Source: Frateuria soli (GTDB lineage Bacteria > Pseudomonadota > Gammaproteobacteria > Xanthomonadales > Rhodanobacteraceae). Taken from it: a DNA stretch of 64,000 nt. Below the pieces are notes generated by a model. It did not search any database. It had not been told where the DNA came from and saw only the letters and a program-made list of their open reading frames with translations. The translations under genes and the position numbers were made by a program. Of the stretch, positions 1 to 64,000 are shown piece by piece. The stretch covers positions 558,001-622,000 of the forward strand of contig NZ_CP088252.1 in the NCBI RefSeq assembly GCF_021117385.1. The letters are read 5' to 3'. Position 1 is the first letter of the stretch, and every line of letters starts with the position of its first letter.

Positions 1-738
1 CACCTGGGTCTCGCCGTCGGCGTCCAGCGCGTCAAGGCGTTCCTGGAATCGTTCGGCTTCACCGACATCAATCCGAGCCCCTCGATGCTGATCGGTGCGG
101 TCGACCTCTCCCCGTTCCAGGTCGCACAGCTCTACGAATACCTGGCCGCCGACGGCCACGCGCTGCCGCTGCTGGCGGTGCGCGGCGTGGTCGATGGCAC
201 CGGTCATACCGTCAAGCGCTACGAGGTCGAGGGCGGCAAGGGCGAGTACCAGGAGGCGGTGCGACTGGTCACCTGGGCGATGCAGCAGGTGGCCGAGTAC
301 GGCACCGCGCACAGCCTGGGCGATTCCTCCCTGGCCTGGCTCAACGCCGCCGGCAAGACCGGCACCAGCAACGACATGCGCGACAGCTGGTTCGCCGGCT
401 TCACCGCCGATCGTCTGGCGGTGTTCTGGATGGGTCGCGACGACAACAAGCCGACCGGCCTGTTCGGCGCGACCGGCGGCCTGCGCGCCTGGCAGGACCT
501 GTTCCGTCACCTGCCGACGCGGCCGCTTCCGGCGCAGCCGGGCGAGGGCCTGGAAATGGCCTGGATCAATCCGACCAATGGCAAGCCCACACAACCCGAG
601 TGCGAAGGCGCGCGTCAGTTCCCGGTCGTCGCCGGCTCGCTGCCCGCGGATACCGAAGGCTGCTTCTGGCAGCGCGTCGGCGACTTCTTCGGCGGCGATG
701 GCAACGCGCCCGTGCCAGCCGATTCCACGCTTCACTAG
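1..738 (+). CDS. mrcB: Penicillin-binding protein 1B-type transglycosylase/transpeptidase, 3' part
   Basis: The reading frame is open from base 1, so the gene begins outside the window and about 245 C-terminal residues are visible. They match the end of a class A PBP transpeptidase domain: a KTGTS box (355-369) inside an AGKTGTSNDMRDSWFAGFT-like context is the third catalytic motif of penicillin-binding domains, and it is followed by the usual VFWMGRDDNKPTG stretch. The enzyme polymerises and cross-links peptidoglycan on the periplasmic face of the inner membrane. The tail after the transpeptidase domain is short and carries two cysteines. Assignment to PBP1B rather than PBP1A rests on the VFWMGRDDNKPTGLFGATGG region and is fairly firm. 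Confidence 0.88.
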   Translation, partial: HLGLAVGVQRVKAFLESFGFTDINPSPSMLIGAVDLSPFQVAQLYEYLAADGHALPLLAVRGVVDGTGHTVKRYEVEGGKGEYQEAVRLVTWAMQQVAEYGTAHSLGDSSLAWLNAAGKTGTSNDMRDSWFAGFTADRLAVFWMGRDDNKPTGLFGATGGLRAWQDLFRHLPTRPLPAQPGEGLEMAWINPTNGKPTQPECEGARQFPVVAGSLPADTEGCFWQRVGDFFGGDGNAPVPADSTLH

Positions 739-747
739 AGACCTTCG

Positions 748-1269
748 ATGTTTTCCGTTCCACGATGGCGTTCCGGTTCCACCGTCCTTGCCGCCCTGCT
801 GCTTGCAGGTTGCTTCAGCGTTCCGCCGCAGGAAGAGAAGCCGGTCGTCCCGGCGCACGACATGGTTGCGGCAATCCGCGCCGCCGGTGCACGCGAGCAG
901 TCGATCATCGACGTGGCGCCGCTGCGCGACCCGGGCGTGACGGCCTGGCAGGATGCCGCCCGGGCGGACGAACGCGCCGGTCGTTACACGGATGCCGCGG
1001 CCAAGCTCGACCAGGCGCTCAAGCTCAATCCCGACTCGCCCGACCTGCTGCAGGATCGCGCCGAGGTCGCCATCCGCCTGCACGACTACGCCGCCGCCGA
1101 GCGGCTCGCGCGCCGCTCCTGGTCACTGGGGCCCCAGCTCGGCCCGCTGTGCGCGCGCAACTGGCAGACCATCGTGGAGATGCGCCTGCAGGCCGGCGAC
1201 CAGGCCGGCGTGGCGACGGCGCGCACGGGCGTGCGCGACTGCCACAAGGAAGGCGTCCCGCGGTACTGA
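748..1269 (+). CDS. TPR-containing lipoprotein
   Basis: This is a 173-residue protein. Its N-terminus is a lipoprotein signal with basic residues, a hydrophobic stretch and the lipobox LLAGC, so Cys22 should be lipidated and the mature protein anchored to the cell envelope. Residues about 68-125 look like two tetratricopeptide units (ADERAGRYTDAAAKLDQAL, then a second helix pair after NPDSPDLL), which suggests a protein-protein interaction role. It starts 9 bp after the PBP gene stop, so the two are very likely co-transcribed; a PBP-partner or envelope-scaffold role is inference from that position. No catalytic motif is visible. Confidence 0.8.
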   Translation: MFSVPRWRSGSTVLAALLLAGCFSVPPQEEKPVVPAHDMVAAIRAAGAREQSIIDVAPLRDPGVTAWQDAARADERAGRYTDAAAKLDQALKLNPDSPDLLQDRAEVAIRLHDYAAAERLARRSWSLGPQLGPLCARNWQTIVEMRLQAGDQAGVATARTGVRDCHKEGVPRY

Positions 1270-1302
1270 CGCCTTTCAGTTCCTCCCCTCGCGCGATGTT
1301 CC

Positions 1303-1378
1303 GTAGGAGCCCACTTGTGGGCGACGCTTTTTCCGACCGGTCCTGCCGACGAAGCATCGCCCACAAGTGGCCTCCTAC
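1303..1378. repeat. Palindromic repeat, family A, copy 1
   Basis: Two arms, GTAGGAGCCCACTTGTGGGC and GCCCACAAGTGGCCTCCTAC, enclose a variable loop. The same arms recur at 9981, 44947, 50494, 57222 and 61133. The right arm has one deviation (GGCCTCC for GGGCTCC). It lies between two convergent genes, where it could fold into a hairpin and end transcription from both sides. Confidence 0.93.
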
Positions 1379-1451
1379 GGAGGCCGTCGAAGCGTGGCGG
1401 GTTGCTGGAGGTCCCGCGAATGGAGGTGAGGCAACGCGGCCCGGCCTTGGG

Positions 1452-1841
1452 TCAGAGCGCAGCCAACAGCAGCATCACGATTCCCGCGATGCTCACCGCC
1501 CACACCAGCGTGCGCAGATACGGAATCCCGGCGGCGTATACCGGCACGTAGGCCAGCCGCGCCCAGAAGTACAGCTGGGCGCCGAGCGCGCTGGTCGCGT
1601 CCTGCCTGCCCGTCGCGACCACCACCAGCACCAGCGCGGCGAACAGCGCGAACGTTTCCAGGAAATTGCCGCGCGCCCGGTCGAGCCGCCCCGCCACGCC
1701 GGTGAGCGGCGCGCCCGGCTGGTCGCGCGCGCTGGCGGCCCATGCCGGACTGCGCTGGACGATCGACCCGGTCGCCGCGAGCGCGACCTGCACCAGGCCA
1801 AGGACCACACTCCACACCAGCATCTGCAGTTCGATTCCCAT
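1452..1841 (-). CDS. MAPEG family membrane protein
   Basis: This is a 129-residue protein with about four hydrophobic segments and the MAPEG signature of a conserved RxxxNxxE-like stretch (RARGNFLETFALFAAL). MAPEG proteins are small integral membrane proteins; eukaryotic members handle glutathione and eicosanoids, while most bacterial ones are uncharacterised. The ATG at 1841 was chosen because GGGAG lies just upstream and the next upstream ATG only adds hydrophilic residues. It is divergent from the helicase gene and convergent with the lipoprotein gene, with a palindromic repeat between. Confidence 0.82.
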   Translation of the reverse strand: MGIELQMLVWSVVLGLVQVALAATGSIVQRSPAWAASARDQPGAPLTGVAGRLDRARGNFLETFALFAALVLVVVATGRQDATSALGAQLYFWARLAYVPVYAAGIPYLRTLVWAVSIAGIVMLLLAAL

Positions 1842-1933
1842 TGTGCCGCTCCCGGGTTGAAGTGCCGCCATCGTGCGCCGGTCGGCGGGTGCTCGCCAGT
1901 GCGCCCGCGCGGCGGCTCGGCGATACTTGCGCG

Positions 1934-3871
1934 ATGACCGATCCCGACGACATCGGCGCGCTGCTCGGCGCCGACGGCCCGTTTGCCCGCGAGCTGCCCA
2001 ACTTCGCCCCGCGCCTGGCGCAGCAGGCGATGGCGCGTTCGGTCGCCGATGCCATCGCCAACCGCGACACGCTCATCGCCGAGGCCGGCACCGGCACCGG
2101 CAAGACCTACGCCTACCTGGTGCCGGCACTGCTCTCGGGCGAACGGGTGATCGTCTCCACCGGCACCAAGGCGCTGCAGGACCAGCTCTACTTCCGCGAC
2201 CTGCCGAAGGTGCGCGCGGTGCTCGGCACCCGTGGCAAGGTCGCGTTGCTCAAGGGTCGCGCGAATTACCTGTGCCTTTACCGGCTGGACCAGACCGTGC
2301 GCGAGGGCGCCACCTTCGAGCGCACGGAGGCCGCGCAACTGGCGGCGATCCGCGCCTGGTCGGCGCGCACCCGCGCGGGCGACCGCATGGAGCTGGCCGA
2401 GGTGCCGGAGGAATCGCCGCTGTGGCCGCGCGTCACCTCCACGCCGGAGAACTGCCTTGGCGTCGAGTGCCCTTTCTTCGACGACTGCCATGTGGTCAAG
2501 GCGCGGCGCGAGGCGCTGGAGGCGGAGCTGGTGGTGGTCAACCACCACCTGCTGTTCGCGGACCTGGCGCTCAAGCAGGAAGGCTTCGGCGAGATCCTGC
2601 CGGGTGCCGGCGCCTTCATCCTGGACGAGGCACACCAGGTGCCGGAGCTCGCCGGCCAGTTCCTTTCGCAAAGCGTGAGCGCACGCCAGCTGGCCGACCT
2701 CGCCGCCGATACCCTGCGCGAATGCAACGGCGTCACCGGTGCCATCGGGCTGTTGCTGGAACCGGCCGAAGCATTGCAGGGCGCGCTGCGCCGCCTGCGG
2801 CTGGCGATGGATGCGCTGCCCGCGCGCGGACCGTTCCAGCAACTGGACGCGCTGGCCACCGTGCACGAGGGGTTGCACGGCCTCGGCGAACTGCTCGCCG
2901 ACTTCGCCGACCTGCTCGCCTCGCAGGCGGAGCGGTCGCGCGGCCTGGCCAACGTGCACGAGCGTGCCGCCGCGCTCGCCGAGCGGCTGGACCGGATCGT
3001 CGAGCGCGGCGGCGCCGGGGACGTGCGCTGGTATGAACTCTTCCCGCGCGGCTTCGCCCTGCATGCCACGCCGCTGGATCTGGCCGCGCCCTTGCGTGCC
3101 ATGCGCGAGCGCACCCAGGCGGCATGGATCCATACCTCCGCCACGCTCTCGGTCGCCGGCAGCTTTGACCACTTCGCCCGCCAGCTGGGCCTGGACGACC
3201 CTCAGACGCTCAACCTCGACAGCCCGTTCGACTATGCGAGCCAGGCTCTGTGCTATCTGCCCGCGGGCCTGCCCGACCCGAACGCACGCGACCACACCGA
3301 ACGGGTGATCGAAGCCGCATTGCCCGTGCTCGAGGCCTCCCATGGCCGCGCGTTTCTGCTGTTCACCTCGCATCGCGCACTCCGTCGCGCCGCCGAACTG
3401 CTCGCCGACCGCGTGCCATGGCCGCTGTTCGTACAGGGCAGCGCGCCGCGTCACCAGCTGCTGGAGGACTTCCGCGCCAGTGGCCACGGCGTGCTGCTTG
3501 GCGCCGCCAGCTTCTGGGAGGGCGTCGATGTCGCCGGTGAAGCGTTGAGTGTGGTGGTGATCGACAAACTGCCGTTCGCCGCACCGGACGACCCGGTACT
3601 GCAGGCGCGCCTGGACGCGCTGGAGCAGGCGGGCATCAACCCCTTCATGGGCTGGCAGGTCCCCGCGGCCGCGATCGCGCTCAAGCAGGGCGCCGGCCGC
3701 CTGATCCGCGACGTGCACGACCGCGGCGTGCTGATGCTGTGCGACCCGCGCCTGACCGGCAAGGGCTACGGCCGCCTGTTCCTCGCCAGCCTGCCGCCGA
3801 TGCCGCGCACGCGCGAGCTGGCGGACGTGCAGGCGTTCTTCCGCGACACCGCGCTGCCGCTGCCCTTGTAG
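1934..3871 (+). CDS. yoaA: DinG-family ATP-dependent DNA helicase, YoaA type
   Basis: This is a 645-residue superfamily 2 iron-sulfur helicase. Visible motifs are Walker A (EAGTGTGKTYAYL, about residues 53-65), motif Ia (STGTKALQDQLY), cysteines of the Fe-S domain (YLCLY, then CLGVECPFFDDC), the DEAH box (ILDEAHQ) and motif VI near the end (QGAGRLIRD). Length and Fe-S layout fit E. coli YoaA better than the longer DinG. Such helicases unwind 5'-3' at damaged or stalled forks. The ATG at 1934 is preceded by a spacer with no strong Shine-Dalgarno. Its TAG stop lies inside a palindromic repeat (GTAGGAG) that begins one base before it. Confidence 0.9.
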   Translation: MTDPDDIGALLGADGPFARELPNFAPRLAQQAMARSVADAIANRDTLIAEAGTGTGKTYAYLVPALLSGERVIVSTGTKALQDQLYFRDLPKVRAVLGTRGKVALLKGRANYLCLYRLDQTVREGATFERTEAAQLAAIRAWSARTRAGDRMELAEVPEESPLWPRVTSTPENCLGVECPFFDDCHVVKARREALEAELVVVNHHLLFADLALKQEGFGEILPGAGAFILDEAHQVPELAGQFLSQSVSARQLADLAADTLRECNGVTGAIGLLLEPAEALQGALRRLRLAMDALPARGPFQQLDALATVHEGLHGLGELLADFADLLASQAERSRGLANVHERAAALAERLDRIVERGGAGDVRWYELFPRGFALHATPLDLAAPLRAMRERTQAAWIHTSATLSVAGSFDHFARQLGLDDPQTLNLDSPFDYASQALCYLPAGLPDPNARDHTERVIEAALPVLEASHGRAFLLFTSHRALRRAAELLADRVPWPLFVQGSAPRHQLLEDFRASGHGVLLGAASFWEGVDVAGEALSVVVIDKLPFAAPDDPVLQARLDALEQAGINPFMGWQVPAAAIALKQGAGRLIRDVHDRGVLMLCDPRLTGKGYGRLFLASLPPMPRTRELADVQAFFRDTALPLPL

Positions 3872-3950
3872 GAGCGCACCCTGTGCGCGACCGCCATGCC
3901 GAACACCCGGCGGCGTGACGCCACCGGTCGCGCACAGGGTGCGCTCCTAC
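3868..3950. repeat. Palindromic repeat, family B, copy 1
   Basis: Arms GTAGGAGCGCACCCTGTGCG and CGCACAGGGTGCGCTCCTAC surround a loop containing a second inverted pair (GCGACCG...CGGTCGC). The same type recurs at 5841 and 16467, with half a copy at 27571. The left arm supplies the stop codon of the helicase gene. Confidence 0.93.
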
Positions 3951-4056
3951 ACGGGGCGCGGCGTTGCCCGGCTGGCCCGCCGCGCCGTGGTGGGGCACTA
4001 TCCGGCCAGCGCCTGGAACGGCCACACCCGCGGCCGTCGGCGGACGGGGAGCTGAC

Positions 4057-4422
4057 ATGGCCAAGGTCATCGGACTGGGTGGGATCTTCTTCAAGTCGCG
4101 CGATCCGGCCGCGCTGACCGCGTGGTATGCGCGGCACCTGGGCATGGAACCGGAGGCGTGGGGCGGTGTGCGTTTCCAGGAGGACGCCTCGCGACCGGGC
4201 TACCTGCTGTGGACGCCGTTCCCCGCCGACACCACCTACTTCCAGCCGAGCCAGCAGACCTACATGATCAACTTCCGCGTCGACGACCTCGCCGGGTTGC
4301 TGGAACGGCTGCGTGCCGAGGGCGTGGAGGTGGACGAGCGCGTGGACCAGAGCGAGTACGGCGCGTTCGGCTGGATCACCGACCCCGAAGGCAACCGCGT
4401 CGAGCTCTGGCAGCCAGTCTAG
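4057..4422 (+). CDS. VOC (glyoxalase/bleomycin-resistance) family protein
   Basis: This is a 121-residue protein of one vicinal-oxygen-chelate domain. It starts GLGGIFFKSRDPAALTAWY, a typical first beta-alpha unit, and ends with GWITDPEGNRVELWQPV, the strand that carries the metal-ligand glutamate in this fold. VOC proteins bind a divalent metal and act as lyases, dioxygenases or drug-binding proteins; the substrate cannot be told from sequence. The ATG at 4057 follows a GGGGAGC Shine-Dalgarno. It stands alone, with a decayed regulator gene on the opposite strand downstream. Confidence 0.87.
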   Translation: MAKVIGLGGIFFKSRDPAALTAWYARHLGMEPEAWGGVRFQEDASRPGYLLWTPFPADTTYFQPSQQTYMINFRVDDLAGLLERLRAEGVEVDERVDQSEYGAFGWITDPEGNRVELWQPV

Positions 4423-4501
4423 ACCCCCGCTCCGCAGCCGCGGCCGAGGCCGCGGCGTGGCGGGTCCGGGCGTGAGCGGCCGCGGGCGCCGGATCCTCCG
4501 G

Positions 4502-4770
4502 CACCAGCATGGTCGGCGCCAGGCCGGACATCCGGCGGCAGGTCCGGCTCCGGTGCGCCGAGTCGGCGAAGTCGGCCTGCTGCGCCGCATCCGTCCAGGT
4601 GCCGCCGTCCAGGCCGCGCGCCACCGCGAAACCCACGCGTGCCCACGGCAGGTAGGCGCGGAAGGAGATGCCGGCCTGCGAACAGATGGCGGAAGCGGCG
4701 CGGCGACAGATGCGCCATCGCGGCCGCCTGCGCGGCGTGGTGGCCGATCCGCTGATCGCCCGCCTGGTGG
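4502..4770 (-). pseudogene. Remnant of an AraC-family regulator (frameshifted)
   Basis: On the minus strand two adjacent frames carry consecutive halves of an AraC-type DNA-binding domain. The first (4677-4721) reads AMAHLSPRRFRHLFA, the first helix-turn-helix. The second (4502-4675) reads AGISFRAYLPWARVGFAVAR and continues through ADFADSAHRSRTCRRMSGLAP, the second helix-turn-helix. They join by a frame change near 4676. No intact N-terminal domain is found between here and the next gene at 4986. This is either a true pseudogene or, less likely, a sequencing error in a complete gene; several substituted positions (for example C and S in the usual FRRxFG motif) favour decay. Confidence 0.7.
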
Positions 4771-4985
4771 AAGCCTCGCCGCTCGCGGTGAACATCATGG
4801 TGATGACCGGGAGTGCCGAGCCGGGCCCGCCTGGCGAACTGGGCGTGGCGCGGATCAGTCACGTTCCGGGGCCATGGCGCGGGGCGATGCAGTGGCTGGC
4901 CGATGCGGCAAGGGCCACCATGGCCTGACGGCCACGCAGGCTTCATGGCCAGGGAGCTGGCAGGACGTCGCCTCGCCGGGCCGAC

Positions 4986-5792
4986 CTAACCGGTCCAGCC
5001 GGCCAGGGCCCGAAGCCGTTCCACCGTCGCCGCGTCGGCCGGCACGAACGCCTCCAGTGCCAGCTCGGCCAGGGTGATGTCGACCGGTGTGCCGAACACG
5101 GTGGTGGTGCTGAGCATCGAGAGCACTTCGCCGTCGACCTCCAGTTGCAGCGGCACGGCGATGGAGGAGCCGCTATCGGCCTCCGGCGTGCCGGCGGGGA
5201 CGGGCAGGGCCTGCAGTTCGCGCAGCAAGGCGATCAGCTGTGGATCGTGGCTGGCATCGATCTGCTGGCGCAGGCGGTGCAGCAGGTGTGCGCGCCACTG
5301 GCCGAGGTTGCGGATGCGCGGGGCGAGTCCGGCCGGGTGCAGGCTCAGGCGCAGCACGTTGACCGGCGGCTCGAGCAGCTCGGGCGCGACGCCACCGAGC
5401 AGGCGCAACGTGGCCTGGTTGCTGGCGACCAGTTGCCAGTAGCGGTCCACCGCGAGTGCGGGATAGGGCTCCAGGCCCTTGAGCAGCAGGTCGATGGTGG
5501 CGCGGGCGGTGGCGAGCGCGGGGTCGTCCAGCGCGCGCTCGCGGAAGGCCGGTGCGAAGCCGGCGGCGACCAGCAGGGCGTTGCGCTCGCGCAGCGGCAC
5601 GTCCAGGTATTCGGCCAGGTGCAGGATCATGTCGCGGCTTGGATTGGCGCGGCCGGATTCGACGAAGCTCAGGTGGCGCGTGGAGATCTCCGCGCCGGTG
5701 GCGAGGTCGAGCTGCGAAAGACGACGGTGGCGGCGCCATTCGCGCAGCAGGTCCCCGATGGGGCGCGAGGTGTCGAGAGGCTGGGCGTTCAT
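4986..5792 (-). CDS. XRE-family regulator with MmyB-like ligand-binding domain
   Basis: This is a 268-residue protein. Residues about 12-70 are an XRE helix-turn-helix (LREWRRHRRLSQLDLA, then STRHLSFVESGRANPSRD). Residues about 100-265 match the MmyB-like C-terminal domain (PALAVDRYWQLVASNQA and, near the end, TPVDITLAELALEAFVPAD). Such regulators sense small hydrophobic ligands and often control adjacent oxidoreductase or hydrolase genes. ATG codons at 5792 and 5801 are both possible; no good Shine-Dalgarno separates them, and the frame is open upstream through a palindromic repeat. It lies downstream of the hydrolase and NTF2-like genes on the same strand, and a perfect palindrome upstream of that group (7237-7253) is a likely operator. 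Confidence 0.9.
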   Translation of the reverse strand: MNAQPLDTSRPIGDLLREWRRHRRLSQLDLATGAEISTRHLSFVESGRANPSRDMILHLAEYLDVPLRERNALLVAAGFAPAFRERALDDPALATARATIDLLLKGLEPYPALAVDRYWQLVASNQATLRLLGGVAPELLEPPVNVLRLSLHPAGLAPRIRNLGQWRAHLLHRLRQQIDASHDPQLIALLRELQALPVPAGTPEADSGSSIAVPLQLEVDGEVLSMLSTTTVFGTPVDITLAELALEAFVPADAATVERLRALAGWTG

Positions 5793-5840
5793 GGCAGGCA
5801 TGATGCGGCAGGAGCGCAGCTCTGCGCGACTGCCCCTTTT

Positions 5841-5923
5841 GTAGGAGCGCACCTTGTGCGCGACCGCCATGCCGGGCCGTCCCGCAGGGTGAGGTTGCCG
5901 GTCGCGCACGGGTGCGCTCCTGC
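5841..5923. repeat. Palindromic repeat, family B, copy 2
   Basis: Arms GTAGGAGCGCACCTTGTGCG and GCGCACGGGTGCGCTCCTGC, with an inner GCGACCG...CGGTCGC pair. It lies between the hydrolase stop and the XRE regulator start, within what would otherwise be one operon. The XRE reading frame stays open across most of it. Confidence 0.92.
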
Positions 5924-5929
5924 CTGACT

Positions 5930-6757
5930 TCAGGCGGATTGGAGTGCGGTCTCGCGCAGGAACGCGCCGATGTCCTCGACCAGCTGGTCGAAGTGCGTGT
6001 GGTAAAGCCCGTGCGGCGCGCCGGCGTACTCCACGTAGCGGCTGTGCGGCACCAGCGTGGCGATCGCGCGCCCCTGCTGCACCGGTTCGCTGGCGTCGCG
6101 GTTGCCGTGGATCACCAGCAGCGGCACGTCGATCGCCGCCAGCTCCGCGCGCTGGTCGGCCCGCTTGGCGCGGAAGCATTCGAGCAGCGCCTGCAGCGAG
6201 GCATCGTGGATGATGTCGATGGTGTGTTGCACGAACTGCGGCGAGGTGCCGGTTTCCGCGGGCAGGAAGAAAGCGTCGGCGTTGTCGGCCAGCCAGCGCG
6301 GCAGGTCGCTGCGGATGGCGGCGAGCACGGCGTCGGTGGTGGGCTCGTCCATGCTCCACGGCCCGCGGCTTCCTTCGGCATAGCTGGGCGCGACGGGCGC
6401 CAGGAAGACCATCCTGGACACGCGTCCGCTGCCGTGGCGGGCGAGGTAGCGGGTGGCTTCCCCGCTGGCCATCGAATGCGTGACCAGCGTGGCCTCGCGC
6501 AGGTCCAGGTGCTCGAGCAATCCGGCCACGTCGTCGGCCAGGCGATCGAGCTGGTAGCCGCGACCCGGGTCATCCGAACGGCCGTGGCCGCGACGGTCCA
6601 TCGCGATGCAGCGGTAGCCGAGCGCGTTGAAGTACAGCATGTGCCGGTCCCAGGCGCGCGAGTCCAACGCCCAGGAGGCGAGGAAGACGATCGGTCGGCC
6701 GTGGCCCCAGTCGCGGTAGAACAAGCGGGTCTCGTCGGTGGTGGTGAAGTGGCTCAT
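5930..6757 (-). CDS. Alpha/beta hydrolase
   Basis: This is a 275-residue alpha/beta hydrolase of the non-haem chloroperoxidase/esterase type. The oxyanion region is FLASWALDSRAW, the nucleophile elbow is THSMAS with Ser95, the acid is probably Asp221 (HGNRDASEP) and the catalytic histidine is His249 (GAPHGLYHTH). The elbow deviates from the common GHSxGG by having Thr and Ser in place of flanking glycines. It is likely a cytoplasmic esterase or related hydrolase. It lies between an NTF2-like gene and an XRE regulator on the same strand, probably one regulated unit. Confidence 0.88.
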   Translation of the reverse strand: MSHFTTTDETRLFYRDWGHGRPIVFLASWALDSRAWDRHMLYFNALGYRCIAMDRRGHGRSDDPGRGYQLDRLADDVAGLLEHLDLREATLVTHSMASGEATRYLARHGSGRVSRMVFLAPVAPSYAEGSRGPWSMDEPTTDAVLAAIRSDLPRWLADNADAFFLPAETGTSPQFVQHTIDIIHDASLQALLECFRAKRADQRAELAAIDVPLLVIHGNRDASEPVQQGRAIATLVPHSRYVEYAGAPHGLYHTHFDQLVEDIGAFLRETALQSA

Positions 6758-6811
6758 CGGGTGACTCCGGAATCGGTGCGCCGCCGCGCTTGCGGCGGCG
6801 CGGATGGGAAC

Positions 6812-7180
6812 TCAGGCGGCCACCGGAACCTTGTCCAGGAAGCCATGCACGCGGCGGATGCGGCCCTCGTCCAGCTCGGCCACGTCGAAGCCGATCACCA
6901 GTGGTTCGCTCGCGTCCGGTGCGGCGAGATGCCAGTGGAAGCGGGCCACGTCGTGGTGCGCGTCCACTTCGCCGGCGAGCGTGAAGACATGGCCGGGAAA
7001 CATGCCCTGCACGGCATCGATGGTCGCGTCGATGGCTTCCCACCCATGTGCCTGCGCCATCGGGTCGGTGTAGGTGGCGTGTTCGGCGTAGACGTCCTCG
7101 ATCAGCGCGCGGCGGCGCAGCGGATCGGCTTCGTTCCAGGTGCGGAGGTAGTTGGCGATCAGTTCGCGGGTGGCGTTCAT
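6812..7180 (-). CDS. NTF2-like / SnoaL-like protein
   Basis: This is a 122-residue protein of the cone-shaped NTF2-like fold: an N-terminal helix (MNATRELIANYLRTWNEADP), then AEHATYTDPMAQAHGWEAI, typical of SnoaL-like polyketide cyclase relatives, and strands ending in RRVHGFLDKVP. Members are small isomerases, cyclases or binding proteins. It is the first gene of the minus-strand group that continues with the hydrolase and the XRE regulator. A candidate operator lies 57-73 bases upstream of its start. Confidence 0.85.
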   Translation of the reverse strand: MNATRELIANYLRTWNEADPLRRRALIEDVYAEHATYTDPMAQAHGWEAIDATIDAVQGMFPGHVFTLAGEVDAHHDVARFHWHLAAPDASEPLVIGFDVAELDEGRIRRVHGFLDKVPVAA

Positions 7181-7236
7181 GGCGGTGCTCCGTGGTGGGT
7201 GTGGGCACAGCTTGCGGCCGGCGTCGGGGCGGGGCG

Positions 7237-7253
7237 ATTACCTGGCAGGTAAT
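7237..7253. promoter_or_regulatory. Candidate XRE operator (perfect palindrome)
   Basis: ATTACCTG-G-CAGGTAAT is a perfect 8-bp inverted repeat with one central base. It stands out as an AT-containing site in GC-rich surroundings, between the NTF2-like gene (minus strand) and the small acidic protein gene (plus strand). The nearest DNA-binding protein is the XRE regulator in the same gene group, so it is the obvious candidate ligand; this is inference. Confidence 0.6.
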
Positions 7254-7332
7254 GGGATGCATCCGTCGGCTTCTCGTCGCCGCGACGCCGGAGGCGGAAT
7301 GCTGGTACCCCGTTGCCGACGGAGCAAAGGCC

Positions 7333-7662
7333 ATGAGCAAGCAGCGCAGGCATGACGAGGTCCGGCAGGACGAAACCAGGCAGGACGCTTCGCCGTCGCG
7401 GACCGGGCGGGTCGCGGCAGACCACCCTGCCGACGAGCCGTTGCCGCCGGGCGGACACGGCGATCCGCGGCGCGACCGCCTGGAAACCATCGAATGGGCG
7501 GACGACCGCACGCGCGCGCTCGATCCCCGGCACGGCGGCCTGGACGAGGAGCCGATCGAGGACCTGCTGGAAGGCGGCGAGACCGACGCGTCCTATGGCA
7601 AGGAGGCCCGGCAGGTCACGCCGACGATCGATCCGCGCAACGAGCGGGACGACGAACGCTAG
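7333..7662 (+). CDS. Small hydrophilic acidic protein of unknown function
   Basis: This is a 109-residue protein, not recognised. It is very hydrophilic, begins with a basic stretch (MSKQRRHDEVRQDETRQD), turns acidic (EEPIEDLLEGGETDASYGKEA) and has no hydrophobic segment, cysteine or signal peptide, so it is probably cytoplasmic and partly disordered. The ATG at 7333 is preceded by GGAGCAAAGG. It ends 3 bases from the stop of the convergent exporter gene. Base composition and third-position GC look like real coding sequence of this genome, but the evidence is limited. Confidence 0.6.
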   Translation: MSKQRRHDEVRQDETRQDASPSRTGRVAADHPADEPLPPGGHGDPRRDRLETIEWADDRTRALDPRHGGLDEEPIEDLLEGGETDASYGKEARQVTPTIDPRNERDDER

Positions 7663-7665
7663 CGT

Positions 7666-9117
7666 CTAGGGCGCCGGTGCGGCTTCCACCGTACCCGCGG
7701 CCATCCTCCGGCGCGGGCGCAGCAGCAGGCCGCCGAGCAGGGCCGCCAGCAGCGCGAAGCCGGTACCGGCCAGGAACGCGACGCGGTAACCGGCATTGAG
7801 CGCGACCGCCTGTGCGGCCCCGGCCTCCAGCGCCGTGCCGGTGCGCGCGGCCGCCAGGCTGGCCAGCACGGCCAGGCCCAACGCACCGCCCATCATGAAG
7901 GCGGTGTTGACGATGCCCGAGGCCAGTCCCGAATCGCGCGGCTCGACGTCGTTCATCGCCGCCAGCAGCACCGGGTTGAAGGCGATGCCCGCGCCCAGGC
8001 CCAGCAACACCATGCCGGGCAGTACGTCGACCAGGAACTGCCCGTCGACCGGCGCGCGTGCGAACAAGGCCAGGCCGACCGCCGCCACCAGCAGGCCGCC
8101 GGCCAGCGGGCGGCGGAGGCCGAAGCGCATCACGATGCGCGCGGAAAGACCCAGCGAACAGGCGGCCATCACCAGGTTGCCGGGCAGGAAGGCCAGGCCC
8201 ACTTCCATCGGCCCGTAACCGAGCACCAGTTGCAGGTACAGCGCGGACAGGAAGAACCAGGCGAACATCGCGCCGGCCCACAGCACGCCGACCACGTTGG
8301 CGATCGACAGGTTGCGCAGGCGGAACAGCTTCAGCGGCACCAGTGGCGCGCGCACCCGCGCCTCGATGAACAGGAACAACCCGAACAGCGCCATCGCGAC
8401 GGCGAGCATGCCCAGCGTGCGCGCCGACAACCAGCCGGCCTGGTTGCCGTCGACGATCGCATATACCGCCAGGATCAGCGCCGTGGTGATGGCGAGTGCG
8501 CCGCCCACGTCCAGGTGGCGCCTGTCGCTGCTGCCGAGGACCGCCCCCGGCAGCAGCCTGAGCGAGGCCACGAACACCGCCAGGCCGATCGGCAGGTTGA
8601 CCAGAAACACCCAGTGCCAACCCAGTGTGCTTACCAGCAGGCCGCCGAGCAGCACGCCCACGCTGCCGCCGCCGGCGCAGACGAAGCCGTACACGCCCAT
8701 CGCCTTGGCCCGCTCGGCCGGTTCGGTGAACAGGTCCATGATCAGCGACAGCGCCACCGCGGTGACCACCGCGCCGCCCAGGCCCTGGATGCCGCGGGCA
8801 ACCACCAACCATTCGCGCGAACCGGCCACTCCGCAGGCCAGCGAGGCGAGGGTGAACAGCACCAGCCCGAGCAGGAACAGCTTGCGGTGCCCGAACAGGT
8901 CGCCCAGCCGCCCGCCCAGCAGCAGGAACCCGCCGTAGGTCAGCACGTAGGCGTTCACCACCCAGGCCAGCGTGGCCTCGGAAAAGCCCAGGTCGGCGCG
9001 GATCGAGGGCAGCGCCACGTTCACGATGGTGGTGTCCAGCACGATCATCAGCACGCCCAGGCACAGCACGGTGAGGGCGAGCCAGCGGCCGTCGCGGGTG
9101 GGGGATGGGGTCGGCAT
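7666..9117 (-). CDS. DHA2-type (EmrB/QacA) MFS drug-proton antiporter
   Basis: This is about 483 residues with 14 predicted membrane segments. The LDTTIVNVALPSI motif in helix 1 is diagnostic of DHA2 transporters, GGRLGDLFGHRK is the conserved loop 2-3 motif A, and the antiporter motif C region follows. It should export hydrophobic cations or other toxic compounds using the proton gradient. ATG at 9117 is the conventional start. However, an AAGGAG sits 13 bases before it but only 7 bases before an in-frame TTG at 9123, so TTG-AAC-ATG may be the true start. No regulator is adjacent. Confidence 0.9.
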   Translation of the reverse strand: MPTPSPTRDGRWLALTVLCLGVLMIVLDTTIVNVALPSIRADLGFSEATLAWVVNAYVLTYGGFLLLGGRLGDLFGHRKLFLLGLVLFTLASLACGVAGSREWLVVARGIQGLGGAVVTAVALSLIMDLFTEPAERAKAMGVYGFVCAGGGSVGVLLGGLLVSTLGWHWVFLVNLPIGLAVFVASLRLLPGAVLGSSDRRHLDVGGALAITTALILAVYAIVDGNQAGWLSARTLGMLAVAMALFGLFLFIEARVRAPLVPLKLFRLRNLSIANVVGVLWAGAMFAWFFLSALYLQLVLGYGPMEVGLAFLPGNLVMAACSLGLSARIVMRFGLRRPLAGGLLVAAVGLALFARAPVDGQFLVDVLPGMVLLGLGAGIAFNPVLLAAMNDVEPRDSGLASGIVNTAFMMGGALGLAVLASLAAARTGTALEAGAAQAVALNAGYRVAFLAGTGFALLAALLGGLLLRPRRRMAAGTVEAAPAP

Positions 9118-9254
9118 GTTCAAGCGGGAACTCCTTGGCGGGGCGTGCGGCATGGTAGGGAATGGCCAGCGGCCTATCAGCTGTCATGACGACGATCCGG
9201 CCGCGTGCGGATCGACATCCGGCACCACGGGCCGGGCGTGCGAGAATTCCCCGC

Positions 9255-9950
9255 ATGAACCTGCTCGCCATCGAAACCAGCACCGAAGCCTGCTCCGTCG
9301 CCCTCGTGCACGGACAGGAAGTGATCGCCCGCAGCGAACTGGCGCCGCGCCGCCACGCCGAACTGGCGTTGCCGATGGCCGATGCGCTGCTCGCCGAAGC
9401 GGGCCTGGGCCGCCACGCACTCGATGCGATCGCCGTCGGCCGTGGCCCCGGCGCGTTCACCGGCGTGCGGCTGGGCGTGGCGCTGGCGCAAGGCATGGCG
9501 CTGGCGCTGGACGTGCCGGTGGTGCCGGTGTCCTCGCTGGCCGCGCTGGCGCTGGAGGCGCCGGAGGACGAGGCGGCGGTCCTCGCCGTGATCGATGCGC
9601 GCATGGGCGAGATCTATGCCGCCTGCTATCGGCGCGAGGGCAACGGCGGACTGGTTGCGCTGGATGAGGAGCGTGTCTGCGCGCCCGAGGCGCTGGTGGT
9701 GCCGCAAGCCGAGGCGTGGAACGTCGTCGGCAGCGGCTGGACGACGTACGCGGACGTGCTGCGCGGGCATCTGACCGGCGAGTTGCGGCAGGCCGAAGGT
9801 GACCGCTATCCGCAGGCCCGCCGCGTGGCGGAACTGGCCGTGCGCGAATTCGAGGCGGGCCGAGCCGTTCCGCCGGAACATGCCTTGCCGGTGTACCTGC
9901 GCGACAAGGTCGCGCTGACGCTGGCAGAGCAAGGCCGCCCCGCGCCGTAG
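9255..9950 (+). CDS. tsaB: tRNA threonylcarbamoyladenosine biosynthesis protein TsaB
   Basis: This 231-residue ASKHA-fold protein has the TsaB hallmarks: MNLLAIETSTEACSVAL at the start, RHAELALPMADALL, then GRGPGAFTGVRLGVALAQG, and DARMGEIYAACY. TsaB is the non-catalytic partner that dimerises with TsaD and, with TsaE, transfers threonylcarbamoyl to A37 of ANN-decoding tRNAs; it works in the cytoplasm and is normally essential. The length matches the family. It stands alone, followed by a palindromic repeat. Confidence 0.95.
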   Translation: MNLLAIETSTEACSVALVHGQEVIARSELAPRRHAELALPMADALLAEAGLGRHALDAIAVGRGPGAFTGVRLGVALAQGMALALDVPVVPVSSLAALALEAPEDEAAVLAVIDARMGEIYAACYRREGNGGLVALDEERVCAPEALVVPQAEAWNVVGSGWTTYADVLRGHLTGELRQAEGDRYPQARRVAELAVREFEAGRAVPPEHALPVYLRDKVALTLAEQGRPAP

Positions 9951-9980
9951 ACCGGCTCGGCGTCTGACGCGTCGCTCTTC

Positions 9981-10049
9981 GTAGGAGCCCACTTGTGGGC
10001 GATGCCCTTCGTGTCAGGCCAAGAGCATCGCCCACAAGTGGGCTCCTAC
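9981..10049. repeat. Palindromic repeat, family A, copy 2
   Basis: Arms GTAGGAGCCCACTTGTGGGC and GCCCACAAGTGGGCTCCTAC are perfect inverses. It separates tsaB and the convergent YeiH-type transporter and could act as a bidirectional terminator. Confidence 0.94.
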
Positions 10050-10078
10050 AAAGGATCCATGCACCGAGGTCCGCGCCT

Positions 10079-11098
10079 TCAGAGTTGCCCGATCGCCAAC
10101 TGCACCAGCAGGCTGCTCACCGCCACCGCCACCCACACGCCGAACCCCAGCAGGATCGGCCGCGGTCCGCTGGAGATCATCCGGCGCAGGTTCGCCGACA
10201 GCCCGATGGCGGTCAGCGCCATGATGATCAGGAACTCCGCCGCCTGATGGATCAACGGCTGCACTGCCTCGGGCACCAGCCCCGCCGTGCGCACCGCCGA
10301 GGCGGCCAGGAACCACAGGATGAACCAGGGGAAGATGCGCTTGAGGCTGAAGTCGGCGGCGCCTTTCCTCTTTTCGCGCATCGCCACCATCACCGCCAGC
10401 GTGATGCATACCGGGATGATCAGCGTGGCGCGGGTGAGCTTGACGATGGTGGCGTAGTCACCGGCGGCATGGCTGTAGCTGTAGCCGGCCGCGACCACCG
10501 ACGAGGTGTCGTTGATTGCCGTGCCCGCCCACAGGCCGAAGCCGAGGTCCGACAGGTGCATCAGGTGCCCCAGCAGCGGGAACAGCAGCACCGCCACCAC
10601 GTTGAACAGGAAGATGGTGGAGATCGCGAACGCGGTGTCGTGCTCGTCCGGTCTGATGATCGGCGTCACCGCGGCGATCGCCGAGCCGCCGCAGATCGCC
10701 GTGCCCACGCCGATCAGCACCTTGAGCTGGTCGTGCACGCCGAGCAGCCGCCCCAGCCCCCACGCCGCCACGAAGGCGGCGCTCATGGTGACCAGCGTCA
10801 CCGACAGGGATTCCAGGCCGGTCTTGGCCACCTGGTCGAGGCTGAGCCCGAAACCCAGCGCGATGATCGACCACTGCAGCACCTGCTTGCCGGCGAACTG
10901 GATGCCGGGCGTGAAACGCGCGCCTGGCGATACGGCGTTGCGCACCAGGATGCCGAGCACGATGCCGATCACCGGCCCGCCGACCAGCGGCGCCAGCCGG
11001 CCCATCCATAACGCCACCAGCGCGATGGCCAGGGCCAGGCCCAGTCCGGGCAGGCGGGCGGCAAAGGTGGAGGCAGGGGCGGCGGCAACGGCATTCAT
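10079..11098 (-). CDS. YeiH-family (UPF0324) putative sulfate/anion exporter
   Basis: About 339 residues with around ten membrane helices. Family stretches are visible: GPVIGIVLGILVRN, GKQVLQWSIIALGFGLSL, IGVGTAICGGSAIAA and GLWAGTAINDTSSVVAAGYSY. UPF0324/PSE proteins are inner-membrane transporters, annotated as sulfate exporters by homology; the substrate is not proven for most. ATG at 11098 gives the conventional N-terminus; in-frame ATGs exist further up. It diverges from a LysR gene across a 92-bp region with a long inverted repeat, the arrangement seen for yeiE-yeiH in enteric bacteria, so control by that regulator is likely. Confidence 0.9.
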   Translation of the reverse strand: MNAVAAAPASTFAARLPGLGLALAIALVALWMGRLAPLVGGPVIGIVLGILVRNAVSPGARFTPGIQFAGKQVLQWSIIALGFGLSLDQVAKTGLESLSVTLVTMSAAFVAAWGLGRLLGVHDQLKVLIGVGTAICGGSAIAAVTPIIRPDEHDTAFAISTIFLFNVVAVLLFPLLGHLMHLSDLGFGLWAGTAINDTSSVVAAGYSYSHAAGDYATIVKLTRATLIIPVCITLAVMVAMREKRKGAADFSLKRIFPWFILWFLAASAVRTAGLVPEAVQPLIHQAAEFLIIMALTAIGLSANLRRMISSGPRPILLGFGVWVAVAVSSLLVQLAIGQL

Positions 11099-11144
11099 CG
11101 GATGTCCCGGCGATGGCATGGCGCCATTGTCCGCTCCGATTGTC

Positions 11145-11191
11145 TTCAGCAAAACTTTGTATGTTTGATCGATGCTATAAGTTCTGCTGAA
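11145..11191. promoter_or_regulatory. Inverted repeat in the lysR/yeiH divergent promoter
   Basis: TTCAGCAAAACTT (11145-11157) and AAGTTCTGCTGAA (11179-11191) are inverses at 12 of 13 positions, separated by 21 bases of AT-rich sequence. The right arm reaches the A of the lysR ATG, and a TATAAG lies just before it. The position suits a LysR-type operator controlling both genes, with autorepression of lysR. Confidence 0.65.
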
Positions 11192-12066
11192 TGCTCAACA
11201 TCACGCCCCGCCAGCTCGACGTGTTCGTGCAGACCGCGCTGCACGGCAGCCTGCGCGCCGCCGCCGAACGCGTGCACCTGACCCAGCCGGCCGCCAGCAT
11301 GGCGCTGGCGGAACTGGAGCGGCAGGTCGGCGCGTCGCTGTTCGACCGCGAGCGAGGCCGCCTGCATCTCAACGCGCGCGGGCGCGAGCTGCTGCCGCGT
11401 GCGCAGGAATTGCTCGAGCGCCACGCGGAACTGGCCAGCTTCGGCCAGGGCGATGCGCAGGTGCTGGCGGGCGAGCTGCGCATCGGTGCCAGCAACACGG
11501 TCGGCAACTATCTGGTGGGCGAACTGCTCGGCAGGTTCGTGCGCACGCAGCCGCAGGTGGCGATCCGGTTGCGCGTGGCGAACACCGACACCATCGCCTC
11601 GATGCTGCTCGACCATGCGCTGGACGTCGGCTGCGTGGAGGGTCCGGTCGCGCACCCGCAACTGGAGCTCAAACCGTGGCGCGGCGACCGCCTGCGCGTG
11701 TGCGCCGCGCCAGACCATCCGCTGGCGCGCAAGCGCACGCTCAAGCCCGCCGATTTCGCCGGCGCGCGCTGGGTGCTGCGCGAACCGGGCTCGGCCACCC
11801 GCGCCACCACCGAGCGCGTGCTGGCGCAACTGCCGCCGGGCGAGACCGTGCTGGAACTGGACCAGATCGAGGCGATCAAGCAGGCCGTCGCCGCCGGCCT
11901 CGGTATCGCCTGCCTGCCCGAGGTGGCGCTGGTCGATGCGCTGGCGACCGGACGGCTGGTGGCGCTGAAGACGCCGTTCCTGGACCTCAGGCGCATGCTC
12001 TCGCTGCTGTTGCACCGGCAGAAGTACCGTGGCGCGCTGCTCGAGGTTTTCCTGCGCTCCCTGTAG
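11191..12066 (+). CDS. LysR-family regulator (YeiE-like)
   Basis: This is a 291-residue LysR-type regulator: winged helix-turn-helix at residues 1-60 (TPRQLDVFVQTALHGSLRAAAERVHLTQPAASMALAELE in consecutive parts) and a periplasmic-binding-type effector domain from about 90 to the end (GELRIGASNTVGNYLV, then AAGLGIACLPEVAL). The resemblance to YeiE/CbbR-type regulators and the divergent YeiH transporter support a role in control of anion or sulfur metabolism. There is no Shine-Dalgarno, and a TATAAG hexamer ends 9 bases before the ATG, so the mRNA is probably leaderless or nearly so. Confidence 0.9.
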   Translation: MLNITPRQLDVFVQTALHGSLRAAAERVHLTQPAASMALAELERQVGASLFDRERGRLHLNARGRELLPRAQELLERHAELASFGQGDAQVLAGELRIGASNTVGNYLVGELLGRFVRTQPQVAIRLRVANTDTIASMLLDHALDVGCVEGPVAHPQLELKPWRGDRLRVCAAPDHPLARKRTLKPADFAGARWVLREPGSATRATTERVLAQLPPGETVLELDQIEAIKQAVAAGLGIACLPEVALVDALATGRLVALKTPFLDLRRMLSLLLHRQKYRGALLEVFLRSL

Positions 12067-12121
12067 GTTTCTGCAGGTCGTGGCGGCAGGTTCACCTGGT
12101 GGCGGCTAGCGTTCGCAGGCC

Positions 12122-12784
12122 ATGCCTTCGCGCACCAGCAGCAACCCATTCGGCGTCCCGCTTGCCAAGCCGGTGGACGAGGTGCCGGCCGGTGCACTCG
12201 CGACGCTGCGACGCAAGGCGCGCGACTGCCGTGCCTGCCCGCTGTGGCGTTATGGCACGCAGACGGTTTTCGGGCAGGGCCCCGCGGCGGCGCAGGTGAT
12301 GCTGATCGGCGAGCAGCCAGGGCTGCAGGAGGATCGTGAGGGCGTGCCCTTCGTGGGACCGTCCGGGCAGCTGCTCGACCGCGCGCTCGGCGAGGCGGGG
12401 CTCGACCGCGAGGCCCTGTACCTGACCAACACCGTCAAGCACTTCAAGTACGAGACCCGCGGCACCGCCAAGCTGCACAAGCGCGCCAATGCCGCCGAGC
12501 AGGCCGCCTGCCGCATGTGGCTGGCGGCCGAGTTGCTGCGGGTGAAACCGAAGCTGGTGGTGGGCCTGGGTGCGATGGCGGCGCAGACGATGTTCGGCAA
12601 TGCCTTTCGCATCACCCGCGAGCGCGGCGTGTGGCGACCGCTGGGCGAGGGCACCCGGGGGCTTGCGACCTGGCATCCGTCGGCGGTGCTGCGCATGCCC
12701 GAGGAAGCGAACCGGCACGCGGCGTTCGACGAGCTGGTGGCGGATCTGCGGGCGGTGGCCGGGGCGCTTGAACGGTTGGACTAG
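12122..12784 (+). CDS. UdgX-type uracil-DNA glycosylase superfamily protein
   Basis: This 220-residue protein belongs to the family 4-like uracil-DNA glycosylases, with a CxxC (Cys36, Cys39) and Cys130 as Fe-S ligands, GEQPG at 63-67 and WHPSAVLR near 184. Two features mark it as UdgX: Gln in GEQPG where family 4 has Ala, and an inserted loop after VKHFKY containing KLHK with His119. In Mycobacterium smegmatis UdgX the equivalent histidine forms a covalent bond with the abasic sugar after uracil release, so the protein seals the lesion. It is convergent with dnaE2 across a repeat array. The family call is firm; covalent activity is by homology. Confidence 0.87.
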   Translation: MPSRTSSNPFGVPLAKPVDEVPAGALATLRRKARDCRACPLWRYGTQTVFGQGPAAAQVMLIGEQPGLQEDREGVPFVGPSGQLLDRALGEAGLDREALYLTNTVKHFKYETRGTAKLHKRANAAEQAACRMWLAAELLRVKPKLVVGLGAMAAQTMFGNAFRITRERGVWRPLGEGTRGLATWHPSAVLRMPEEANRHAAFDELVADLRAVAGALERLD

Positions 12785-13316
12785 GGCAAAGGCCTCCCCC
12801 TCTCCCCAACCCTCTCCCCCGGCAGGCCGGGGGAGAGGGAGCCGATTGCGCGGGTTTGGGAACCTGTTCTTTTGCCCCAAAGCCCGCTCAGAAGGAAAAG
12901 CGGCAAGCTCGCCCGATCAGCCCCCTCTCCAGACGGGCCGGGGGAGAGGGAGCCGATGGCGCGGGTTTGGAAACCTGTTCTTTTGCCCCAAAGCCCGCTC
13001 AGAAGGAAAAGCGGCAAGCTCACCCGATCAGCCCCCTCTCCAGACGGGCCGTGGGAGAGGGAGCCGATGGCGCGGGTTTGGAAACCTGTTCTTTTGCCCC
13101 AAAGCCCGCTCAGAAGGAAAAGCGGCAAGCTCACCCGATCAGCTCCCTCTCCCCCCGCGGGCCGGGGAAGAGGGAGTCGATGGCGCGGGTTGGAAACCCG
13201 TTCTTCTGCCCCACCGCCCGCTCAGTAGGAAAAGCGGCAAGCTCGCCCGATCAGCCCCTCTCCCCCGGCCCCGCCGGGGGAGAGGGTTGGGGAGAGGGGG
13301 AGGTCTTTGCTCGCGT
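12785..13316. repeat. Tandem array of about 111-bp units with CTCTCCCC palindromes
   Basis: Units begin with GCCGATGGCGCGGGTTTGG-like sequence at 12841, 12952, 13063 and 13176 (spacing 111, 111 and 113). Each unit carries a core containing TTTTGCCCCAAAGCCCGCTC and ends in a CCTCTCC...GGGAGAGG inverted repeat. Both outer edges are CCTCCCCCTCTCCCCAACC / GGTTGGGGAGAGGGGGAGG in opposite orientation. It fills the gap between the convergent udgX-type gene and dnaE2. No gene is credible here: frames across it are repeats of the same peptide. Confidence 0.9.
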
Positions 13317-16300
13317 CTAATGAAAATCCCGCGACCGCACGTCCAGCTCGCCCAGCATCGGCGTCAGGTCCTCCAGCGAATGGGCGATCAGATGCTGCAC
13401 GCCATGTTCGCTCTCCAGGTGGCCTTCGATCGCCAGCAGCCGCGACGCCAGCAGCACGCGGCGCTGGCGAAGCACCACGCGCCGCCAGATCACCACGTTG
13501 GTCAGCCCGAACTCGTCCTCGATGGTCAGGAACACCACGCCGCTGGCGGTCTGCGGCTGCTGGCGCAGGGTGACGATGCCGGCCACGCGCACGGAACGTC
13601 CGTTCGGCAGCGCGGCCAGCTCGTTGGAGGCGCGGTAATGCCGCGCGCGCAGCCGCGGGCGAAGCAACCGCAGCGGATGCGGCCCCAGCGTGGTGCCAGT
13701 GAGCGCGTAGTCGGCGCGCAGGTCTTCGCCACGCGAGGGCAGCGGCAGCGCGATGGCCTCGGTTTCGGGCGTGGAGGCGGGGAACAACGGCAACTGCGGT
13801 TCCACCCCGGCGATCGCCCAGCGTGCGCGGTGGCGATGGCCGGCCAGCGCGCGCAGCGCGCCGGCATCGGCGAGCAGTCCCTGGTCGCGGCGGTCGAGCT
13901 GCGCGCGAATGCTCAGATCCGCCACGTCGACGAACGGCCGCTGTTCGCGGGCAGCCGTGATGTCCCTGGCGGTCGCCTCGGAAAACCCGCGGATCAGCCG
14001 CAGGCCCATGCGGATCGCCGGCTGCAGCTGCGCATCGCGCTCGGGTTCCAAAGTGCAGTCCCAGTGGCTGTGGCGCACGTCGACCGGCAGCGTGCGGATG
14101 CCGTGGCGGCGCGCGTCCTGCAGCAGCTGGTCGGGCGAGTAGAAGCCCATCGGCGCGGAGTTGATCAGCGCGCAGGCGAACGCCGCCGGCTCGTGGCATT
14201 TGAGCCAGCTGCTGACGTAGGCGAGCAGGGCGAAGCTGGCCGCGTGCGATTCGGGGAAGCCGTAGCTGCCGAAGCCCTTGATCTGCTCGAACAGGTGTTC
14301 GGCGAACTCGCGGCTGTAGCCGTTCTTCAACATGCCGGCGAGCAGCTTTTCGCGATGCGGCTCCAGCCCCCCATGGCGCTTCCAGGCGGCCATCGAGCGG
14401 CGCAGCGCATCGGCCTGGCTCCCGCTGAAATCGGCGGCCTTCATGGCAATCTGCATCACCTGTTCCTGGAACAGCGGGACGCCCAGCGTGCGCTTGAGAA
14501 CGTCCTTCAACGCGTCGGAGGGGTAGCTGACCTCCTCCTCGCCGTTACGCCGGCGCAGGTAGGGATGGACCATGTCGCCCTGGATCGGGCCCGGCCGCAC
14601 GATCGCCACCTCGATCACCAGGTCGTAGAACTGGCGCGGTTTCAGGCGCGGCAGCATGGCCATCTGCGCGCGCGACTCGATCTGGAACACGCCGATGGTG
14701 TCGGCGCGGCTGATCATCTCGTAGGTGGGCTTGTCGTCCTTGTGGTCCTTGTTGATGCCGGCGATGGTGTACTCGCCACGGCCGCTGTCGCGCAGCAGGT
14801 CGAAGGTCTTGCGCAGGGCGGTGAGCATGCCCAGCGCCAGGCAGTCCACCTTCAGCATGCCCAGCGTGTCCAGGTCGTCCTTGTTCCACTCGATCACCGT
14901 GCGGCCGTCCATCGCGGTGTTCTCCACCGGCACCAGCGTGGAGAGCGGATGCTCGGAGATGACGAAGCCGCCCGGGTGCTGGGAGAGGTGGCGCGGAAAG
15001 CCGATCAGTTGCGCGGTGAGCGCGAGCACCTGGCGGATCAGTGGCGTGTCCGGATCGAAGCCGCGCTCGCGCAGTCGGTCCGACGGCGGCACCTCGCCGC
15101 TCCAGCGGTCCAGCGTGGCGGACAGTTCGCCGGCCAGCTCCGGCGTCATGCCCAGCGCGCGCGCCACGTCGCGGACCGCGCCACGCCCGCGGTACTCGGT
15201 GGCCACCGCGGTGAGCGCGGCGCGGTCGCGGCCGTAGCGGTCGAATACGTACTGCAGCACTTCCTCGCGGCGTTCGTGTTCGAAGTCGACGTCGATGTCC
15301 GGCGGCTCGTCGCGGTCGGCCGAGATGAAGCGCTCGAAGAGCAGGTTGCTCGTTGCCGGATCGGCCTCGGTGATGCCGAGCGCGAAGCAGACCAGCGAAT
15401 TGGCCGCCGAGCCGCGGCCCTGGCAGAGGATGCCCTTCGAGCGCGCGAAGCGGACGATGTCGTGCACGGTGAGGAAATAGGACTCGTACGCCTTGAGCTG
15501 GATGAGGTCCAGTTCGGCTTCGATCTGCCTGCGCCATGCTTCCTTGGCGCGGTCCGGCCAGCGCCAGCGCACGCCTTCCTCGACCAGTTGGCGCAGCCAG
15601 CTGGTCGGGGTGTGGCCCTGCGGCACAAGTTCGTGCGGGTAGGTGTATTCGAGTTCTTCCAGCCTGAAGGTGCAGCGCTGCGCGATCGCCACGCTCTCGG
15701 CCAGCAGTTCGGGCGGATAGATGGCCGCGAGCGCGCGACGCGTACGCAGATGGCGCTCGCCGTTGGGGAACAGGCGGTGGCCGGCCTGCGCCACGGTGGT
15801 GTGGTGGCGGATCGCAGTCATCACGTCCTGCAACGGGCGGCGGGCGCGCACGTGCATGTGCGCGTCGCCGCTGGCAACCAGTGGCAGGCCGAGGTGCTCG
15901 CCGACGGTGCGCAGGGCGGCCAGGCGCGCGGCGTCGTCGGGACCGCGGTGCAGCTCGACCGCGAGCCAGCAGCGGTCCGGGAAGCGTTCCTTCAGCCAGC
16001 TGCCTTCGGCCGCGTCCGGTCGCGCGCCGGGCAGCCACAGGGCGAGCAGGCCCTCGGTGTCGCCCAGGTCCTCGCGCAGGGATTCGTAGCGGCCCTTGGG
16101 CGCGCGGCGGCGCGCGGTGGTGATCAGCTGGCACAGCCGTGCATAGCCTTGCTGGTTCTCCACCAGCAGCACGCAGCGGAGTCCATCGGAAAACCGGAAC
16201 TCGCTGCCGACGATCAGCCTGATGCCGCTCTCGCGCGAAGCCTCCAGCGCCCGCACGATGCCGGCGAGGGTGCATTCGTCGGTGATCGCGAGCGCGCTGT

Positions 16301-16406
16301 AGCCTTGTTGCTTCGCACGCTCGAACAGCTCGATCGCCAGCGAGGCGCCGCGCTGGAAGCTGAAGGCGGAGAGGCAGTGGAGCTCGGCATAGGCGGGGAG
16401 GCTCAT
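13317..16406 (-). CDS. dnaE2: Error-prone DNA polymerase DnaE2 (ImuC)
   Basis: This 1029-residue C-family polymerase starts [22 protein letters not shown] (N-terminal PHP domain). The palm motif [12 protein letters not shown] at about residue 370 holds the catalytic aspartates, and helix-hairpin-helix and OB-fold regions follow to the end ([19 protein letters not shown]). DnaE2 is the polymerase of the ImuA-ImuB-DnaE2 mutasome that extends across lesions and causes damage-induced mutagenesis. ATG 16406 has GGAGGGT upstream. It is the last gene of the lexA-imuA-imuB group. The 180-bp gap to imuB holds a family B repeat and a relay ORF that ends 4 bases before this start. Confidence 0.95.
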
Positions 16407-16410
16407 GCCG

Positions 16411-16590
16411 CTACCCTCCGGCTCTGCCGGGCGCTCCGGAGACGCTGCGCCGCCCCTTCGCCTTTTGTAGGAGCGCACCTTGTGCGCGACCGGTAACGCC
16501 GTACGTTGCGGGTACGCGGGGATGACGGTCGCGCACAGGGTGCGCTCCTACAGGAAAGGCATGCGCGGCAATCGTGGCCGGGAGGCTCAT
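16411..16590 (-). other. Relay ORF linking imuB stop to dnaE2 start
   Basis: This frame encodes 59 codons. Its ATG overlaps the imuB TGA (ATGA at 16587-16590) and its TAG (16411-16413) lies 4 bases before the dnaE2 ATG. It begins MSLPA, like DnaE2 itself, because the dnaE2 start region is duplicated: GGCGGGGAGGCTCATGC (16392-16408) and GGCCGGGAGGCTCATGC (16576-16592), 16 of 17 identical, plus strand. Most of the rest is read from the palindromic repeat. It is unlikely to make a functional protein; it may carry ribosomes from imuB to dnaE2. Confidence 0.5.
16467..16551. repeat. Palindromic repeat, family B, copy 3
   Basis: Arms GTAGGAGCGCACCTTGTGCG and CGCACAGGGTGCGCTCCTAC with inner GCGACCG...CGGTCGC. 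It lies inside the imuB-dnaE2 junction, within a segment bounded by a 17-bp direct repeat of the dnaE2 start. Confidence 0.93.
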
Positions 16591-17990
16591 GCGAACCACC
16601 CGTGCAGCATGAAGCCTTCGCGTTCGCCGACCGGGCAGTAGGCCCAGGCGCGTTGTCCGGCGGCGGTTTCGACCACGTAGTAATCGCGTCGCACGTCGCC
16701 GTCCCACCAGCCGCTCTCGACACGCTCGGGGCCGGCCAGGATGCGCAGCCCGCGTTCGCGCAGCGGAATCGGTCGCGGCAGCAGCCAGCCGGGGCGGGGC
16801 AGGGGCGGGGCTTCGGCACTGTCGCCGTGATCGCGCCATGCGCGCTCGGGACGGTGATCGGCGCGGATCGACAGGCCGTGCACGGCCTCGTCGCCCAGCC
16901 GCGCGCGCAGGCGTTCGCGCAGCTGTTCCCAGGGCACCGCCTGTTGCGGACGTACGTCGAACAGGTCACGGCCGGCCGGCACGAACGGCGGCAGTTCGCG
17001 TGCGATCAGTTGCAGGGCGCGTACCGGCGCGGCCAGTTGCACCAGGTCGAGCCGGCCGCGGGCCAGTTCGAACAGCATGCCCGCATCACGCTCGGGGGCA
17101 AGCAGGCCGACCGGCACTTCGGTGGCGGCGCCGCGTTCGTGCTCCAGCCGCAGCACGAAGCGCTGCACGCCGCCGTCGCGACCGGCCAGGTACGCGGCGA
17201 GATCGCCGGTCATGCGACGCAGCGGGAACAGCAACTGCCCGGTGGCACCGACCTCGTAGTTGAATTCGATGCGCGATTCGAAATGGTCCGGCGGCTGGTA
17301 GCAGTCCAGCGGCGTGGCGAGCGCTCCGGTGAGGCGATCGAGCTGGTCGAGGGTGTCGGTGCCCACGCGCCGGCCCAGCGCCGCGCGCGGCAGGGCGTAG
17401 ACCTGGACGAGCCGGCGCAGGCCCATGCGGCGCAGGCTGTCGGCCGCCTCGGGCGGAAGACCGGCACGCTCCACCGGCAACTGGCCGAGGGCCTGCTTCA
17501 GCGGCGCGTCGTGGGTGATCGCCAGGCCGTCGTGCACGCCGGCCAGGGCGCGCGCGGCCCAGGGATTGGGCGCCAGTGCGATGCGGTGGCGGAAGCCGAG
17601 CGCGACCAGGTCCTCGCGCAGCAGCGCCTCCATCCGCGGCCAGGGGCCGAACAGGCGGAAGCTCGCCTCCACTTCGACCAGCAGCGAGGCCGGCATCTGC
17701 CGGCTGACCTGCGCGCCGTAGCGGTAGGCCCAGGCGGCGAGGAAATCGTGCCAGCGCGTGGTTTCGGCCGGATCGTGCTCGACCGTGGCGAAGCGCGCGC
17801 AGATCGCCTGCGCGGTGGCCAACGGCAGGCCCGCGCGCAGGCCTTGTGCCTTCGCCGCGGCGTTGACCGCGCGCAGTACGCGCCGCTGCACGGGGCCGTC
17901 GACCAGCACCAGCGGCTCGTCGGGATCGGCATGACGACGAAGGACGCCATCGAGCGCCAGCTGCGGCAACAGGATGCAGGCCCACAACAT
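16587..17990 (-). CDS. imuB: Y-family polymerase homologue ImuB
   Basis: This is a 467-residue DinB-like protein. The N-terminus MLWACILLPQLALDGVLRR lacks the usual catalytic aspartate of Y-family motif I, as expected for ImuB, which is a non-catalytic adaptor. A GQLLFPL stretch near residue 250 is a candidate beta-clamp-binding motif. The C-terminus (GWWDGDVRRDYYVVETAAGQ, then LHGWFA) is the conserved ImuB tail. ImuB links ImuA, DnaE2 and the sliding clamp. The start at 17990 was chosen by homology; the gene begins 10 bases after the imuA stop. Confidence 0.93.
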   Translation of the reverse strand: MLWACILLPQLALDGVLRRHADPDEPLVLVDGPVQRRVLRAVNAAAKAQGLRAGLPLATAQAICARFATVEHDPAETTRWHDFLAAWAYRYGAQVSRQMPASLLVEVEASFRLFGPWPRMEALLREDLVALGFRHRIALAPNPWAARALAGVHDGLAITHDAPLKQALGQLPVERAGLPPEAADSLRRMGLRRLVQVYALPRAALGRRVGTDTLDQLDRLTGALATPLDCYQPPDHFESRIEFNYEVGATGQLLFPLRRMTGDLAAYLAGRDGGVQRFVLRLEHERGAATEVPVGLLAPERDAGMLFELARGRLDLVQLAAPVRALQLIARELPPFVPAGRDLFDVRPQQAVPWEQLRERLRARLGDEAVHGLSIRADHRPERAWRDHGDSAEAPPLPRPGWLLPRPIPLRERGLRILAGPERVESGWWDGDVRRDYYVVETAAGQRAWAYCPVGEREGFMLHGWFA

Positions 17991-18000
17991 GCCGTGGGCC

Positions 18001-18672
18001 TCAGGCGCGATCCGGGACAGCCGTGACGTGGCTGTCCGGGATGGTTTCGGGCGTGCCCACCGGCAGCGGCCAGGGCAGCGGCTGCGACGGCGGGTTGCCA
18101 CCGCGGCACTTGAGCACGCGCAGGCGCGCGGGGCGGGTTTCCAGCACCAACCGCAGCGCGGCGGGCGAGGCGTGGACCGCCGCCGACGCGGGGCGCATCG
18201 CTACGCCCAAGCACTGGCCGGTTTCGGCCGCCAGTTGCAGCCGGCGCAGCGTGCGGTCGTCGGCCTGCTGCGGCCAGCACAGCACGGCCGCGCAGGCAGC
18301 CGAGCGCAGGCATTGTTCGGTCGCCCAGGGCACGTCTCGTGGCTCGGCACGCACCACCTGCAGCCGCTCCAGCCGCACGCCCGCGTGGGCCCAGGCGGCG
18401 GGGAAGGGCAGGTAGGGCGGACCGATCAGCGCCACCCGCCCGCCGGCCTGCGTCAGGCGCGCGAGCGTGGGCCACAGCAGGCCAAGTTCGCCGATGCCGT
18501 CGAGCGGCAGCAGCACTTCGCTCAGTGCGCCTTCGGGCCAGCCGCCGCTGGGCAGTGCGGTGTCCAGCAACGGGAAGCCGGTCGGCTGGCGCGAGGGCGG
18601 ACGTGCCTGCGGCTGGCCGCGCCAGAGGCGGCGGGCATCGAACAGGTGATCGAGGGCGACGACGTTGCTCAT
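18001..18672 (-). CDS. imuA: Translesion synthesis accessory protein ImuA
   Basis: This is a 223-residue RecA-like ImuA/SulA-related protein. MSNVVALDHLFDARRLWRG and TGFPLLDTALPSGGWPEGALSEVLL are typical of proteobacterial ImuA; the Walker A lysine seen in RecA is absent in the GGWPEGALSEVLL loop. It cooperates with ImuB and DnaE2 in damage-induced mutagenesis and binds RecA in other species. ATG 18672 was preferred over one 18 bases upstream. It is the second gene of the lexA-led group; 199 bases with repeats separate it from lexA. Confidence 0.92.
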   Translation of the reverse strand: MSNVVALDHLFDARRLWRGQPQARPPSRQPTGFPLLDTALPSGGWPEGALSEVLLPLDGIGELGLLWPTLARLTQAGGRVALIGPPYLPFPAAWAHAGVRLERLQVVRAEPRDVPWATEQCLRSAACAAVLCWPQQADDRTLRRLQLAAETGQCLGVAMRPASAAVHASPAALRLVLETRPARLRVLKCRGGNPPSQPLPWPLPVGTPETIPDSHVTAVPDRA

Positions 18673-18690
18673 GCGCGCGCAGCCGTGCAA

Positions 18691-18740
18691 GGGGCTTCAG
18701 CCCGCCATGGGCGCATGGAGCGGAGGACTGAAGCCCGCCC
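18691..18740. repeat. Palindromic repeat, family C
   Basis: GGGGCTTCAGCCCGCC and, after a 20-base loop, ACTGAAGCCCGCCC form an inverted pair around CTTCAG/CTGAAG. It is a different core from families A and B. It lies in the lexA-imuA gap. Confidence 0.75.
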
Positions 18741-18817
18741 TGCGGAACTGTTGGTGACGATGAAGGTGTCCATGTGTGTATTACGTCGCTTCGAGCGAGG
18801 TGCGAGGCCAGCCTTGG

Positions 18818-18854
18818 CCCCTCACCCCGGCCCCCTCCCCACGGGGAGAGGAGG
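18818..18854. repeat. CTCTCCCC-type short element
   Basis: GCCCCTCACCCCGGCCCCCT is followed by CCCCACGGGGAGAGGAGG, with a CTCCCC...GGGGAG inverted pair. It is the same element type as in the arrays at 12785, 29301, 39494 and 54362. It lies just after the lexA stop codon. Confidence 0.8.
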
Positions 18855-18871
18855 CAGTGCATGGAAGGGCA

Positions 18872-19477
18872 TCAGCCGGGCCTCACCAGTCCGGCGAACA
18901 GGCCCTCGATGGCGAAGTCGGTGGCGCGCGGGTCCACTTCGATCGGCGCATAGGCGGGATTGCGCGGCAGCAGGCGGACGCGGCCGTCCCTGCGTTCGAA
19001 CCGCTTGACGGTGAACTCGCCTTCCAGCCGCGCCACCACGGTCTGGCCATGGCGCGCCTCGGGCGTGCGATGCACGCCGATCAGGTCGCCGGGGAGGATG
19101 CCGTCCAGCAGCATCGAATCGCCCACCACTTCCAGCAGGTAGTCCGGCTTGAGGCGGAACAGCGAAGCATCCAGCGCCACTTCGCGACGGACCTCGGCGT
19201 CCGAACCGATCGGCCGGCCCGCCGCCACGCGGCCCAGCAGCGGCACCGTGAGTGCCGGCAGCGGCGGCGGCTGCCGCAGACGGATGCCGCGCGCCTGGCC
19301 GGGCACCAGTTCGATGTGGCCCTCGCGCGCCAGCGCTTCCAGGTGCAGTCGCGCCGAGCGGTTCTGTTTCAGGCCCAGCGCGGCGGCGATCTGCAGCTGC
19401 GAAGGCGGGTAGCCGTGCACCGCGATGTGTTCTCGCAGGTAGTCGAGCAGGGCTTGGCGGGTGGGGCTGAGAATCAT
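18872..19477 (-). CDS. lexA: LexA repressor (cassette-associated, LexA2 type)
   Basis: This is a 201-residue LexA. Winged helix-turn-helix is at 1-65 ([19 protein letters not shown] replaces the usual SPSxREI), the self-cleavage Ala86-Gly87 lies in RVAAGRPIG, the catalytic Ser121 in VGDSMLLDG and Lys158 in FTVKRF. The divergent recognition helix suits the unusual TACTAATATTAGTA operator directly upstream. It represses the SOS-type mutasome genes imuA-imuB-dnaE2 on the same strand and presumably itself. The start at 19477 has no Shine-Dalgarno, and the operator ends 2 bases before it, which implies a leaderless mRNA. A second, canonical lexA may exist elsewhere in the genome. Confidence 0.95.
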
Positions 19478-19479
19478 GT

Positions 19480-19493
19480 TACTAATATTAGTA
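19480..19493. promoter_or_regulatory. LexA operator / promoter of the lexA-imuAB-dnaE2 group
   Basis: TACTAATATTAGTA is a perfect 14-bp palindrome and resembles the xanthomonad LexA box (TTAG-N6-TACTA type). On the minus strand it contains TAATAT followed by 7 bases and then the lexA ATG, so this hexamer can serve as the -10 element with transcription starting at the A of ATG. LexA binding would cover the core promoter. The divergent kinase gene begins 138 bases away and could share the site. Confidence 0.85.
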
Positions 19494-19630
19494 CACCGGG
19501 GAAGGTCGCGGCAGGGGGATGCTTTTGGCATCATTTCGTGAAGGGGAATCCGGCGATTTGCCGAAGGCGTGAAGATCCGGGGGGACTTCAATGTGTCCGC
19601 CCAGGACTTCAGGCGCGTGGGGGGAAGCAC

Positions 19631-22600
19631 ATGGTGTCCGCTTTGCTGCTGGGCGTTGGCTTGCTGCTGGGTATCCCCGCGGCGGGCGCCAACGCACCGG
19701 CCTCCGCTCCCGTCGAAGCGGCCCCGAACCGGGTTCTGCCGACCCCGCAGTTCCGTCGCTACGGCAGCGCCGATGGCCTGCCCAGCAGCCTGGTCTACGC
19801 CGCCGTGCAGGCACCCGACGGCACCATGTGGTTCGGTACCAAGAACGGCATCGCGCGTTTCGATGGCGTGGAGTTCGAAAACTTCCGCCACATCTCCGGC
19901 GAGCCGGGCTCCCTGGCCGGCAACGGCATTTCCTCGTTGCTGATCGACCGCCAGGGCCGACTGTGGGCCGCCGGCCTGGACGCGGGCCTGAACCGGTTCG
20001 ATGCGGCCACCGGCACGTTCAGGCACTGGCAGCACGACCCGACCGATCCCGGCAGCCTGGTGAGCGAGAAGGTCTGGGCAATGGCGCAGACGGCCGACGG
20101 CAGCCTCTGGGTAGGTACCCGTTCCGGGCTGGACCGCATGCGCGCGGACGGCAGTTTCGAGCACGTCGTCAACCCGCTGCTCGGACCCAGCCCCGCCGAC
20201 CTCGGCGAGGTGGCCGCGCTCTACGTCGACCCTCGCCAGCGCCTGTGGGTCGGCAGCGTCCACGGCATCTTCAGGCGTGACGCGGACGGCAGCTGGCACC
20301 GGGTGCTGCCGGCCGATCCGGCGCAGACGATGGATGCCTGGCGCATCGACGGCAGCGGCGACGAGGTGCGCATCGCCACCGTGCGCGGGCTGCTGGTCAT
20401 CGGTCCCGACGGCCGCGCGCACCGTTTCGCCCGCGATGCGTTGCCCGACATCAACATCATGACAAGTACCCGCGACCATGCCGGCCGGCTGTGGATCGGC
20501 ACCCAGCGGGGCCTGTTCCTGCAGGAACAGCCGGACGGGCCGGTGCTGCCGGTGATGAACCGCCCGGTGCTCTACGGCAACCTGCCCGGCACCTGGGTGT
20601 GGCAGCTCTACGTCGACCGCGAAGGCGGCCTGTGGGTGACCACCCTCGATGGCGGCGTGGCCTACCTCGCGCCCGGCTGGTACAGCTTCAGCCGCTACAC
20701 CCATATCCCGGACAATCCGGCCAGCCTGCGCGATTCGGTGGCGACCACCATGGCGCGCGGCCGTGACGGGCGGCACATCTGGGTCGGCGAACGCGACGGC
20801 AGGGTGGATCGCCTGGACCCCTACACCGGCGCCGTGGAGCACGTGCTGTCCGGGTTGCGCGGCGACGTGCTGGGCATGACCGAGGGCGAGGGCGGCCGCC
20901 TGTGGGTCGCGGTGCAGGGGACGCTCTATCGCACCCGGGGTTCGCGCGTGGATGCGGTCGATCCCGAAGGCCTGATGTTCCGCCATCCGCTGGAAGTCGA
21001 GCCTGGCCCCGATCACCGCCTGTACGTGCGCACCTTCCGCGAGGGCCTGTTCCGCGTCGACCCGGACACCCTGGAGGTGACCCGCGTGCCGATGCACCAG
21101 GCCGACGACAAGATGCTGTGGGGGGCGCAGATGACGCTCAACGACCGTGGCACCTTCTACTACGCCAGCGAAGGCGGCCTGATGCGGCTGGACCGGACGC
21201 ACAGCTTCTTCGAGCCGGTGCCGGGCGGTCCTGCCGGCGTTTCCGTGGAGGCCTTCAGCTTCTCGTCCGACGGCCTGTGGCTGGCCACGCCCGACGGGCT
21301 GCAGCAGTACCGCTACCACGATGACGGGCTGGCGCTGGTGCGCCACGTGGACATGGCGCACGGCTGGCCCTCGGTCGGCGTGGTCGACATGCGCGTGGAC
21401 GCGCGCGGGCGGGTGTGGATCTTCGGCACCGACGGCCTGTGGCGCTTCGATCCGGACACCGGGCGCTTCCGCTCGTTCGGCCTGCAGGATGGGCTGAGCA
21501 ACGCCGAGTTCTCGCGCGGTTTCGCGCTGATGCCCGACGGCAACCTCTATGCGCCGACGCTCGGCGGCGTGGTCGCCTTCAATCCCGACCGCGTATGCGA
21601 GCAGGCCACCGTGCCGCAACTGGCGCTGACCCGCGTGCGGGTGCGCCGCCATGGCCAGCTGACCGAGCTGCCGCTGGGCCCGGGCCCGGTCGAGGTGGAC
21701 TGGCGCGATCGCGAGCTGGGCGTGGAGGCGCGGGTGTTCTCCTACGTCGACCCTTCGGCCAACCGCTACCGCTTCCGGCTCGACGGCCTGGACGGCAGCT
21801 GGATCGACGTCGGCAGCCGTGGCCAGCGCGACTTCGCCGGCCTGGCCGCCGGCGACTACACGCTCAGGGTGATGGCGGTCGGCGCCGGTGGCGCCTGGGC
21901 GCACCTGGCTGCGCCGCTGCGCATCCACGTCGAGGCGCCGCCGTGGGTGCGCTGGTGGGCCTGGCTGACCTACGCCATCACGCTGCTGCTGGTGGTGTGG
22001 ATGGCGCTGCGGGTATGGCGCCGGCGCATCGCGCAGCGCCATCGCATCGCGTTGGCCGAACAACAGCGCTGTCTGGCGGAAGAAGCCAGCGCGGCCAAGA
22101 CACAGTTCCTGGCCACGCTCAGCCACGAGATCCGCACGCCGATGACCGGCGTGATGGGTATGGCCGAACTGCTGCTATCCACGCCGCTCAAGCCCGAGCA
22201 GCGCGAATACACCCTGGCCATGCAGCGCTCCGGCGGCATGCTGCTCAAGCTGCTCAACGACGCGCTCGACCTGGCCCGCATCGAGGCCGGCCGGCTGGAG
22301 CTGGAGCTGGAGCCGTTCGATCCGCGCCAGGTAGTCGAGGACGTGGCTCAACTGCAACTGGGCCATGCCCAGGTCAAGCGACTCTCGCTCACGGTGGAGC
22401 TGGACGGCGACCTGCCGCCACGCGTCGTGGGCGATGCCGTGCGCATCAAGCAGGTGCTGCTCAATATCACCCACAACGCGTTGAAGTTCACCGAATACGG
22501 CAGCGTCAGGCTGCGCGCCGAGTGCGACGCTGAAGGCCTGGTCTTCAGCGTCGTCGACACCGGGCCGGGCATCCCGGAGGCTGCGCAGGCCCGGCTGTTC

Positions 22601-23215
22601 CATCGTTTCGAGCAGGTCGAAGGCCCGCAACGACGCGCCGGCAGCGGTCTCGGACTGGCGATCTGCCGCGAGCTGGTCGGCATGATGGGCGGCAGCATCG
22701 AACTCGAGTCGCACGTGGCCCAGGGAAGCACCTTCCGCGTGCGCCTGCCGTTGCAGCTGCCCGAGGACGCCGTCAGCATGCCCGTCCTCGCGCAAGCGCC
22801 GGTCGGCGGGTCGCTGCACGTGCTGCTGGTCGAGGACGACACGATCGTCGCCGCAGTCATCCGCGGCCAGCTCGAACGCCAGTGCCACCGCGTCTGCTAC
22901 GTCGCCAACGGCCTGGGGGCGCTCGCCGAACTGGACCAGTCGCGTTTCGACGTCGTGCTGCTGGACCTGGACCTGCCGGGCGTCGACGGCTTCCAGGTCG
23001 CGCGCCTGGTCCGTCAGCGCGAGGAGGCCGGCCGGCGCGTTCCGATCATCGCCATCACCGCCCGTTCCGGTGGCGACGAGGAAGCCTGCGCGCACGAGGC
23101 GGGAATGGATGCGATCCTGCGCAAGCCGTTCAGTAGCGAGGTGCTGGCCGAGCTGTTCGTGGCGCTCGTGCCCGGACCGGCCATGCCCGCGGACGAGGTG
23201 GCCGATCCGGCCTGA
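19631..23215 (+). CDS. Hybrid two-component sensor kinase with periplasmic propeller
   Basis: This is a 1194-residue one-protein signalling system. In order: signal peptide (1-24), two beta-propellers made of about 14 Reg_prop repeats ([13 protein letters not shown] and GTRSGLDRM types, about 40-680), a Y_Y_Y domain (to about 765), one membrane helix (about 773-795), HisKA with [13 protein letters not shown] (His about 830), HATPase with NALKFTEYG (about 950) and GSGLGLAI, and a receiver (about 1060-1185) with LLDLDLPG (Asp about 1112). It lacks the AraC output domain of Bacteroides-type hybrids, so output must go to another protein. The start has GGGGGGAAG upstream. It diverges from lexA. 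The ligand is unknown; polysaccharide or peptide sensing is common in the family. Confidence 0.9.
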
Positions 23216-23259
23216 CCGCGCCGGCCGCGTGACCGTCCGCCCCGGGTTGTCGCTCGGCG

Positions 23260-23508
23260 TCAGCTCAGGAGGAGCAGCCGGTGCGCGTCGTTGACCTGTT
23301 CCAGGGTGGCGTAGCAGTGCGCCATGACGCACGCGCCCGTCCATTCTGGCGCCGCGCTCGTCGCAGAGGTCATCGTCATGGGGTGATAAAGCTCGCCCCC
23401 GACGTTGAGCGTGGGCGGAAAAGTGAGGGCGGCATCGGTGACCTTGCTGATGACCTTTCCGTGATGGCTTCCGCCGGCCAGCAGGCATTTCCATGTCCGA
23501 TGATTCAC
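23260..23508 (-). CDS. Small protein of unknown function
   Basis: An 82-residue frame from a GTG at 23508 has AAGGGGAG upstream at a good distance. The sequence (TFPPTLNVGGELYHPMTMTS, then TGACVMAHCYATLEQVNDA) is not a shadow of another gene and has a balanced composition. No domain is recognised. It sits alone between the sensor kinase and tRNA-Phe, convergent with the kinase (45 bases apart). GC at third positions is lower than in its neighbours, which could mean recent acquisition or a non-coding region; confidence is moderate. Confidence 0.42.
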   Translation of the reverse strand: MNHRTWKCLLAGGSHHGKVISKVTDAALTFPPTLNVGGELYHPMTMTSATSAAPEWTGACVMAHCYATLEQVNDAHRLLLLS

Positions 23509-23651
23509 GAGCACGCTCCCCTTGCCTAGCCGGGCAAGATCGGTCCGGAAAGGTGAAGCGCATGTGAAATACGGGGCCGTGTCCCGAAGCCCCCGCGAGG
23601 CCGTCACCTGCCATCGAACGGCAACCGGGGGGGCACCGATACCGCCTGCGG

Positions 23652-23687
23652 GCAAAAGAAAAGGGCCCGCATGTCTGCGGGCCCTTT
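23652..23687 (-). terminator. Rho-independent terminator of tRNA-Phe
   Basis: On the minus strand AAAGGGCCCGC and GCGGGCCCTT form an 11-bp stem with a short loop, followed by TTTTCTTTT. It begins 7 bases after the tRNA 3' end. Confidence 0.92.
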
Positions 23688-23694
23688 GGACACC

Positions 23695-23770
23695 TGGTGG
23701 CCGGGGACGGAATCGAACCGCCGACACGGGGATTTTCAATCCCCTGCTCTACCAACTGAGCTACCCGGCC
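23695..23770 (-). tRNA. tRNA-Phe (anticodon GAA)
   Basis: The minus strand gives a complete 76-base cloverleaf. The acceptor stem is GGCCGGG pairing with CCCGGCC, the D arm is GCTCAGTTGGTAGAGC, the anticodon arm is GGGGA-TTGAAAA-TCCCC with GAA, the T arm is CGGCGGTTCGATTCCGTC-like, and the encoded end is ACCA. It is followed directly by a terminator. No integrase or duplicated 3' end is seen near it, so there is no sign of an integrated element. Confidence 0.98.
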
Positions 23771-23837
23771 GGGAGGAGTGCAGGACGCGTGGCGCGTGCT
23801 GCGGAGCCGCGCATTAAACAGGGTGCGAACGCTTGCG

Positions 23838-24116
23838 TCAAGGCTGGTCGGGGGCGACGTAGCCGGCGGGTTGGGCGACTTCGCCGCCGCCGAAGAAGTA
23901 CTTCTCCATCTCGCCGGCGAGGTACTGGCGGGTTTTCGCTTCGAGCGGGTTGAGCCGGTACTCGTTGATCAACATGGTCTGGTGGGCGAGCCATTGCTGC
24001 CAGGCCTGCCTGGAGACGTGCTCGTAGACGCGTTGGCCGAGCGGGCCTGGCCAGGGGGCGAAGTCGAGACCTTCGGCGTCGATGTCGAGTCTGGCGCAGT
24101 GGACGGTGCGGGGCAT
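23838..24116 (-). CDS. yggX: Fe(II)-trafficking / oxidative damage protection protein YggX
   Basis: This is a 92-residue protein with the YggX pattern: [19 protein letters not shown] with the conserved Cys7, [20 protein letters not shown], then [19 protein letters not shown] and [10 protein letters not shown]. YggX is a small cytoplasmic protein that protects labile Fe-S clusters from oxidation. The tail after GGGE is longer than in E. coli, as usual in xanthomonads. It lies downstream of mutY (an Fe-S enzyme) on the same strand, the yggX-mutY neighbourhood conserved in gammaproteobacteria, but a palindromic repeat now separates them. Confidence 0.95.
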
Positions 24117-24134
24117 GCGGATCTTCCTCGTTGC

Positions 24135-24234
24135 CGTTCGTCCTGAGCGTAGGCCGCGGGCCGGAGTCGAAGGATCGCGAGGCCGCGGCGCTTCGACTTC
24201 GCCCGCTTGCCGCGGGCTACGCTCAGCGCGAACG
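24135..24234. repeat. Palindromic repeat, family D
   Basis: CGTTCGTCCTGAGCGTAG and CTACGCTCAGCGCGAACG form the outer pair, and GGAGTCGAAGG/CGCTTCGACTTC the inner pair. It sits between mutY and yggX. The last 12 bases of mutY, including its stop codon, lie inside the element, so the repeat supplies the end of MutY. Confidence 0.85.
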
Positions 24235-25304
24235 GCTGGTGTGTGACGCGAGCGGTGGGTGCAATGTTCCGAGCAGGGTGCGCACGGGAGCGGGCAGGCC
24301 GAGGCTCGGCCACTCGTCGCGGGCGCACCAGCGCAGCGCCACATTATCGGCGATGGCGGGGTGGGCTGTCGCGCCGTCGAACAGCAGCGGCTCGACCTGG
24401 AGCCGGTAGTGGCTGAAGACGTGGACGAAGGGCGTGAGCGGTTGCGCGTCGTCCAGTTGCGCGTGCGTCTGCGCCAGTCGCCAGGCCGCTTCGTGGTCGG
24501 CCGCTTCGGGCAGGCTCCACAGCCCGGACCACACGCCGCTCGGACCGCGTCGCTCCAGCAGCACACGACCATGGCCATCGCGCAGCACCAGCATGGTGGT
24601 GGCGCGCGTGGGCAGCGTCTTGCCGGGCTTTGGCGTGGGCAGTTGCGCGGTGCGACCCTCGCGGCGGGCGACGCAGGCATCGGCCAGCGGACAGGCCGGG
24701 CAGAGCGGGCGCGAGCGCACGCAGACGGTGGCGCCAAGGTCCATGATCGCCTGGGTGTAGTCGGCCACGCGCGCGTGCGGCGTGTGCGCCTCGGCGCGCG
24801 CCCACAGCTGCTTCTCGACCGCGCCCTGGCCGGGGTGGCCCTCGATGCCGTGGTAGCGGGCAAGCACGCGCTTGACGTTGCCGTCGAGGATGGCGAAGCG
24901 CAGGCCGTGTGCCTGGGCGAGGATCGCGCCGGCGGTGGAGCGGCCGATGCCCGGCAGTGCGGCGAGCGCGTCGAAGTCGCGCGGCAGCTCGCCGCCGTGG
25001 TGTTCCACGCAAAGCTGCGCGGCGCGGTGCAGGAAGCGCGCGCGGCGGTAGTAGCCCAGGCCCGACCAGAGGGCGAGCACGCGGTCTTCGTCCGCTGCGG
25101 CCAGATCGGGCAACGTCGGCAACGCCCCGGTAAAGCGCAGGAAGTAGGGAATGACCGTGGCGACCTGGGTCTGCTGGAGCATCACCTCGGAAAGCCACAC
25201 GCGGTAGGCATCGCGGCGACCGCCCGGCGCGGGAGCCTGCCAGGGGAGATCGTGGCGCCCGTGGCGGTCGAACCAGGGCAGCAGGTCGGCGGCGAGGGTG
25301 GAGC

Positions 25305-25308
<4 letters not shown>
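24223..25308 (-). CDS. mutY: Adenine DNA glycosylase MutY
   Basis: This is a 361-residue glycosylase removing A opposite 8-oxoguanine. Visible are the [19 protein letters not shown] region with the catalytic Glu, the helix-hairpin-helix [13 protein letters not shown], Asp in the following VKRV/GATVC segment, the 4Fe-4S loop C-X6-C-X2-C-X5-C ([17 protein letters not shown]) and a C-terminal Nudix-like domain ([19 protein letters not shown]). Its start overlaps the AsmA-like gene stop by 4 bases (ATGA), so they are coupled. The last few residues and the stop codon come from a palindromic repeat. Confidence 0.95.
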
Positions 25309-28710
<3,402 letters not shown>

Positions 28711-28744
28711 GGCCATCCTCGAATCCACTCACAGGGAGACACCC

Positions 28745-29242
28745 ATGCGTAAGTTCCTGATCGCCGCCACCTTCGCACTCGCCGGTACCCTGGCCCTGTC
28801 GGCCTGCAACAAGCAGGAAGACAACCAGCAGGCCACCCAGCAGGCGGCCGCGCCGAAGCCGACCAACCCGAACGACGCCCAGGCGTGGAACGCCTACCTG
28901 GGCCAGATCGTGCAGAACAACATGCAGGGCATGACCGCCGAGCGGCCGTACGCCTACCTGGTGCCGGCCGGCGACGACGAAGACGCCCAGGCCAAGTACG
29001 ACCGCCAGTTGCAGAGCGTCCAGGACGTCATCGCCCGCGGCGTGCTGCCGGGCAACCTGCTGGCCTTCGCCGGCCCGAACTCGTCCAAGACCGCCCAGTT
29101 CGTGATTGACGCTTTCGCCGGCGCCAAGCCGGGCTCGTTCAAGGACGTGATCGTGCTGTTCATCGGCGACCAGGCGGACAAGGACCGCGTGATGACCGCG
29201 CTGCAGCCGACCGGTGCGACGGTGCGCTTCGTGGCGATGTAA
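28745..29242 (+). CDS. Lipoprotein of unknown function
   Basis: This is a 165-residue protein with a clean lipoprotein signal: MRKFLIAATFALAGTLALSAC puts the lipidated cysteine at residue 21. A Gln/Ala-rich linker follows, then a compact soluble domain with VIVLFIGDQADKDRVMTALQP near the end. No enzyme motif is seen; the domain is not recognised. CAGGGAGACA precedes the ATG. A strong hairpin terminator lies 21 bases after the stop. Confidence 0.82.
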   Translation: MRKFLIAATFALAGTLALSACNKQEDNQQATQQAAAPKPTNPNDAQAWNAYLGQIVQNNMQGMTAERPYAYLVPAGDDEDAQAKYDRQLQSVQDVIARGVLPGNLLAFAGPNSSKTAQFVIDAFAGAKPGSFKDVIVLFIGDQADKDRVMTALQPTGATVRFVAM

Positions 29243-29262
29243 GCCAGGCGCCCGCGCACTCG

Positions 29263-29305
29263 AAACGCCCGCGATGCCGGAAGGCGTCGCGGGCGTTTTC
29301 GTTTG
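29263..29305 (+). terminator. Rho-independent terminator after the lipoprotein gene
   Basis: AACGCCCGCGATGCC and GGCGTCGCGGGCGTT form a 15-bp stem with a 4-base loop, followed by TTCGTTTGG. The T-rich end coincides with the first base of the 220-bp tandem array. Confidence 0.9.
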
Positions 29306-29945
29306 GACGGAGGAAACACGCACGCCGCGGAGACCACCACCTCTCCCTGGCCCCGGGGGAGATGGCTGGGGAGAGGGGGAGGTTCTTCGCTCTGATCGGG
29401 GGACGGCGGAAAAGCCAAAGGCCTCCCCCTCTCCCCAACCCTCTCCCCCGGGCTGTGCCCGGGGGAGAGGGAGTAAGAAGTGCCGCGCCGCGCTACGTCA
29501 CGCTACGTCACGGGCTCCTTGTTTGGATGGACGAAAACCGGCACGCGGCGAGGCCCGCTCCCTCTCCCCCGGCCCCGCCGGGGGAGAGGGCTGGGGAGAG
29601 GGGGAGGCTCTTCGCTCTGATCGGGAGATGGCGAAAGAGCCAAAGGCCTCCCCCTCACCCCAACCCTCTCCCCCGGACTGCGCCTGGGAGAGAGGGAGCA
29701 AGCGGTGCTGCGCCGCGCCGCGCTACGCCCCGGGCTCTTTGTTTGGATGGACGAAAACCGGCACGCGGCGAGGCCCGCTCCCTCTCCCCCGGCCCCGCCG
29801 GGGGAGAGGGCTGGGGAGAGGGGGAGGCTCTTCGCTCTGATCGGGAGATGGCGAAAGAGCCAAAGGCCTCCCCCTCACCCCAACCCTCTCCCCCGGACTG
29901 CGCCCGGGGGAGAGGGAGTAAGCGGCGCCGCTCCGCGCTACCATT
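29301..29945. repeat. Tandem array of three 220-bp units
   Basis: Units start with GTTTGGATGGACGAAAACCG at 29521 and 29741 and a diverged copy at 29301 (GTTTGGACGGAGGAAACACG), so the period is exactly 220. Each has CTCTCCCC/GGGGAGAG inverted pairs, a constant CTCTTCGCTCTGATCGGGAG core and a second CTCTCCCC pair. The last two units are nearly identical, which points to recent duplication. It fills the space between the lipoprotein terminator and the ferredoxin gene; no gene is credible in it. Confidence 0.92.
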
Positions 29946-29951
29946 GACGCC

Positions 29952-30212
29952 ATGTCCCTTAAGATTCTCGACACCTGCGTCAATTGCGACGTCTGCGAGC
30001 CGGCGTGCCCCAACAAGGCGATCTCGATGGGCGAGGACTACTACGTCATCGATCCGGCCCTGTGCACCGAATGCGTCGGTCACCACGACGAACCCCAATG
30101 CATGGTCGTCTGCCCGGTCGAGTGCATCGTCATCGATCCGGAGCACGTCGAGACGCACGAGCAACTCGAACCCAAATACCGCCAGTTGATGGCCAAGGAG
30201 ACCACGGCATGA
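29952..30212 (+). CDS. YfhL-type 2[4Fe-4S] ferredoxin
   Basis: This is an 86-residue ferredoxin. The first cluster motif is CVNCDVCEPACP (residues 9-20), the second is CTECVGHHDEPQC...CP with the eight-residue insertion typical of YfhL/Alvin ferredoxins. A C-terminal helix (HEQLEPKYRQL) is also typical. It carries electrons at low potential in the cytoplasm; partners are not known here. Its TGA overlaps the start of the gamma-glutamyltransferase gene (ATGA). The tandem array ends just before it, so its promoter must lie in or very near the array. Confidence 0.95.
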   Translation: MSLKILDTCVNCDVCEPACPNKAISMGEDYYVIDPALCTECVGHHDEPQCMVVCPVECIVIDPEHVETHEQLEPKYRQLMAKETTA

Positions 30213-31927
30213 GTCTGTCCCCGCGTTGGCGAGTCCTTTTGCTGAGCCTGCTGCTGACCAGTACTGCCGCCTTCGCAACGGACCCGCCCTCCCGGGAGGC
30301 TCCCGCGACCTCCGCCGCCGCAGCCAAACCCGGCCACGCGGCGATCGCCAGCGCCAACTTCCTGGCCACCGACGCCGGACTCGAAGTGCTGGCCAAGGGC
30401 GGCAATGCTTTCGACGCGGCGGTGGCGGTGGCTTCCACGCTGTCGGTCGTCGAGCCGGAAAGCTCGGGGCTGGGCGGCGGCTTCATGGCCGTGCTGCGCC
30501 GGGCCTCGGACGGGCGCGAGGTGTTCATCGACGCGCGCGAGGTGGCGCCCGCGGCGGTGGACGCGAAGGATTACCTCAATCCCGATGGCTCGCCCAACCG
30601 CGACGCCGCGCTGAACGGCCCGCTCTCGGCCGGTATCCCGGGCGAGCCGGCAGGGCTGGCCTGGCTGTCGGGACACTACGGCAAGCTCCCGCTGTCGGCC
30701 TCGCTGGCGCCGGCGATCCGCACCGCGCGCGAGGGCTTCAAGCCGGACAGCCGCCTGCGCAACGCCATCGCCGAGCGTGCCGACGATCTCAAGCGCTGGC
30801 CCGCTTCCGAGGCCAAGTATCTCGTCGACGGCAAGCCGCCCGTCGAGGGCAGGCTCTGGCGCGACCCGGACCAGGCGCGCACGCTCGAGATCCTGGCGAA
30901 AGAGGGCCGCGACGGCTTCTACCGCGGCGAAGTGGCAAGGAAGCTGGTGGCCGCCGTGCGCGCGGCCGGCGGCAACTGGAGCGAAGCGGACCTGGCCGGC
31001 TACCAGATCAAGGAACGCGCGCCGATCAGCGTGGATTACCGCGGTTACCGCATCGTCACCGCGCCGCCGCCGTCCTCCGGCGGCGTGGCCATCGCGGAGA
31101 TCCTCAACATCCTGCGTGGCGTGGACCTGGACAAGCTCGACCGTGCCCATCGCGTGCACTACGTGATCGAGGCGATGCGCCGCGCGTTCCGCGACCACAA
31201 CGATTACCTGGGTGACCCGGACTTCGTGAAGATGCCGCTGGACATGCTGCTGTCGCCGTTCTACGCCGACGGCCTGCGCCAGAGCATCCTGCCGGACAGG
31301 GCCACGCCCTCCTCGATGCTGCCGCATGCCGGCGCCTCCGACCCCGGCCCGCACACCACCCATTTCTCGATCATCGACAAGGACGGCAACATGATCGCCG
31401 TCACCTCGACGGTGAACTACACGCTCGGTTCCACCTTCGTCGCCGCCGGCACGGGCGTGCTGCTCAACGACGAGATGGACGACTTCGCGCTGGTGCCCAA
31501 CAAGCCCAACGTCTACGGCCTGCTCGGCAGCGAGGCCAACGCGCCGGTCGGGGGCAAGCGCATGCTCTCCTCGATGTCGCCCAGCCTGGTGATCGGCCAG
31601 GACCGTACCGCGGTGATCGGCTCGCCCGGCGGCTCGACCATCATCACCCAGGTGCTCGAGGGCATCCTTGCCTTCGTCGACGGCAAGGATGCCGGCGCCA
31701 TCGTGGCGCAGAAGCGTTACCACCATCAGTTCCTGCCCGATCGCGTGGACGTGGAGCAGGGCGTGTTCGACCCGGCCACCGCGCATGAGCTCGAGCGCAT
31801 GGGCTACACGCTGCACCCGCGCGCCCCCTGGGGCTTCATGAACGTGGTGACCTGGGACCACCGCAGCAACACGCTGCAGGCGGCCAGCGATCCGCGGCGG
31901 CCTTCGGGGTCGGGCAAGGTGCAGTAG
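30209..31927 (+). CDS. ggt: Gamma-glutamyltransferase
   Basis: This is a 572-residue precursor with a Sec signal ([20 protein letters not shown], cleavage after AFA). [19 protein letters not shown] and GLGGGFM are large-subunit motifs. Autocleavage should occur before Thr383 in HTTHFSIID, making Thr383 the nucleophile of the small subunit; [12 protein letters not shown] forms the oxyanion/substrate site. The enzyme cleaves glutathione and other gamma-glutamyl compounds in the periplasm. The ATG overlaps the ferredoxin stop, so the two are translated together although their compartments differ. Confidence 0.95.
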
Positions 31928-32025
31928 CCCGGCCCCGGATCGGCGGCGGGGCCGCCCGCACCCGGCAGACATGGCCCGCGCCGCTGCGTAGAATCCGGCA
32001 AGCATCCTTGGACAGGGGACGTGTC

Positions 32026-32889
32026 ATGCAACTGTGGTCCCTTGAGGGCAACACCCAGAGGCTCGATGGCGGCGCGATGTTCGGCAACGCGCCGAAGGCC
32101 ATGTGGTCGCGCTGGATCGAACCGGACGCGGAAAACCGCATCCCGCTGGCGTGCCGCTGCCTGCTGGTGAAGGACCTGGACGGTCGCAACGTGCTGTTCG
32201 AAACGGGCATCGGCGCCTTCTTCGAGCCGAAGCTGCGCGAGCGCTACGGCGTGGTGGAGGACCGCCACGTGCTGCTGGAGTCGCTGGCCGAAGCCGGTCT
32301 CACGCACGAGGGCATCGATGCGGTGGTCCTCTCCCACCTGCATTTCGACCATGCCGGCGGCCTGCTGGCGCCATGGGCGGAAGGGCAGCCGCCGCGGTTG
32401 CTGTTCCCCAACGCCACCTTCCTGGTCGGCGCCGAGCACTGGCGCCGCGCGCAGTCGCCGCATCCGCGCGACCGTGCCTCGTTCATCCCGGAACTGGCCG
32501 GGCTGCTGGAAGCCAGCGGTCGGCTGGAGCTGGTCGAGGGGGCGTATTCGAAGGCACTGGGAAAATCGGTGCGCTTCCACTTCTCCGACGGCCACACGCC
32601 CGGCCTGATGCTGGCGGAGGTCGGCGGCGTGGTGTTCTGCGCCGACCTGATCCCTGGCCGGCCCTGGGTGCATCTGCCGATCACCATGGGTTACGACCGG
32701 GCTCCCGAAACCCTGATCGACGAGAAACGCGGCTTCCTCGAAGACAAGCTCGCCCGTGGCGTGCGGCTGTTCTTCACCCATGACCATGCCTGTGCAGCGG
32801 CCCAGGTGACCCGCGACGAGCGGGGTCGCTTCGGCACCACCGCCGAGCAGGCGAGCCTGCGCGGCGAGCCCGCCGGGACGGCCGGGTGA
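32026..32889 (+). CDS. Metallo-beta-lactamase-fold hydrolase
   Basis: This is a 287-residue MBL-fold hydrolase. The zinc motif HLHFDHAGG holds His104, His106, Asp108 and His109; SDGHTPG supplies the third-motif histidine, CADLIPG the bridging aspartate and FTHDH the last histidine. The pattern and lack of a signal peptide fit the quorum-quenching lactonase/parathion hydrolase-like group, but the substrate cannot be told. ATG 32026 has GGGGACG upstream. Its stop overlaps the following gene (GTGA). Confidence 0.88.
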
Positions 32890-33920
32890 GGCGGCAACTG
32901 CGGATCGGCACGCAGGCCCTGCTGCTGCGTGGTGGCGGCGCCCTGCTGCTCATCGCCGGCCTGGGCCTGGCCGCGGTCACCGAGCGCGGCCTGCTGGCGC
33001 ATCACCTGGCCGCGGCGCGCCACGGCGGCGACGTCGTCCAGGCCGGAGCGCGCGGGCCGCAGCCGGGCCAGCACGGCAGCATGGTGCTGGTCTCTGGCAC
33101 GCCCGACGTGGTCGAGTCGCCGCATGACGCCGACTTCAACCTGACCGTGCCCACGCCGGTGCTGTCCCGTCGGGTGGAGATGTTCCAGTGGCGCGAGGTG
33201 CGCGCGGGCGGTGTGCATTACGAGCTGGACTGGTCGGACGAATTGCAGGACACCGCCAGGTTCGAACAGCCGCGCGGGCACGCCAATCCCAAGGCGATGC
33301 CGCTGCGGGGCGAGCGTTTCATGGCGGGAAAGGTGAAGGTCGGCGGTTTCGAGCTGGAGCCCATGCTGGTGCGCGCATTGCCCGGCACGGAGACGGTGGC
33401 GCCCGACCCGTCACGCCTGCCCGCCAACCTGGCCGCGAGCTTCAGCCTGTATCACGCCTACCTGACTACCAGCGTGGACCCAGGCTCGCCGCGCCTGGGC
33501 GACGTGCGGGTGAGCTGGCAGGCGGTGCCGGTGCAGCCGGTGACGGTGTTTGCCCGCCTGGATGGCAACCGGCTGGTGCGGGCCAGCCTGGCCGACGACC
33601 AGGGCTACCAGGTGCAGGTCGGCGAGCGTTCGCTCAGCGACGTGTTGCCTGACGTGCCCGAACCGCCCGAGTTCACGACGGCGCGCCGCGCCGGGGCGAT
33701 CGTGCTGGCCGGGCTGGGCGCCTTCCTGCTGCTGTGGGAACGCCGCCGTCGCGTCGGCGACGTGGTGCTGGCACTGGCAGTGGGCGTGACCGCGATCGGC
33801 GCCGTGTCGTGCGCCTCCTGGCTCGGCGGCGGCTGGCCGCCCGTGCTGGCATGGCTGGCCGTGACGGCCGCCGGCGTGCTGGTGGTGCTCCTGCTGCACC
33901 GGCGGATGGCGCGGGCCTGA
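32886..33920 (+). CDS. TMEM43-family membrane protein
   Basis: This is a 344-residue protein. One membrane helix near residues 13-33 and three to four C-terminal helices (about 264 onward) flank a large extramembrane domain with the TMEM43 (LUMA) pattern: [13 protein letters not shown], then HYELDWSD, and [10 protein letters not shown]. The eukaryotic relative is an inner nuclear membrane protein; bacterial functions are unknown. It starts with GTG overlapping the MBL hydrolase stop, so the two are translationally coupled and may work together; that is inference. Confidence 0.82.
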
Positions 33921-33998
33921 CCCTGGCCCCGGGCAGGATGCCTGTCCGGCTATCGGCCGTTCATCCCGTTCCGCCCGAACCCCCATCGCCTGTCGGCA

Positions 33999-34020
33999 CC
34001 CTCTCCCGGCGGGAGAGGGG
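33999..34020. repeat. CTCTCCC-type short element
   Basis: CCCTCTCCCGGCGGGAGAGG is a tight hairpin. It lies between the TMEM43-type gene and the convergent EAL-HDOD gene and may terminate both. Confidence 0.75.
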
Positions 34021-34109
34021 TTCGGTCGAGAGGTTCGCGGAGAGCGTTCGAATCGACTTCGAGGCCGTGCGCCTGCGCCCGGCGCTGCCGGGTCGTTCGG
34101 AAAAAGGCC

Positions 34110-35372
34110 TTACGCCGCGACGGCCTGCGCCTTGTGGTCGGCGAAGGCATACACCTGGTCCGCCCACTGGGTCGCTTCCAGGTAGATGCCGGCCATGCGC
34201 TGGATGTGCTGGGGCTGGGCCTGGCCGCTCAACTGGCCGGCTTCCCAGGCGTGGATCTGTTCCAGCAGCGGGCCGAACGGGCCGCGGTTGCCGACCAGCG
34301 CATCGCGGATCTCCGGCACCAGCGGCAGTTGCTCCAGCACGAACTCCATCGGCGCGCACATCAGCGTGTCCAGCAGCGAGAACAGGCCGACGGTGAAGGC
34401 CATTTCCTTCTGCGGACGGGGCATGTGCGAGGCCAGTTGTTCGCACATGTGCGCGCGGATCAGCGCGGTGCGCAGCAGCTCCGGCGGACGATCGTCCATG
34501 CCGCCCAGGGACATGGTGTAGATCCAGTTGCGCATGCGGGTGACGCCGAAGAAGATCGCCGCCTGCTGCACGGATTTGAGCTGCTTGGGCAGGCCGAAGT
34601 AGGCCGAGTTCACGCAGCTGAGCAGCTTGAAGGAAAGGATCGCGTCGTTGCGGATGATGTCGCCCAGCTCCACCGGGCCCGGGCTGTTTTCCTGCAACTC
34701 GCGCATCAGGCGCAGCATCGACAGGCGGTTGGCCGAGAGGACCGGCACTTCCACCTGGTCGGGGATCAGCAGGTAGCGGCCCTGGATCGCCTGCAGCGGC
34801 AGTTCCAGGCAGCGTTGGTAGGTGGCATGGTCGTCGACCTGGCCGGCGATCACCCAGATGCCGCGTTCGTGCAGCTGTTCGGCGCGTTCGCGCAACTGCC
34901 CGGGCGACAGCGCACGGGCATCCAGCCGCACGAACTGCACGATCTGGAGCAGCGTCTCGAAGGCTACCGTGCCGTGAAGGTCGGCGGCGCCGGCATCGAG
35001 CATCAGCAGGCAGCCGCGCTGGGCCATCCTGTTGAGGCGGTCCATCAGCTCCGCATCCTCGGCCATCGCCGGGTGCAGCACGACGCCGAAGCGCGGCTGG
35101 TGCTGCAGCACGTCGGTCTGGCCCAGCAGCAGTTCGCGCGAGAGGGTAAGGAAGGTGCGGCTGCCGCGCACCAGGCGGGTGAGCGCACCGTCGGCCAGCG
35201 TCGAGAGCACGCGCTGCATCAGCTCCTGCTCGTCGCCGGCATGGCGATGGAACATCACCTCGTAGGCGAACAGCTCGCGCTTCTGGTCCAGCATCGGCAC
35301 CCGTACCACCGGCAGCGGGATGTCGCGGTTGCCGGCAAGGCGGGACTGGGCGGAAACGGCGGTATCGCTCAT
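34110..35372 (-). CDS. EAL-HDOD signalling protein
   Basis: This is a 420-residue YuxH-type protein. Residues about 20-205 form a degenerate EAL domain: the signature is absent at ELFAYEVMFHR, and the metal-binding and catalytic acids are not conserved, so phosphodiesterase activity is unlikely. Residues about 205-400 form an HDOD domain (NDAILSFKLLSCVNSAYFG, then IFFGVTRMRNWIYTMSL). Such proteins influence motility and biofilm in Vibrio and Xanthomonas. It sits at the edge of the flagellar region 85 bases after flgN, on the same strand, which supports a motility role. No sigma-28 or sigma-54 site is seen in front. Confidence 0.88.
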   Translation of the reverse strand: MSDTAVSAQSRLAGNRDIPLPVVRVPMLDQKRELFAYEVMFHRHAGDEQELMQRVLSTLADGALTRLVRGSRTFLTLSRELLLGQTDVLQHQPRFGVVLHPAMAEDAELMDRLNRMAQRGCLLMLDAGAADLHGTVAFETLLQIVQFVRLDARALSPGQLRERAEQLHERGIWVIAGQVDDHATYQRCLELPLQAIQGRYLLIPDQVEVPVLSANRLSMLRLMRELQENSPGPVELGDIIRNDAILSFKLLSCVNSAYFGLPKQLKSVQQAAIFFGVTRMRNWIYTMSLGGMDDRPPELLRTALIRAHMCEQLASHMPRPQKEMAFTVGLFSLLDTLMCAPMEFVLEQLPLVPEIRDALVGNRGPFGPLLEQIHAWEAGQLSGQAQPQHIQRMAGIYLEATQWADQVYAFADHKAQAVAA

Positions 35373-35457
35373 GGTCTTGATCTACTCGCGGGGCTTATCC
35401 CGCCTGGGGTGGATCGCCACCGGCCCTGCGGCGCGGTGTCCGTAAGACTCGTATCGG

Positions 35458-35907
35458 TCAGGCCGAGGCCAGGTGGTGCGAGCGCAAGGCCGTGCGCACT
35501 TCGCCACCGGGGCCGTACACGCTGCGCACGTCGCCGCCCTGGCCGCTCAGCACGGCCAGTGCCTCGCGCACCTGCGCCAGCCGCTGGCTGACCAGGCTGC
35601 CGTTGCGCTGGTTCATCTCATGACAGTTGCGCAGCAGCCCGAGCACCTCGCGCCAGCGCGGTTCGGTGCGCACGGCTGCGTTCGGTTCGAGCTTGAGCAT
35701 CTGCACGCGTTCGGCGTCCAGTTCTTCCAGCCGCCGCATCAGCGCCTGCTTGTGCGTGCCCGCGCGGTCCAGCGCGGCCGCGTCGGCGGCGACCAGTGCC
35801 TCGCGCTCGGCAACCAGGATGGCCGAGAGCTCGGTGGCGGCCTGGTGCAGGTCCTCCACCACCGCATCCAGCGCGGCTTCGAGCTCGTGGTGCAGCGGCT
35901 TGCTCAT
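35458..35907 (-). CDS. flgN: Flagellar export chaperone FlgN
   Basis: This is a 149-residue, largely helical protein with the FlgN pattern (LHHELEAALDAVVEDLHQAATEL, then NCHEMNQRNGSLVSQRLAQV). FlgN keeps the hook-junction proteins FlgK and FlgL unfolded and delivers them to the export gate. The last 25 residues (GGDVRSVYGPGGEVRTAL) match the conserved YxxxG tail of the family. It starts 9 bases after flgM on the same strand, the standard flgMN pair. Confidence 0.9.
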   Translation of the reverse strand: MSKPLHHELEAALDAVVEDLHQAATELSAILVAEREALVAADAAALDRAGTHKQALMRRLEELDAERVQMLKLEPNAAVRTEPRWREVLGLLRNCHEMNQRNGSLVSQRLAQVREALAVLSGQGGDVRSVYGPGGEVRTALRSHHLASA

Positions 35908-35916
35908 GGCGTGCGG

Positions 35917-36243
35917 TTACGGCTTCGCCGGGCCGGCGATCTGCGCGTCGAGCGCGATCATCTTGTCGGCGATGGCGGCCGGGTTGACCTGGTAGCTGCC
36001 GTCGGCGATCGCCTGGCGGATCTTCTCCACCCGCTTGGTGTCGATCGCGGCCTGGCCGTCCACCCTGGCGGCATCCTGCAGCGCACGCGCCGAGTCGGTC
36101 AGGCGGACGCTGTCGTCCTTGCCCGGCACGCTGGCGGGCGCATCGGTGGCGGCGTTGCTGTTGCCGGCTGCGGCACCATTGGCCTGGTTGCCCGGTGCCT
36201 GCGGCAGGAATGGCACGCCGTTGTTGGAAATGGTCGTATTCAT
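35917..36243 (-). CDS. flgM: Anti-sigma-28 factor FlgM
   Basis: This is a 108-residue protein. An unstructured Ala/Asn-rich N-terminus is followed by the sigma-28-binding C-terminal half: DDSVRLTDSARAL, then DTKRVEKIRQAIADGSYQVNPAAIADKMI. FlgM blocks FliA until the hook is complete and is then exported. A near-perfect FliA promoter lies 38 bases upstream, so FlgM is controlled by the factor it inhibits. Confidence 0.95.
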   Translation of the reverse strand: MNTTISNNGVPFLPQAPGNQANGAAAGNSNAATDAPASVPGKDDSVRLTDSARALQDAARVDGQAAIDTKRVEKIRQAIADGSYQVNPAAIADKMIALDAQIAGPAKP

Positions 36244-36280
36244 CGGTCCTTCTCGAGTCGGTTAGGCCCTGTCCCTTGGG

Positions 36281-36307
36281 GAATCGGCCGGGCTGGAGAA
36301 AACTTTA
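36281..36307 (-). promoter_or_regulatory. Sigma-28 (FliA) promoter of flgMN
   Basis: On the minus strand TAAAGTTT-N11-GCCGATTC matches the FliA consensus (TAAAGTTT-N11-GCCGATAA) in 14 of 16 positions with exact spacing. Confidence 0.93.
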
Positions 36308-36339
36308 GTCGGTTCGAAATCATCGTTCGGGGCCGTCGT

Positions 36340-37050
36340 TCAGGGTAGCGCCACGACCACGCCGGGGCCGCGCACGATCGCGTCCACCACCCGGCCGGAG
36401 CTGCCGTTGCGCACCCGCAGGCGAGCACCCGCGTCGCCGCTGCCCAGGGCCACGCCCTCGGCGCGCACCGCGATGCCGTCCAGTTCGGCCACCAGTTGCA
36501 CGTGGTCGCCCGCGCGCACCGTTTGCCGTCCGCCCAGCGCACCGGGCGTAAGCACGCTGCCGGCCGCGACCGTGCGCGACAGGCTGCGCTCGGCCAGCTG
36601 GTCCATGCCGCCGATGTAACCGTAGGGCAGACGGGTGACGTCGCGTTCCTCCACGCGCACGTCCGCCGCCACGATGCCGTCGCCGCGGATCAGCGGCCGG
36701 GTGGCGACCAGCACCTGGCGCCAGACCTTGAGCGTCACCGGCACGCGCAGGGTCCAGCCGTCGGCGGTCGGGCAACGCATCACCACGCTCAACCGGGGCG
36801 TCATGCGCAACCCGCCGGGCAGGCTGGCCGCGAGCGGCACGGCGCAGTCGGCGATGCGCAGGCGCGGGTCCAGCGCCTCGGAATCGACCTCGACGCGGCT
36901 GCCCGGGGCGGCGTACTGCTGTTGCACGAAGCGCTCGGCCTGGGCGCGCAGGTCCGCCTCCGCCAGCGGCGCGGCGAGGGCCGGCAGGGCGGCCATGCCC
37001 GCGAGCGGCAGCAGCAGCGCACGCAGCAGGCGGTGGCGCGCCAAACGCAT
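36340..37050 (-). CDS. flgA: P-ring assembly chaperone FlgA
   Basis: This is a 236-residue periplasmic protein. A Sec signal ([20 protein letters not shown], cleaved near ALAAP) is followed by the FlgA domain; RGDGIVAADVRVEERDVTRLP is the SAF-like core, and VRAGDHVQLVAELDGIAVRAEGVALGSG the conserved C-terminus. FlgA helps FlgI form the P ring. Its ATG overlaps the chemoreceptor stop (ATGA), so it is read from the sigma-54 promoter in front of that gene. Confidence 0.93.
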   Translation of the reverse strand: MRLARHRLLRALLLPLAGMAALPALAAPLAEADLRAQAERFVQQQYAAPGSRVEVDSEALDPRLRIADCAVPLAASLPGGLRMTPRLSVVMRCPTADGWTLRVPVTLKVWRQVLVATRPLIRGDGIVAADVRVEERDVTRLPYGYIGGMDQLAERSLSRTVAAGSVLTPGALGGRQTVRAGDHVQLVAELDGIAVRAEGVALGSGDAGARLRVRNGSSGRVVDAIVRGPGVVVALP

Positions 37051-38354
37051 CAGGCGGTGGCCAGCAGGGCGGCGAGCTGGGTCACCACGGCTTCGCGCTC
37101 GGATTCGAGCTGCTGGCCCAGCTGCTGGGCCTGTTCAAGCTGCCCGTTGCACAGCAGGCCGACGAAGGCGTTGCCGTGCTGGGACAGGCGCGCGCCGGCT
37201 TCGCTGAGCGCGCTGGCCGCCGGGTGGTCGGGATGTTGCGCGGCCAGGCGGCGCACGGTGCGGTCCAGTGCGTCGGTGTCGAACCAGCGCCGATCCAGCG
37301 CGCCCGGTTCGAGCAGCGCCAGTTCGGTCGCCTGGCGGATGCCCTGCGCCGATTCGCGCACGGCCAGGCTGAGGCTCGCCGGGTCGTTGCCGGCTTCCTG
37401 TTCCAGCCAGCCCAGCGCGAGCCGGTGGGCCAGCAGCGCGGCGCGGCTGAGCGCCTCGCTCTGCCGGCGCGCCTCGGTGCTGCGCCGTTGCAGGGCGCCG
37501 AGCGCGGCCTGCGCGGCGGTGGCGCGGGCCTGCTGCACGTCCTGGCCCTGGCGCAGCTGGGCCACCTTCTCGCTGGCGCTGGCAAGCGCCTCGGCGCTCC
37601 GGCCCATGGCACCATTGGCCTGGCCGACGCCGGACTGCGCGTGCTCCAGGCGCTGCATGCCCTGTTGCACGTCGACGTCCAGCTGCCGGGAAAAATCACC
37701 GATGGAGCCGGTGACCGTTTCGATCTCGGTGGTCGCCAGGGTGGTCTTCTCGGCCAGTTGCTTGACCTCGTCGGCGACCACGGCGAAGCCGCGACCGGCC
37801 TCGCCGGCACGCGCCGCCTCGATCGCGGCGTTGAGTGCGACCAGGTTGGTCTGGTGGGCGATCTCCTGCACCACGCCGGTGAGCTTGCGGATCTGCTCGA
37901 CCTGCTCGGCCAGGCGCGACTGGTTGCGGTTCATCGCCGACAGCGCGCTGCGCAGCAGGCGCAACTGGCCATCCAGTTCGCTGACGCCGGCGCTGCCGGT
38001 CTGGCGCGCCTGTTCGACCTGCGCCAGGGCATTGGCGACCTGCTGCAGGGCCGTCGAGATTCCGGCGCTGGCGTCCGTCAAGCGGCCGACGCCGTCGCGG
38101 CTTTCGTGGGTCGCCTTGTCCAGCGCCGAGTGCTCGCGCCCGAGCATCTGCGCGGCGGCCAGCACCAGGCTTTGCTGCTCCAGGGTCTGCAGCGCGAGCG
38201 CCGCGGGCTGGCCGGCGTCGAGACGGGCCAGCAGCGGGGCCAGCGCGCGGGCGACCGCCGGATGCTGTTGCGACAACTGTGCGAGGCGGGCCTCGTCGCC
38301 AGCGGTGGCTGCTTGGACCAGCGCGGCCAGGGACTGGCTACGGATCAGGCTCAT
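37050..38354 (-). CDS. Soluble methyl-accepting chemotaxis protein
   Basis: This is a 434-residue receptor with no membrane segment. Residues about 60-300 are coiled coil, with the signalling hairpin at about 160-205 ([20 protein letters not shown], then [19 protein letters not shown]). The C-terminal part after about 300 is helical with a conserved-looking [17 protein letters not shown] and [19 protein letters not shown]; it may be a sensory domain of CZB type, but the zinc residues were not confirmed. It is translationally coupled to flgA, an unusual partner. Candidate sigma-54 and sigma-28 promoters precede it. Confidence 0.88.
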
Positions 38355-38386
38355 GGAATTGCGGTTCCTGCGGATGGAATGTCAGG

Positions 38387-38413
38387 GCATCGTCTGGATG
38401 CGTCGAAACTTGA
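38387..38413 (-). promoter_or_regulatory. Candidate sigma-28 promoter of the chemoreceptor-flgA pair
   Basis: On the minus strand TCAAGTTT-N11-GACGATGC has a good -35 half and a partial -10 half (consensus GCCGATAA) with exact spacing. It lies 32 bases before the chemoreceptor start and just downstream of a sigma-54 site. Confidence 0.6.
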
Positions 38414-38416
38414 ACA

Positions 38417-38432
38417 AGCAATGCATGTGCCA
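38417..38432 (-). promoter_or_regulatory. Sigma-54 promoter of the chemoreceptor-flgA pair
   Basis: On the minus strand TGGCACATGCATTGCT has the -24 GG and -12 GC elements at N10 and agrees with the TGGCAC-N5-TTGCT consensus. The start codon of the chemoreceptor is 62 bases downstream. Confidence 0.88.
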
Positions 38433-38493
38433 CCGACGGCATGCGCCCTTTCCCGGCGTCCGGAAGGGAAAGGAGGCGAGTGCACCTTGCATC

Positions 38494-38520
38494 TCAAGCG
38501 CGGGAGCATCCGGCCGATAT
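38494..38520 (+). promoter_or_regulatory. Sigma-28 (FliA) promoter of cheV
   Basis: TCAAGCGC-N11-GCCGATAT: the -10 half agrees with GCCGATAA in seven of eight positions, and the spacing is exact. The cheV start is 43 bases downstream. Confidence 0.85.
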
Positions 38521-38563
38521 GCGGGGATGGGCCGGTGGCCCACTGCTTTCGAGGAGAAACCCC

Positions 38564-39490
38564 ATGGCCGGCGCGCTGCTGGAAAACGTCGAACGCCAGA
38601 CCCGGCTGGCCGGGCACAACCGCGTGGCGATGCTGCTGTTCCGGCTCGGTGACGCGCAGCTGTTCGGCATCAACGTATTCAAGGTGCGCGAGGTGCTGCG
38701 CCGCCCGCCGCTGGAACGCATGCCCGGTGCGCACGCACTGATCGCCGGCAGCTGCGACTACCGCGGCCAGACCATCCCGGTGATCGACCTGGCCGCGGCG
38801 CTGGGCTATCCGGCGCTGATCGACGAGCCCTCCGCGCACCTGATGGTCACCGAGTTCAGCCGGTCGGTGCAGGGCTTCCTGGTGTCGGACCTGCAGCACA
38901 TGGTCCACTGCGATGGCGACTCGCTGACGGCGCCGAGCCCCGCGCTGGGCTTCGGGCCGCGGGTCAATGCGGTGACCCGCATCAACGGGGCGCTGGTGGC
39001 GGTGGTCGACGTGGAGCACGTGCTGGCCAGCATCGACGCCACCCCGCACGAGCTCTCGGCACGGATGCTGCGGGCCGCCGGCGCCCATCCGTTGCGCCCG
39101 CGGCGGGTGCTGGTGGCGGACGACTCGTCGATCGCGCGCCGCCGCCTGGTCAGCCTCTTCAAGCAGATGAACATCGAATGCGTGGTGGCCCAGGACGGCC
39201 GCGAGGCCCTCGAACGGCTGACCGAGCTGGCCGGAAAGCCGCCGGAGGAGGGCGTCAACCTGGTGGTGTCGGACATCGAGATGCCGCGGCTGGACGGCTA
39301 CGCGCTGACCCGCGCGATCCGCGAGACACCCGCGCTGCGACGGCTGAAGGTCGTGCTGCACAGCTCGTTGAGCGGCCTGTTCAACGAGGCGCTGGTGCGC
39401 GAGGTCAACGCCGACCGCTTCGTCGCCAAGTTCCAGCCCGACCTGCTCGCGCAGGCGGTGATCGACCTGTTGCCGGAAGAGAGCGAGTGA
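38564..39490 (+). CDS. cheV: Chemotaxis coupling protein CheV
   Basis: This is a 308-residue protein. A CheW-like domain (about 15-165) has FRLGDAQLFGINVFKVREVL and CDYRGQTIPVIDLAAAL; a receiver domain (about 181-305) has VLVADDSS, Asp237 in VVSDIEMPRLDGY, and VAKFQPDLL at the lysine position. CheV couples receptors to CheA and adapts through phosphorylation. GAGGAGAAAC precedes the ATG. It diverges from the chemoreceptor gene and lies just upstream of flgB, as in Xanthomonas and Pseudomonas. Confidence 0.95.
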   Translation: MAGALLENVERQTRLAGHNRVAMLLFRLGDAQLFGINVFKVREVLRRPPLERMPGAHALIAGSCDYRGQTIPVIDLAAALGYPALIDEPSAHLMVTEFSRSVQGFLVSDLQHMVHCDGDSLTAPSPALGFGPRVNAVTRINGALVAVVDVEHVLASIDATPHELSARMLRAAGAHPLRPRRVLVADDSSIARRRLVSLFKQMNIECVVAQDGREALERLTELAGKPPEEGVNLVVSDIEMPRLDGYALTRAIRETPALRRLKVVLHSSLSGLFNEALVREVNADRFVAKFQPDLLAQAVIDLLPEESE

Positions 39491-39493
39491 AAC

Positions 39494-39770
39494 CTTCTCT
39501 CCCCCGGCGGTACGGGGGAGAGGTCGGGCAAGGCACGCCGGCGTCAGGATGCAGTGCTCCCTCTCCCCCGGCCCCGCCGGGGGAGAGGGTTGGGGAGAGG
39601 GGGAGGCTCTAGGTCCGTCCTTCCTGAAAGGGCGCAGGAGCAAAGACCTCCCCCTCTCCCGGCCTCTCCCCCGGCGGTGCCGGGGGAGAGGAGCAAAGCA
39701 AAGTGCGCCGGTGGCAAGATGCGGCGCTCCTCCCTCCGCCTGGCCGGGGGAGAGGACCGGTTTCACGCGC
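39494..39770. repeat. Cluster of CTCTCCCC-type palindromes
   Basis: Four inverted pairs of the type CTCTCCCCCGG...CCGGGGGAGAG lie at about 39498, 39560, 39660 and 39745, with CCTCCCCCTCTCCC/GGGAGAGGGGGAGG borders. Together they fill the first two thirds of the cheV-flgB gap. They may stop transcription running from cheV into the flgB operon. No gene is seen here; the remaining 147 bases hold the flgB promoter. Confidence 0.88.
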
Positions 39771-39860
39771 GTCGGAAATCCGTCTCCACTCCCAAGCCGA
39801 CGTCCGGGCGAAAATCCGTATCGCGCGCAAAACCAGCCACGCCAAGGCTTCGCGCCCGCA

Positions 39861-39876
39861 TGGCACACAACTTGCC
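39861..39876 (+). promoter_or_regulatory. Sigma-54 promoter of the flgB operon
   Basis: TGGCACACAACTTGCC has GG-N10-GC spacing and fits TGGCAC-N5-TTGC exactly. It lies 41 bases before the flgB start, as expected for a FleQ-activated class II operon. Confidence 0.92.
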
Positions 39877-39917
39877 TCCAGCCCCGTGCGGACACATCGA
39901 CCGCGCGGAGGCAAGCG

Positions 39918-40322
39918 ATGAGCCAACCCATCGACAACCTGTTCGGCATGCACACCGGCGCGCTCGCGCTGTGGCAGCGCCGTACCGAAGTGCTGGCAAG
40001 CAACCTGGCCAACGCCGACACGCCCGGCTACCTCGCCCGCGACGTCGATTTCCGCAAGGCCCTGGCCGCCGCCGGCGGCAACGGCGACGGCAGCCTGCCG
40101 CTGGCCGCGCCCACGCCCGGCCAGATCGACCCGGTGATCCGGGCGAATGACACGCTCGCCTACCGCGTGCCGACCCAGCCGAGCATGGACGGCAACACCG
40201 TCGACGCCCAGCAGGAGCAGGCCGCCTTCGCCGCCAACGGCGTGCACTACCAGGCGAGCCTGTCCTTCATCACCGCGCAGATCCGCATGCTGCGCACCGC
40301 GATCACCGGAGGCCAGGGCTGA
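39918..40322 (+). CDS. flgB: Flagellar proximal rod protein FlgB
   Basis: This is a 134-residue rod protein. It has the ASNLANADTPGYLARDVDF rod/hook signature at 28-46 and the helical C-terminus (YQASLSFITAQIRMLRTAI). FlgB is the first rod subunit exported after FliE. CGGAGG lies 8 bases before the ATG. It heads the flgBCDEFGHIJ(KL) operon; its TGA shares a base with the flgC ATG. Confidence 0.96.
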   Translation: MSQPIDNLFGMHTGALALWQRRTEVLASNLANADTPGYLARDVDFRKALAAAGGNGDGSLPLAAPTPGQIDPVIRANDTLAYRVPTQPSMDGNTVDAQQEQAAFAANGVHYQASLSFITAQIRMLRTAITGGQG

Positions 40323-40744
40323 TGTCGCTGTTCAACATCTTCAATGTCGCCGGCTCCGGCATGGCGGCGCAATCCACCCGGCTCAACACCGTGGCCAGCA
40401 ACCTGGCCAACGCCGACAGCGTGGCGAGCTCGCCGGATGCCGCCTACCGCGCCAAGGAGCCGCTGTTCGCCGCGATCCGCAATGGCCTGGACGGCAAGCC
40501 GGCCGAAGCCGGCAGCGAGGGCGTCAAGGTCCTTGGCGTCACCGAGAGCCCGAACGCGATCACCAGCCGCTACGAGCCGGGCAACCCGCTCGCCGATGCC
40601 GATGGCTACGTCTACCAGAGCAACGTCAACCCGGTGGACGAGCTGGTCAACATGATCTCCGCCTCGCGTTCGTACCAGAACAACGTCGAGGTGATGAACA
40701 CCGCGCGCCAGCTGATGCAGAAGACGCTGGACCTCGGCAAATGA
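40322..40744 (+). CDS. flgC: Flagellar proximal rod protein FlgC
   Basis: This is a 140-residue rod protein. The N-terminal STRLNTVASNLANADSVASS and C-terminal SNVNPVDELVNMISASRSYQNNVEVMNTAR are FlgC hallmarks. It assembles after FlgB in the periplasmic rod. It is read one base into the flgB stop codon, so the two are tightly coupled. Confidence 0.96.
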   Translation: MSLFNIFNVAGSGMAAQSTRLNTVASNLANADSVASSPDAAYRAKEPLFAAIRNGLDGKPAEAGSEGVKVLGVTESPNAITSRYEPGNPLADADGYVYQSNVNPVDELVNMISASRSYQNNVEVMNTARQLMQKTLDLGK

Positions 40745-40767
40745 GCACGCGCAAGTAGGGAAAGGCC

Positions 40768-41412
40768 ATGAGCGACCTCTCGATCAATTCCAGCAACGCC
40801 GCCGGTGCCGCAAGCGCGCTCGGCCAGACCAAGACGCTGAGCCAGGCCGATTTCCTGAGCCTGCTGATCCAGCAGATGCGCAACCAGGACCCGACCCAGC
40901 CGATGGACTCCTCGCAGATGGTCAGCCAGCTCGCGCAGATCAACCAGGTGTCGGCCACGCAGAATCTGCAGACCTCCTTCGACGCGCTGGCGCAGTCGAT
41001 GCAGGGCAACCAGCTGCTGCAGGCCTCCAGCATGGTCGGGCGCAGCGTGACCGTGCCATCGGCGGTCGCTCGCCTGCAGGGCGGCAGCCTCGATGGCGCG
41101 GTGAACGTATCCGACGGCGGCGGTCGCACGCTGGTGCAGGTCGTGGACAACGCGGGCAACGTCGTGCGCACGATCGACCTGGGCACGCAGAACGCGGGGC
41201 TCACCGACTTCCACTGGGACGGCACCGGCAACGACGGCCAGCCGCTGCCCCCGGGCACCTACGCCCTGGCCGCGCAGACCGGCAACACCGCGGTGGCCAC
41301 CTATGTCACCGGCAAGGTCGCCGGCGTGGGCATGACCGGCGCCGACGGCGCCTATCTCGACGTGGACGGTTTCGGCGGCGTGCTGCTGAGCCAGGTCGCG
41401 CGCGTCAACTAA
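40768..41412 (+). CDS. flgD: Hook-capping protein FlgD
   Basis: This is a 214-residue protein. LSQADFLSLLIQQMRNQDPTQPMDSSQMV is the conserved FlgD N-terminal block (given here in part), and the C-terminal half has the FlgD Ig-like pattern (GNVVRTIDLGTQNAG, DGQPLPPGTYALAAQ). It caps the growing hook and is removed when the hook is finished. AAAGGCC precedes the ATG weakly. Confidence 0.93.
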   Translation: MSDLSINSSNAAGAASALGQTKTLSQADFLSLLIQQMRNQDPTQPMDSSQMVSQLAQINQVSATQNLQTSFDALAQSMQGNQLLQASSMVGRSVTVPSAVARLQGGSLDGAVNVSDGGGRTLVQVVDNAGNVVRTIDLGTQNAGLTDFHWDGTGNDGQPLPPGTYALAAQTGNTAVATYVTGKVAGVGMTGADGAYLDVDGFGGVLLSQVARVN

Positions 41413-41431
41413 CTCATCAGGGGAAACACCG

Positions 41432-42652
41432 ATGGCTTTCAATATCGCGCTGAGCGGCCTGAATGCGGCTTCCAAGGACCTGGAAATCACCGCCAACAAC
41501 ATCGCCAATACCGGAACCACCGGTTTCAAGGGCTCGCGCGCCGAATTCGCCGAGCTGTACAACTCGGCCGGGCGCAACCTGTCGGCAACCTCCATCGGCA
41601 GCGGCGTGCGGCTGGCCGACGTGGCGCAGCAGTTCGCCGCCGGCAACGTGGAGAACACCGGCAACAGCCTGGACTTCGCGATCAGCGGCGATGGCTTCTT
41701 CACCATGCGCGACGGCAAGGGCTACTCCTACACGCGTGCCGGCGCGTTCAACCAGGACAACAAGGGCTACGTGGTCAACTCCAGCGGCCAGCACCTGCAG
41801 GTGTTCCCGCCGGCCGGCAACGGCTTCGACACCAGCACCATGGTCGACCTGCAACTGACCAACGCGCAGAGCGCGGCCAAGGCCACCGGCAGCGTCGAGA
41901 TGTCGCTGAACCTGCCGTCGGACGCGACGGCCCCGACCATCACCCCGTTCACTCCGACCGACGCGCTGAGCTACAACCAGTCCACGCCGTTCACCGCCTA
42001 CGACTCGCTCGGCGCCACCCACAACGGCACCGTGTACTACGTCAAGGGCGCCGCGCCGAATACCTGGAACGCCTACCTGTACGTGGACGGCGTTTCCGCC
42101 GGCGCGCCGCAGGCGATCTCCTTCAACACCAGTGGCGCGCTCGCCACGCCGGCCGGGGGCAGGCTCAACTTCGGAGCGCTGGCAGTGAGTCCCGGCGCCG
42201 ACCCGCTGACGCTCTCGATCGACCTCAACAAGGTCACCCAGTTCGGCAACGCCTACGCGCTGAGCTCGGTCAACCCGGACGGCTACCCCAGCGGCACGCT
42301 GTCGGGCATCGACGTTTCCAGCGAAGGCGTGGTGCAGGCCAAGTACTCCAATGGCCAGGCCGTTTCGCTGGGCCAGCTCGCGCTGGCCAACTTCAGCAAC
42401 CTGCAGGGCCTGCGCCAGCTCGACAACACCGGCTGGGCCGCCTCGTTCGATTCGGGCACCGCGATCATGGGCGTGGCGGGCCAGGGCACCTTCGGCGCCG
42501 TGCAGTCCGGTGCGCTGGAAGCGTCCAACACCGCCGACCTCACCGCGCAGCTGGTGAACATGATCAAGGCGCAGCGCAACTACCAGGCGAACGCGCAGGT
42601 GATCTCCACCGACGACAAGCTGACCCAGACCATCATCAACATCCGCAACTGA
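41432..42652 (+). CDS. flgE: Flagellar hook protein FlgE
   Basis: This is a 406-residue hook subunit. The N-terminal AFNIALSGLNAASKDLEITA, then NNIANTGTTGFKGSRAEF, and the C-terminal LTAQLVNMIKAQRNYQANAQ, then DDKLTQTIINIRN are the two D0 helices. The middle is a FlgE D2-type beta domain. The length is normal. AGGGGAAACACC precedes the ATG. Confidence 0.96.
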   Translation: MAFNIALSGLNAASKDLEITANNIANTGTTGFKGSRAEFAELYNSAGRNLSATSIGSGVRLADVAQQFAAGNVENTGNSLDFAISGDGFFTMRDGKGYSYTRAGAFNQDNKGYVVNSSGQHLQVFPPAGNGFDTSTMVDLQLTNAQSAAKATGSVEMSLNLPSDATAPTITPFTPTDALSYNQSTPFTAYDSLGATHNGTVYYVKGAAPNTWNAYLYVDGVSAGAPQAISFNTSGALATPAGGRLNFGALAVSPGADPLTLSIDLNKVTQFGNAYALSSVNPDGYPSGTLSGIDVSSEGVVQAKYSNGQAVSLGQLALANFSNLQGLRQLDNTGWAASFDSGTAIMGVAGQGTFGAVQSGALEASNTADLTAQLVNMIKAQRNYQANAQVISTDDKLTQTIINIRN

Positions 42653-42674
42653 CGCTGACGTCCGAGGCCTAAGC

Positions 42675-43415
42675 ATGGATCGTTCGCTTTACGTCGCCAT
42701 GACCGGCGCCACGCAGATGATGCGTGCGCAGACCGAAGTGGCGCACAACCTGGCCAATGCCGACACGGTCGGCTTCAAGGCGCAGATGTCGGCCTTCCAG
42801 GCGTTGCCGGTGCAGGGCCCGGGCCTGGCCACTCGGATCAACGGCGTGGCGCAGGGCCAGGGCGTGGACCTGCGCGGCGGAGCCGAGATCCAGACCGGCC
42901 GCGAACTGGACGTCGCCGTGCAGGGCGAGGGCTGGATCGCGGTGCAGGCCGCCGACGGCAGCGAGGCCTACACCCGCGCCGGCAACCTGCAGCTGACCGC
43001 CGACGGCCTGCTGACCGACGCGCGCGGCAACCTGGTACTCGGCGACGGCGGCCCGATCAGCCTGCCGCCGGCCACCCAGGTGAGCATCGGCAACGACGGC
43101 ACCGTCTCGGTGGTGCCGACGGGCCAAGGCCCGGAAACGATCGCCTCGGTCGGCCGCCTGAAGCTGGTCAATCCGCCCGCCAATCAATTGGCGCTGGGCA
43201 GCGACGGGCTGATGCACCTGGCCGGCGGCGGCACCGCGCCGGCCGATCCGGCGGTGGGCGTCAAATCCGGCGTGCTCGAGTCGAGCAACGTCAATCCGTC
43301 GCAGACGCTGGTGCAGATGATCGAGCTCTCGCGCCAGTACGAACTCCAGGTCAAGGCGATCAAGAACGCCGACGACAACGCGCAGTCGGCGACCCGCCTG
43401 CTGTTGCTCACCTGA
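42675..43415 (+). CDS. flgF: Flagellar proximal rod protein FlgF
   Basis: This is a 246-residue rod protein. [19 protein letters not shown] and [20 protein letters not shown] open it, [17 protein letters not shown] is the rod-specific middle, and [21 protein letters not shown] the end. It forms the proximal rod with FlgB and FlgC. It follows flgE by 22 bases. Confidence 0.95.
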
Positions 43416-43432
43416 TCGATTAGGAGCCAACC

Positions 43433-44218
43433 ATGTTCTCTTCCCTGTGGGTCGCCAAGACCGGTCTGGATGCGCAGCAGACGCGCATGGACGTGGTCTC
43501 GCACAACCTCGCCAACGCCAACACCACCGGCTTCAAGAGCTCGCGCGCCTCGTTCCAGGACCTGGTCTACCAGAACCTGCGCCAGCCCGGCGGGCAGACC
43601 ACCGAGCAGACCGTCGCCCCGTCCGGCCTGATGCTGGGCACCGGCGTGCGCGTGGTCGGCAACGAGAAGCTGTTCACCCAGGGCAACATCGAGCAGACCG
43701 GCAACTCGCTGGACCTGGCCATCCAGGGCCGCGGCTTCCTGCAGGTGACCATGCCCGACGGCTCCATCGCCTACACCCGCGACGGCTCGCTGCACATGGA
43801 CCAGAACGGCCAGGTGGTCACCGCCAACGGCTACGCGGTGGATCCGGCCATCACCATCCCAGCCAACGCGCAGTCGATCACCATCGGCAACGACGGCACG
43901 GTCAGCATCACCGTGCCCGGGCAGGCCGCGCCGCAGCAGATCGGCACGGTGCAACTGGCCGACTTCATCAACCCCGCGGGCCTGCAGCCCAACGGCGACA
44001 ACCTGTACCTGGAAACCGCCTCCTCCGGCACGCCGCAGATCGGCCAGCCGGGCCTGAACGGCCTGGGCACGCTGGCGCAGGGCGCGCTGGAAAGCTCGAA
44101 CGTCAACGTGGTCGAGCAGATGGTGGACATGATCGAGACGCAGCGGACCTACGAGATGAACTCCAAGGCCATCTCGGCCGCCGACCAGATGCTGCAGTTC
44201 CTCACCAACAAGACCTGA
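43433..44218 (+). CDS. flgG: Flagellar distal rod protein FlgG
   Basis: This is a 261-residue distal rod protein. [20 protein letters not shown], then [36 protein letters not shown] and the terminal [20 protein letters not shown] are close to the FlgG consensus. TAGGAGCCAACC gives a strong Shine-Dalgarno. Confidence 0.97.
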
Positions 44219-44230
44219 GCGTAAGCCGTG

Positions 44231-44908
44231 ATGTCACTGTTCCGCCTTTCCATCGCCGCCCTCGCGCTGGCATTGCTTGCCGGGTGCATGGCCATGCCCG
44301 CGCGCGACGACGGCGCATGGGCGCCGACCCCGCCGATGCAGCCGGAAGTCGCGGCCGCGCCGGCCGACGGCGCGATCTACCACGACAACCAGAACATGGA
44401 GCTGTTCGCCGATGCGCGCGCGCACCGGGTGGGCGACATCCTCACCATCGTGCTGGTGGAGAGTACCCAGGCCAGCAAGAAGGCCAGCACCAGCACCAGC
44501 AAGAAGGACAAGGCCGACGTCGCCGCGCCCACCATCATGGGCAAGGACCTGACCATCAACGGCAACCCGCTGAGCGTGGGCCTGGACAGCGAGCGCAACT
44601 TCGACGGCAGCGGCTCGTCCAGCCAGTCCAACCAGCTCACCGGCCAGATCACCGTGACCGTGGCGCAGCGCCTGTCCAACGGCAACCTGATCGTGCGCGG
44701 CGAGAAGTGGCTGACGATCAACCAGGGCCAGGAGCTGGTGCGCATCGCCGGCATCGTGCGCCCGCAGGACATCGGCCAGGACAACACCGTGCCCTCCACC
44801 CGCGTGGCCGACGCGCGCATCAGCTACACCGGTCGCGGCACGCTGGCCGACGCGAACACGCGCGGGTGGCTGTCGCGCTTCTTCAATTCCAAGTGGATGC
44901 CGTTCTGA
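44231..44908 (+). CDS. flgH: Flagellar L-ring lipoprotein FlgH
   Basis: This is a 225-residue lipoprotein; the lipobox LLAGC places the lipid on Cys17. [20 protein letters not shown], then [20 protein letters not shown]-like sequence and [23 protein letters not shown] fit FlgH, which forms the outer-membrane L ring. An in-frame GTG precedes the ATG by one codon. Its stop shares bases with an ATG (44908) that opens the flgI frame. Confidence 0.95.
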
Positions 44909-46170
44909 TGAACGCCATGAGCCGAGTGTCCCTGAGCAGTCCCCTGGTAGGAGCCCACTTGTGGGCGATGCTCTTCCGCGCTGTCGACCCGTCGAAAGCA
45001 TCGCCCACAAGTGGGCTCCTACAGTGGCTGCTGGAAGCTTGCGGCGTTTTTCGAGGCTCCCTCCGTCGCGCTGGCAGGTGGCTCGCCATGGGCATCGCGC
45101 TCAGCCTGGCTGCAGCCCCGGCCCACGCGGACAAGATCCGCGACCTGGCCTCGGTCGGCGGCGTGCGCTCGAACCAGCTGATCGGCTACGGCCTGGTGGT
45201 CGGCCTGGATGGGAGCGGCGACCAGACCACCCAGGCCCCGTTCACCACGCAGAGCCTGGAGAACATGCTGCAGCAGTTCGGCATCACCGTGCCGCCGAAC
45301 GCGCGCCCGCAGTTGAAGAACGCGGCGGCGGTGACCATCACCGCGGACCTTCCGCCGTTCGCCAAGCCCGGCCAGACCATCGACGTCACGGTGGCCTCGA
45401 TCGGCAACGCCAAGAGCCTGCGCGGCGGCGAGCTGCTGATGTCGCCGCTGCGCGGCGCCGACGGCAACGTCTACGCGATCGCCCAGGGCAGCGTGGTGGT
45501 CGGCGGCATCAGCGCGCAGGGCAAGAGCGGCTCCAGCGTGCAGGTGAACATCTCCGCCAGCGGCCGCATCCCCAACGGCGCCTCGGTCGAGCGCAGCGTA
45601 CCCAGTTCGTTCGCCGGCGCTGGCGACCTGATGCTCAACCTCAATACACCCGATTTCACCACCGCCGCGCGCATCGCGCAGGCGGTCAACGCGGCCTTCG
45701 GCGCCGGCACCGCGACCCCGGTCGACGGCGGCACGGTCTCCGTGCGCGGCCCGCAGGACCCGGCGCAGAAGGTGGCCTGGCTGGGCATGGTCCAGCAGCT
45801 GGACGTCACCCCGGGCGACGCGCCGGCGCGCGTGGTGGTCAATTCGCGCACCGGCACCGTGGTGATCGGCTCGGACGTCAAGGTCACCGCCGCGGCGGTG
45901 GCCCACGGCGCGATCCAGGTGACCATCAGCGAGCAGCCGCTGGTCAGCCAGCCGCAACCGTTCTCGCGCGGCCAGACCGCGGTGGTGCCCAGCTCCGACG
46001 TGCAGGTCAGCGAGGACGGCGCGCACATGTTCAAGTTCGGTCCCGGCGTGAGCCTGGACACCATCGTGCGCGCGGTGAACCAGGTCGGCGCCGGGCCGAG
46101 CGACCTGATCTCGATCCTGCAGGCGCTCAAGCAGGCTGGCGCGCTTCATGCAGAGCTCGTGGTGATCTAG
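44908..46170 (+). CDS. flgI: Flagellar P-ring protein FlgI, with repeat-encoded N-terminal extension
   Basis: The frame opens with an ATG overlapping the flgH stop (ATGA) and encodes 420 residues, about 55 more than usual. Codons 14-38 are read from a family A palindromic repeat. After it come [20 protein letters not shown] and AHADK, a signal peptide with a basic region and cleavage after AHA, then mature FlgI ([35 protein letters not shown]). An internal ATG at 45088 would leave only a 14-residue signal without basic residues, so translation from 44908 or 44917 with a long n-region seems more likely. FlgI forms the P ring around the rod. Confidence 0.9.
44947..45022. repeat. Palindromic repeat, family A, copy 3 (inside flgI frame)
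   Basis: Arms GTAGGAGCCCACTTGTGGGC and GCCCACAAGTGGGCTCCTAC are perfect inverses. It lies 39 bases after the first flgI ATG and is open in the flgI frame, encoding [20 protein letters not shown] and a few residues more. Confidence 0.95.
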
Positions 46171-46187
46171 CGACACGCGACGGAAAC

Positions 46188-47285
46188 ATGACACCCGCCA
46201 ACGCCTCCCTGCCAGCACTCGACACCTGGACCGACCTGTCCGGGTTCAACCAGTTGCGCGCGCAGGCCAAGGGTGACGACAAGGCGGCGCTGCCGAAGGT
46301 GGCCAGGCAGTTCGAGGCGATCTTCACCCAGATGATGCTCAAGTCGATGCGCGAGGCGAACGCCAGCTTCGGCGACAACGACGTCGGCGACAGCCAGCAG
46401 GGCAAGGCGTACCGCGACCTGTTCGACCAGCAGCTCTCGCTCTCGCTCTCGCAGGGCAACAACGGCCTGGGGATCGCCCGCCTGCTGGTGCGCCAGCTTG
46501 GCGGCAAGGACGCCGAGCCCAGGGTGGCGCCGGCCACCGACAACAAGGCGCTGCTGGCCAGCGTCGCCGCTGGCGCGCTGCCGGGCGGCGCGGCCGCCAG
46601 CCTGTTCGGCCCGCTCGCGGCGGGCGCCGAGGCCGGTGCGCGCGCGCTGCTGCACCTGGGCGAGGGTGCGGATGGGCAGGGCGAAGGCCTGTTGCCGCTG
46701 ACCGCCGATGCCGACCCCGCCCAGGGCTGGCGCGCGACGCTCGGCGAGCTGGCGCAGGGCGCGGTCAACGTAGTCAGCAAATTCATCCCGGGCGACCCGG
46801 CCGGTTTCGTGCGCGCCATGGCGCCGCACGCACAGGCCGCCGCCGACAAGCTCGGCGTCTCGGTGCGCGCGCTGCTGGCGCAGGCCGCGCTGGAGACCGG
46901 CTGGGGCAAGCATCTGCCGCACCGGCACGACGGCTCCAGCAGCTTCAACCTGTTCGGCATCAAGGCCGGCGGCAGCTGGGACGGCGACAAGGTCAGCGTG
47001 CCGACGCTGGAGTACGAAGGGGGCGTGGCGGTGCGCAAGCGCGACAACTTCCGCGCCTATGGCGACCCGTCCGAGGCCTTCGCCGACTACGCGCGCCTGA
47101 TCGCCGACAATCCCCGCTACGCGCAGGCGCTGGGAAAAGGCGAGAACATCGCCGGCTTCGCCCATGCCCTGAGCCGTGGCGGCTACGCCACCGACCCGGC
47201 CTACGCGGCCAAGCTCACCGCCATCGCCAACAGCCCGCAGATGCGCGAGGCGCTGGCGGCGCTGGACGCCGGTTCGTTCAAGTGA
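46188..47285 (+). CDS. flgJ: Rod assembly protein / peptidoglycan hydrolase FlgJ
   Basis: This is a 365-residue two-domain protein. Residues about 35-105 are the rod-cap domain (KVARQFEAIFTQMMLKSMRE, then GIARLLVRQL). Residues about 195-365 are a glucosaminidase-type muramidase (LLAQAALETGWGKHLP with the catalytic Glu, SFNLFGIKAGGSW, YGDPSEAFADYARLI). The Ala-rich linker between them is longer than in E. coli. It opens the peptidoglycan for the rod. It starts 17 bases after flgI. Confidence 0.95.
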   Translation: MTPANASLPALDTWTDLSGFNQLRAQAKGDDKAALPKVARQFEAIFTQMMLKSMREANASFGDNDVGDSQQGKAYRDLFDQQLSLSLSQGNNGLGIARLLVRQLGGKDAEPRVAPATDNKALLASVAAGALPGGAAASLFGPLAAGAEAGARALLHLGEGADGQGEGLLPLTADADPAQGWRATLGELAQGAVNVVSKFIPGDPAGFVRAMAPHAQAAADKLGVSVRALLAQAALETGWGKHLPHRHDGSSSFNLFGIKAGGSWDGDKVSVPTLEYEGGVAVRKRDNFRAYGDPSEAFADYARLIADNPRYAQALGKGENIAGFAHALSRGGYATDPAYAAKLTAIANSPQMREALAALDAGSFK

Positions 47286-47337
47286 TGCGTCAAGTTGCCG
47301 TCACAGGGGGCATGACGCATGCCCTCGCCGATACCCG

Positions 47338-47371
47338 CTCCCTCTCCCCGGCGGGGCCGGGGGAGAGGGAG
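47338..47371. repeat. CTCTCCCC-type short element
   Basis: CTCCCTCTCCCCGGC and GCCGGGGGAGAGGGAG form a 16-bp inverted pair with almost no loop. It lies between flgJ and flgK and could lower expression of flgKL relative to flgB-J. Confidence 0.85.
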
Positions 47372-47402
47372 CGAAACAGCGGCTTCTCTCCAAGGAAACC
47401 CC

Positions 47403-49271
47403 ATGGCTGACCTGCTTTCCACCGGCGTCTCCGGCCTGCTCGCCGCCCAGGTGGGCCTGAGCACCACCGGCCACAACGTCTCCAACGCCAACACCGACGG
47501 CTACAGCCGGCAGCAGGTGAGCTTCGCCGCCCGGGCGCCGCAGGCGGAAGGGCGCTACTATGTGGGCACCGGCGTGGATACCCAGGCGGTGCAGCGTGCC
47601 TACAGCCAGTACCTCAACACCGCGCTGTGGTCGGCGTCCTCCTCCAAGGGGCGCGCCGACGCGTACCAGGGGCTGACCGACCAGCTCAACAACCAGCTTT
47701 CCGGCAGCAGCAACCTGCAGGCGTCGCTGGACACCTTCTTCGGCGCCGTGCAGGACCTCGCCAATGCGCCGGCCGACGCCTCCGCGCGCGAGGTCCTGCT
47801 GGCCCGCTCCGGCGCACTGGCGAGCACCTTCCGCGCGCTGTCGGGCCAGTTCGGCAGCCTCGACGGCCAGGTGCAGCGCCAGCTCACCGACACCGTCGCC
47901 TCGATCAATTCCGACAGCGCGGCGATCGCCAAGCTCAACGAACGCATCCGCGCCTCCACCGGCGCCCAGCCCGCCGATCTGCTCGACCAGCGCGACGCGC
48001 TGATCAGGAAGCTGTCGGGCGAGGTCGGCATCTCCGTGGCCACGCAGAACGACGGCACGCTGGGCGTGTTCGTCGGCAACGGCCAGGCGCTGGTCAGCGG
48101 TACGCAGTCTTTCGAACTGGGCACGGCCCCCAACACCTACGATGCAACCCGGCTGGAGATCGTCGACAAGGGCACCGGCGCCGTACTGAGCGGGCGCATC
48201 GGCGGCGGCACGCTGGGCGCGCTGCTGGACTTCCGCAGCAACGTGCTCGATCCGGCGCAGAACCAGCTTGGCCGCGCCGCGCTGGCGCTGGCCGACGCGT
48301 TCAACGCCCAGCACGCGCAGGGCGTGGACCTCAACGGCCAGCTCGGCGGCGAGTTCTTCAGCGTGACCGGTCCGGTGGTGCAGGCGGCCAGCGGCAACGC
48401 CGGCAGCGCCACGCTCTCGGCCGGCATCGACGACCTCGGTGCGCTGGGCAGCCAGGACTACACGCTGTCCTACGATGGCACTGCCTGGAGCCTGAAGGAC
48501 GGCAGCGGCGCCGCGGTGGTGATGACCGGCACCGGTACGGCGGGCGATCCGTTCAAGGCCGCGGGCCTGGACTTGACCCTCGGTGGCGGCGCGGCCAACG
48601 CGGGCGACAGCTTCCGCATCCAGCCCACCCGCAACGCGGCCGGCAGCATGACTGTCGCGATCACCGACCCGAACCGGATCGCCGCCGCCGTACCGTTGCT
48701 CGGCAGCGCGGCCGGCACCAACAGCGGCACCGCCGGCGTGGGGGCGCTCACCGTCGCCGACGGCTCCGATCCGAACCTGTTCACCCCCGCGGACATCGTG
48801 TTTTCCTCGCCGACCACGTACAGCATCGACGGCGGACCGGCGCAGGCCTTCACCGCCGGCACCCCGATCGTGCACAACGGCTGGAGCGTGACCCTCGACG
48901 GCGCCCCGGCCAATGGCGACAGCTTCGCCATCAAGCCCAACGCCAACGCCCGCGGCGACAACGCCAACGCGCTCAAGCTCGGCGCGGTAGCCGACCTGGG
49001 CGTGCTCGACGGTGGCGCCACCAGCGTCGGCCGCGCCTACGGCCAGCTGGTCGGTCAGGTCGGCAGCGCCGGCGCACTGGCCGACGACGCGGCCAAGACG
49101 CAGGGCTCCGTTTACAACCAGGCGATGGCGGCCCAGCAGAGCGTCAGCGGCGTCAACATGGACGAGGAGGCCGCCAACCTGGTGCGCTACCAGCAGGCCT
49201 ACCAGGCGTCCGCGCAGATCATCACCGCCGCCAACACCGTGTTCAACGCGCTGCTCGGCGCGTTCAAGTAA
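47403..49271 (+). CDS. flgK: Hook-filament junction protein FlgK
   Basis: This is a 622-residue junction protein. LSTGVSGLLAAQVGLSTTGH, then NVSNANTDGYSRQQVSFAAR, and the C-terminal SGVNMDEEAANLVRYQQAYQ, then ASAQIITAANTVFNALL are the D0/D1 helices. The central domains (about 320-540) are Ala/Gly/Thr-rich and variable. It joins hook and filament and is carried to the export gate by FlgN. CCAAGGAAACCCC gives the Shine-Dalgarno. Confidence 0.95.
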   Translation: MADLLSTGVSGLLAAQVGLSTTGHNVSNANTDGYSRQQVSFAARAPQAEGRYYVGTGVDTQAVQRAYSQYLNTALWSASSSKGRADAYQGLTDQLNNQLSGSSNLQASLDTFFGAVQDLANAPADASAREVLLARSGALASTFRALSGQFGSLDGQVQRQLTDTVASINSDSAAIAKLNERIRASTGAQPADLLDQRDALIRKLSGEVGISVATQNDGTLGVFVGNGQALVSGTQSFELGTAPNTYDATRLEIVDKGTGAVLSGRIGGGTLGALLDFRSNVLDPAQNQLGRAALALADAFNAQHAQGVDLNGQLGGEFFSVTGPVVQAASGNAGSATLSAGIDDLGALGSQDYTLSYDGTAWSLKDGSGAAVVMTGTGTAGDPFKAAGLDLTLGGGAANAGDSFRIQPTRNAAGSMTVAITDPNRIAAAVPLLGSAAGTNSGTAGVGALTVADGSDPNLFTPADIVFSSPTTYSIDGGPAQAFTAGTPIVHNGWSVTLDGAPANGDSFAIKPNANARGDNANALKLGAVADLGVLDGGATSVGRAYGQLVGQVGSAGALADDAAKTQGSVYNQAMAAQQSVSGVNMDEEAANLVRYQQAYQASAQIITAANTVFNALLGAFK

Positions 49272-49283
49272 GGGATCGAAGCC

Positions 49284-50477
49284 ATGCGCGTCTCCACCAA
49301 CTGGATGCAGCAGCAGTCGGTCAACACCATGATGGACCGGCAGGGCGACCTGTCCGGCATCCAGACTCAGATGGGCACCGGCAAGCGCATCAACCAACCC
49401 TCCGACGATCCGGTCGGCGCCGCGCGCGCGGTCGAGCTGACCCACCTGGGCGCCGACACCGCGCAATACCAGCGCAACATCACCTCGGCCAACGCGCGAC
49501 TGGGCCTGGAAGACCAGACCCTGTCCTCGGTGAGCAAGGTGCTCGACCGCATCCGCACGCTGACCTTGCAGGGCATGAACGCCACGCAGACCGACGAGTC
49601 GCGCGGCGACATCGCCGCCGAGCTGGTGCAGTTGCGCGGACAGTTGCTGGGCATCGCCAACAGCAAGGATTCCCAGGGCGACTACCTGTTCGCCGGCAAC
49701 CGCACCGGTGCCGAGCCGTTCGCGTCGCAGGCCGGCGGCGTGAGCTACGCCGGCGACGAGGGCCAGCGCATGGTCGCGGCCGGCCCCGGTCTGCAGGTGG
49801 CCACCGGCGACCCGGGCAGCACCATCTTCATGAACGTGCCGACCGGCAACGGCACCTTTGCCGTGGGCGCCACCGCCGCCAATGCCGGCAGTGCAGTCGC
49901 CGGCGCCACCAGCGTGGTCGATGCCAGCGCATGGGACGGCGGCAGCTACCAGGTCAGCTTCACCGGGCCGGACGCGTACGAGGTGCGCGACGGCGGCGGT
50001 GCGCTGGTCGGCAGCGGCACCTATGACCCGCAGAAGGGCGGCAGCGTTGCGTTCCGTGGCGTACAGATGGCCTTCGACGGCACGCCCGTGGCGGGCGACA
50101 GTTTCAGCGTCGCGCCTTCGTCGACGCAGAGCGTGTTCGCCACCCTGGACGCGATCGTCGCCGAGTTCACCCGCACCAACGGCGGCGGCCCGGACATGCA
50201 GAACGCGCTCAACGGCGAGCTCGCCAACCTGGATCAGTCGGTCGGCTCGGTGATCCAGGCGCGCGCCGGCGTCGGTGCGCGCATGAATGCGCTGTCACAG
50301 CAGGCCGCGCTGAACGACGACCTGAAACTGCAGTACAAGACTGCGCTCTCGGACGTGCAGGACCTGGACTACTACGACGCGGTCAGCAAGCTGAGTCTGC
50401 AGAGCTCCTCGTTGCAGGCCGCGCAGCTGGCTTTCGGCAAGCTGCAGAACCTGTCGCTGTTCAATTACCTCAAATAG
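49284..50477 (+). CDS. flgL: Hook-filament junction protein FlgL
   Basis: This is a 397-residue flagellin-like protein. MRVSTNWMQQQSVNTMMDRQ, then GTGKRINQPSDDPVGAARAV, and the C-terminal SALSDVQDLDYYDAVSKLSL-like part with LQAAQLAFGKLQNLSLFNYL are FlgL hallmarks. It forms the second junction ring beside FlgK. It starts 12 bases after flgK. A palindromic repeat after the stop probably ends the operon. Confidence 0.95.
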   Translation: MRVSTNWMQQQSVNTMMDRQGDLSGIQTQMGTGKRINQPSDDPVGAARAVELTHLGADTAQYQRNITSANARLGLEDQTLSSVSKVLDRIRTLTLQGMNATQTDESRGDIAAELVQLRGQLLGIANSKDSQGDYLFAGNRTGAEPFASQAGGVSYAGDEGQRMVAAGPGLQVATGDPGSTIFMNVPTGNGTFAVGATAANAGSAVAGATSVVDASAWDGGSYQVSFTGPDAYEVRDGGGALVGSGTYDPQKGGSVAFRGVQMAFDGTPVAGDSFSVAPSSTQSVFATLDAIVAEFTRTNGGGPDMQNALNGELANLDQSVGSVIQARAGVGARMNALSQQAALNDDLKLQYKTALSDVQDLDYYDAVSKLSLQSSSLQAAQLAFGKLQNLSLFNYLK

Positions 50478-50493
50478 CAGCGTGCGTGCTCTT

Positions 50494-50568
50494 GTAGGAG
50501 CCCACTCGTGGGCGATGCTGCTGGCTTGATGGCCGACGCCAGGGCATCGCCCACAAGTGGGCTCCTAC
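50494..50568. repeat. Palindromic repeat, family A, copy 4
   Basis: Arms GTAGGAGCCCACTCGTGGGC and GCCCACAAGTGGGCTCCTAC with one mismatch. It lies 16 bases after the flgL stop and 61 bases before the fliC promoter. Confidence 0.93.
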
Positions 50569-50629
50569 AAAACGTCCTGGCAGTTCCATGGTTGCTTCAA
50601 CGAAATATCGAAAAAAGCAGTTGACCCAC

Positions 50630-50656
50630 TCAAGTTTCCATGATCGACGTCGAAAA
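50630..50656 (+). promoter_or_regulatory. Sigma-28 (FliA) promoter of fliC
   Basis: TCAAGTTT-N11-GTCGAAAA has exact FliA spacing, with a strong -35 half and a variant -10 half. It leaves an untranslated leader of roughly 80 bases before fliC. Confidence 0.85.
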
Positions 50657-50746
50657 AGGTCCTGAGGCGGCGGTGTTCCCAACGGAATCCCCGCTGGCTA
50701 CCACCGCCGGCCACCGGCACTGAAGACCCTATTCGGAGAAATTCCC

Positions 50747-52192
50747 ATGGTCATGAGCGTCAACACCAACATCAGCTCGCTGAACGCCCAGAACAACCTG
50801 GCGAAGTCGCAGAGCAAGCTCTCCACCGCGATCGAGCGCCTGTCCTCGGGCATGAAGATCAACAGCGCGAAGGACGATGCCGCCGGCCTCGCCATCTCGA
50901 CCCGCTTCACCACCCAGATCAACGGCCTGAACCAGGCCGTCAGCAACGCCAACGACGGCATCTCCCTGGCGCAGACGACCGAGTCGGCGCTGAACGAGGT
51001 GACCAACAACATGCAGCGCATCCGCACCCTGGCGGTGCAGTCGGCGAACGCCACCAACTCCGATTCCGACCGTGCGGCGTTGGACGCCGAGGTGCAGCAG
51101 CGCCTGGCCGAGATCACCCGTATCTCGCAGCAGACTACCTTCAACGGCCGCCACGTGCTGGACGGTAGCTTCGGTTCGGCCGCGTTCCAGATCGGTGCCA
51201 ACGTCGGCGAGACCATTTCGGTGAACCTGAGCCAGGGCGCCGGTGCATCGCAGGTGGGTCAGATTGCTTCGGCCACCAGCACGACGGGTGTGTTCACGGC
51301 CACTTCGGCGACGACGGCCGTTACCGGTGTCGCCAACGTTGCTATCGCCGATGCCACGCTGGCTGCGGGCTTCACGTTTGATGGCGTCGCAGTCAACGTG
51401 GCCGCTGGCTCCGCCGACATGGCCGCCATGGCGGCTTCGGTGAACTCTCAGCTGGACAGCGGCGCCACTGCCGGCAAGTACACGGTCACCGCGAACGGCA
51501 CCACCGGCCTGACGATCACCCAAAACACGGCCACCACCAATGCCATGACGCTCAGTGCATTCAGTGGCACAGCGACGCAGGGTGCCGCCTCCACCGCCGG
51601 TGTCACCGGTGTGGCTGTCGGTGACGCGACCCCGCTGACCCTGGGTTCGGGCGACTTCACGCTGCAGGCCGGTTCGGGTGCGGCGGTGGGCATCGAAGGT
51701 ACGTTCAACGATGCCGCTTCGCTGGCAGCCGCGATCAACGCCAAGGGCATTGCCGGTGTTTCGGCCTACGCCGACGCAACCACCGGTGTCCTGCACCTGG
51801 CTTCGCAGGAAGCGCTCACGGTAGGCGGCACCAAGGGTACCGGTACCCTCGGTTTCAGCGCTACGAACGCCGTTGGCGGCGACCTGGCCAGCACAAACGT
51901 CAAGACCGTGTCCGGTGCCAACGACACCATCAGCCGCATCGACTCGGCGCTGAGCACCATCAGCTCCATGCGCAGCGACCTGGGTGCGGTGCAGAACCGC
52001 TTCACCTCGACCATCGCCAACCTGCAGACCATCTCGCAGAACCTGTCTGCCTCGCGCAGCCAGATCCAGGATGCGGACTTCGCGGCTGAGACGGCCAACA
52101 TGTCCAGCGCGAACATCCTGCAGCAGGCCGGTGTCTCGGTGTTGGCCCAGGCCAACTCGACCACGCAGAGCGTGCTCAAGCTCCTGCAGTAA
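50747..52192 (+). CDS. fliC: Flagellin
   Basis: This is a 481-residue flagellin. The N-terminal SVNTNISSLNAQNNLAKSQS, then RLSSGMKINSAKDDAAGLAI, and the C-terminal SQIQDADFAAETANMSSANI, then LQQAGVSVLAQANSTTQ are conserved D0/D1. The centre (about 170-380) is Ala/Thr/Gly-rich with repeated VGDAT and STAGVTGVA-type phrases. The central part uses more T and A at third positions than the ends. Starts at 50747 and 50753 are both possible after GGAGAAATTCCC. It is the only flagellin in the window. Confidence 0.96.
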   Translation: MVMSVNTNISSLNAQNNLAKSQSKLSTAIERLSSGMKINSAKDDAAGLAISTRFTTQINGLNQAVSNANDGISLAQTTESALNEVTNNMQRIRTLAVQSANATNSDSDRAALDAEVQQRLAEITRISQQTTFNGRHVLDGSFGSAAFQIGANVGETISVNLSQGAGASQVGQIASATSTTGVFTATSATTAVTGVANVAIADATLAAGFTFDGVAVNVAAGSADMAAMAASVNSQLDSGATAGKYTVTANGTTGLTITQNTATTNAMTLSAFSGTATQGAASTAGVTGVAVGDATPLTLGSGDFTLQAGSGAAVGIEGTFNDAASLAAAINAKGIAGVSAYADATTGVLHLASQEALTVGGTKGTGTLGFSATNAVGGDLASTNVKTVSGANDTISRIDSALSTISSMRSDLGAVQNRFTSTIANLQTISQNLSASRSQIQDADFAAETANMSSANILQQAGVSVLAQANSTTQSVLKLLQ

Positions 52193-52204
52193 CCGTTGAA
52201 ACTC

Positions 52205-52232
52205 GGAACGGCCGCGGCGACGCGGCCGTTCC
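52205..52232. terminator. Hairpin between fliC and fliD
   Basis: GGAACGGCCGCG and CGCGGCCGTTCC form a perfect 12-bp stem with a 4-base loop, 12 bases after the fliC stop. There is no T run, so it may be a weak terminator or an mRNA-stabilising 3' end that keeps fliC far above fliD. Confidence 0.75.
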
Positions 52233-52256
52233 GCTCATTCCAGGGAACCGATATCC

Positions 52257-53654
52257 ATGGCGATCACCGTAGGCACCACCGCACCGACGACGGGCTTGCT
52301 GACTTCCATGGGCGTCGGTTCCGGCATCGACGTCGACAAGCTGGTGACCACGCTGGTGAACGCCAAGAAGGCGCCCCAGCAGAACCAGATCACCAACCAG
52401 GCGGCGCAGGCCAATACCCTGCTGTCCGGGCTGGGCCAGATCAGCAGCGCGCTCTCCGCGCTGCAGTCGGCGATGGTCCCCTTGAGCGATGGCAGCGCCT
52501 TCAGCGCCCGCTCGTTGACCAGCAGCGACACCGACGTACTCGGCGCCACCAGCGCCGGCACGCCGGTCGGCGGCAGCTACAAGATCGAGGTGACCAAGCT
52601 GGCCACCTCGCTGAAGGCCTCTTCGGGCGCCTTCGCCAAGTCCGATACGGTAGTCGGCACCGGCACGCTCACGCTGGCGGTGGGCGACCAGTCGATGAGC
52701 CTGACCATCGACAGCAGCAACAACACGCTGGCGGGCATCCGCGACGCGATCAACAAGTCCAAGGACAACCCGGGCGTCTCCGCCACCATCGTCACCGGCA
52801 CGGACGGTGCGCACCTGGTGCTCAGCGGCACGCGCACCGGCGCGGCCAATGGCTTCGTGGTCTCCAGCAGCGGTGGGGACGGCGGTCTGGCCGCGCTCAA
52901 TTACGATGCAGCCGCCTCCAGCGGCAACGCGCTAAACGTGATCACCGCCGCGCAGGATTCCGAATACACCATCGACGGCCTGCCCGGCCATAGCGCCGGC
53001 AACACGGTTGCCGGCGCGATCGACGGCATCAGCCTGAACCTGGTCAAGGAAGGCACCAGCACGCTCACCGCCGCCAATGATGGCTCCAAGGCGACCAGCG
53101 CGCTGACCAACCTGGTCAACACGTACAACAGCTTCGTGGGCATCTACCAGGCGCTCACCAAGTACGACGCCACCACCGAAACCGCCGGCGCGATGATGGG
53201 CGACGCCACCGCCAACAGCATCAACAGCACGCTCTCGCGCCTGGTCGGCGGCATCGCCAACGGCGGCTCGCTGGCGGACCTGGGCATCTCGCTGCAGGTC
53301 GACGGCAAGCTGAAGCTGGACAGCGACAAGCTCTCCAAGTCCCTGGTCGATGGTGGCAAGCAGGCCGCTGCGTTGTTCGACGGCGACGACGGCCTCGCCA
53401 CCAAGCTCAATTCCCAGCTCGACCAATGGGTCGGCAGCGCCGGCGTCATCGCCAGCCGCACCGACAGCCTGGCCAAGCAGCTGAAGGACCTGTCCGCGCA
53501 ACAAACCGCGCTCGACAGCCGCATGGCCGATCTCACCGCCCGCTACCAGGCCCAGTTCACCGCGCTGGATACGCTGATGACCAGGCTCAACAGCACCAGC
53601 AGCTACCTCACCCAGCAATTCGACGCGCTCACCGCGGCGGCAAAGAACAAGTAA
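52257..53654 (+). CDS. fliD: Filament-capping protein FliD
   Basis: This is a 465-residue cap protein. GLLTSMGVGSGIDVDKLVTT, then LGQISSALSALQSAM, and the C-terminal coiled coil (ALDSRMADLTARYQAQFTAL, then DTLMTRLNSTSSYLTQQFDAL) are typical. It promotes flagellin polymerisation at the filament tip. No sigma-28 site is visible in the 64 bases upstream, so it probably relies on read-through from fliC. Confidence 0.95.
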   Translation: MAITVGTTAPTTGLLTSMGVGSGIDVDKLVTTLVNAKKAPQQNQITNQAAQANTLLSGLGQISSALSALQSAMVPLSDGSAFSARSLTSSDTDVLGATSAGTPVGGSYKIEVTKLATSLKASSGAFAKSDTVVGTGTLTLAVGDQSMSLTIDSSNNTLAGIRDAINKSKDNPGVSATIVTGTDGAHLVLSGTRTGAANGFVVSSSGGDGGLAALNYDAAASSGNALNVITAAQDSEYTIDGLPGHSAGNTVAGAIDGISLNLVKEGTSTLTAANDGSKATSALTNLVNTYNSFVGIYQALTKYDATTETAGAMMGDATANSINSTLSRLVGGIANGGSLADLGISLQVDGKLKLDSDKLSKSLVDGGKQAAALFDGDDGLATKLNSQLDQWVGSAGVIASRTDSLAKQLKDLSAQQTALDSRMADLTARYQAQFTALDTLMTRLNSTSSYLTQQFDALTAAAKNK

Positions 53655-53669
53655 GCGAGGAAACCCATC

Positions 53670-54080
53670 ATGGCATTCGGATATGGCGCCGGCGCTTATC
53701 AGCAGATCCGCTCGCACGGCGGCGTGGAGTCGGCCGACCCGCACGGCCTGATCACGCTGCTGATGGACGGCGCGCTGGAGCGCCTGATCACCGCGCGCGG
53801 CCACATGCAGCGCGCCGAGATCGGCCCCAAGGGCGAACTCATCGGCCGCTGCATCGAGATCATCGGCGGCCTGCGCGATGCGCTCAACCACGAGGTCGAC
53901 ACGCCGCTCGTCGGCCAGTTGGACCAGCTCTACGACTACATGAGCCGGCGCCTGCTGCACGCCAACCTGCGCAACGACGTGGCCGCACTCGACGAAGTGA
54001 GTACGTTGCTGCAGAAGGTCCGCAACAGCTGGGTGCAGGTGCCGATCGAGGCGCGCCGCCCCGCCGGCGCCGCGGCGTGA
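53670..54080 (+). CDS. fliS: Flagellin export chaperone FliS
   Basis: This is a 136-residue helical protein. GAYQQIRSHGGVESADPHGL, then ITLLMDGALERLITARGHM, and LDQLYDYMSRRLLHANLRND match FliS, which binds the flagellin C-terminus and prevents early polymerisation. It starts 15 bases after fliD and its stop overlaps the next gene (GTGA). Confidence 0.95.
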   Translation: MAFGYGAGAYQQIRSHGGVESADPHGLITLLMDGALERLITARGHMQRAEIGPKGELIGRCIEIIGGLRDALNHEVDTPLVGQLDQLYDYMSRRLLHANLRNDVAALDEVSTLLQKVRNSWVQVPIEARRPAGAAA

Positions 54081-54361
54081 ACGACCCGCTGCCGCTCGCC
54101 GTGGCGATGACACTGACCCGCGCCATGCTCGAGGCCGCACGCGAGGGCGACTGGGAGCAACTGGTCGCGCTGGAAGCCGAGCGCCACCCGCTGGTCCTGC
54201 GCCCGGTGGCGAAGGATGAGGACAGCGTGCGCCAGCTGGGCGAACTGCTGGCGCTGGATCGCGAGCTGAACGCGCTGGTCGCCCAGGCACGCGACCAGGC
54301 CGGCGAGCAGTGGCAGGCCGGGCAGGACCGCGCCCGCGCGATCGCCGCCTACGGCGGCTGA
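54077..54361 (+). CDS. fliT: FliT-like flagellar chaperone
   Basis: This is a 94-residue, mostly helical protein starting with GTG inside the fliS stop. LTRAMLEAAREGDWEQLVAL, then EAERHPLVLRPV and DRELNALVAQARDQAGEQW resemble the FliT group (FliD chaperones), which are poorly conserved in sequence. Position after fliS supports the call. A repeat array follows. Confidence 0.78.
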   Translation: MNDPLPLAVAMTLTRAMLEAAREGDWEQLVALEAERHPLVLRPVAKDEDSVRQLGELLALDRELNALVAQARDQAGEQWQAGQDRARAIAAYGG

Positions 54362-54770
54362 ATGCCTTGCTCCCTCTCCCCGGCGTGAGAGGGGGTTCAG
54401 CGCTCTCTCGGCTCTCCAATCGATTTGACACAAGGCGCCACTGCTCTTACTTCCAAAGAGAGGCCGCATTTCACGCCTTGCTCCCTCGCCCCTGCGGGGA
54501 GAGGGCCGGGGTGAGGGGCCAAGGCTTGCGGGAAGCTACGTGCGAGCCATGCCCAATCTCGTTGTCGGGACGAAGACAGGTAGGTCCGTCTGGAGCTTCG
54601 CGCGAGCCCCGGCCCCTCACCCCAACCCTCTCCCCGGAGGGGAGAGGGAGTTCAGCGCTCCCTTGCCTCTCCAATCGATTTGACACAAGGCGCCACTGCT
54701 CTCACTTCCAAAGAGAGGCCGCATTTCACGCCTTGCTCCCTCTCCCCTGAGGGGCGAGGGGCGAACGTCG
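54362..54770. repeat. Direct repeats with CTCTCCCC palindromes
   Basis: A 75-base block starting TCTCCAATCGATTTGACACA at 54413 recurs at 54668 (255 bases apart) with two or three changes. Each copy is flanked by GCCTTGCTCCCTC and a CTCCCC...GGGGAG pair; a third, inverted, CCCCTCACCCC element lies between. It fills the space between fliT and the PilZ-like gene. No gene is credible here. Confidence 0.88.
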
Positions 54771-54798
54771 CCTTGCGGGCGGGGCATTTCATGAGAGC

Positions 54799-54814
54799 CG
54801 GCCCGCCGCTTGCA
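54799..54814 (+). promoter_or_regulatory. Candidate sigma-54 promoter of the PilZ-like gene
   Basis: CGGCCCGCCGCTTGCA has GG-N10-GC spacing and a TTGCA -12 element; the -24 side is CGGCCC rather than TGGCAC. It lies 39 bases before the gene start. Confidence 0.5.
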
Positions 54815-54853
54815 TACTCCCTCCCGATGAAAGCCTCCGCCGGAGAAACGACA

Positions 54854-55407
54854 TGACCGCCAGCGCCTGGGACGAGTTCGAGCAGCGCCTTGCCTGCGAG
54901 GACCAATGGCACGCGGACAGCCAGCCGCTTGCCTGGCCGCTCCCGGAAGGCTTCGCCCAGCGCCTGGCTGAACGCAATACCGCCGCGCTCGCCTCGGTCG
55001 CGGCGCTGGAAGAGCGCCGCGCGGAAAACGTCGACGACGACAATCCGGTCATGCAGGAACTGGCGAGGCTGGATGCCAAGCTCAATGCACTGATCGACCT
55101 GATCAACCGCGTGGCGATGCCCGTCGACACGCTGCCGCGCCGCCAGCCGTTGCGCTTCAACGCGATCGGCGCCGTACTTCCCGCAGCGCTGGTTCCCGCC
55201 GGCGACGCCATGTTGCTGCGCCTCCACTTCGACGCCTGCCCCGGCGTACCGCTGGAGTTGCCCGCCCACGTCGAGCGCCGGCTCGACGACGGCAGCACCT
55301 TCGTCACCTTCCAGGCACTGGGGGAGGGCGTGGCTGCGTCACTCGAGCGGTTCGTGTTTCGTCATCATCGACGCAAAGTGGCAGGTGCGCGTCTGGCCGC
55401 TTCATGA
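54854..55407 (+). CDS. PilZ-like c-di-GMP receptor candidate
   Basis: About 184 residues. The middle has a helix rich in charged and hydrophobic heptads (NPVMQELARLDAKLNALIDL), then PRRQPLRFNAIGAVLPA and a beta-rich region (MLLRLHFDACPGVPLELPAH, then TFVTFQALGEG) resembling the xanthomonad tetrameric PilZ type. The usual RxxxR-D/NxSxxG signature is degenerate (RQPLR, then NAIGA), so c-di-GMP binding is uncertain. Position between fliT and fleQ supports a flagellar role. The exact start may be the ATG at 54853/54854 after CCGGAGAAACGAC. Confidence 0.7.
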
Positions 55408-55781
55408 TTCCCCGTCGGGGCGGCGTGAACCCGTACACGTATCGAGCGTGAAGCGCTTCACACTTTCGCAAGGCCGTGCGTCGTCCGTTTGACGTCGGCA
55501 TGGCGGCCTGTGTCACGCAGGGTCACTCGGTGTCGACCGCCTGGCGCCGGCAAACCGTCACCGTTGAGCGGTTCCCGCATAACGTCTTTTCCACAATGTC
55601 TTCACATGTGACGCATTAGGGCCAGTCGCCCGTCCGCGGACAGGCCCGACGGTGGCCGGCGCTGGCCTTCTTCTTGCTCCCTCCCTCGCGTGACCGGTGC
55701 CGGAAAGCCGGCGGTCCCAAGTACGAACACTGCAGGACAGTCGGCGGTTCGTCGTTCAAGCGTCAAGCGGAGACATAACAA
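55408..55781. other. Long intergenic region upstream of fleQ
   Basis: There is no gene in these 374 bases. It is less GC-rich than its surroundings. It contains a CRP/Clp-like site (55447-55462), a TCACATGTGA palindrome (55602-55611) and several AT-rich candidates for a core promoter, none convincing enough to name. It must hold the fleQ promoter. Confidence 0.6.
55447..55462. promoter_or_regulatory. Candidate Clp/CRP-type site upstream of fleQ
   Basis: CGTGA-AGCGCT-TCACA matches the CRP/Clp consensus TGTGA-N6-TCACA in nine of ten positions and contains the perfect palindrome GTGAAGCGCTTCAC. In Xanthomonas the c-di-GMP-responsive Clp controls motility genes, so a link to fleQ is plausible. 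The site is 320 bases from the start codon, so the promoter would have to lie well upstream. Confidence 0.55.
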
Positions 55782-57203
<1,422 letters not shown>

Positions 57204-57221
57204 TCGACGCGCACATCCCGT

Positions 57222-57292
57222 GTAGGAGCCCACTTGTGGGCGATGCTCTTCGCTCACGCGTGGCAAAGCATCGCCCACAAGTGGGCTCCTAC
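57222..57292. repeat. Palindromic repeat, family A, copy 5
   Basis: Arms GTAGGAGCCCACTTGTGGGC and GCCCACAAGTGGGCTCCTAC are perfect inverses. It lies 18 bases after the fleQ stop and before the sigma-54 promoter of fliE, so it probably ends fleQ transcription. Confidence 0.94.
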
Positions 57293-57365
57293 GGGTCCGC
57301 GGCGAGCTGGAACGCCGTGTGACCCACTGGAAGAACATCGCCTGCATGTGGGTCCAGCGCCCCAC

Positions 57366-57381
57366 TGGCACACCTCATGCA
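57366..57381 (+). promoter_or_regulatory. Sigma-54 promoter of the fliE operon
   Basis: TGGCACACCTCATGCA has GG-N10-GC spacing; the -24 half is perfect and the -12 half reads ATGC instead of TTGC. It lies 40 bases before the fliE start. Confidence 0.85.
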
Positions 57382-57421
57382 ACCCCATCCCTGAGAACCC
57401 GCCACGCGCCGGAAACCCGAC

Positions 57422-57745
57422 ATGAGCACGATCGACGTCAACAACCTGCTCGCCCAGATGCGCCAGCTCTCCAGCCAGGTGCGCCCGGCGGAAACCGCAC
57501 TGAAGGCGGCGCCGGCGGCGAAGGCGGACTTCGGCGCATTGCTGAAGGAATCGATCGGCAGCGTGGGGCAGAGCCAGCAGCAGGCGGGACAGATGGCGGC
57601 GGCGTTCGAGCGTGGCGATCCGGGCGCGGACCTGGGCCGCACCATGGTGGCGATCCAGAAGGCCGACCTTTCGCTGCGCACGATGACCGAGGTGCGCAAC
57701 AAGCTGGTCGATGCCTACAAGGAAATCATGAACATGCCGGTGTGA
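57422..57745 (+). CDS. fliE: Flagellar MS-ring/rod junction protein FliE
   Basis: This is a 107-residue protein. DFGALLKESIGSVGQSQQQA, then DLGRTMVAIQKADLSLRTMT, and EVRNKLVDAYKEIMNMPV are the FliE pattern. FliE connects the MS ring and the rod and is the first subunit exported. It heads fliEFGHIJK. Confidence 0.95.
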   Translation: MSTIDVNNLLAQMRQLSSQVRPAETALKAAPAAKADFGALLKESIGSVGQSQQQAGQMAAAFERGDPGADLGRTMVAIQKADLSLRTMTEVRNKLVDAYKEIMNMPV

Positions 57746-57795
57746 GCACCGGCCGCCTGACGCTCCCTCTCCCGCTTTACGGATGATTCGTTCCC

Positions 57796-59472
57796 ATGGC
57801 CGACAACGCCATCGCCACCACCGGCGACAGCCCCGCCAACCGCTTCGACCTCAAGCAGCTCGCGCGCAGCCCCGCCTCGCGCCAGTTGCTGCTGCTGGTC
57901 GGCATGGCCGCGGCCGTCGCGCTCGGCGTGGCGGTGGTGCTTTGGTCGCGCGGGCCCAACTGGGGCCTGCTCTATGCCGGCCTGGGCCAGCAGGACGCCG
58001 CCGCGATCACGCAGGCGCTGCAGTCGACCAACACGCCCTACCAGCTCGGCAACGACGGCAGCTCGATCATGGTGCCGGCCTCGGACCTCGCCGCGGTGCG
58101 CCTGCGCCTGGCCGGGCAGGGGCTGCCCCAGGGCACGGCCACCAACACGATGCCGCAGGCCGATTCGCCCTTCGGCATGAGTGACCTGGCCGAGCGCACG
58201 CGCTACCAGCAAATGCTCGAGAACGACCTGGGCAACACCATCGGCAGCCTGCAGGGCGTGCGCGCGGCGCGCGTGCACCTGGCGATGGCCAAGCCCTCGG
58301 CGTTCATCCGCGACAGCCGCGAAGGCAGCGCCTCGGTGCTGGTCACGCTCTATCCCGGCCGCCAGCTCGACGCCAGCCAGGTGGCGGCGATCGTGCACCT
58401 GGTCGCCGCCTCGGTGCCGGATCTGGATGCCAGACAGGTATCGGTGATCGACCAGCAGGGCCAGTTGCTCACCGGCAGCGACCCGGACAGCGCAGCGGCC
58501 GTGGGCGACAGCCGCCTGCGCCTGGCCACCCGGATGGAGAACAGCTACGCGCAGCGCATCGAGGAACTGCTCACCCCGCTGGTCGGCCCGGGCAAGGTCC
58601 ACGCGCAGGTCTCGGTGGACCTGGACTTCAGCGCCACCGAAAAGGCCAGCGAGACCTTCGACCACGAGCATCCGGCGCTGCGCAGCGAGCAGACCAGCAG
58701 CGAGCGTCGCGCCGACGGCAGTGCCGCCGACGGCGGCGTGCCCGGCGCGCTCAGCAACCAGCCCCCGGTGATGGCCGCGCAGCCCAGGGCCGCCAACCCG
58801 GACGCCGGTGGCAAGGCTGCCGCGGCGCCAGCGACCGCAACCGCGCAGACCGGCACCGGAGACAGCTCCTCCAGCGCCACCCGCAACTACGAACTGGGCC
58901 GCACCATCAGCCACACCAGCGATCCGGCCGGCCGGCTGGCGCGCCTGAGCGTGGCGGTGGTGGTCGACAACAAGACCGTCAGCGGACCCAAGGGCGACAC
59001 CAGCGTGCCGTTCACCCCGCAGGAGCTGGACCACCTCACCCAGCTGGCCAGGAACGCGGTCGGCTTCGACCAGGCGCGCGGCGACAGCGTCAGCGTGATC
59101 AACCAGGCCTTCCGCACGGCACCCGCCGCCGACGCGCCCGAGCAGATGCCGCTGTGGCAGCGCCCCGGCGCGCTGGACCTGATCAAGCAGGGCCTGGGCG
59201 TGCTGATCGCGCTGATCGTCGCCTTCGGCCTGCTGCGCCCCCTGCTCAAGGGGCTGTTGCGCGGCGCGCCGCAACAGCAACTGGCGGTGGCCGGTGCCAT
59301 GCCTACGGTTTCCGTGCGGATTGCCGATGACGATGACGAGGCGGACCGGCTGTCGGGCCCGCAGGTGATCGGCTATGAACAGAAAGTGGGCCTGGCGCGG
59401 CGCATGGTCAGCGACAACCCCAAGCAGGTGGCGCAAGTGGTCAGGAACTGGGTCGGCGAGGATGGCGGCTGA
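57796..59472 (+). CDS. fliF: Flagellar MS-ring protein FliF
   Basis: This is a 558-residue inner-membrane protein with helices near 36-53 and 458-478. NWGLLYAGLGQQDAAAITQA, then GLPQGTATNTMPQADSPFGM and RTRYQQMLENDLGNTIGSLQ form the first ring-building motif; SVSVINQAF-type sequence precedes the second helix. The C-terminus (GLARRMVSDNPKQVAQVVRN, then WVGEDGG) is the FliG-binding tail. It builds the MS ring. Confidence 0.96.
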   Translation: MADNAIATTGDSPANRFDLKQLARSPASRQLLLLVGMAAAVALGVAVVLWSRGPNWGLLYAGLGQQDAAAITQALQSTNTPYQLGNDGSSIMVPASDLAAVRLRLAGQGLPQGTATNTMPQADSPFGMSDLAERTRYQQMLENDLGNTIGSLQGVRAARVHLAMAKPSAFIRDSREGSASVLVTLYPGRQLDASQVAAIVHLVAASVPDLDARQVSVIDQQGQLLTGSDPDSAAAVGDSRLRLATRMENSYAQRIEELLTPLVGPGKVHAQVSVDLDFSATEKASETFDHEHPALRSEQTSSERRADGSAADGGVPGALSNQPPVMAAQPRAANPDAGGKAAAAPATATAQTGTGDSSSSATRNYELGRTISHTSDPAGRLARLSVAVVVDNKTVSGPKGDTSVPFTPQELDHLTQLARNAVGFDQARGDSVSVINQAFRTAPAADAPEQMPLWQRPGALDLIKQGLGVLIALIVAFGLLRPLLKGLLRGAPQQQLAVAGAMPTVSVRIADDDDEADRLSGPQVIGYEQKVGLARRMVSDNPKQVAQVVRNWVGEDGG

Positions 59473-59478
59473 GCGTCG

Positions 59479-60483
59479 ATGAAACAGGAACCCCAAATCA
59501 ACGGCGCCCAGCGCGCCGCGATCCTGCTGCTCACCCTGGGCGAGCAGGACGCCGCCGAAGTGCTCAAGCACCTGTCCGCGCGCGACGTGCAGGCGGTCGG
59601 CCAGGCCATGGCCAGCCTCACCTCGGTCTCGCGCGAGCAGGTCGACAAGGTGCTCACCCGCCTGCATGACGACATGGGCCAGCAGACCGCGCTCGGCGTC
59701 GGCACCGAGGACTACATCCGCAAGATCCTCACCAACGCGCTGGGCGAGAGCAAGGCCGGCAGCCTGATCGACCGCATCCTGCTGGGCCGCTCCAGCAAGG
59801 GACTGGAGTCGCTCAAGTGGATGGAGGGCCGCGCCATCGCCGAGATGGTCGGCCAGGAGCACCCGCAGATCATCGCGCTGGTGCTGGCCCACCTCGAACA
59901 CGACCAGGCGGCCGAAGTGCTCGGCTACCTGCCGGCGCGCACGCGCTCGGACGCGATCATGCGCATCGCCACGCTCGACGGCGTGCAGCCGCACGCGCTC
60001 AATGAGCTGGACGAGATCATGGAGCGCCAGTTCTCCGGCAACACCAACAAGCTGAAGTCCGCCAGCGTCGGCGGGCTCAAGGCCGCGGCCAACATCCTCA
60101 ACGCGATGGAGACCAGTCGCGAGGCCGAGCTGATGGCCTCCATCCGCAGCCACGATCCGGGCCTGGGCAGCAAGATCGAAGACCTGATGTTCGTCTTCGA
60201 CGACCTGGTGGAGCTCGATGACCGATCGATGCAGGCGCTGTTGCGCGAAGTGCCCTCGCCGCGCCTGATCGTGGCGCTCAAGGGCGCCGAGCCGTCGATC
60301 CGCGAAAAGATGTTCGCCAACATGTCCAAGCGCGCCGCCGACATGCTGCGCGACGACCTGGAAGTGGCCGGCCCCGTGCGCGTGTCCGAAGTGGACGCGG
60401 CGCAGAAGGAAATCCTCGGCATCGCGCGCCGCCTGGCCGATGCCGGCCAGATCACCCTCGGCAGCTCGGATGACCTGGTCTGA
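59479..60483 (+). CDS. fliG: Flagellar motor switch protein FliG
   Basis: This is a 334-residue switch protein. NGAQRAAILLLTLGEQDAAE opens the FliF-binding domain, MEGRAIAEMVGQEHPQIIAL is the middle domain with EHPQ, and the C-terminal torque domain has FVFDDLVELDDRSMQALLRE with the charged torque helix following. It transmits torque and switching. It starts 6 bases after fliF. Confidence 0.97.
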   Translation: MKQEPQINGAQRAAILLLTLGEQDAAEVLKHLSARDVQAVGQAMASLTSVSREQVDKVLTRLHDDMGQQTALGVGTEDYIRKILTNALGESKAGSLIDRILLGRSSKGLESLKWMEGRAIAEMVGQEHPQIIALVLAHLEHDQAAEVLGYLPARTRSDAIMRIATLDGVQPHALNELDEIMERQFSGNTNKLKSASVGGLKAAANILNAMETSREAELMASIRSHDPGLGSKIEDLMFVFDDLVELDDRSMQALLREVPSPRLIVALKGAEPSIREKMFANMSKRAADMLRDDLEVAGPVRVSEVDAAQKEILGIARRLADAGQITLGSSDDLV

Positions 60484-61097
60484 TGAGTGCCGTCCTCAAC
60501 CGCGACGCGGTGGCCGGCTACCAGCGCTGGGAGCCGCCGCAGGTCGGTGGCGCGCCGGCACCGGCGCCCGCCGAGCCGGCGAACCACCCGACCGTCAGCG
60601 ACCTGGAGGCGCTCGAGCGCCAGGCGCGTCAGGAAGGCCATGCTGCCGGCCTGGCCCAGGGCCTGGCCGAAGCGCGCGCGCAGGGGCGCGAGCGCGTGGC
60701 GCGGCTGGAGTCGATCTGTGAACAGGCCGCGCGGCCGCTCGCCTCGCTCGATGCCGCGGTAGAGCAGGAGCTGGCGCAACTGGCGATGCTGGTCGCCCGC
60801 CGGGTGATCGCGCAGGAACTGGCCACCCACCCCGAACTGATCATGCAGGCCGTGCGCCAGGCCGCTGCCGCGCTGCCTGCCGCCACCCGCGAACTGCGCG
60901 TGCGCCTGCACCCGGACGATCTGGCACTGATGCGTGAGCTGGATGCAGCCGAGCCGAACTGGCAGCTCGTTGCCGATCCGGCGCTCGACCGCGGCGATTG
61001 CCTGCTCGAGAACGAGCGCTCCCGGCTGGATGCGCGTGTCGAAACGCGCCTGGCCGTCATGATCGACGCCGTGCTCGGCGATGAGCCCCGGAGATGA
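60483..61097 (+). CDS. fliH: Flagellar export ATPase regulator FliH
   Basis: This is a 204-residue protein. A GxxxG-like heptad region ([20 protein letters not shown]) is followed by the conserved C-terminus ([20 protein letters not shown], then [12 protein letters not shown] and [20 protein letters not shown]). FliH holds FliI and docks it at the export gate. Its ATG overlaps the fliG stop. Its own stop overlaps the ATG of a relay ORF that runs through a repeat to fliI. Confidence 0.93.
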
Positions 61098-61222
61098 GTC
61101 CGCTTCGCGCGGCCGGCCGGCGGCTGCATTTCGCAGGAGCCCACTTGTGGGCGATGCTCCTGGCCCAGGCCAGCGAAGGGCATCGCCCACAAGCGGGCTC
61201 CTGCGAAGGGCGGGCGGCATGA
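61094..61222 (+). other. Relay ORF linking fliH stop to fliI start
   Basis: This frame has 42 codons. Its ATG overlaps the fliH TGA (ATGA, 61094-61097) and its TGA overlaps the fliI ATG (ATGA, 61219-61222). About 24 codons are read from a family A palindromic repeat. A separate in-frame ATG at 61081 could also make FliI with a 46-residue repeat-encoded extension. The exact two-sided overlap suggests the leader keeps fliH and fliI translationally coupled; a useful peptide is unlikely. Confidence 0.5.
61133..61204. repeat. Palindromic repeat, family A, copy 6
   Basis: Arms GCAGGAGCCCACTTGTGGGC and GCCCACAAGCGGGCTCCTGC are inverses with one mismatch; the outer GTAG is changed to GCAG. It is embedded between fliH and fliI. 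Confidence 0.93.
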
Positions 61223-62556
61223 ACCACTGGACCGAGCAACTGGCCCGCCGCCGCCTGCGCGCGCAGGCCGCCCACACGCTGACCGTCGAAGGCCGGCTGC
61301 GGCGCGTGGTCGGCCTCACGCTGGAAGCGGAAGGTTGCGAAGCCGCGCTCGGCGCGCGCTGCCTGGTCGATACCGCCGACGGCAGCCAGCTCGACACCGA
61401 GGTCGTCGGGTTCGCCGACGAGCGCCTGCTGCTGATGCCCGTGGGCGAGATGCACGGCGTGTTGCCGAACGCCCGCGTGCGCCCGCTCGCCAGCGCCGGC
61501 GGGTTGCCGGTCGGCGCCGGCCTGCTCGGCCGCGTGATCGGCGCCGACGGCGTGCCGCTCGATGGCCAAGGGCCGCTGGAAACCGGCGAACACGCCGCGC
61601 TCAAGGCCGAACCGATCAACCCGATGGCGCGCAAACCCATCGACACCCCGCTGGACACCGGCGTGCGCGCGATCAACGCGCTGCTCACCGTTGGCCGCGG
61701 GCAACGCCTGGGCCTGTTCGCCGGTTCCGGCGTGGGCAAGTCCACGCTGCTCGGCATGATGACCCGGTACACCGACGCCGACGTGGTGGTGGTGGGCCTG
61801 ATCGGCGAACGCGGCCGCGAAGTGAAGGAGTTCGTCGAGCACACGCTGGGCGTGGAAGGCCGTCGCCGCGCGGTGATCGTCGCCGCCCCGGCCGACGCGC
61901 CGCCGCTCAAGCGCCTGCGCGGTGCGCAGTACGCCACCGCCATCGCCGAATGGTTCCGCGACCGCGGCCAGCGCGTACTGCTGCTGATGGATTCGCTCAC
62001 CCGGTACGCCCAGGCCCAGCGCGAGATCGCGCTGGCGATCGGCGAGCCGCCGGCCACCAAGGGCTACCCGCCGTCCGTGTTCGCCATGCTGCCCGCGCTG
62101 GTCGAGCGCGCCGGCAACGACGCCGAAGGGCGCGGCTCGATCACCGCGTTCTATACCGTGCTGACCGAGGGCGACGACTACCGCCACGATCCGATCGCCG
62201 ACGCCGCGCGCGCGATCCTGGACGGCCACATCGTGCTCTCGCGCGACCTGGCCGAAGCCGGCCACTACCCGGCCATCGACATCGAGGCCTCGATCAGCCG
62301 CGTGATGCCGGCGGTCACCGCGCGCGAACACCAGCGCGCCGCCCAGCGCTTCCGCCAGGTCTATTCGGCCTACCGCCAGCAGCGCGACCTGATCGCGGTG
62401 GGCGCCTACCAGAAGGGCTCGGACCCGCAGGTCGACCAGGCCATCGTGATGTGGCCGCGCCTGCGCGCGTTCCTGCAGCAGGAAGTGGACGAACCGATGA
62501 ACCTAACCGACGGCATCGCCGCGCTGAATGCCCTCGCCGCCGAGGCCACGCAGTGA
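61219..62556 (+). CDS. fliI: Flagellar export ATPase FliI
   Basis: This is a 445-residue F1-beta-like ATPase. Walker [10 protein letters not shown] is at 168-176, [20 protein letters not shown] and [20 protein letters not shown] (Walker B) follow, and the C-terminal [11 protein letters not shown] ends the protein. It energises and orders export of rod, hook and filament proteins. ATG 61219 gives the normal length (E. coli 457). The upstream frame is open through a palindromic repeat back to 61081. The fliI stop overlaps the fliJ start (GTGA). Confidence 0.95.
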
Positions 62557-62984
62557 GCAAGCGCGCCGACCGCCTGCAGCCGGCCGCCGACCAGGCCAGG
62601 GAGCGCAGCGAGGACGCCGTGCTCAAGCTCGCCGAGCAGCAGCAGCGGATGGCCAAGGCCGAGCGCCAGCTCATGGAGTTGCGCGGTTACCGGCAGGAGT
62701 ATGCCAATCCGGCTGGCGTCGGTGGTTTGACGGCCACCGCGCTGATGAACCGCCAGCAATTCGTCGCCCGCATCGACCGCGCGATCGAGCAGCAGGCGGC
62801 CGAGATCGAACGCCTGCGCCGGCTGCTCGACCAGGCGCGCGGCCATTGGCGCGACGCGCACGCCCGCGAGGCCGCGCTGGACAACGTGATCGACCGCTAC
62901 CGCGAGCAGGACCGCAAGGCCGAGGAGCGCCGCGATCAGAACGATATCGACGAGCGCATGCAGTATCGCCGCCCGTCGCGTTAG
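62553..62984 (+). CDS. fliJ: Flagellar export chaperone-escort protein FliJ
   Basis: This is a 143-residue coiled-coil protein starting with GTG inside the fliI stop. [20 protein letters not shown], then GYRQEYANP and [20 protein letters not shown] are the FliJ pattern. FliJ sits at the centre of the FliI hexamer like the gamma subunit of F1 and couples export to the gate. Confidence 0.92.
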
Positions 62985-63050
62985 ACCTTGGCGCGAAGCT
63001 TGCTGGCTGCTGGCGACGCACGCTGTCTGAAGCCTTGAGAGGAAGTGCCC

Positions 63051-64000
63051 GTGAGCGCGACCACCGCCGCCGTGAACCCCGTCCAGCCGACCCCGCCGCC
63101 GGCGCGGCCCGCCGCCGAGCCCGCTTCGGGCGCGGACGAAGGCCGCTTCGACCGCCACCTGGATGCCGCCCGCCAGCGACACGGGCAGGCGCAGGACACG
63201 CCGGCGCAGGACGATGGCAAGCACGCGGCACCGGCTGCCAGGGATCCCGCGAAAACCGAAGCCAGCCCGCCCGCGCCGACCGAAGCATCCGCGAAGGACG
63301 AGGGCGACGCGGATGCCGCCGCGCTGGCCGCGGCCATGCTCGCGCTGATCGGCCAGGCCGCACCGGCCAAGCCGCTGGCCGCGGCCGGCATGGTGGCCCA
63401 TGCGGCGAACAAGTCCGTGGTCGCCGGCACTGGCGCCGGGACACCGGCCGCGATGGTGTTGCTCGCCAACACGGCCGCCACTGTGGCGGCGGCCAGGCCC
63501 GCGATCGCCGTCGACGCCCGCGCGCTGGGGCCGATGATCGCCAGGCCGGCCGAGCAGAAGGACGCGCCGATCGACCTTGCGCAGCTGGGCAGCCTGTCCG
63601 CCAACCCGATGCCGGCCCCCGGGGCCGCCACGACCATCGCCCCGGCGCACGCCCTCAGTGTCGCCAGTCCCGCCGGCACGCCCGCGTTCGCGCAGGAGCT
63701 CGGCCAGCAGGTGGTCTGGCTGGGCCAGCAGGACGTCAAGCAGGCGCGCATCCGGCTGCATCCGGAGGACCTGGGAGCGGTCGACGTGAAGGTCAGCATG
63801 AATCACGACCGCGTCGACGTGAGCTTCGCCGTGCAGCATCCGTCGGCCGTGCACGTCGTGCAGCAGACCCTGCCGCAGCTCGATGCCCTGCTGGCGCAGC
63901 ATGGCCTGGCGCTGGGCCAGGCGGACGTGGGGCAGCGCCAGCAGCAGGGCGAGGGTGGGCGCACTGGCGAGCCCGGGGCGATCGGCGAGGTCGAGGCCGA
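63051..64000 (+). CDS. fliK: Hook-length control protein FliK, 5' part
   Basis: The frame starts at a GTG (63051) with AGAGGAAG upstream and runs past the window end; about 316 residues are visible. A long Ala/Pro-rich, low-complexity region makes up the first 200, as usual for the FliK ruler part. The flagellar hook-length (Flg_hook) domain then begins: FAQELGQQVVWLGQQDVKQA, then ARIRLHPEDLGAVDVKVSM and VVQQTLPQLDALLAQHGLAL. FliK measures hook length and switches FlhB export specificity. It follows fliJ by 66 bases. Confidence 0.9.
   Translation, partial: MSATTAAVNPVQPTPPPARPAAEPASGADEGRFDRHLDAARQRHGQAQDTPAQDDGKHAAPAARDPAKTEASPPAPTEASAKDEGDADAAALAAAMLALIGQAAPAKPLAAAGMVAHAANKSVVAGTGAGTPAAMVLLANTAATVAAARPAIAVDARALGPMIARPAEQKDAPIDLAQLGSLSANPMPAPGAATTIAPAHALSVASPAGTPAFAQELGQQVVWLGQQDVKQARIRLHPEDLGAVDVKVSMNHDRVDVSFAVQHPSAVHVVQQTLPQLDALLAQHGLALGQADVGQRQQQGEGGRTGEPGAIGEVEA

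Follow-up and report, generated by a model that had tools for sequence, protein, structure and literature searches.

A candidate relay frame joining imuB to dnaE2 across a REPIN-bearing spacer in Frateuria

Known systems and the Frateuria junction

Mycobacterial interspersed repetitive units (MIRUs) enter DTGA sites between overlapping genes. Supply et al. reportedly described, in 1997, a MIRU with a coupled open reading frame (ORF). Section 11 of PMC12548453 places the coupling of the MIRU ORF to the downstream gene at -4 nt. Short ORFs at integron attI1/attC (ORF-11, ORF-17 and ORF-18) are without peptide function, and passages of PMC8876359 say that they hand ribosomes downstream and relieve the hairpin of the recombination site. 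Coupling by termination and re-initiation at NTGA overlaps is treated in parts of PMC10666635 and PMC12548453, and GTAG-tagged REPs and REPINs with their RAYT in parts of PMC3116915 and PMC3733652.

The locus described here is the imuB-dnaE2 junction in a stretch of 64,000 nucleotides from Frateuria soli (assembly GCF_021117385.1, contig NZ_CP088252.1, positions 558,001 to 622,000), hereafter the window. By analogy, the MIRU would be its nearest precedent, as in both cases a repeat-bearing segment with a short ORF lies at a start-codon junction; coupling of that ORF downstream is predicted here, and would have the -4 spacing in four congeners. Unlike the MIRU, however, the bridge is not one repeat family but a REPIN, other dispersed repeats or unique sequence, and the repeat does not itself bring the start and stop codons. 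With the integron ORFs, as excerpted, the locus would share a short ORF that passes ribosomes on and opens a hairpin; in contrast to them, there is no integron, a REPIN forms the hairpin, and the start of the bridging frame lies within the stop codon of the gene before it. The 4-nt start/stop overlap of NTGA coupling, as those parts of the two papers describe it, is found at imuB and again at dnaE2 in four congeners, but here two couplings are predicted in series through a non-conserved ORF. Finally, an inward pair of GTAG-tagged palindromes, many copies and a RAYT gene in the genome are what the locus has in common with the REPIN systems in the passages cited, whereas its position between co-directed, normally overlapping genes sets it apart from them. 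A passage of PMC3733652 notes that REPs also occur within genes and that many of these genes serve replication and repair, which gives a REP in a repair operon some precedent. Judged from the sequences, what distinguishes the locus from these systems is recurrence of the bridge, in largely different sequence, inside one genus. Among the open-licence literature matches listed, none dealt with a relay ORF between imuB and dnaE2 or with REPINs of Frateuria.

The junction, its relatives and the two starts

An imuA-imuB-dnaE2 cassette, with ImuA (213.9 bits, cut-off 150), ImuB and error-prone DnaE2 encoded in one direction, is present in the window. The dnaE2 gene (13317-16406, minus strand, start ATG 16406-16404) encodes an error-prone DNA polymerase scoring 1472 bits against PRK05672 (cut-off 939). 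The product of imuB (16587-17990, minus strand, TGA 16589-16587), which is Y-family polymerase-like, reaches 27.8 bits against DNA polymerase IV models, under their cut-off, and is placed in the cassette by these scores and by position alone; the imuB tails of relatives match it by tblastn, and its start at ATG 17990 is our choice within an ORF open to 18101. On the minus strand imuB ends in ...TGG TTC GCA TGA, and the ATG of ATGAGCCTCCCGG (16590-16588) overlaps this stop. From that ATG runs a frame of 59 open codons (16411-16590, minus strand), the proposed relay ORF, whose peptide ends in ...GAPGRAGG and which closes at a TAG (16413-16411) followed by CGGC and then the dnaE2 ATG. The spacer is 180 nt long and the relay stop lies at +4, four bases ahead of dnaE2 and not in exact overlap with it, while a GGAGG Shine-Dalgarno-like site (16415-16419, minus strand) stands 8 nt ahead of the dnaE2 ATG.

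Our survey of this junction covered 221 loci from the family and beyond, the window included, which became 184 distinct junctions once 12 without a recognisable imuB upstream and 25 identical ones had been dropped. In 128 of the 184 the dnaE2 start lies within the imuB stop, as an NTGA in frame (100 ATGA, 27 GTGA and 1 TTGA); the NTGA at the imuB stop is out of frame with dnaE2 in 27 and missing in 29. From the 128 overlaps, the sequence-only reading most likely had it right that dnaE2 once started over the end of imuB, and direct overlap is the common and probably the ancestral state. Ten or fewer residues precede the YAELHC motif in 94 of the overlaps and more than ten in 34, where long-leader DnaE2 proteins (e.g. 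L072, L078 and L088) carry up to 150 residues from the imuB NTGA start to YAELHC. Matches were also found in five plasmid records, at 66-70% identity.

The genus was sampled with six genomes, the window included, and four of the six bear the name Frateuria in their records (F. flava, F. terrea, Frateuria sp. STR12 and a Frateuria metagenome-assembled genome, MAG). In none of the six does YAELHC come within 10 residues of the imuB ATGA. In four of the five congeners a frame opens at the imuB ATGA and has its stop exactly in the ATGA of dnaE2, with 67-181 nt of largely different spacer sequence to cross: 24 codons over 67 nt in the closest congener (G001), 40 over 115 nt in F. terrea, 62 over 181 nt in F. 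flava and 60 over 175 nt in STR12. An NTGA overlap on both sides of the ORF is accordingly seen in G001, G002, G003 and G005, and on the imuB side only in the window. In the MAG the imuB ATGA starts DnaE2 itself, with the frame fused and 43 residues ahead of AYAEL. The spacers also differ in kind. Those of the window and F. flava hold a REPIN, that of STR12 contains a dispersed repeat with 67 match rows in its own genome (itself and both strands counted), that of F. terrea contains another dispersed repeat with 11 (itself included), and that of G001 has no second match in the G001 genome. The bridging ORF is therefore not part of a conserved mobile repeat, since the spacers differ between species.

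The two ends of the window's spacer resemble each other. Two copies of a 17-bp direct repeat, GGCCGGGAGGCTCATGC at 16576-16592 (the upstream copy) and GGCGGGGAGGCTCATGC at 16392-16408 (the downstream copy), agree at 16 of 17 positions, with one mismatch, and both read GCATGAGCCTCCC on the minus strand, to which they belong; within them ATGAGCCTCCC is present at the imuB stop and again at the current dnaE2 start. The repeats, their coordinates and the 59-codon frame had been picked out beforehand from the letters, and all held when we rechecked the sequence. No 17-mer direct repeat in the 210-bp stretch does better than 16/17, and 1 of 3000 dinucleotide shuffles reached 16; of 608 such stretches taken along the window, tandem arrays among them, 10 gave 16 or 17.

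Within this repeat, 10 of the 11 bases 3' of the ATGA core agree between the two start contexts. The corresponding null, drawn from a 175-junction set outside genus pairings and the overlap class, gave a maximum of 8 in 932 upstream/downstream comparisons, and a looser one, which let in related species and overlapping starts, reached 10 in 0.6% of 6575. When the second start of the window was set against 124 dnaE2 starts of relatives that truly overlap imuB, agreement reached 9 with 3 of them. Seen in these comparisons, the near-identity of the two contexts is greater than ordinary start-codon likeness. It is strongest in the window alone and not traceable to the base of the genus, with agreement over the same 11 bases of 7 in G001, 5 in F. 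flava, 4 in STR12 and 3 in F. terrea. Relatives with overlapping starts encode similar peptides, and the upstream copy can plausibly be seen as what is left of a dnaE2 start that overlapped imuB in the ancestor.

The REPIN and the origin of the second start

The element called a family B repeat in the sequence-only reading is a REPIN. At 16467-16551, two GTAG-tagged REP palindromes face inward (GTAGGAGCG...CGCTCCTAC), the element (GTAGGAGCGCACC...GGTGCGCTCCTAC) forming a strong hairpin in the mRNA; RNA from 16395 to 16600 folds as a long hairpin at -114.8 kcal/mol (z -6.2). Across the genome of 3.49 Mb it gave 94 and 96 match rows, with both strands of palindromic places counted. REPIN-type doublets, of two stem types, occur at seven places in the window, and the window together with 28 scanned loci of the same genome yields 23 distinct doublet rows, two of which overlap, again of two stem types. 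Pfam Y1_Tnp is found at two genome places. One of these genes passes the RAYT model NF047646 (127 bits, cut-off 80) and has GTAGGAGC tags about 0.2 and 1.1 kb away; the second Y1-transposase-like gene (G000:C1:2265723-2266049) scores 63.8 bits, under the RAYT cut-off of 80, and no exact GTAGGAGC tag occurs within its 3.3-kb locus. F. flava (L011) has its REPIN in the corresponding position, where the two stem arms have changed to match each other, from GTAG/CTAC to GCAG/CTGC, as judged by eye. G001 may have lost its REPIN or may never have had one. No Rfam match was found at gathering scores over 15900-19400.

Other repeats lie nearby. Just 3' of dnaE2, window positions 12810-13286 hold a tandem array of a 111-bp unit (4.3 copies) built around a CCCTCTCCC...GGGAGAGGG palindrome, and a second array at 29353-29938 (220-bp unit, 2.6 copies) has similar CCCTCTCCC/GGGAGAGGG stretches. 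Hairpin-rich junctions were also seen in other genera (L169, L181, L206, L082, L124, L111 and L214, with fold z from -4.2 to -10.3), and in the 175-junction set 9 of the 57 spacers of at least 36 nt had a fold z of -3 or lower. Hairpin repeats may have landed at the imuB-dnaE2 junction time and again.

According to the sequence-only reading, the repeat-bearing segment would, by its own insertion, have doubled a 17-bp target with the start codon in it, in the manner of a target-site duplication. An effect on DnaE2 dose and mutation rate was predicted along with it. A repeat that is unlikely by chance and an ancestral overlap that is likely are what one would expect from it, yet the direct repeats do not abut the REPIN but keep 24 and 58 bases away from it, and both ATGA ends are present in G001, which lacks a REPIN. 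Neither do they recur at other copies: the other 22 doublet rows (two overlapping) gave flank scores of 5-10 against 14 here, where mismatched pairs average 6.6 (sd 1.1), so the search for comparable direct repeats around other copies came up empty among the doublets scanned. F. flava, too, has the REPIN, yet past its two ATGAs no more than 5 of 11 bases match. A REPIN target-site duplication is thereby largely refuted, and we regard it as very improbable; the relay frame, which that reading mentioned without being able to see its recurrence in the genus with other sequence, is the stronger part of the original observation.

Alternatively, the second start could have come from slippage or a short tandem duplication, with the spacer growing inside it later, an origin that is compatible with either view of the spacer's function considered below and that we hold to be possible but rather unlikely. 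A parallel for a duplicated start is seen in another genus, where L197 carries two copies of TCGCATGAGC at a distance of 14 bp, which creates an ATGA-ATGA frame of 5 codons with an NTGA overlap on both sides, and L149, of the same genus, has the same 14-bp spacing of its duplicated ATGA and a 5-codon frame. The spacers of the window and G001, on the other side, bear no similarity to the imuB tail or the dnaE2 head beyond that of shuffles. Long tandem duplication of either gene end was rejected for the nine loci compared, as the lack of such similarity means that it has left no trace.

The bridging frame and translational coupling

We next consider whether bridging is more frequent than chance. 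Nineteen spacers of at least 30 nt with an out-of-frame NTGA entered the test; a spacer was counted as bridged when its frame ended within -4 to +10 of the dnaE2 start, and the expectation came from shuffled spacers whose length was varied by 0-2 bases, with frame 0 excluded. Eight spacers shorter than 30 nt lie outside the test, and two of these (L149 and L197) are exact ATGA-ATGA bridges. With species treated as independent, which they are not, 10 of the 19 were bridged against 3.51 expected (p 0.00016), as were all five spacer-type genomes of the genus against 1.35 (p 0.001) and 5 of the 14 outside it against 2.16 (p 0.029). Taking one per genus or lineage (10 units) gave a mean of 4.3 bridged against 1.3 (median p 0.0105). 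Chance would hardly produce the 127-codon bridge of L093, and with that locus set aside the figures were 3.2 against 1.3 (median p 0.08). When spacer length was kept, 10 of 18 were bridged against 6.3 expected (p 0.011); restricting this to lengths of 30-250 nt left 9 of 17, again against 6.3 (p 0.055). These statistics lend moderate support, short of proof, to a coupling that has been preserved.

It is also conceivable that the gap is a neutral intergenic spacer and that dnaE2 is translated from its own Shine-Dalgarno site, the open frame and the ATGA ends arising incidentally from high GC, from the way imuB ends (WFA*, GCATGA) and from second codons that are AGC/AAC. Stops are no scarcer in the relay frame than in the other two (8, 10 and 11 over 25 junctions), and in the five genomes of the genus the stops by frame are 1 (the window's own TAG), 4 and 0, so that the third frame is equally open; nine of the 19 long spacers are unbridged, the GGAGG ahead of dnaE2 is in place, and the genus-collapsed test weakens without L093. 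Against this, bridging exceeds the shuffled expectation both within the genus and overall, and the genus has four exact ATGA-ATGA bridges through largely different sequence. We consider a neutral spacer a serious possibility, although one to be put below an even chance.

The relay peptide has no NCBIfam match, and between the window and F. flava the shared REPIN part of the frame has 3, 7 and 7 substitutions at codon positions 1, 2 and 3 (counted by eye), a pattern without third-position bias which indicates that the peptide is not conserved; on these two grounds a conserved relay peptide was ruled out.

What we propose instead, tentatively and with a confidence only slightly short of even, is a MIRU-like relay cistron that preserves the translational coupling of ImuB to DnaE2, a prediction made from sequence. 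In the ancestor, a dnaE2 start overlapping the imuB stop (NTGA) would have let ribosomes finishing ImuB re-initiate on dnaE2. The junction would then have opened in the ancestry of the genus, a second ATGA start of dnaE2 coming to lie downstream, and the gap would have gathered dispersed palindromic repeats, in the window the REPIN. The old ATGA would have been retained and its frame kept open by selection across the spacer to the new dnaE2 start. Ribosomes are predicted to re-initiate at this ATGA, to translate through the relay and melt the REPIN hairpin, and then, having stopped at the TAG that lies four bases ahead of dnaE2, to be passed on by re-initiating there, aided by the GGAGG. Translation of the relay may also limit Rho-dependent polarity, which is described in parts of PMC12548453 and whose role here we infer.

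How far such a relay would be needed depends on the reach of direct re-initiation. At three E. coli gene pairs, re-initiation was down by 80-90% or gone at a stop-start distance of +38 nt (PMC10666635, section 6), and on these distances direct coupling across 67-181 nt should be weakened or lost if the relay is not translated. Other studies, as reported in a passage of PMC12548453, found coupling intact up to +25 nt and lost only gradually from +50 to +350 nt, in which case the relay may not be needed; coupling may even be unnecessary, since dnaE2 has its own Shine-Dalgarno site in the window. Each of the five second starts in the genus has a Shine-Dalgarno match of 4-5 nt, whereas the ATGA at the imuB stop has only GGTG, and outside the genus only two of the five bridged second starts have a match (counts from the 175-junction set). 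The sites in the genus may help re-initiation yet also permit independent initiation, so that coupling may be strong or weak.

More broadly, the junction could be selected for coupling as such. Once mobile palindromic repeats had parted the genes, the link would be regained either by extension of DnaE2 from the old NTGA or by a relay cistron independent of its sequence, so that mutasome stoichiometry would be kept while the intervening DNA was free to change. We hold this wider view to be possible, though less likely than not.

If the relay works as proposed, the junction would show an operon absorbing hairpin repeats between tightly coupled genes without losing their coordinated translation. 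The genus would also offer a natural series of constructs, from 24 to 62 codons and of largely different sequences, for the study of serial termination-reinitiation. Moreover, the supply of ImuB and that of DnaE2, and hence SOS mutagenesis, would be tied together at the level of translation.
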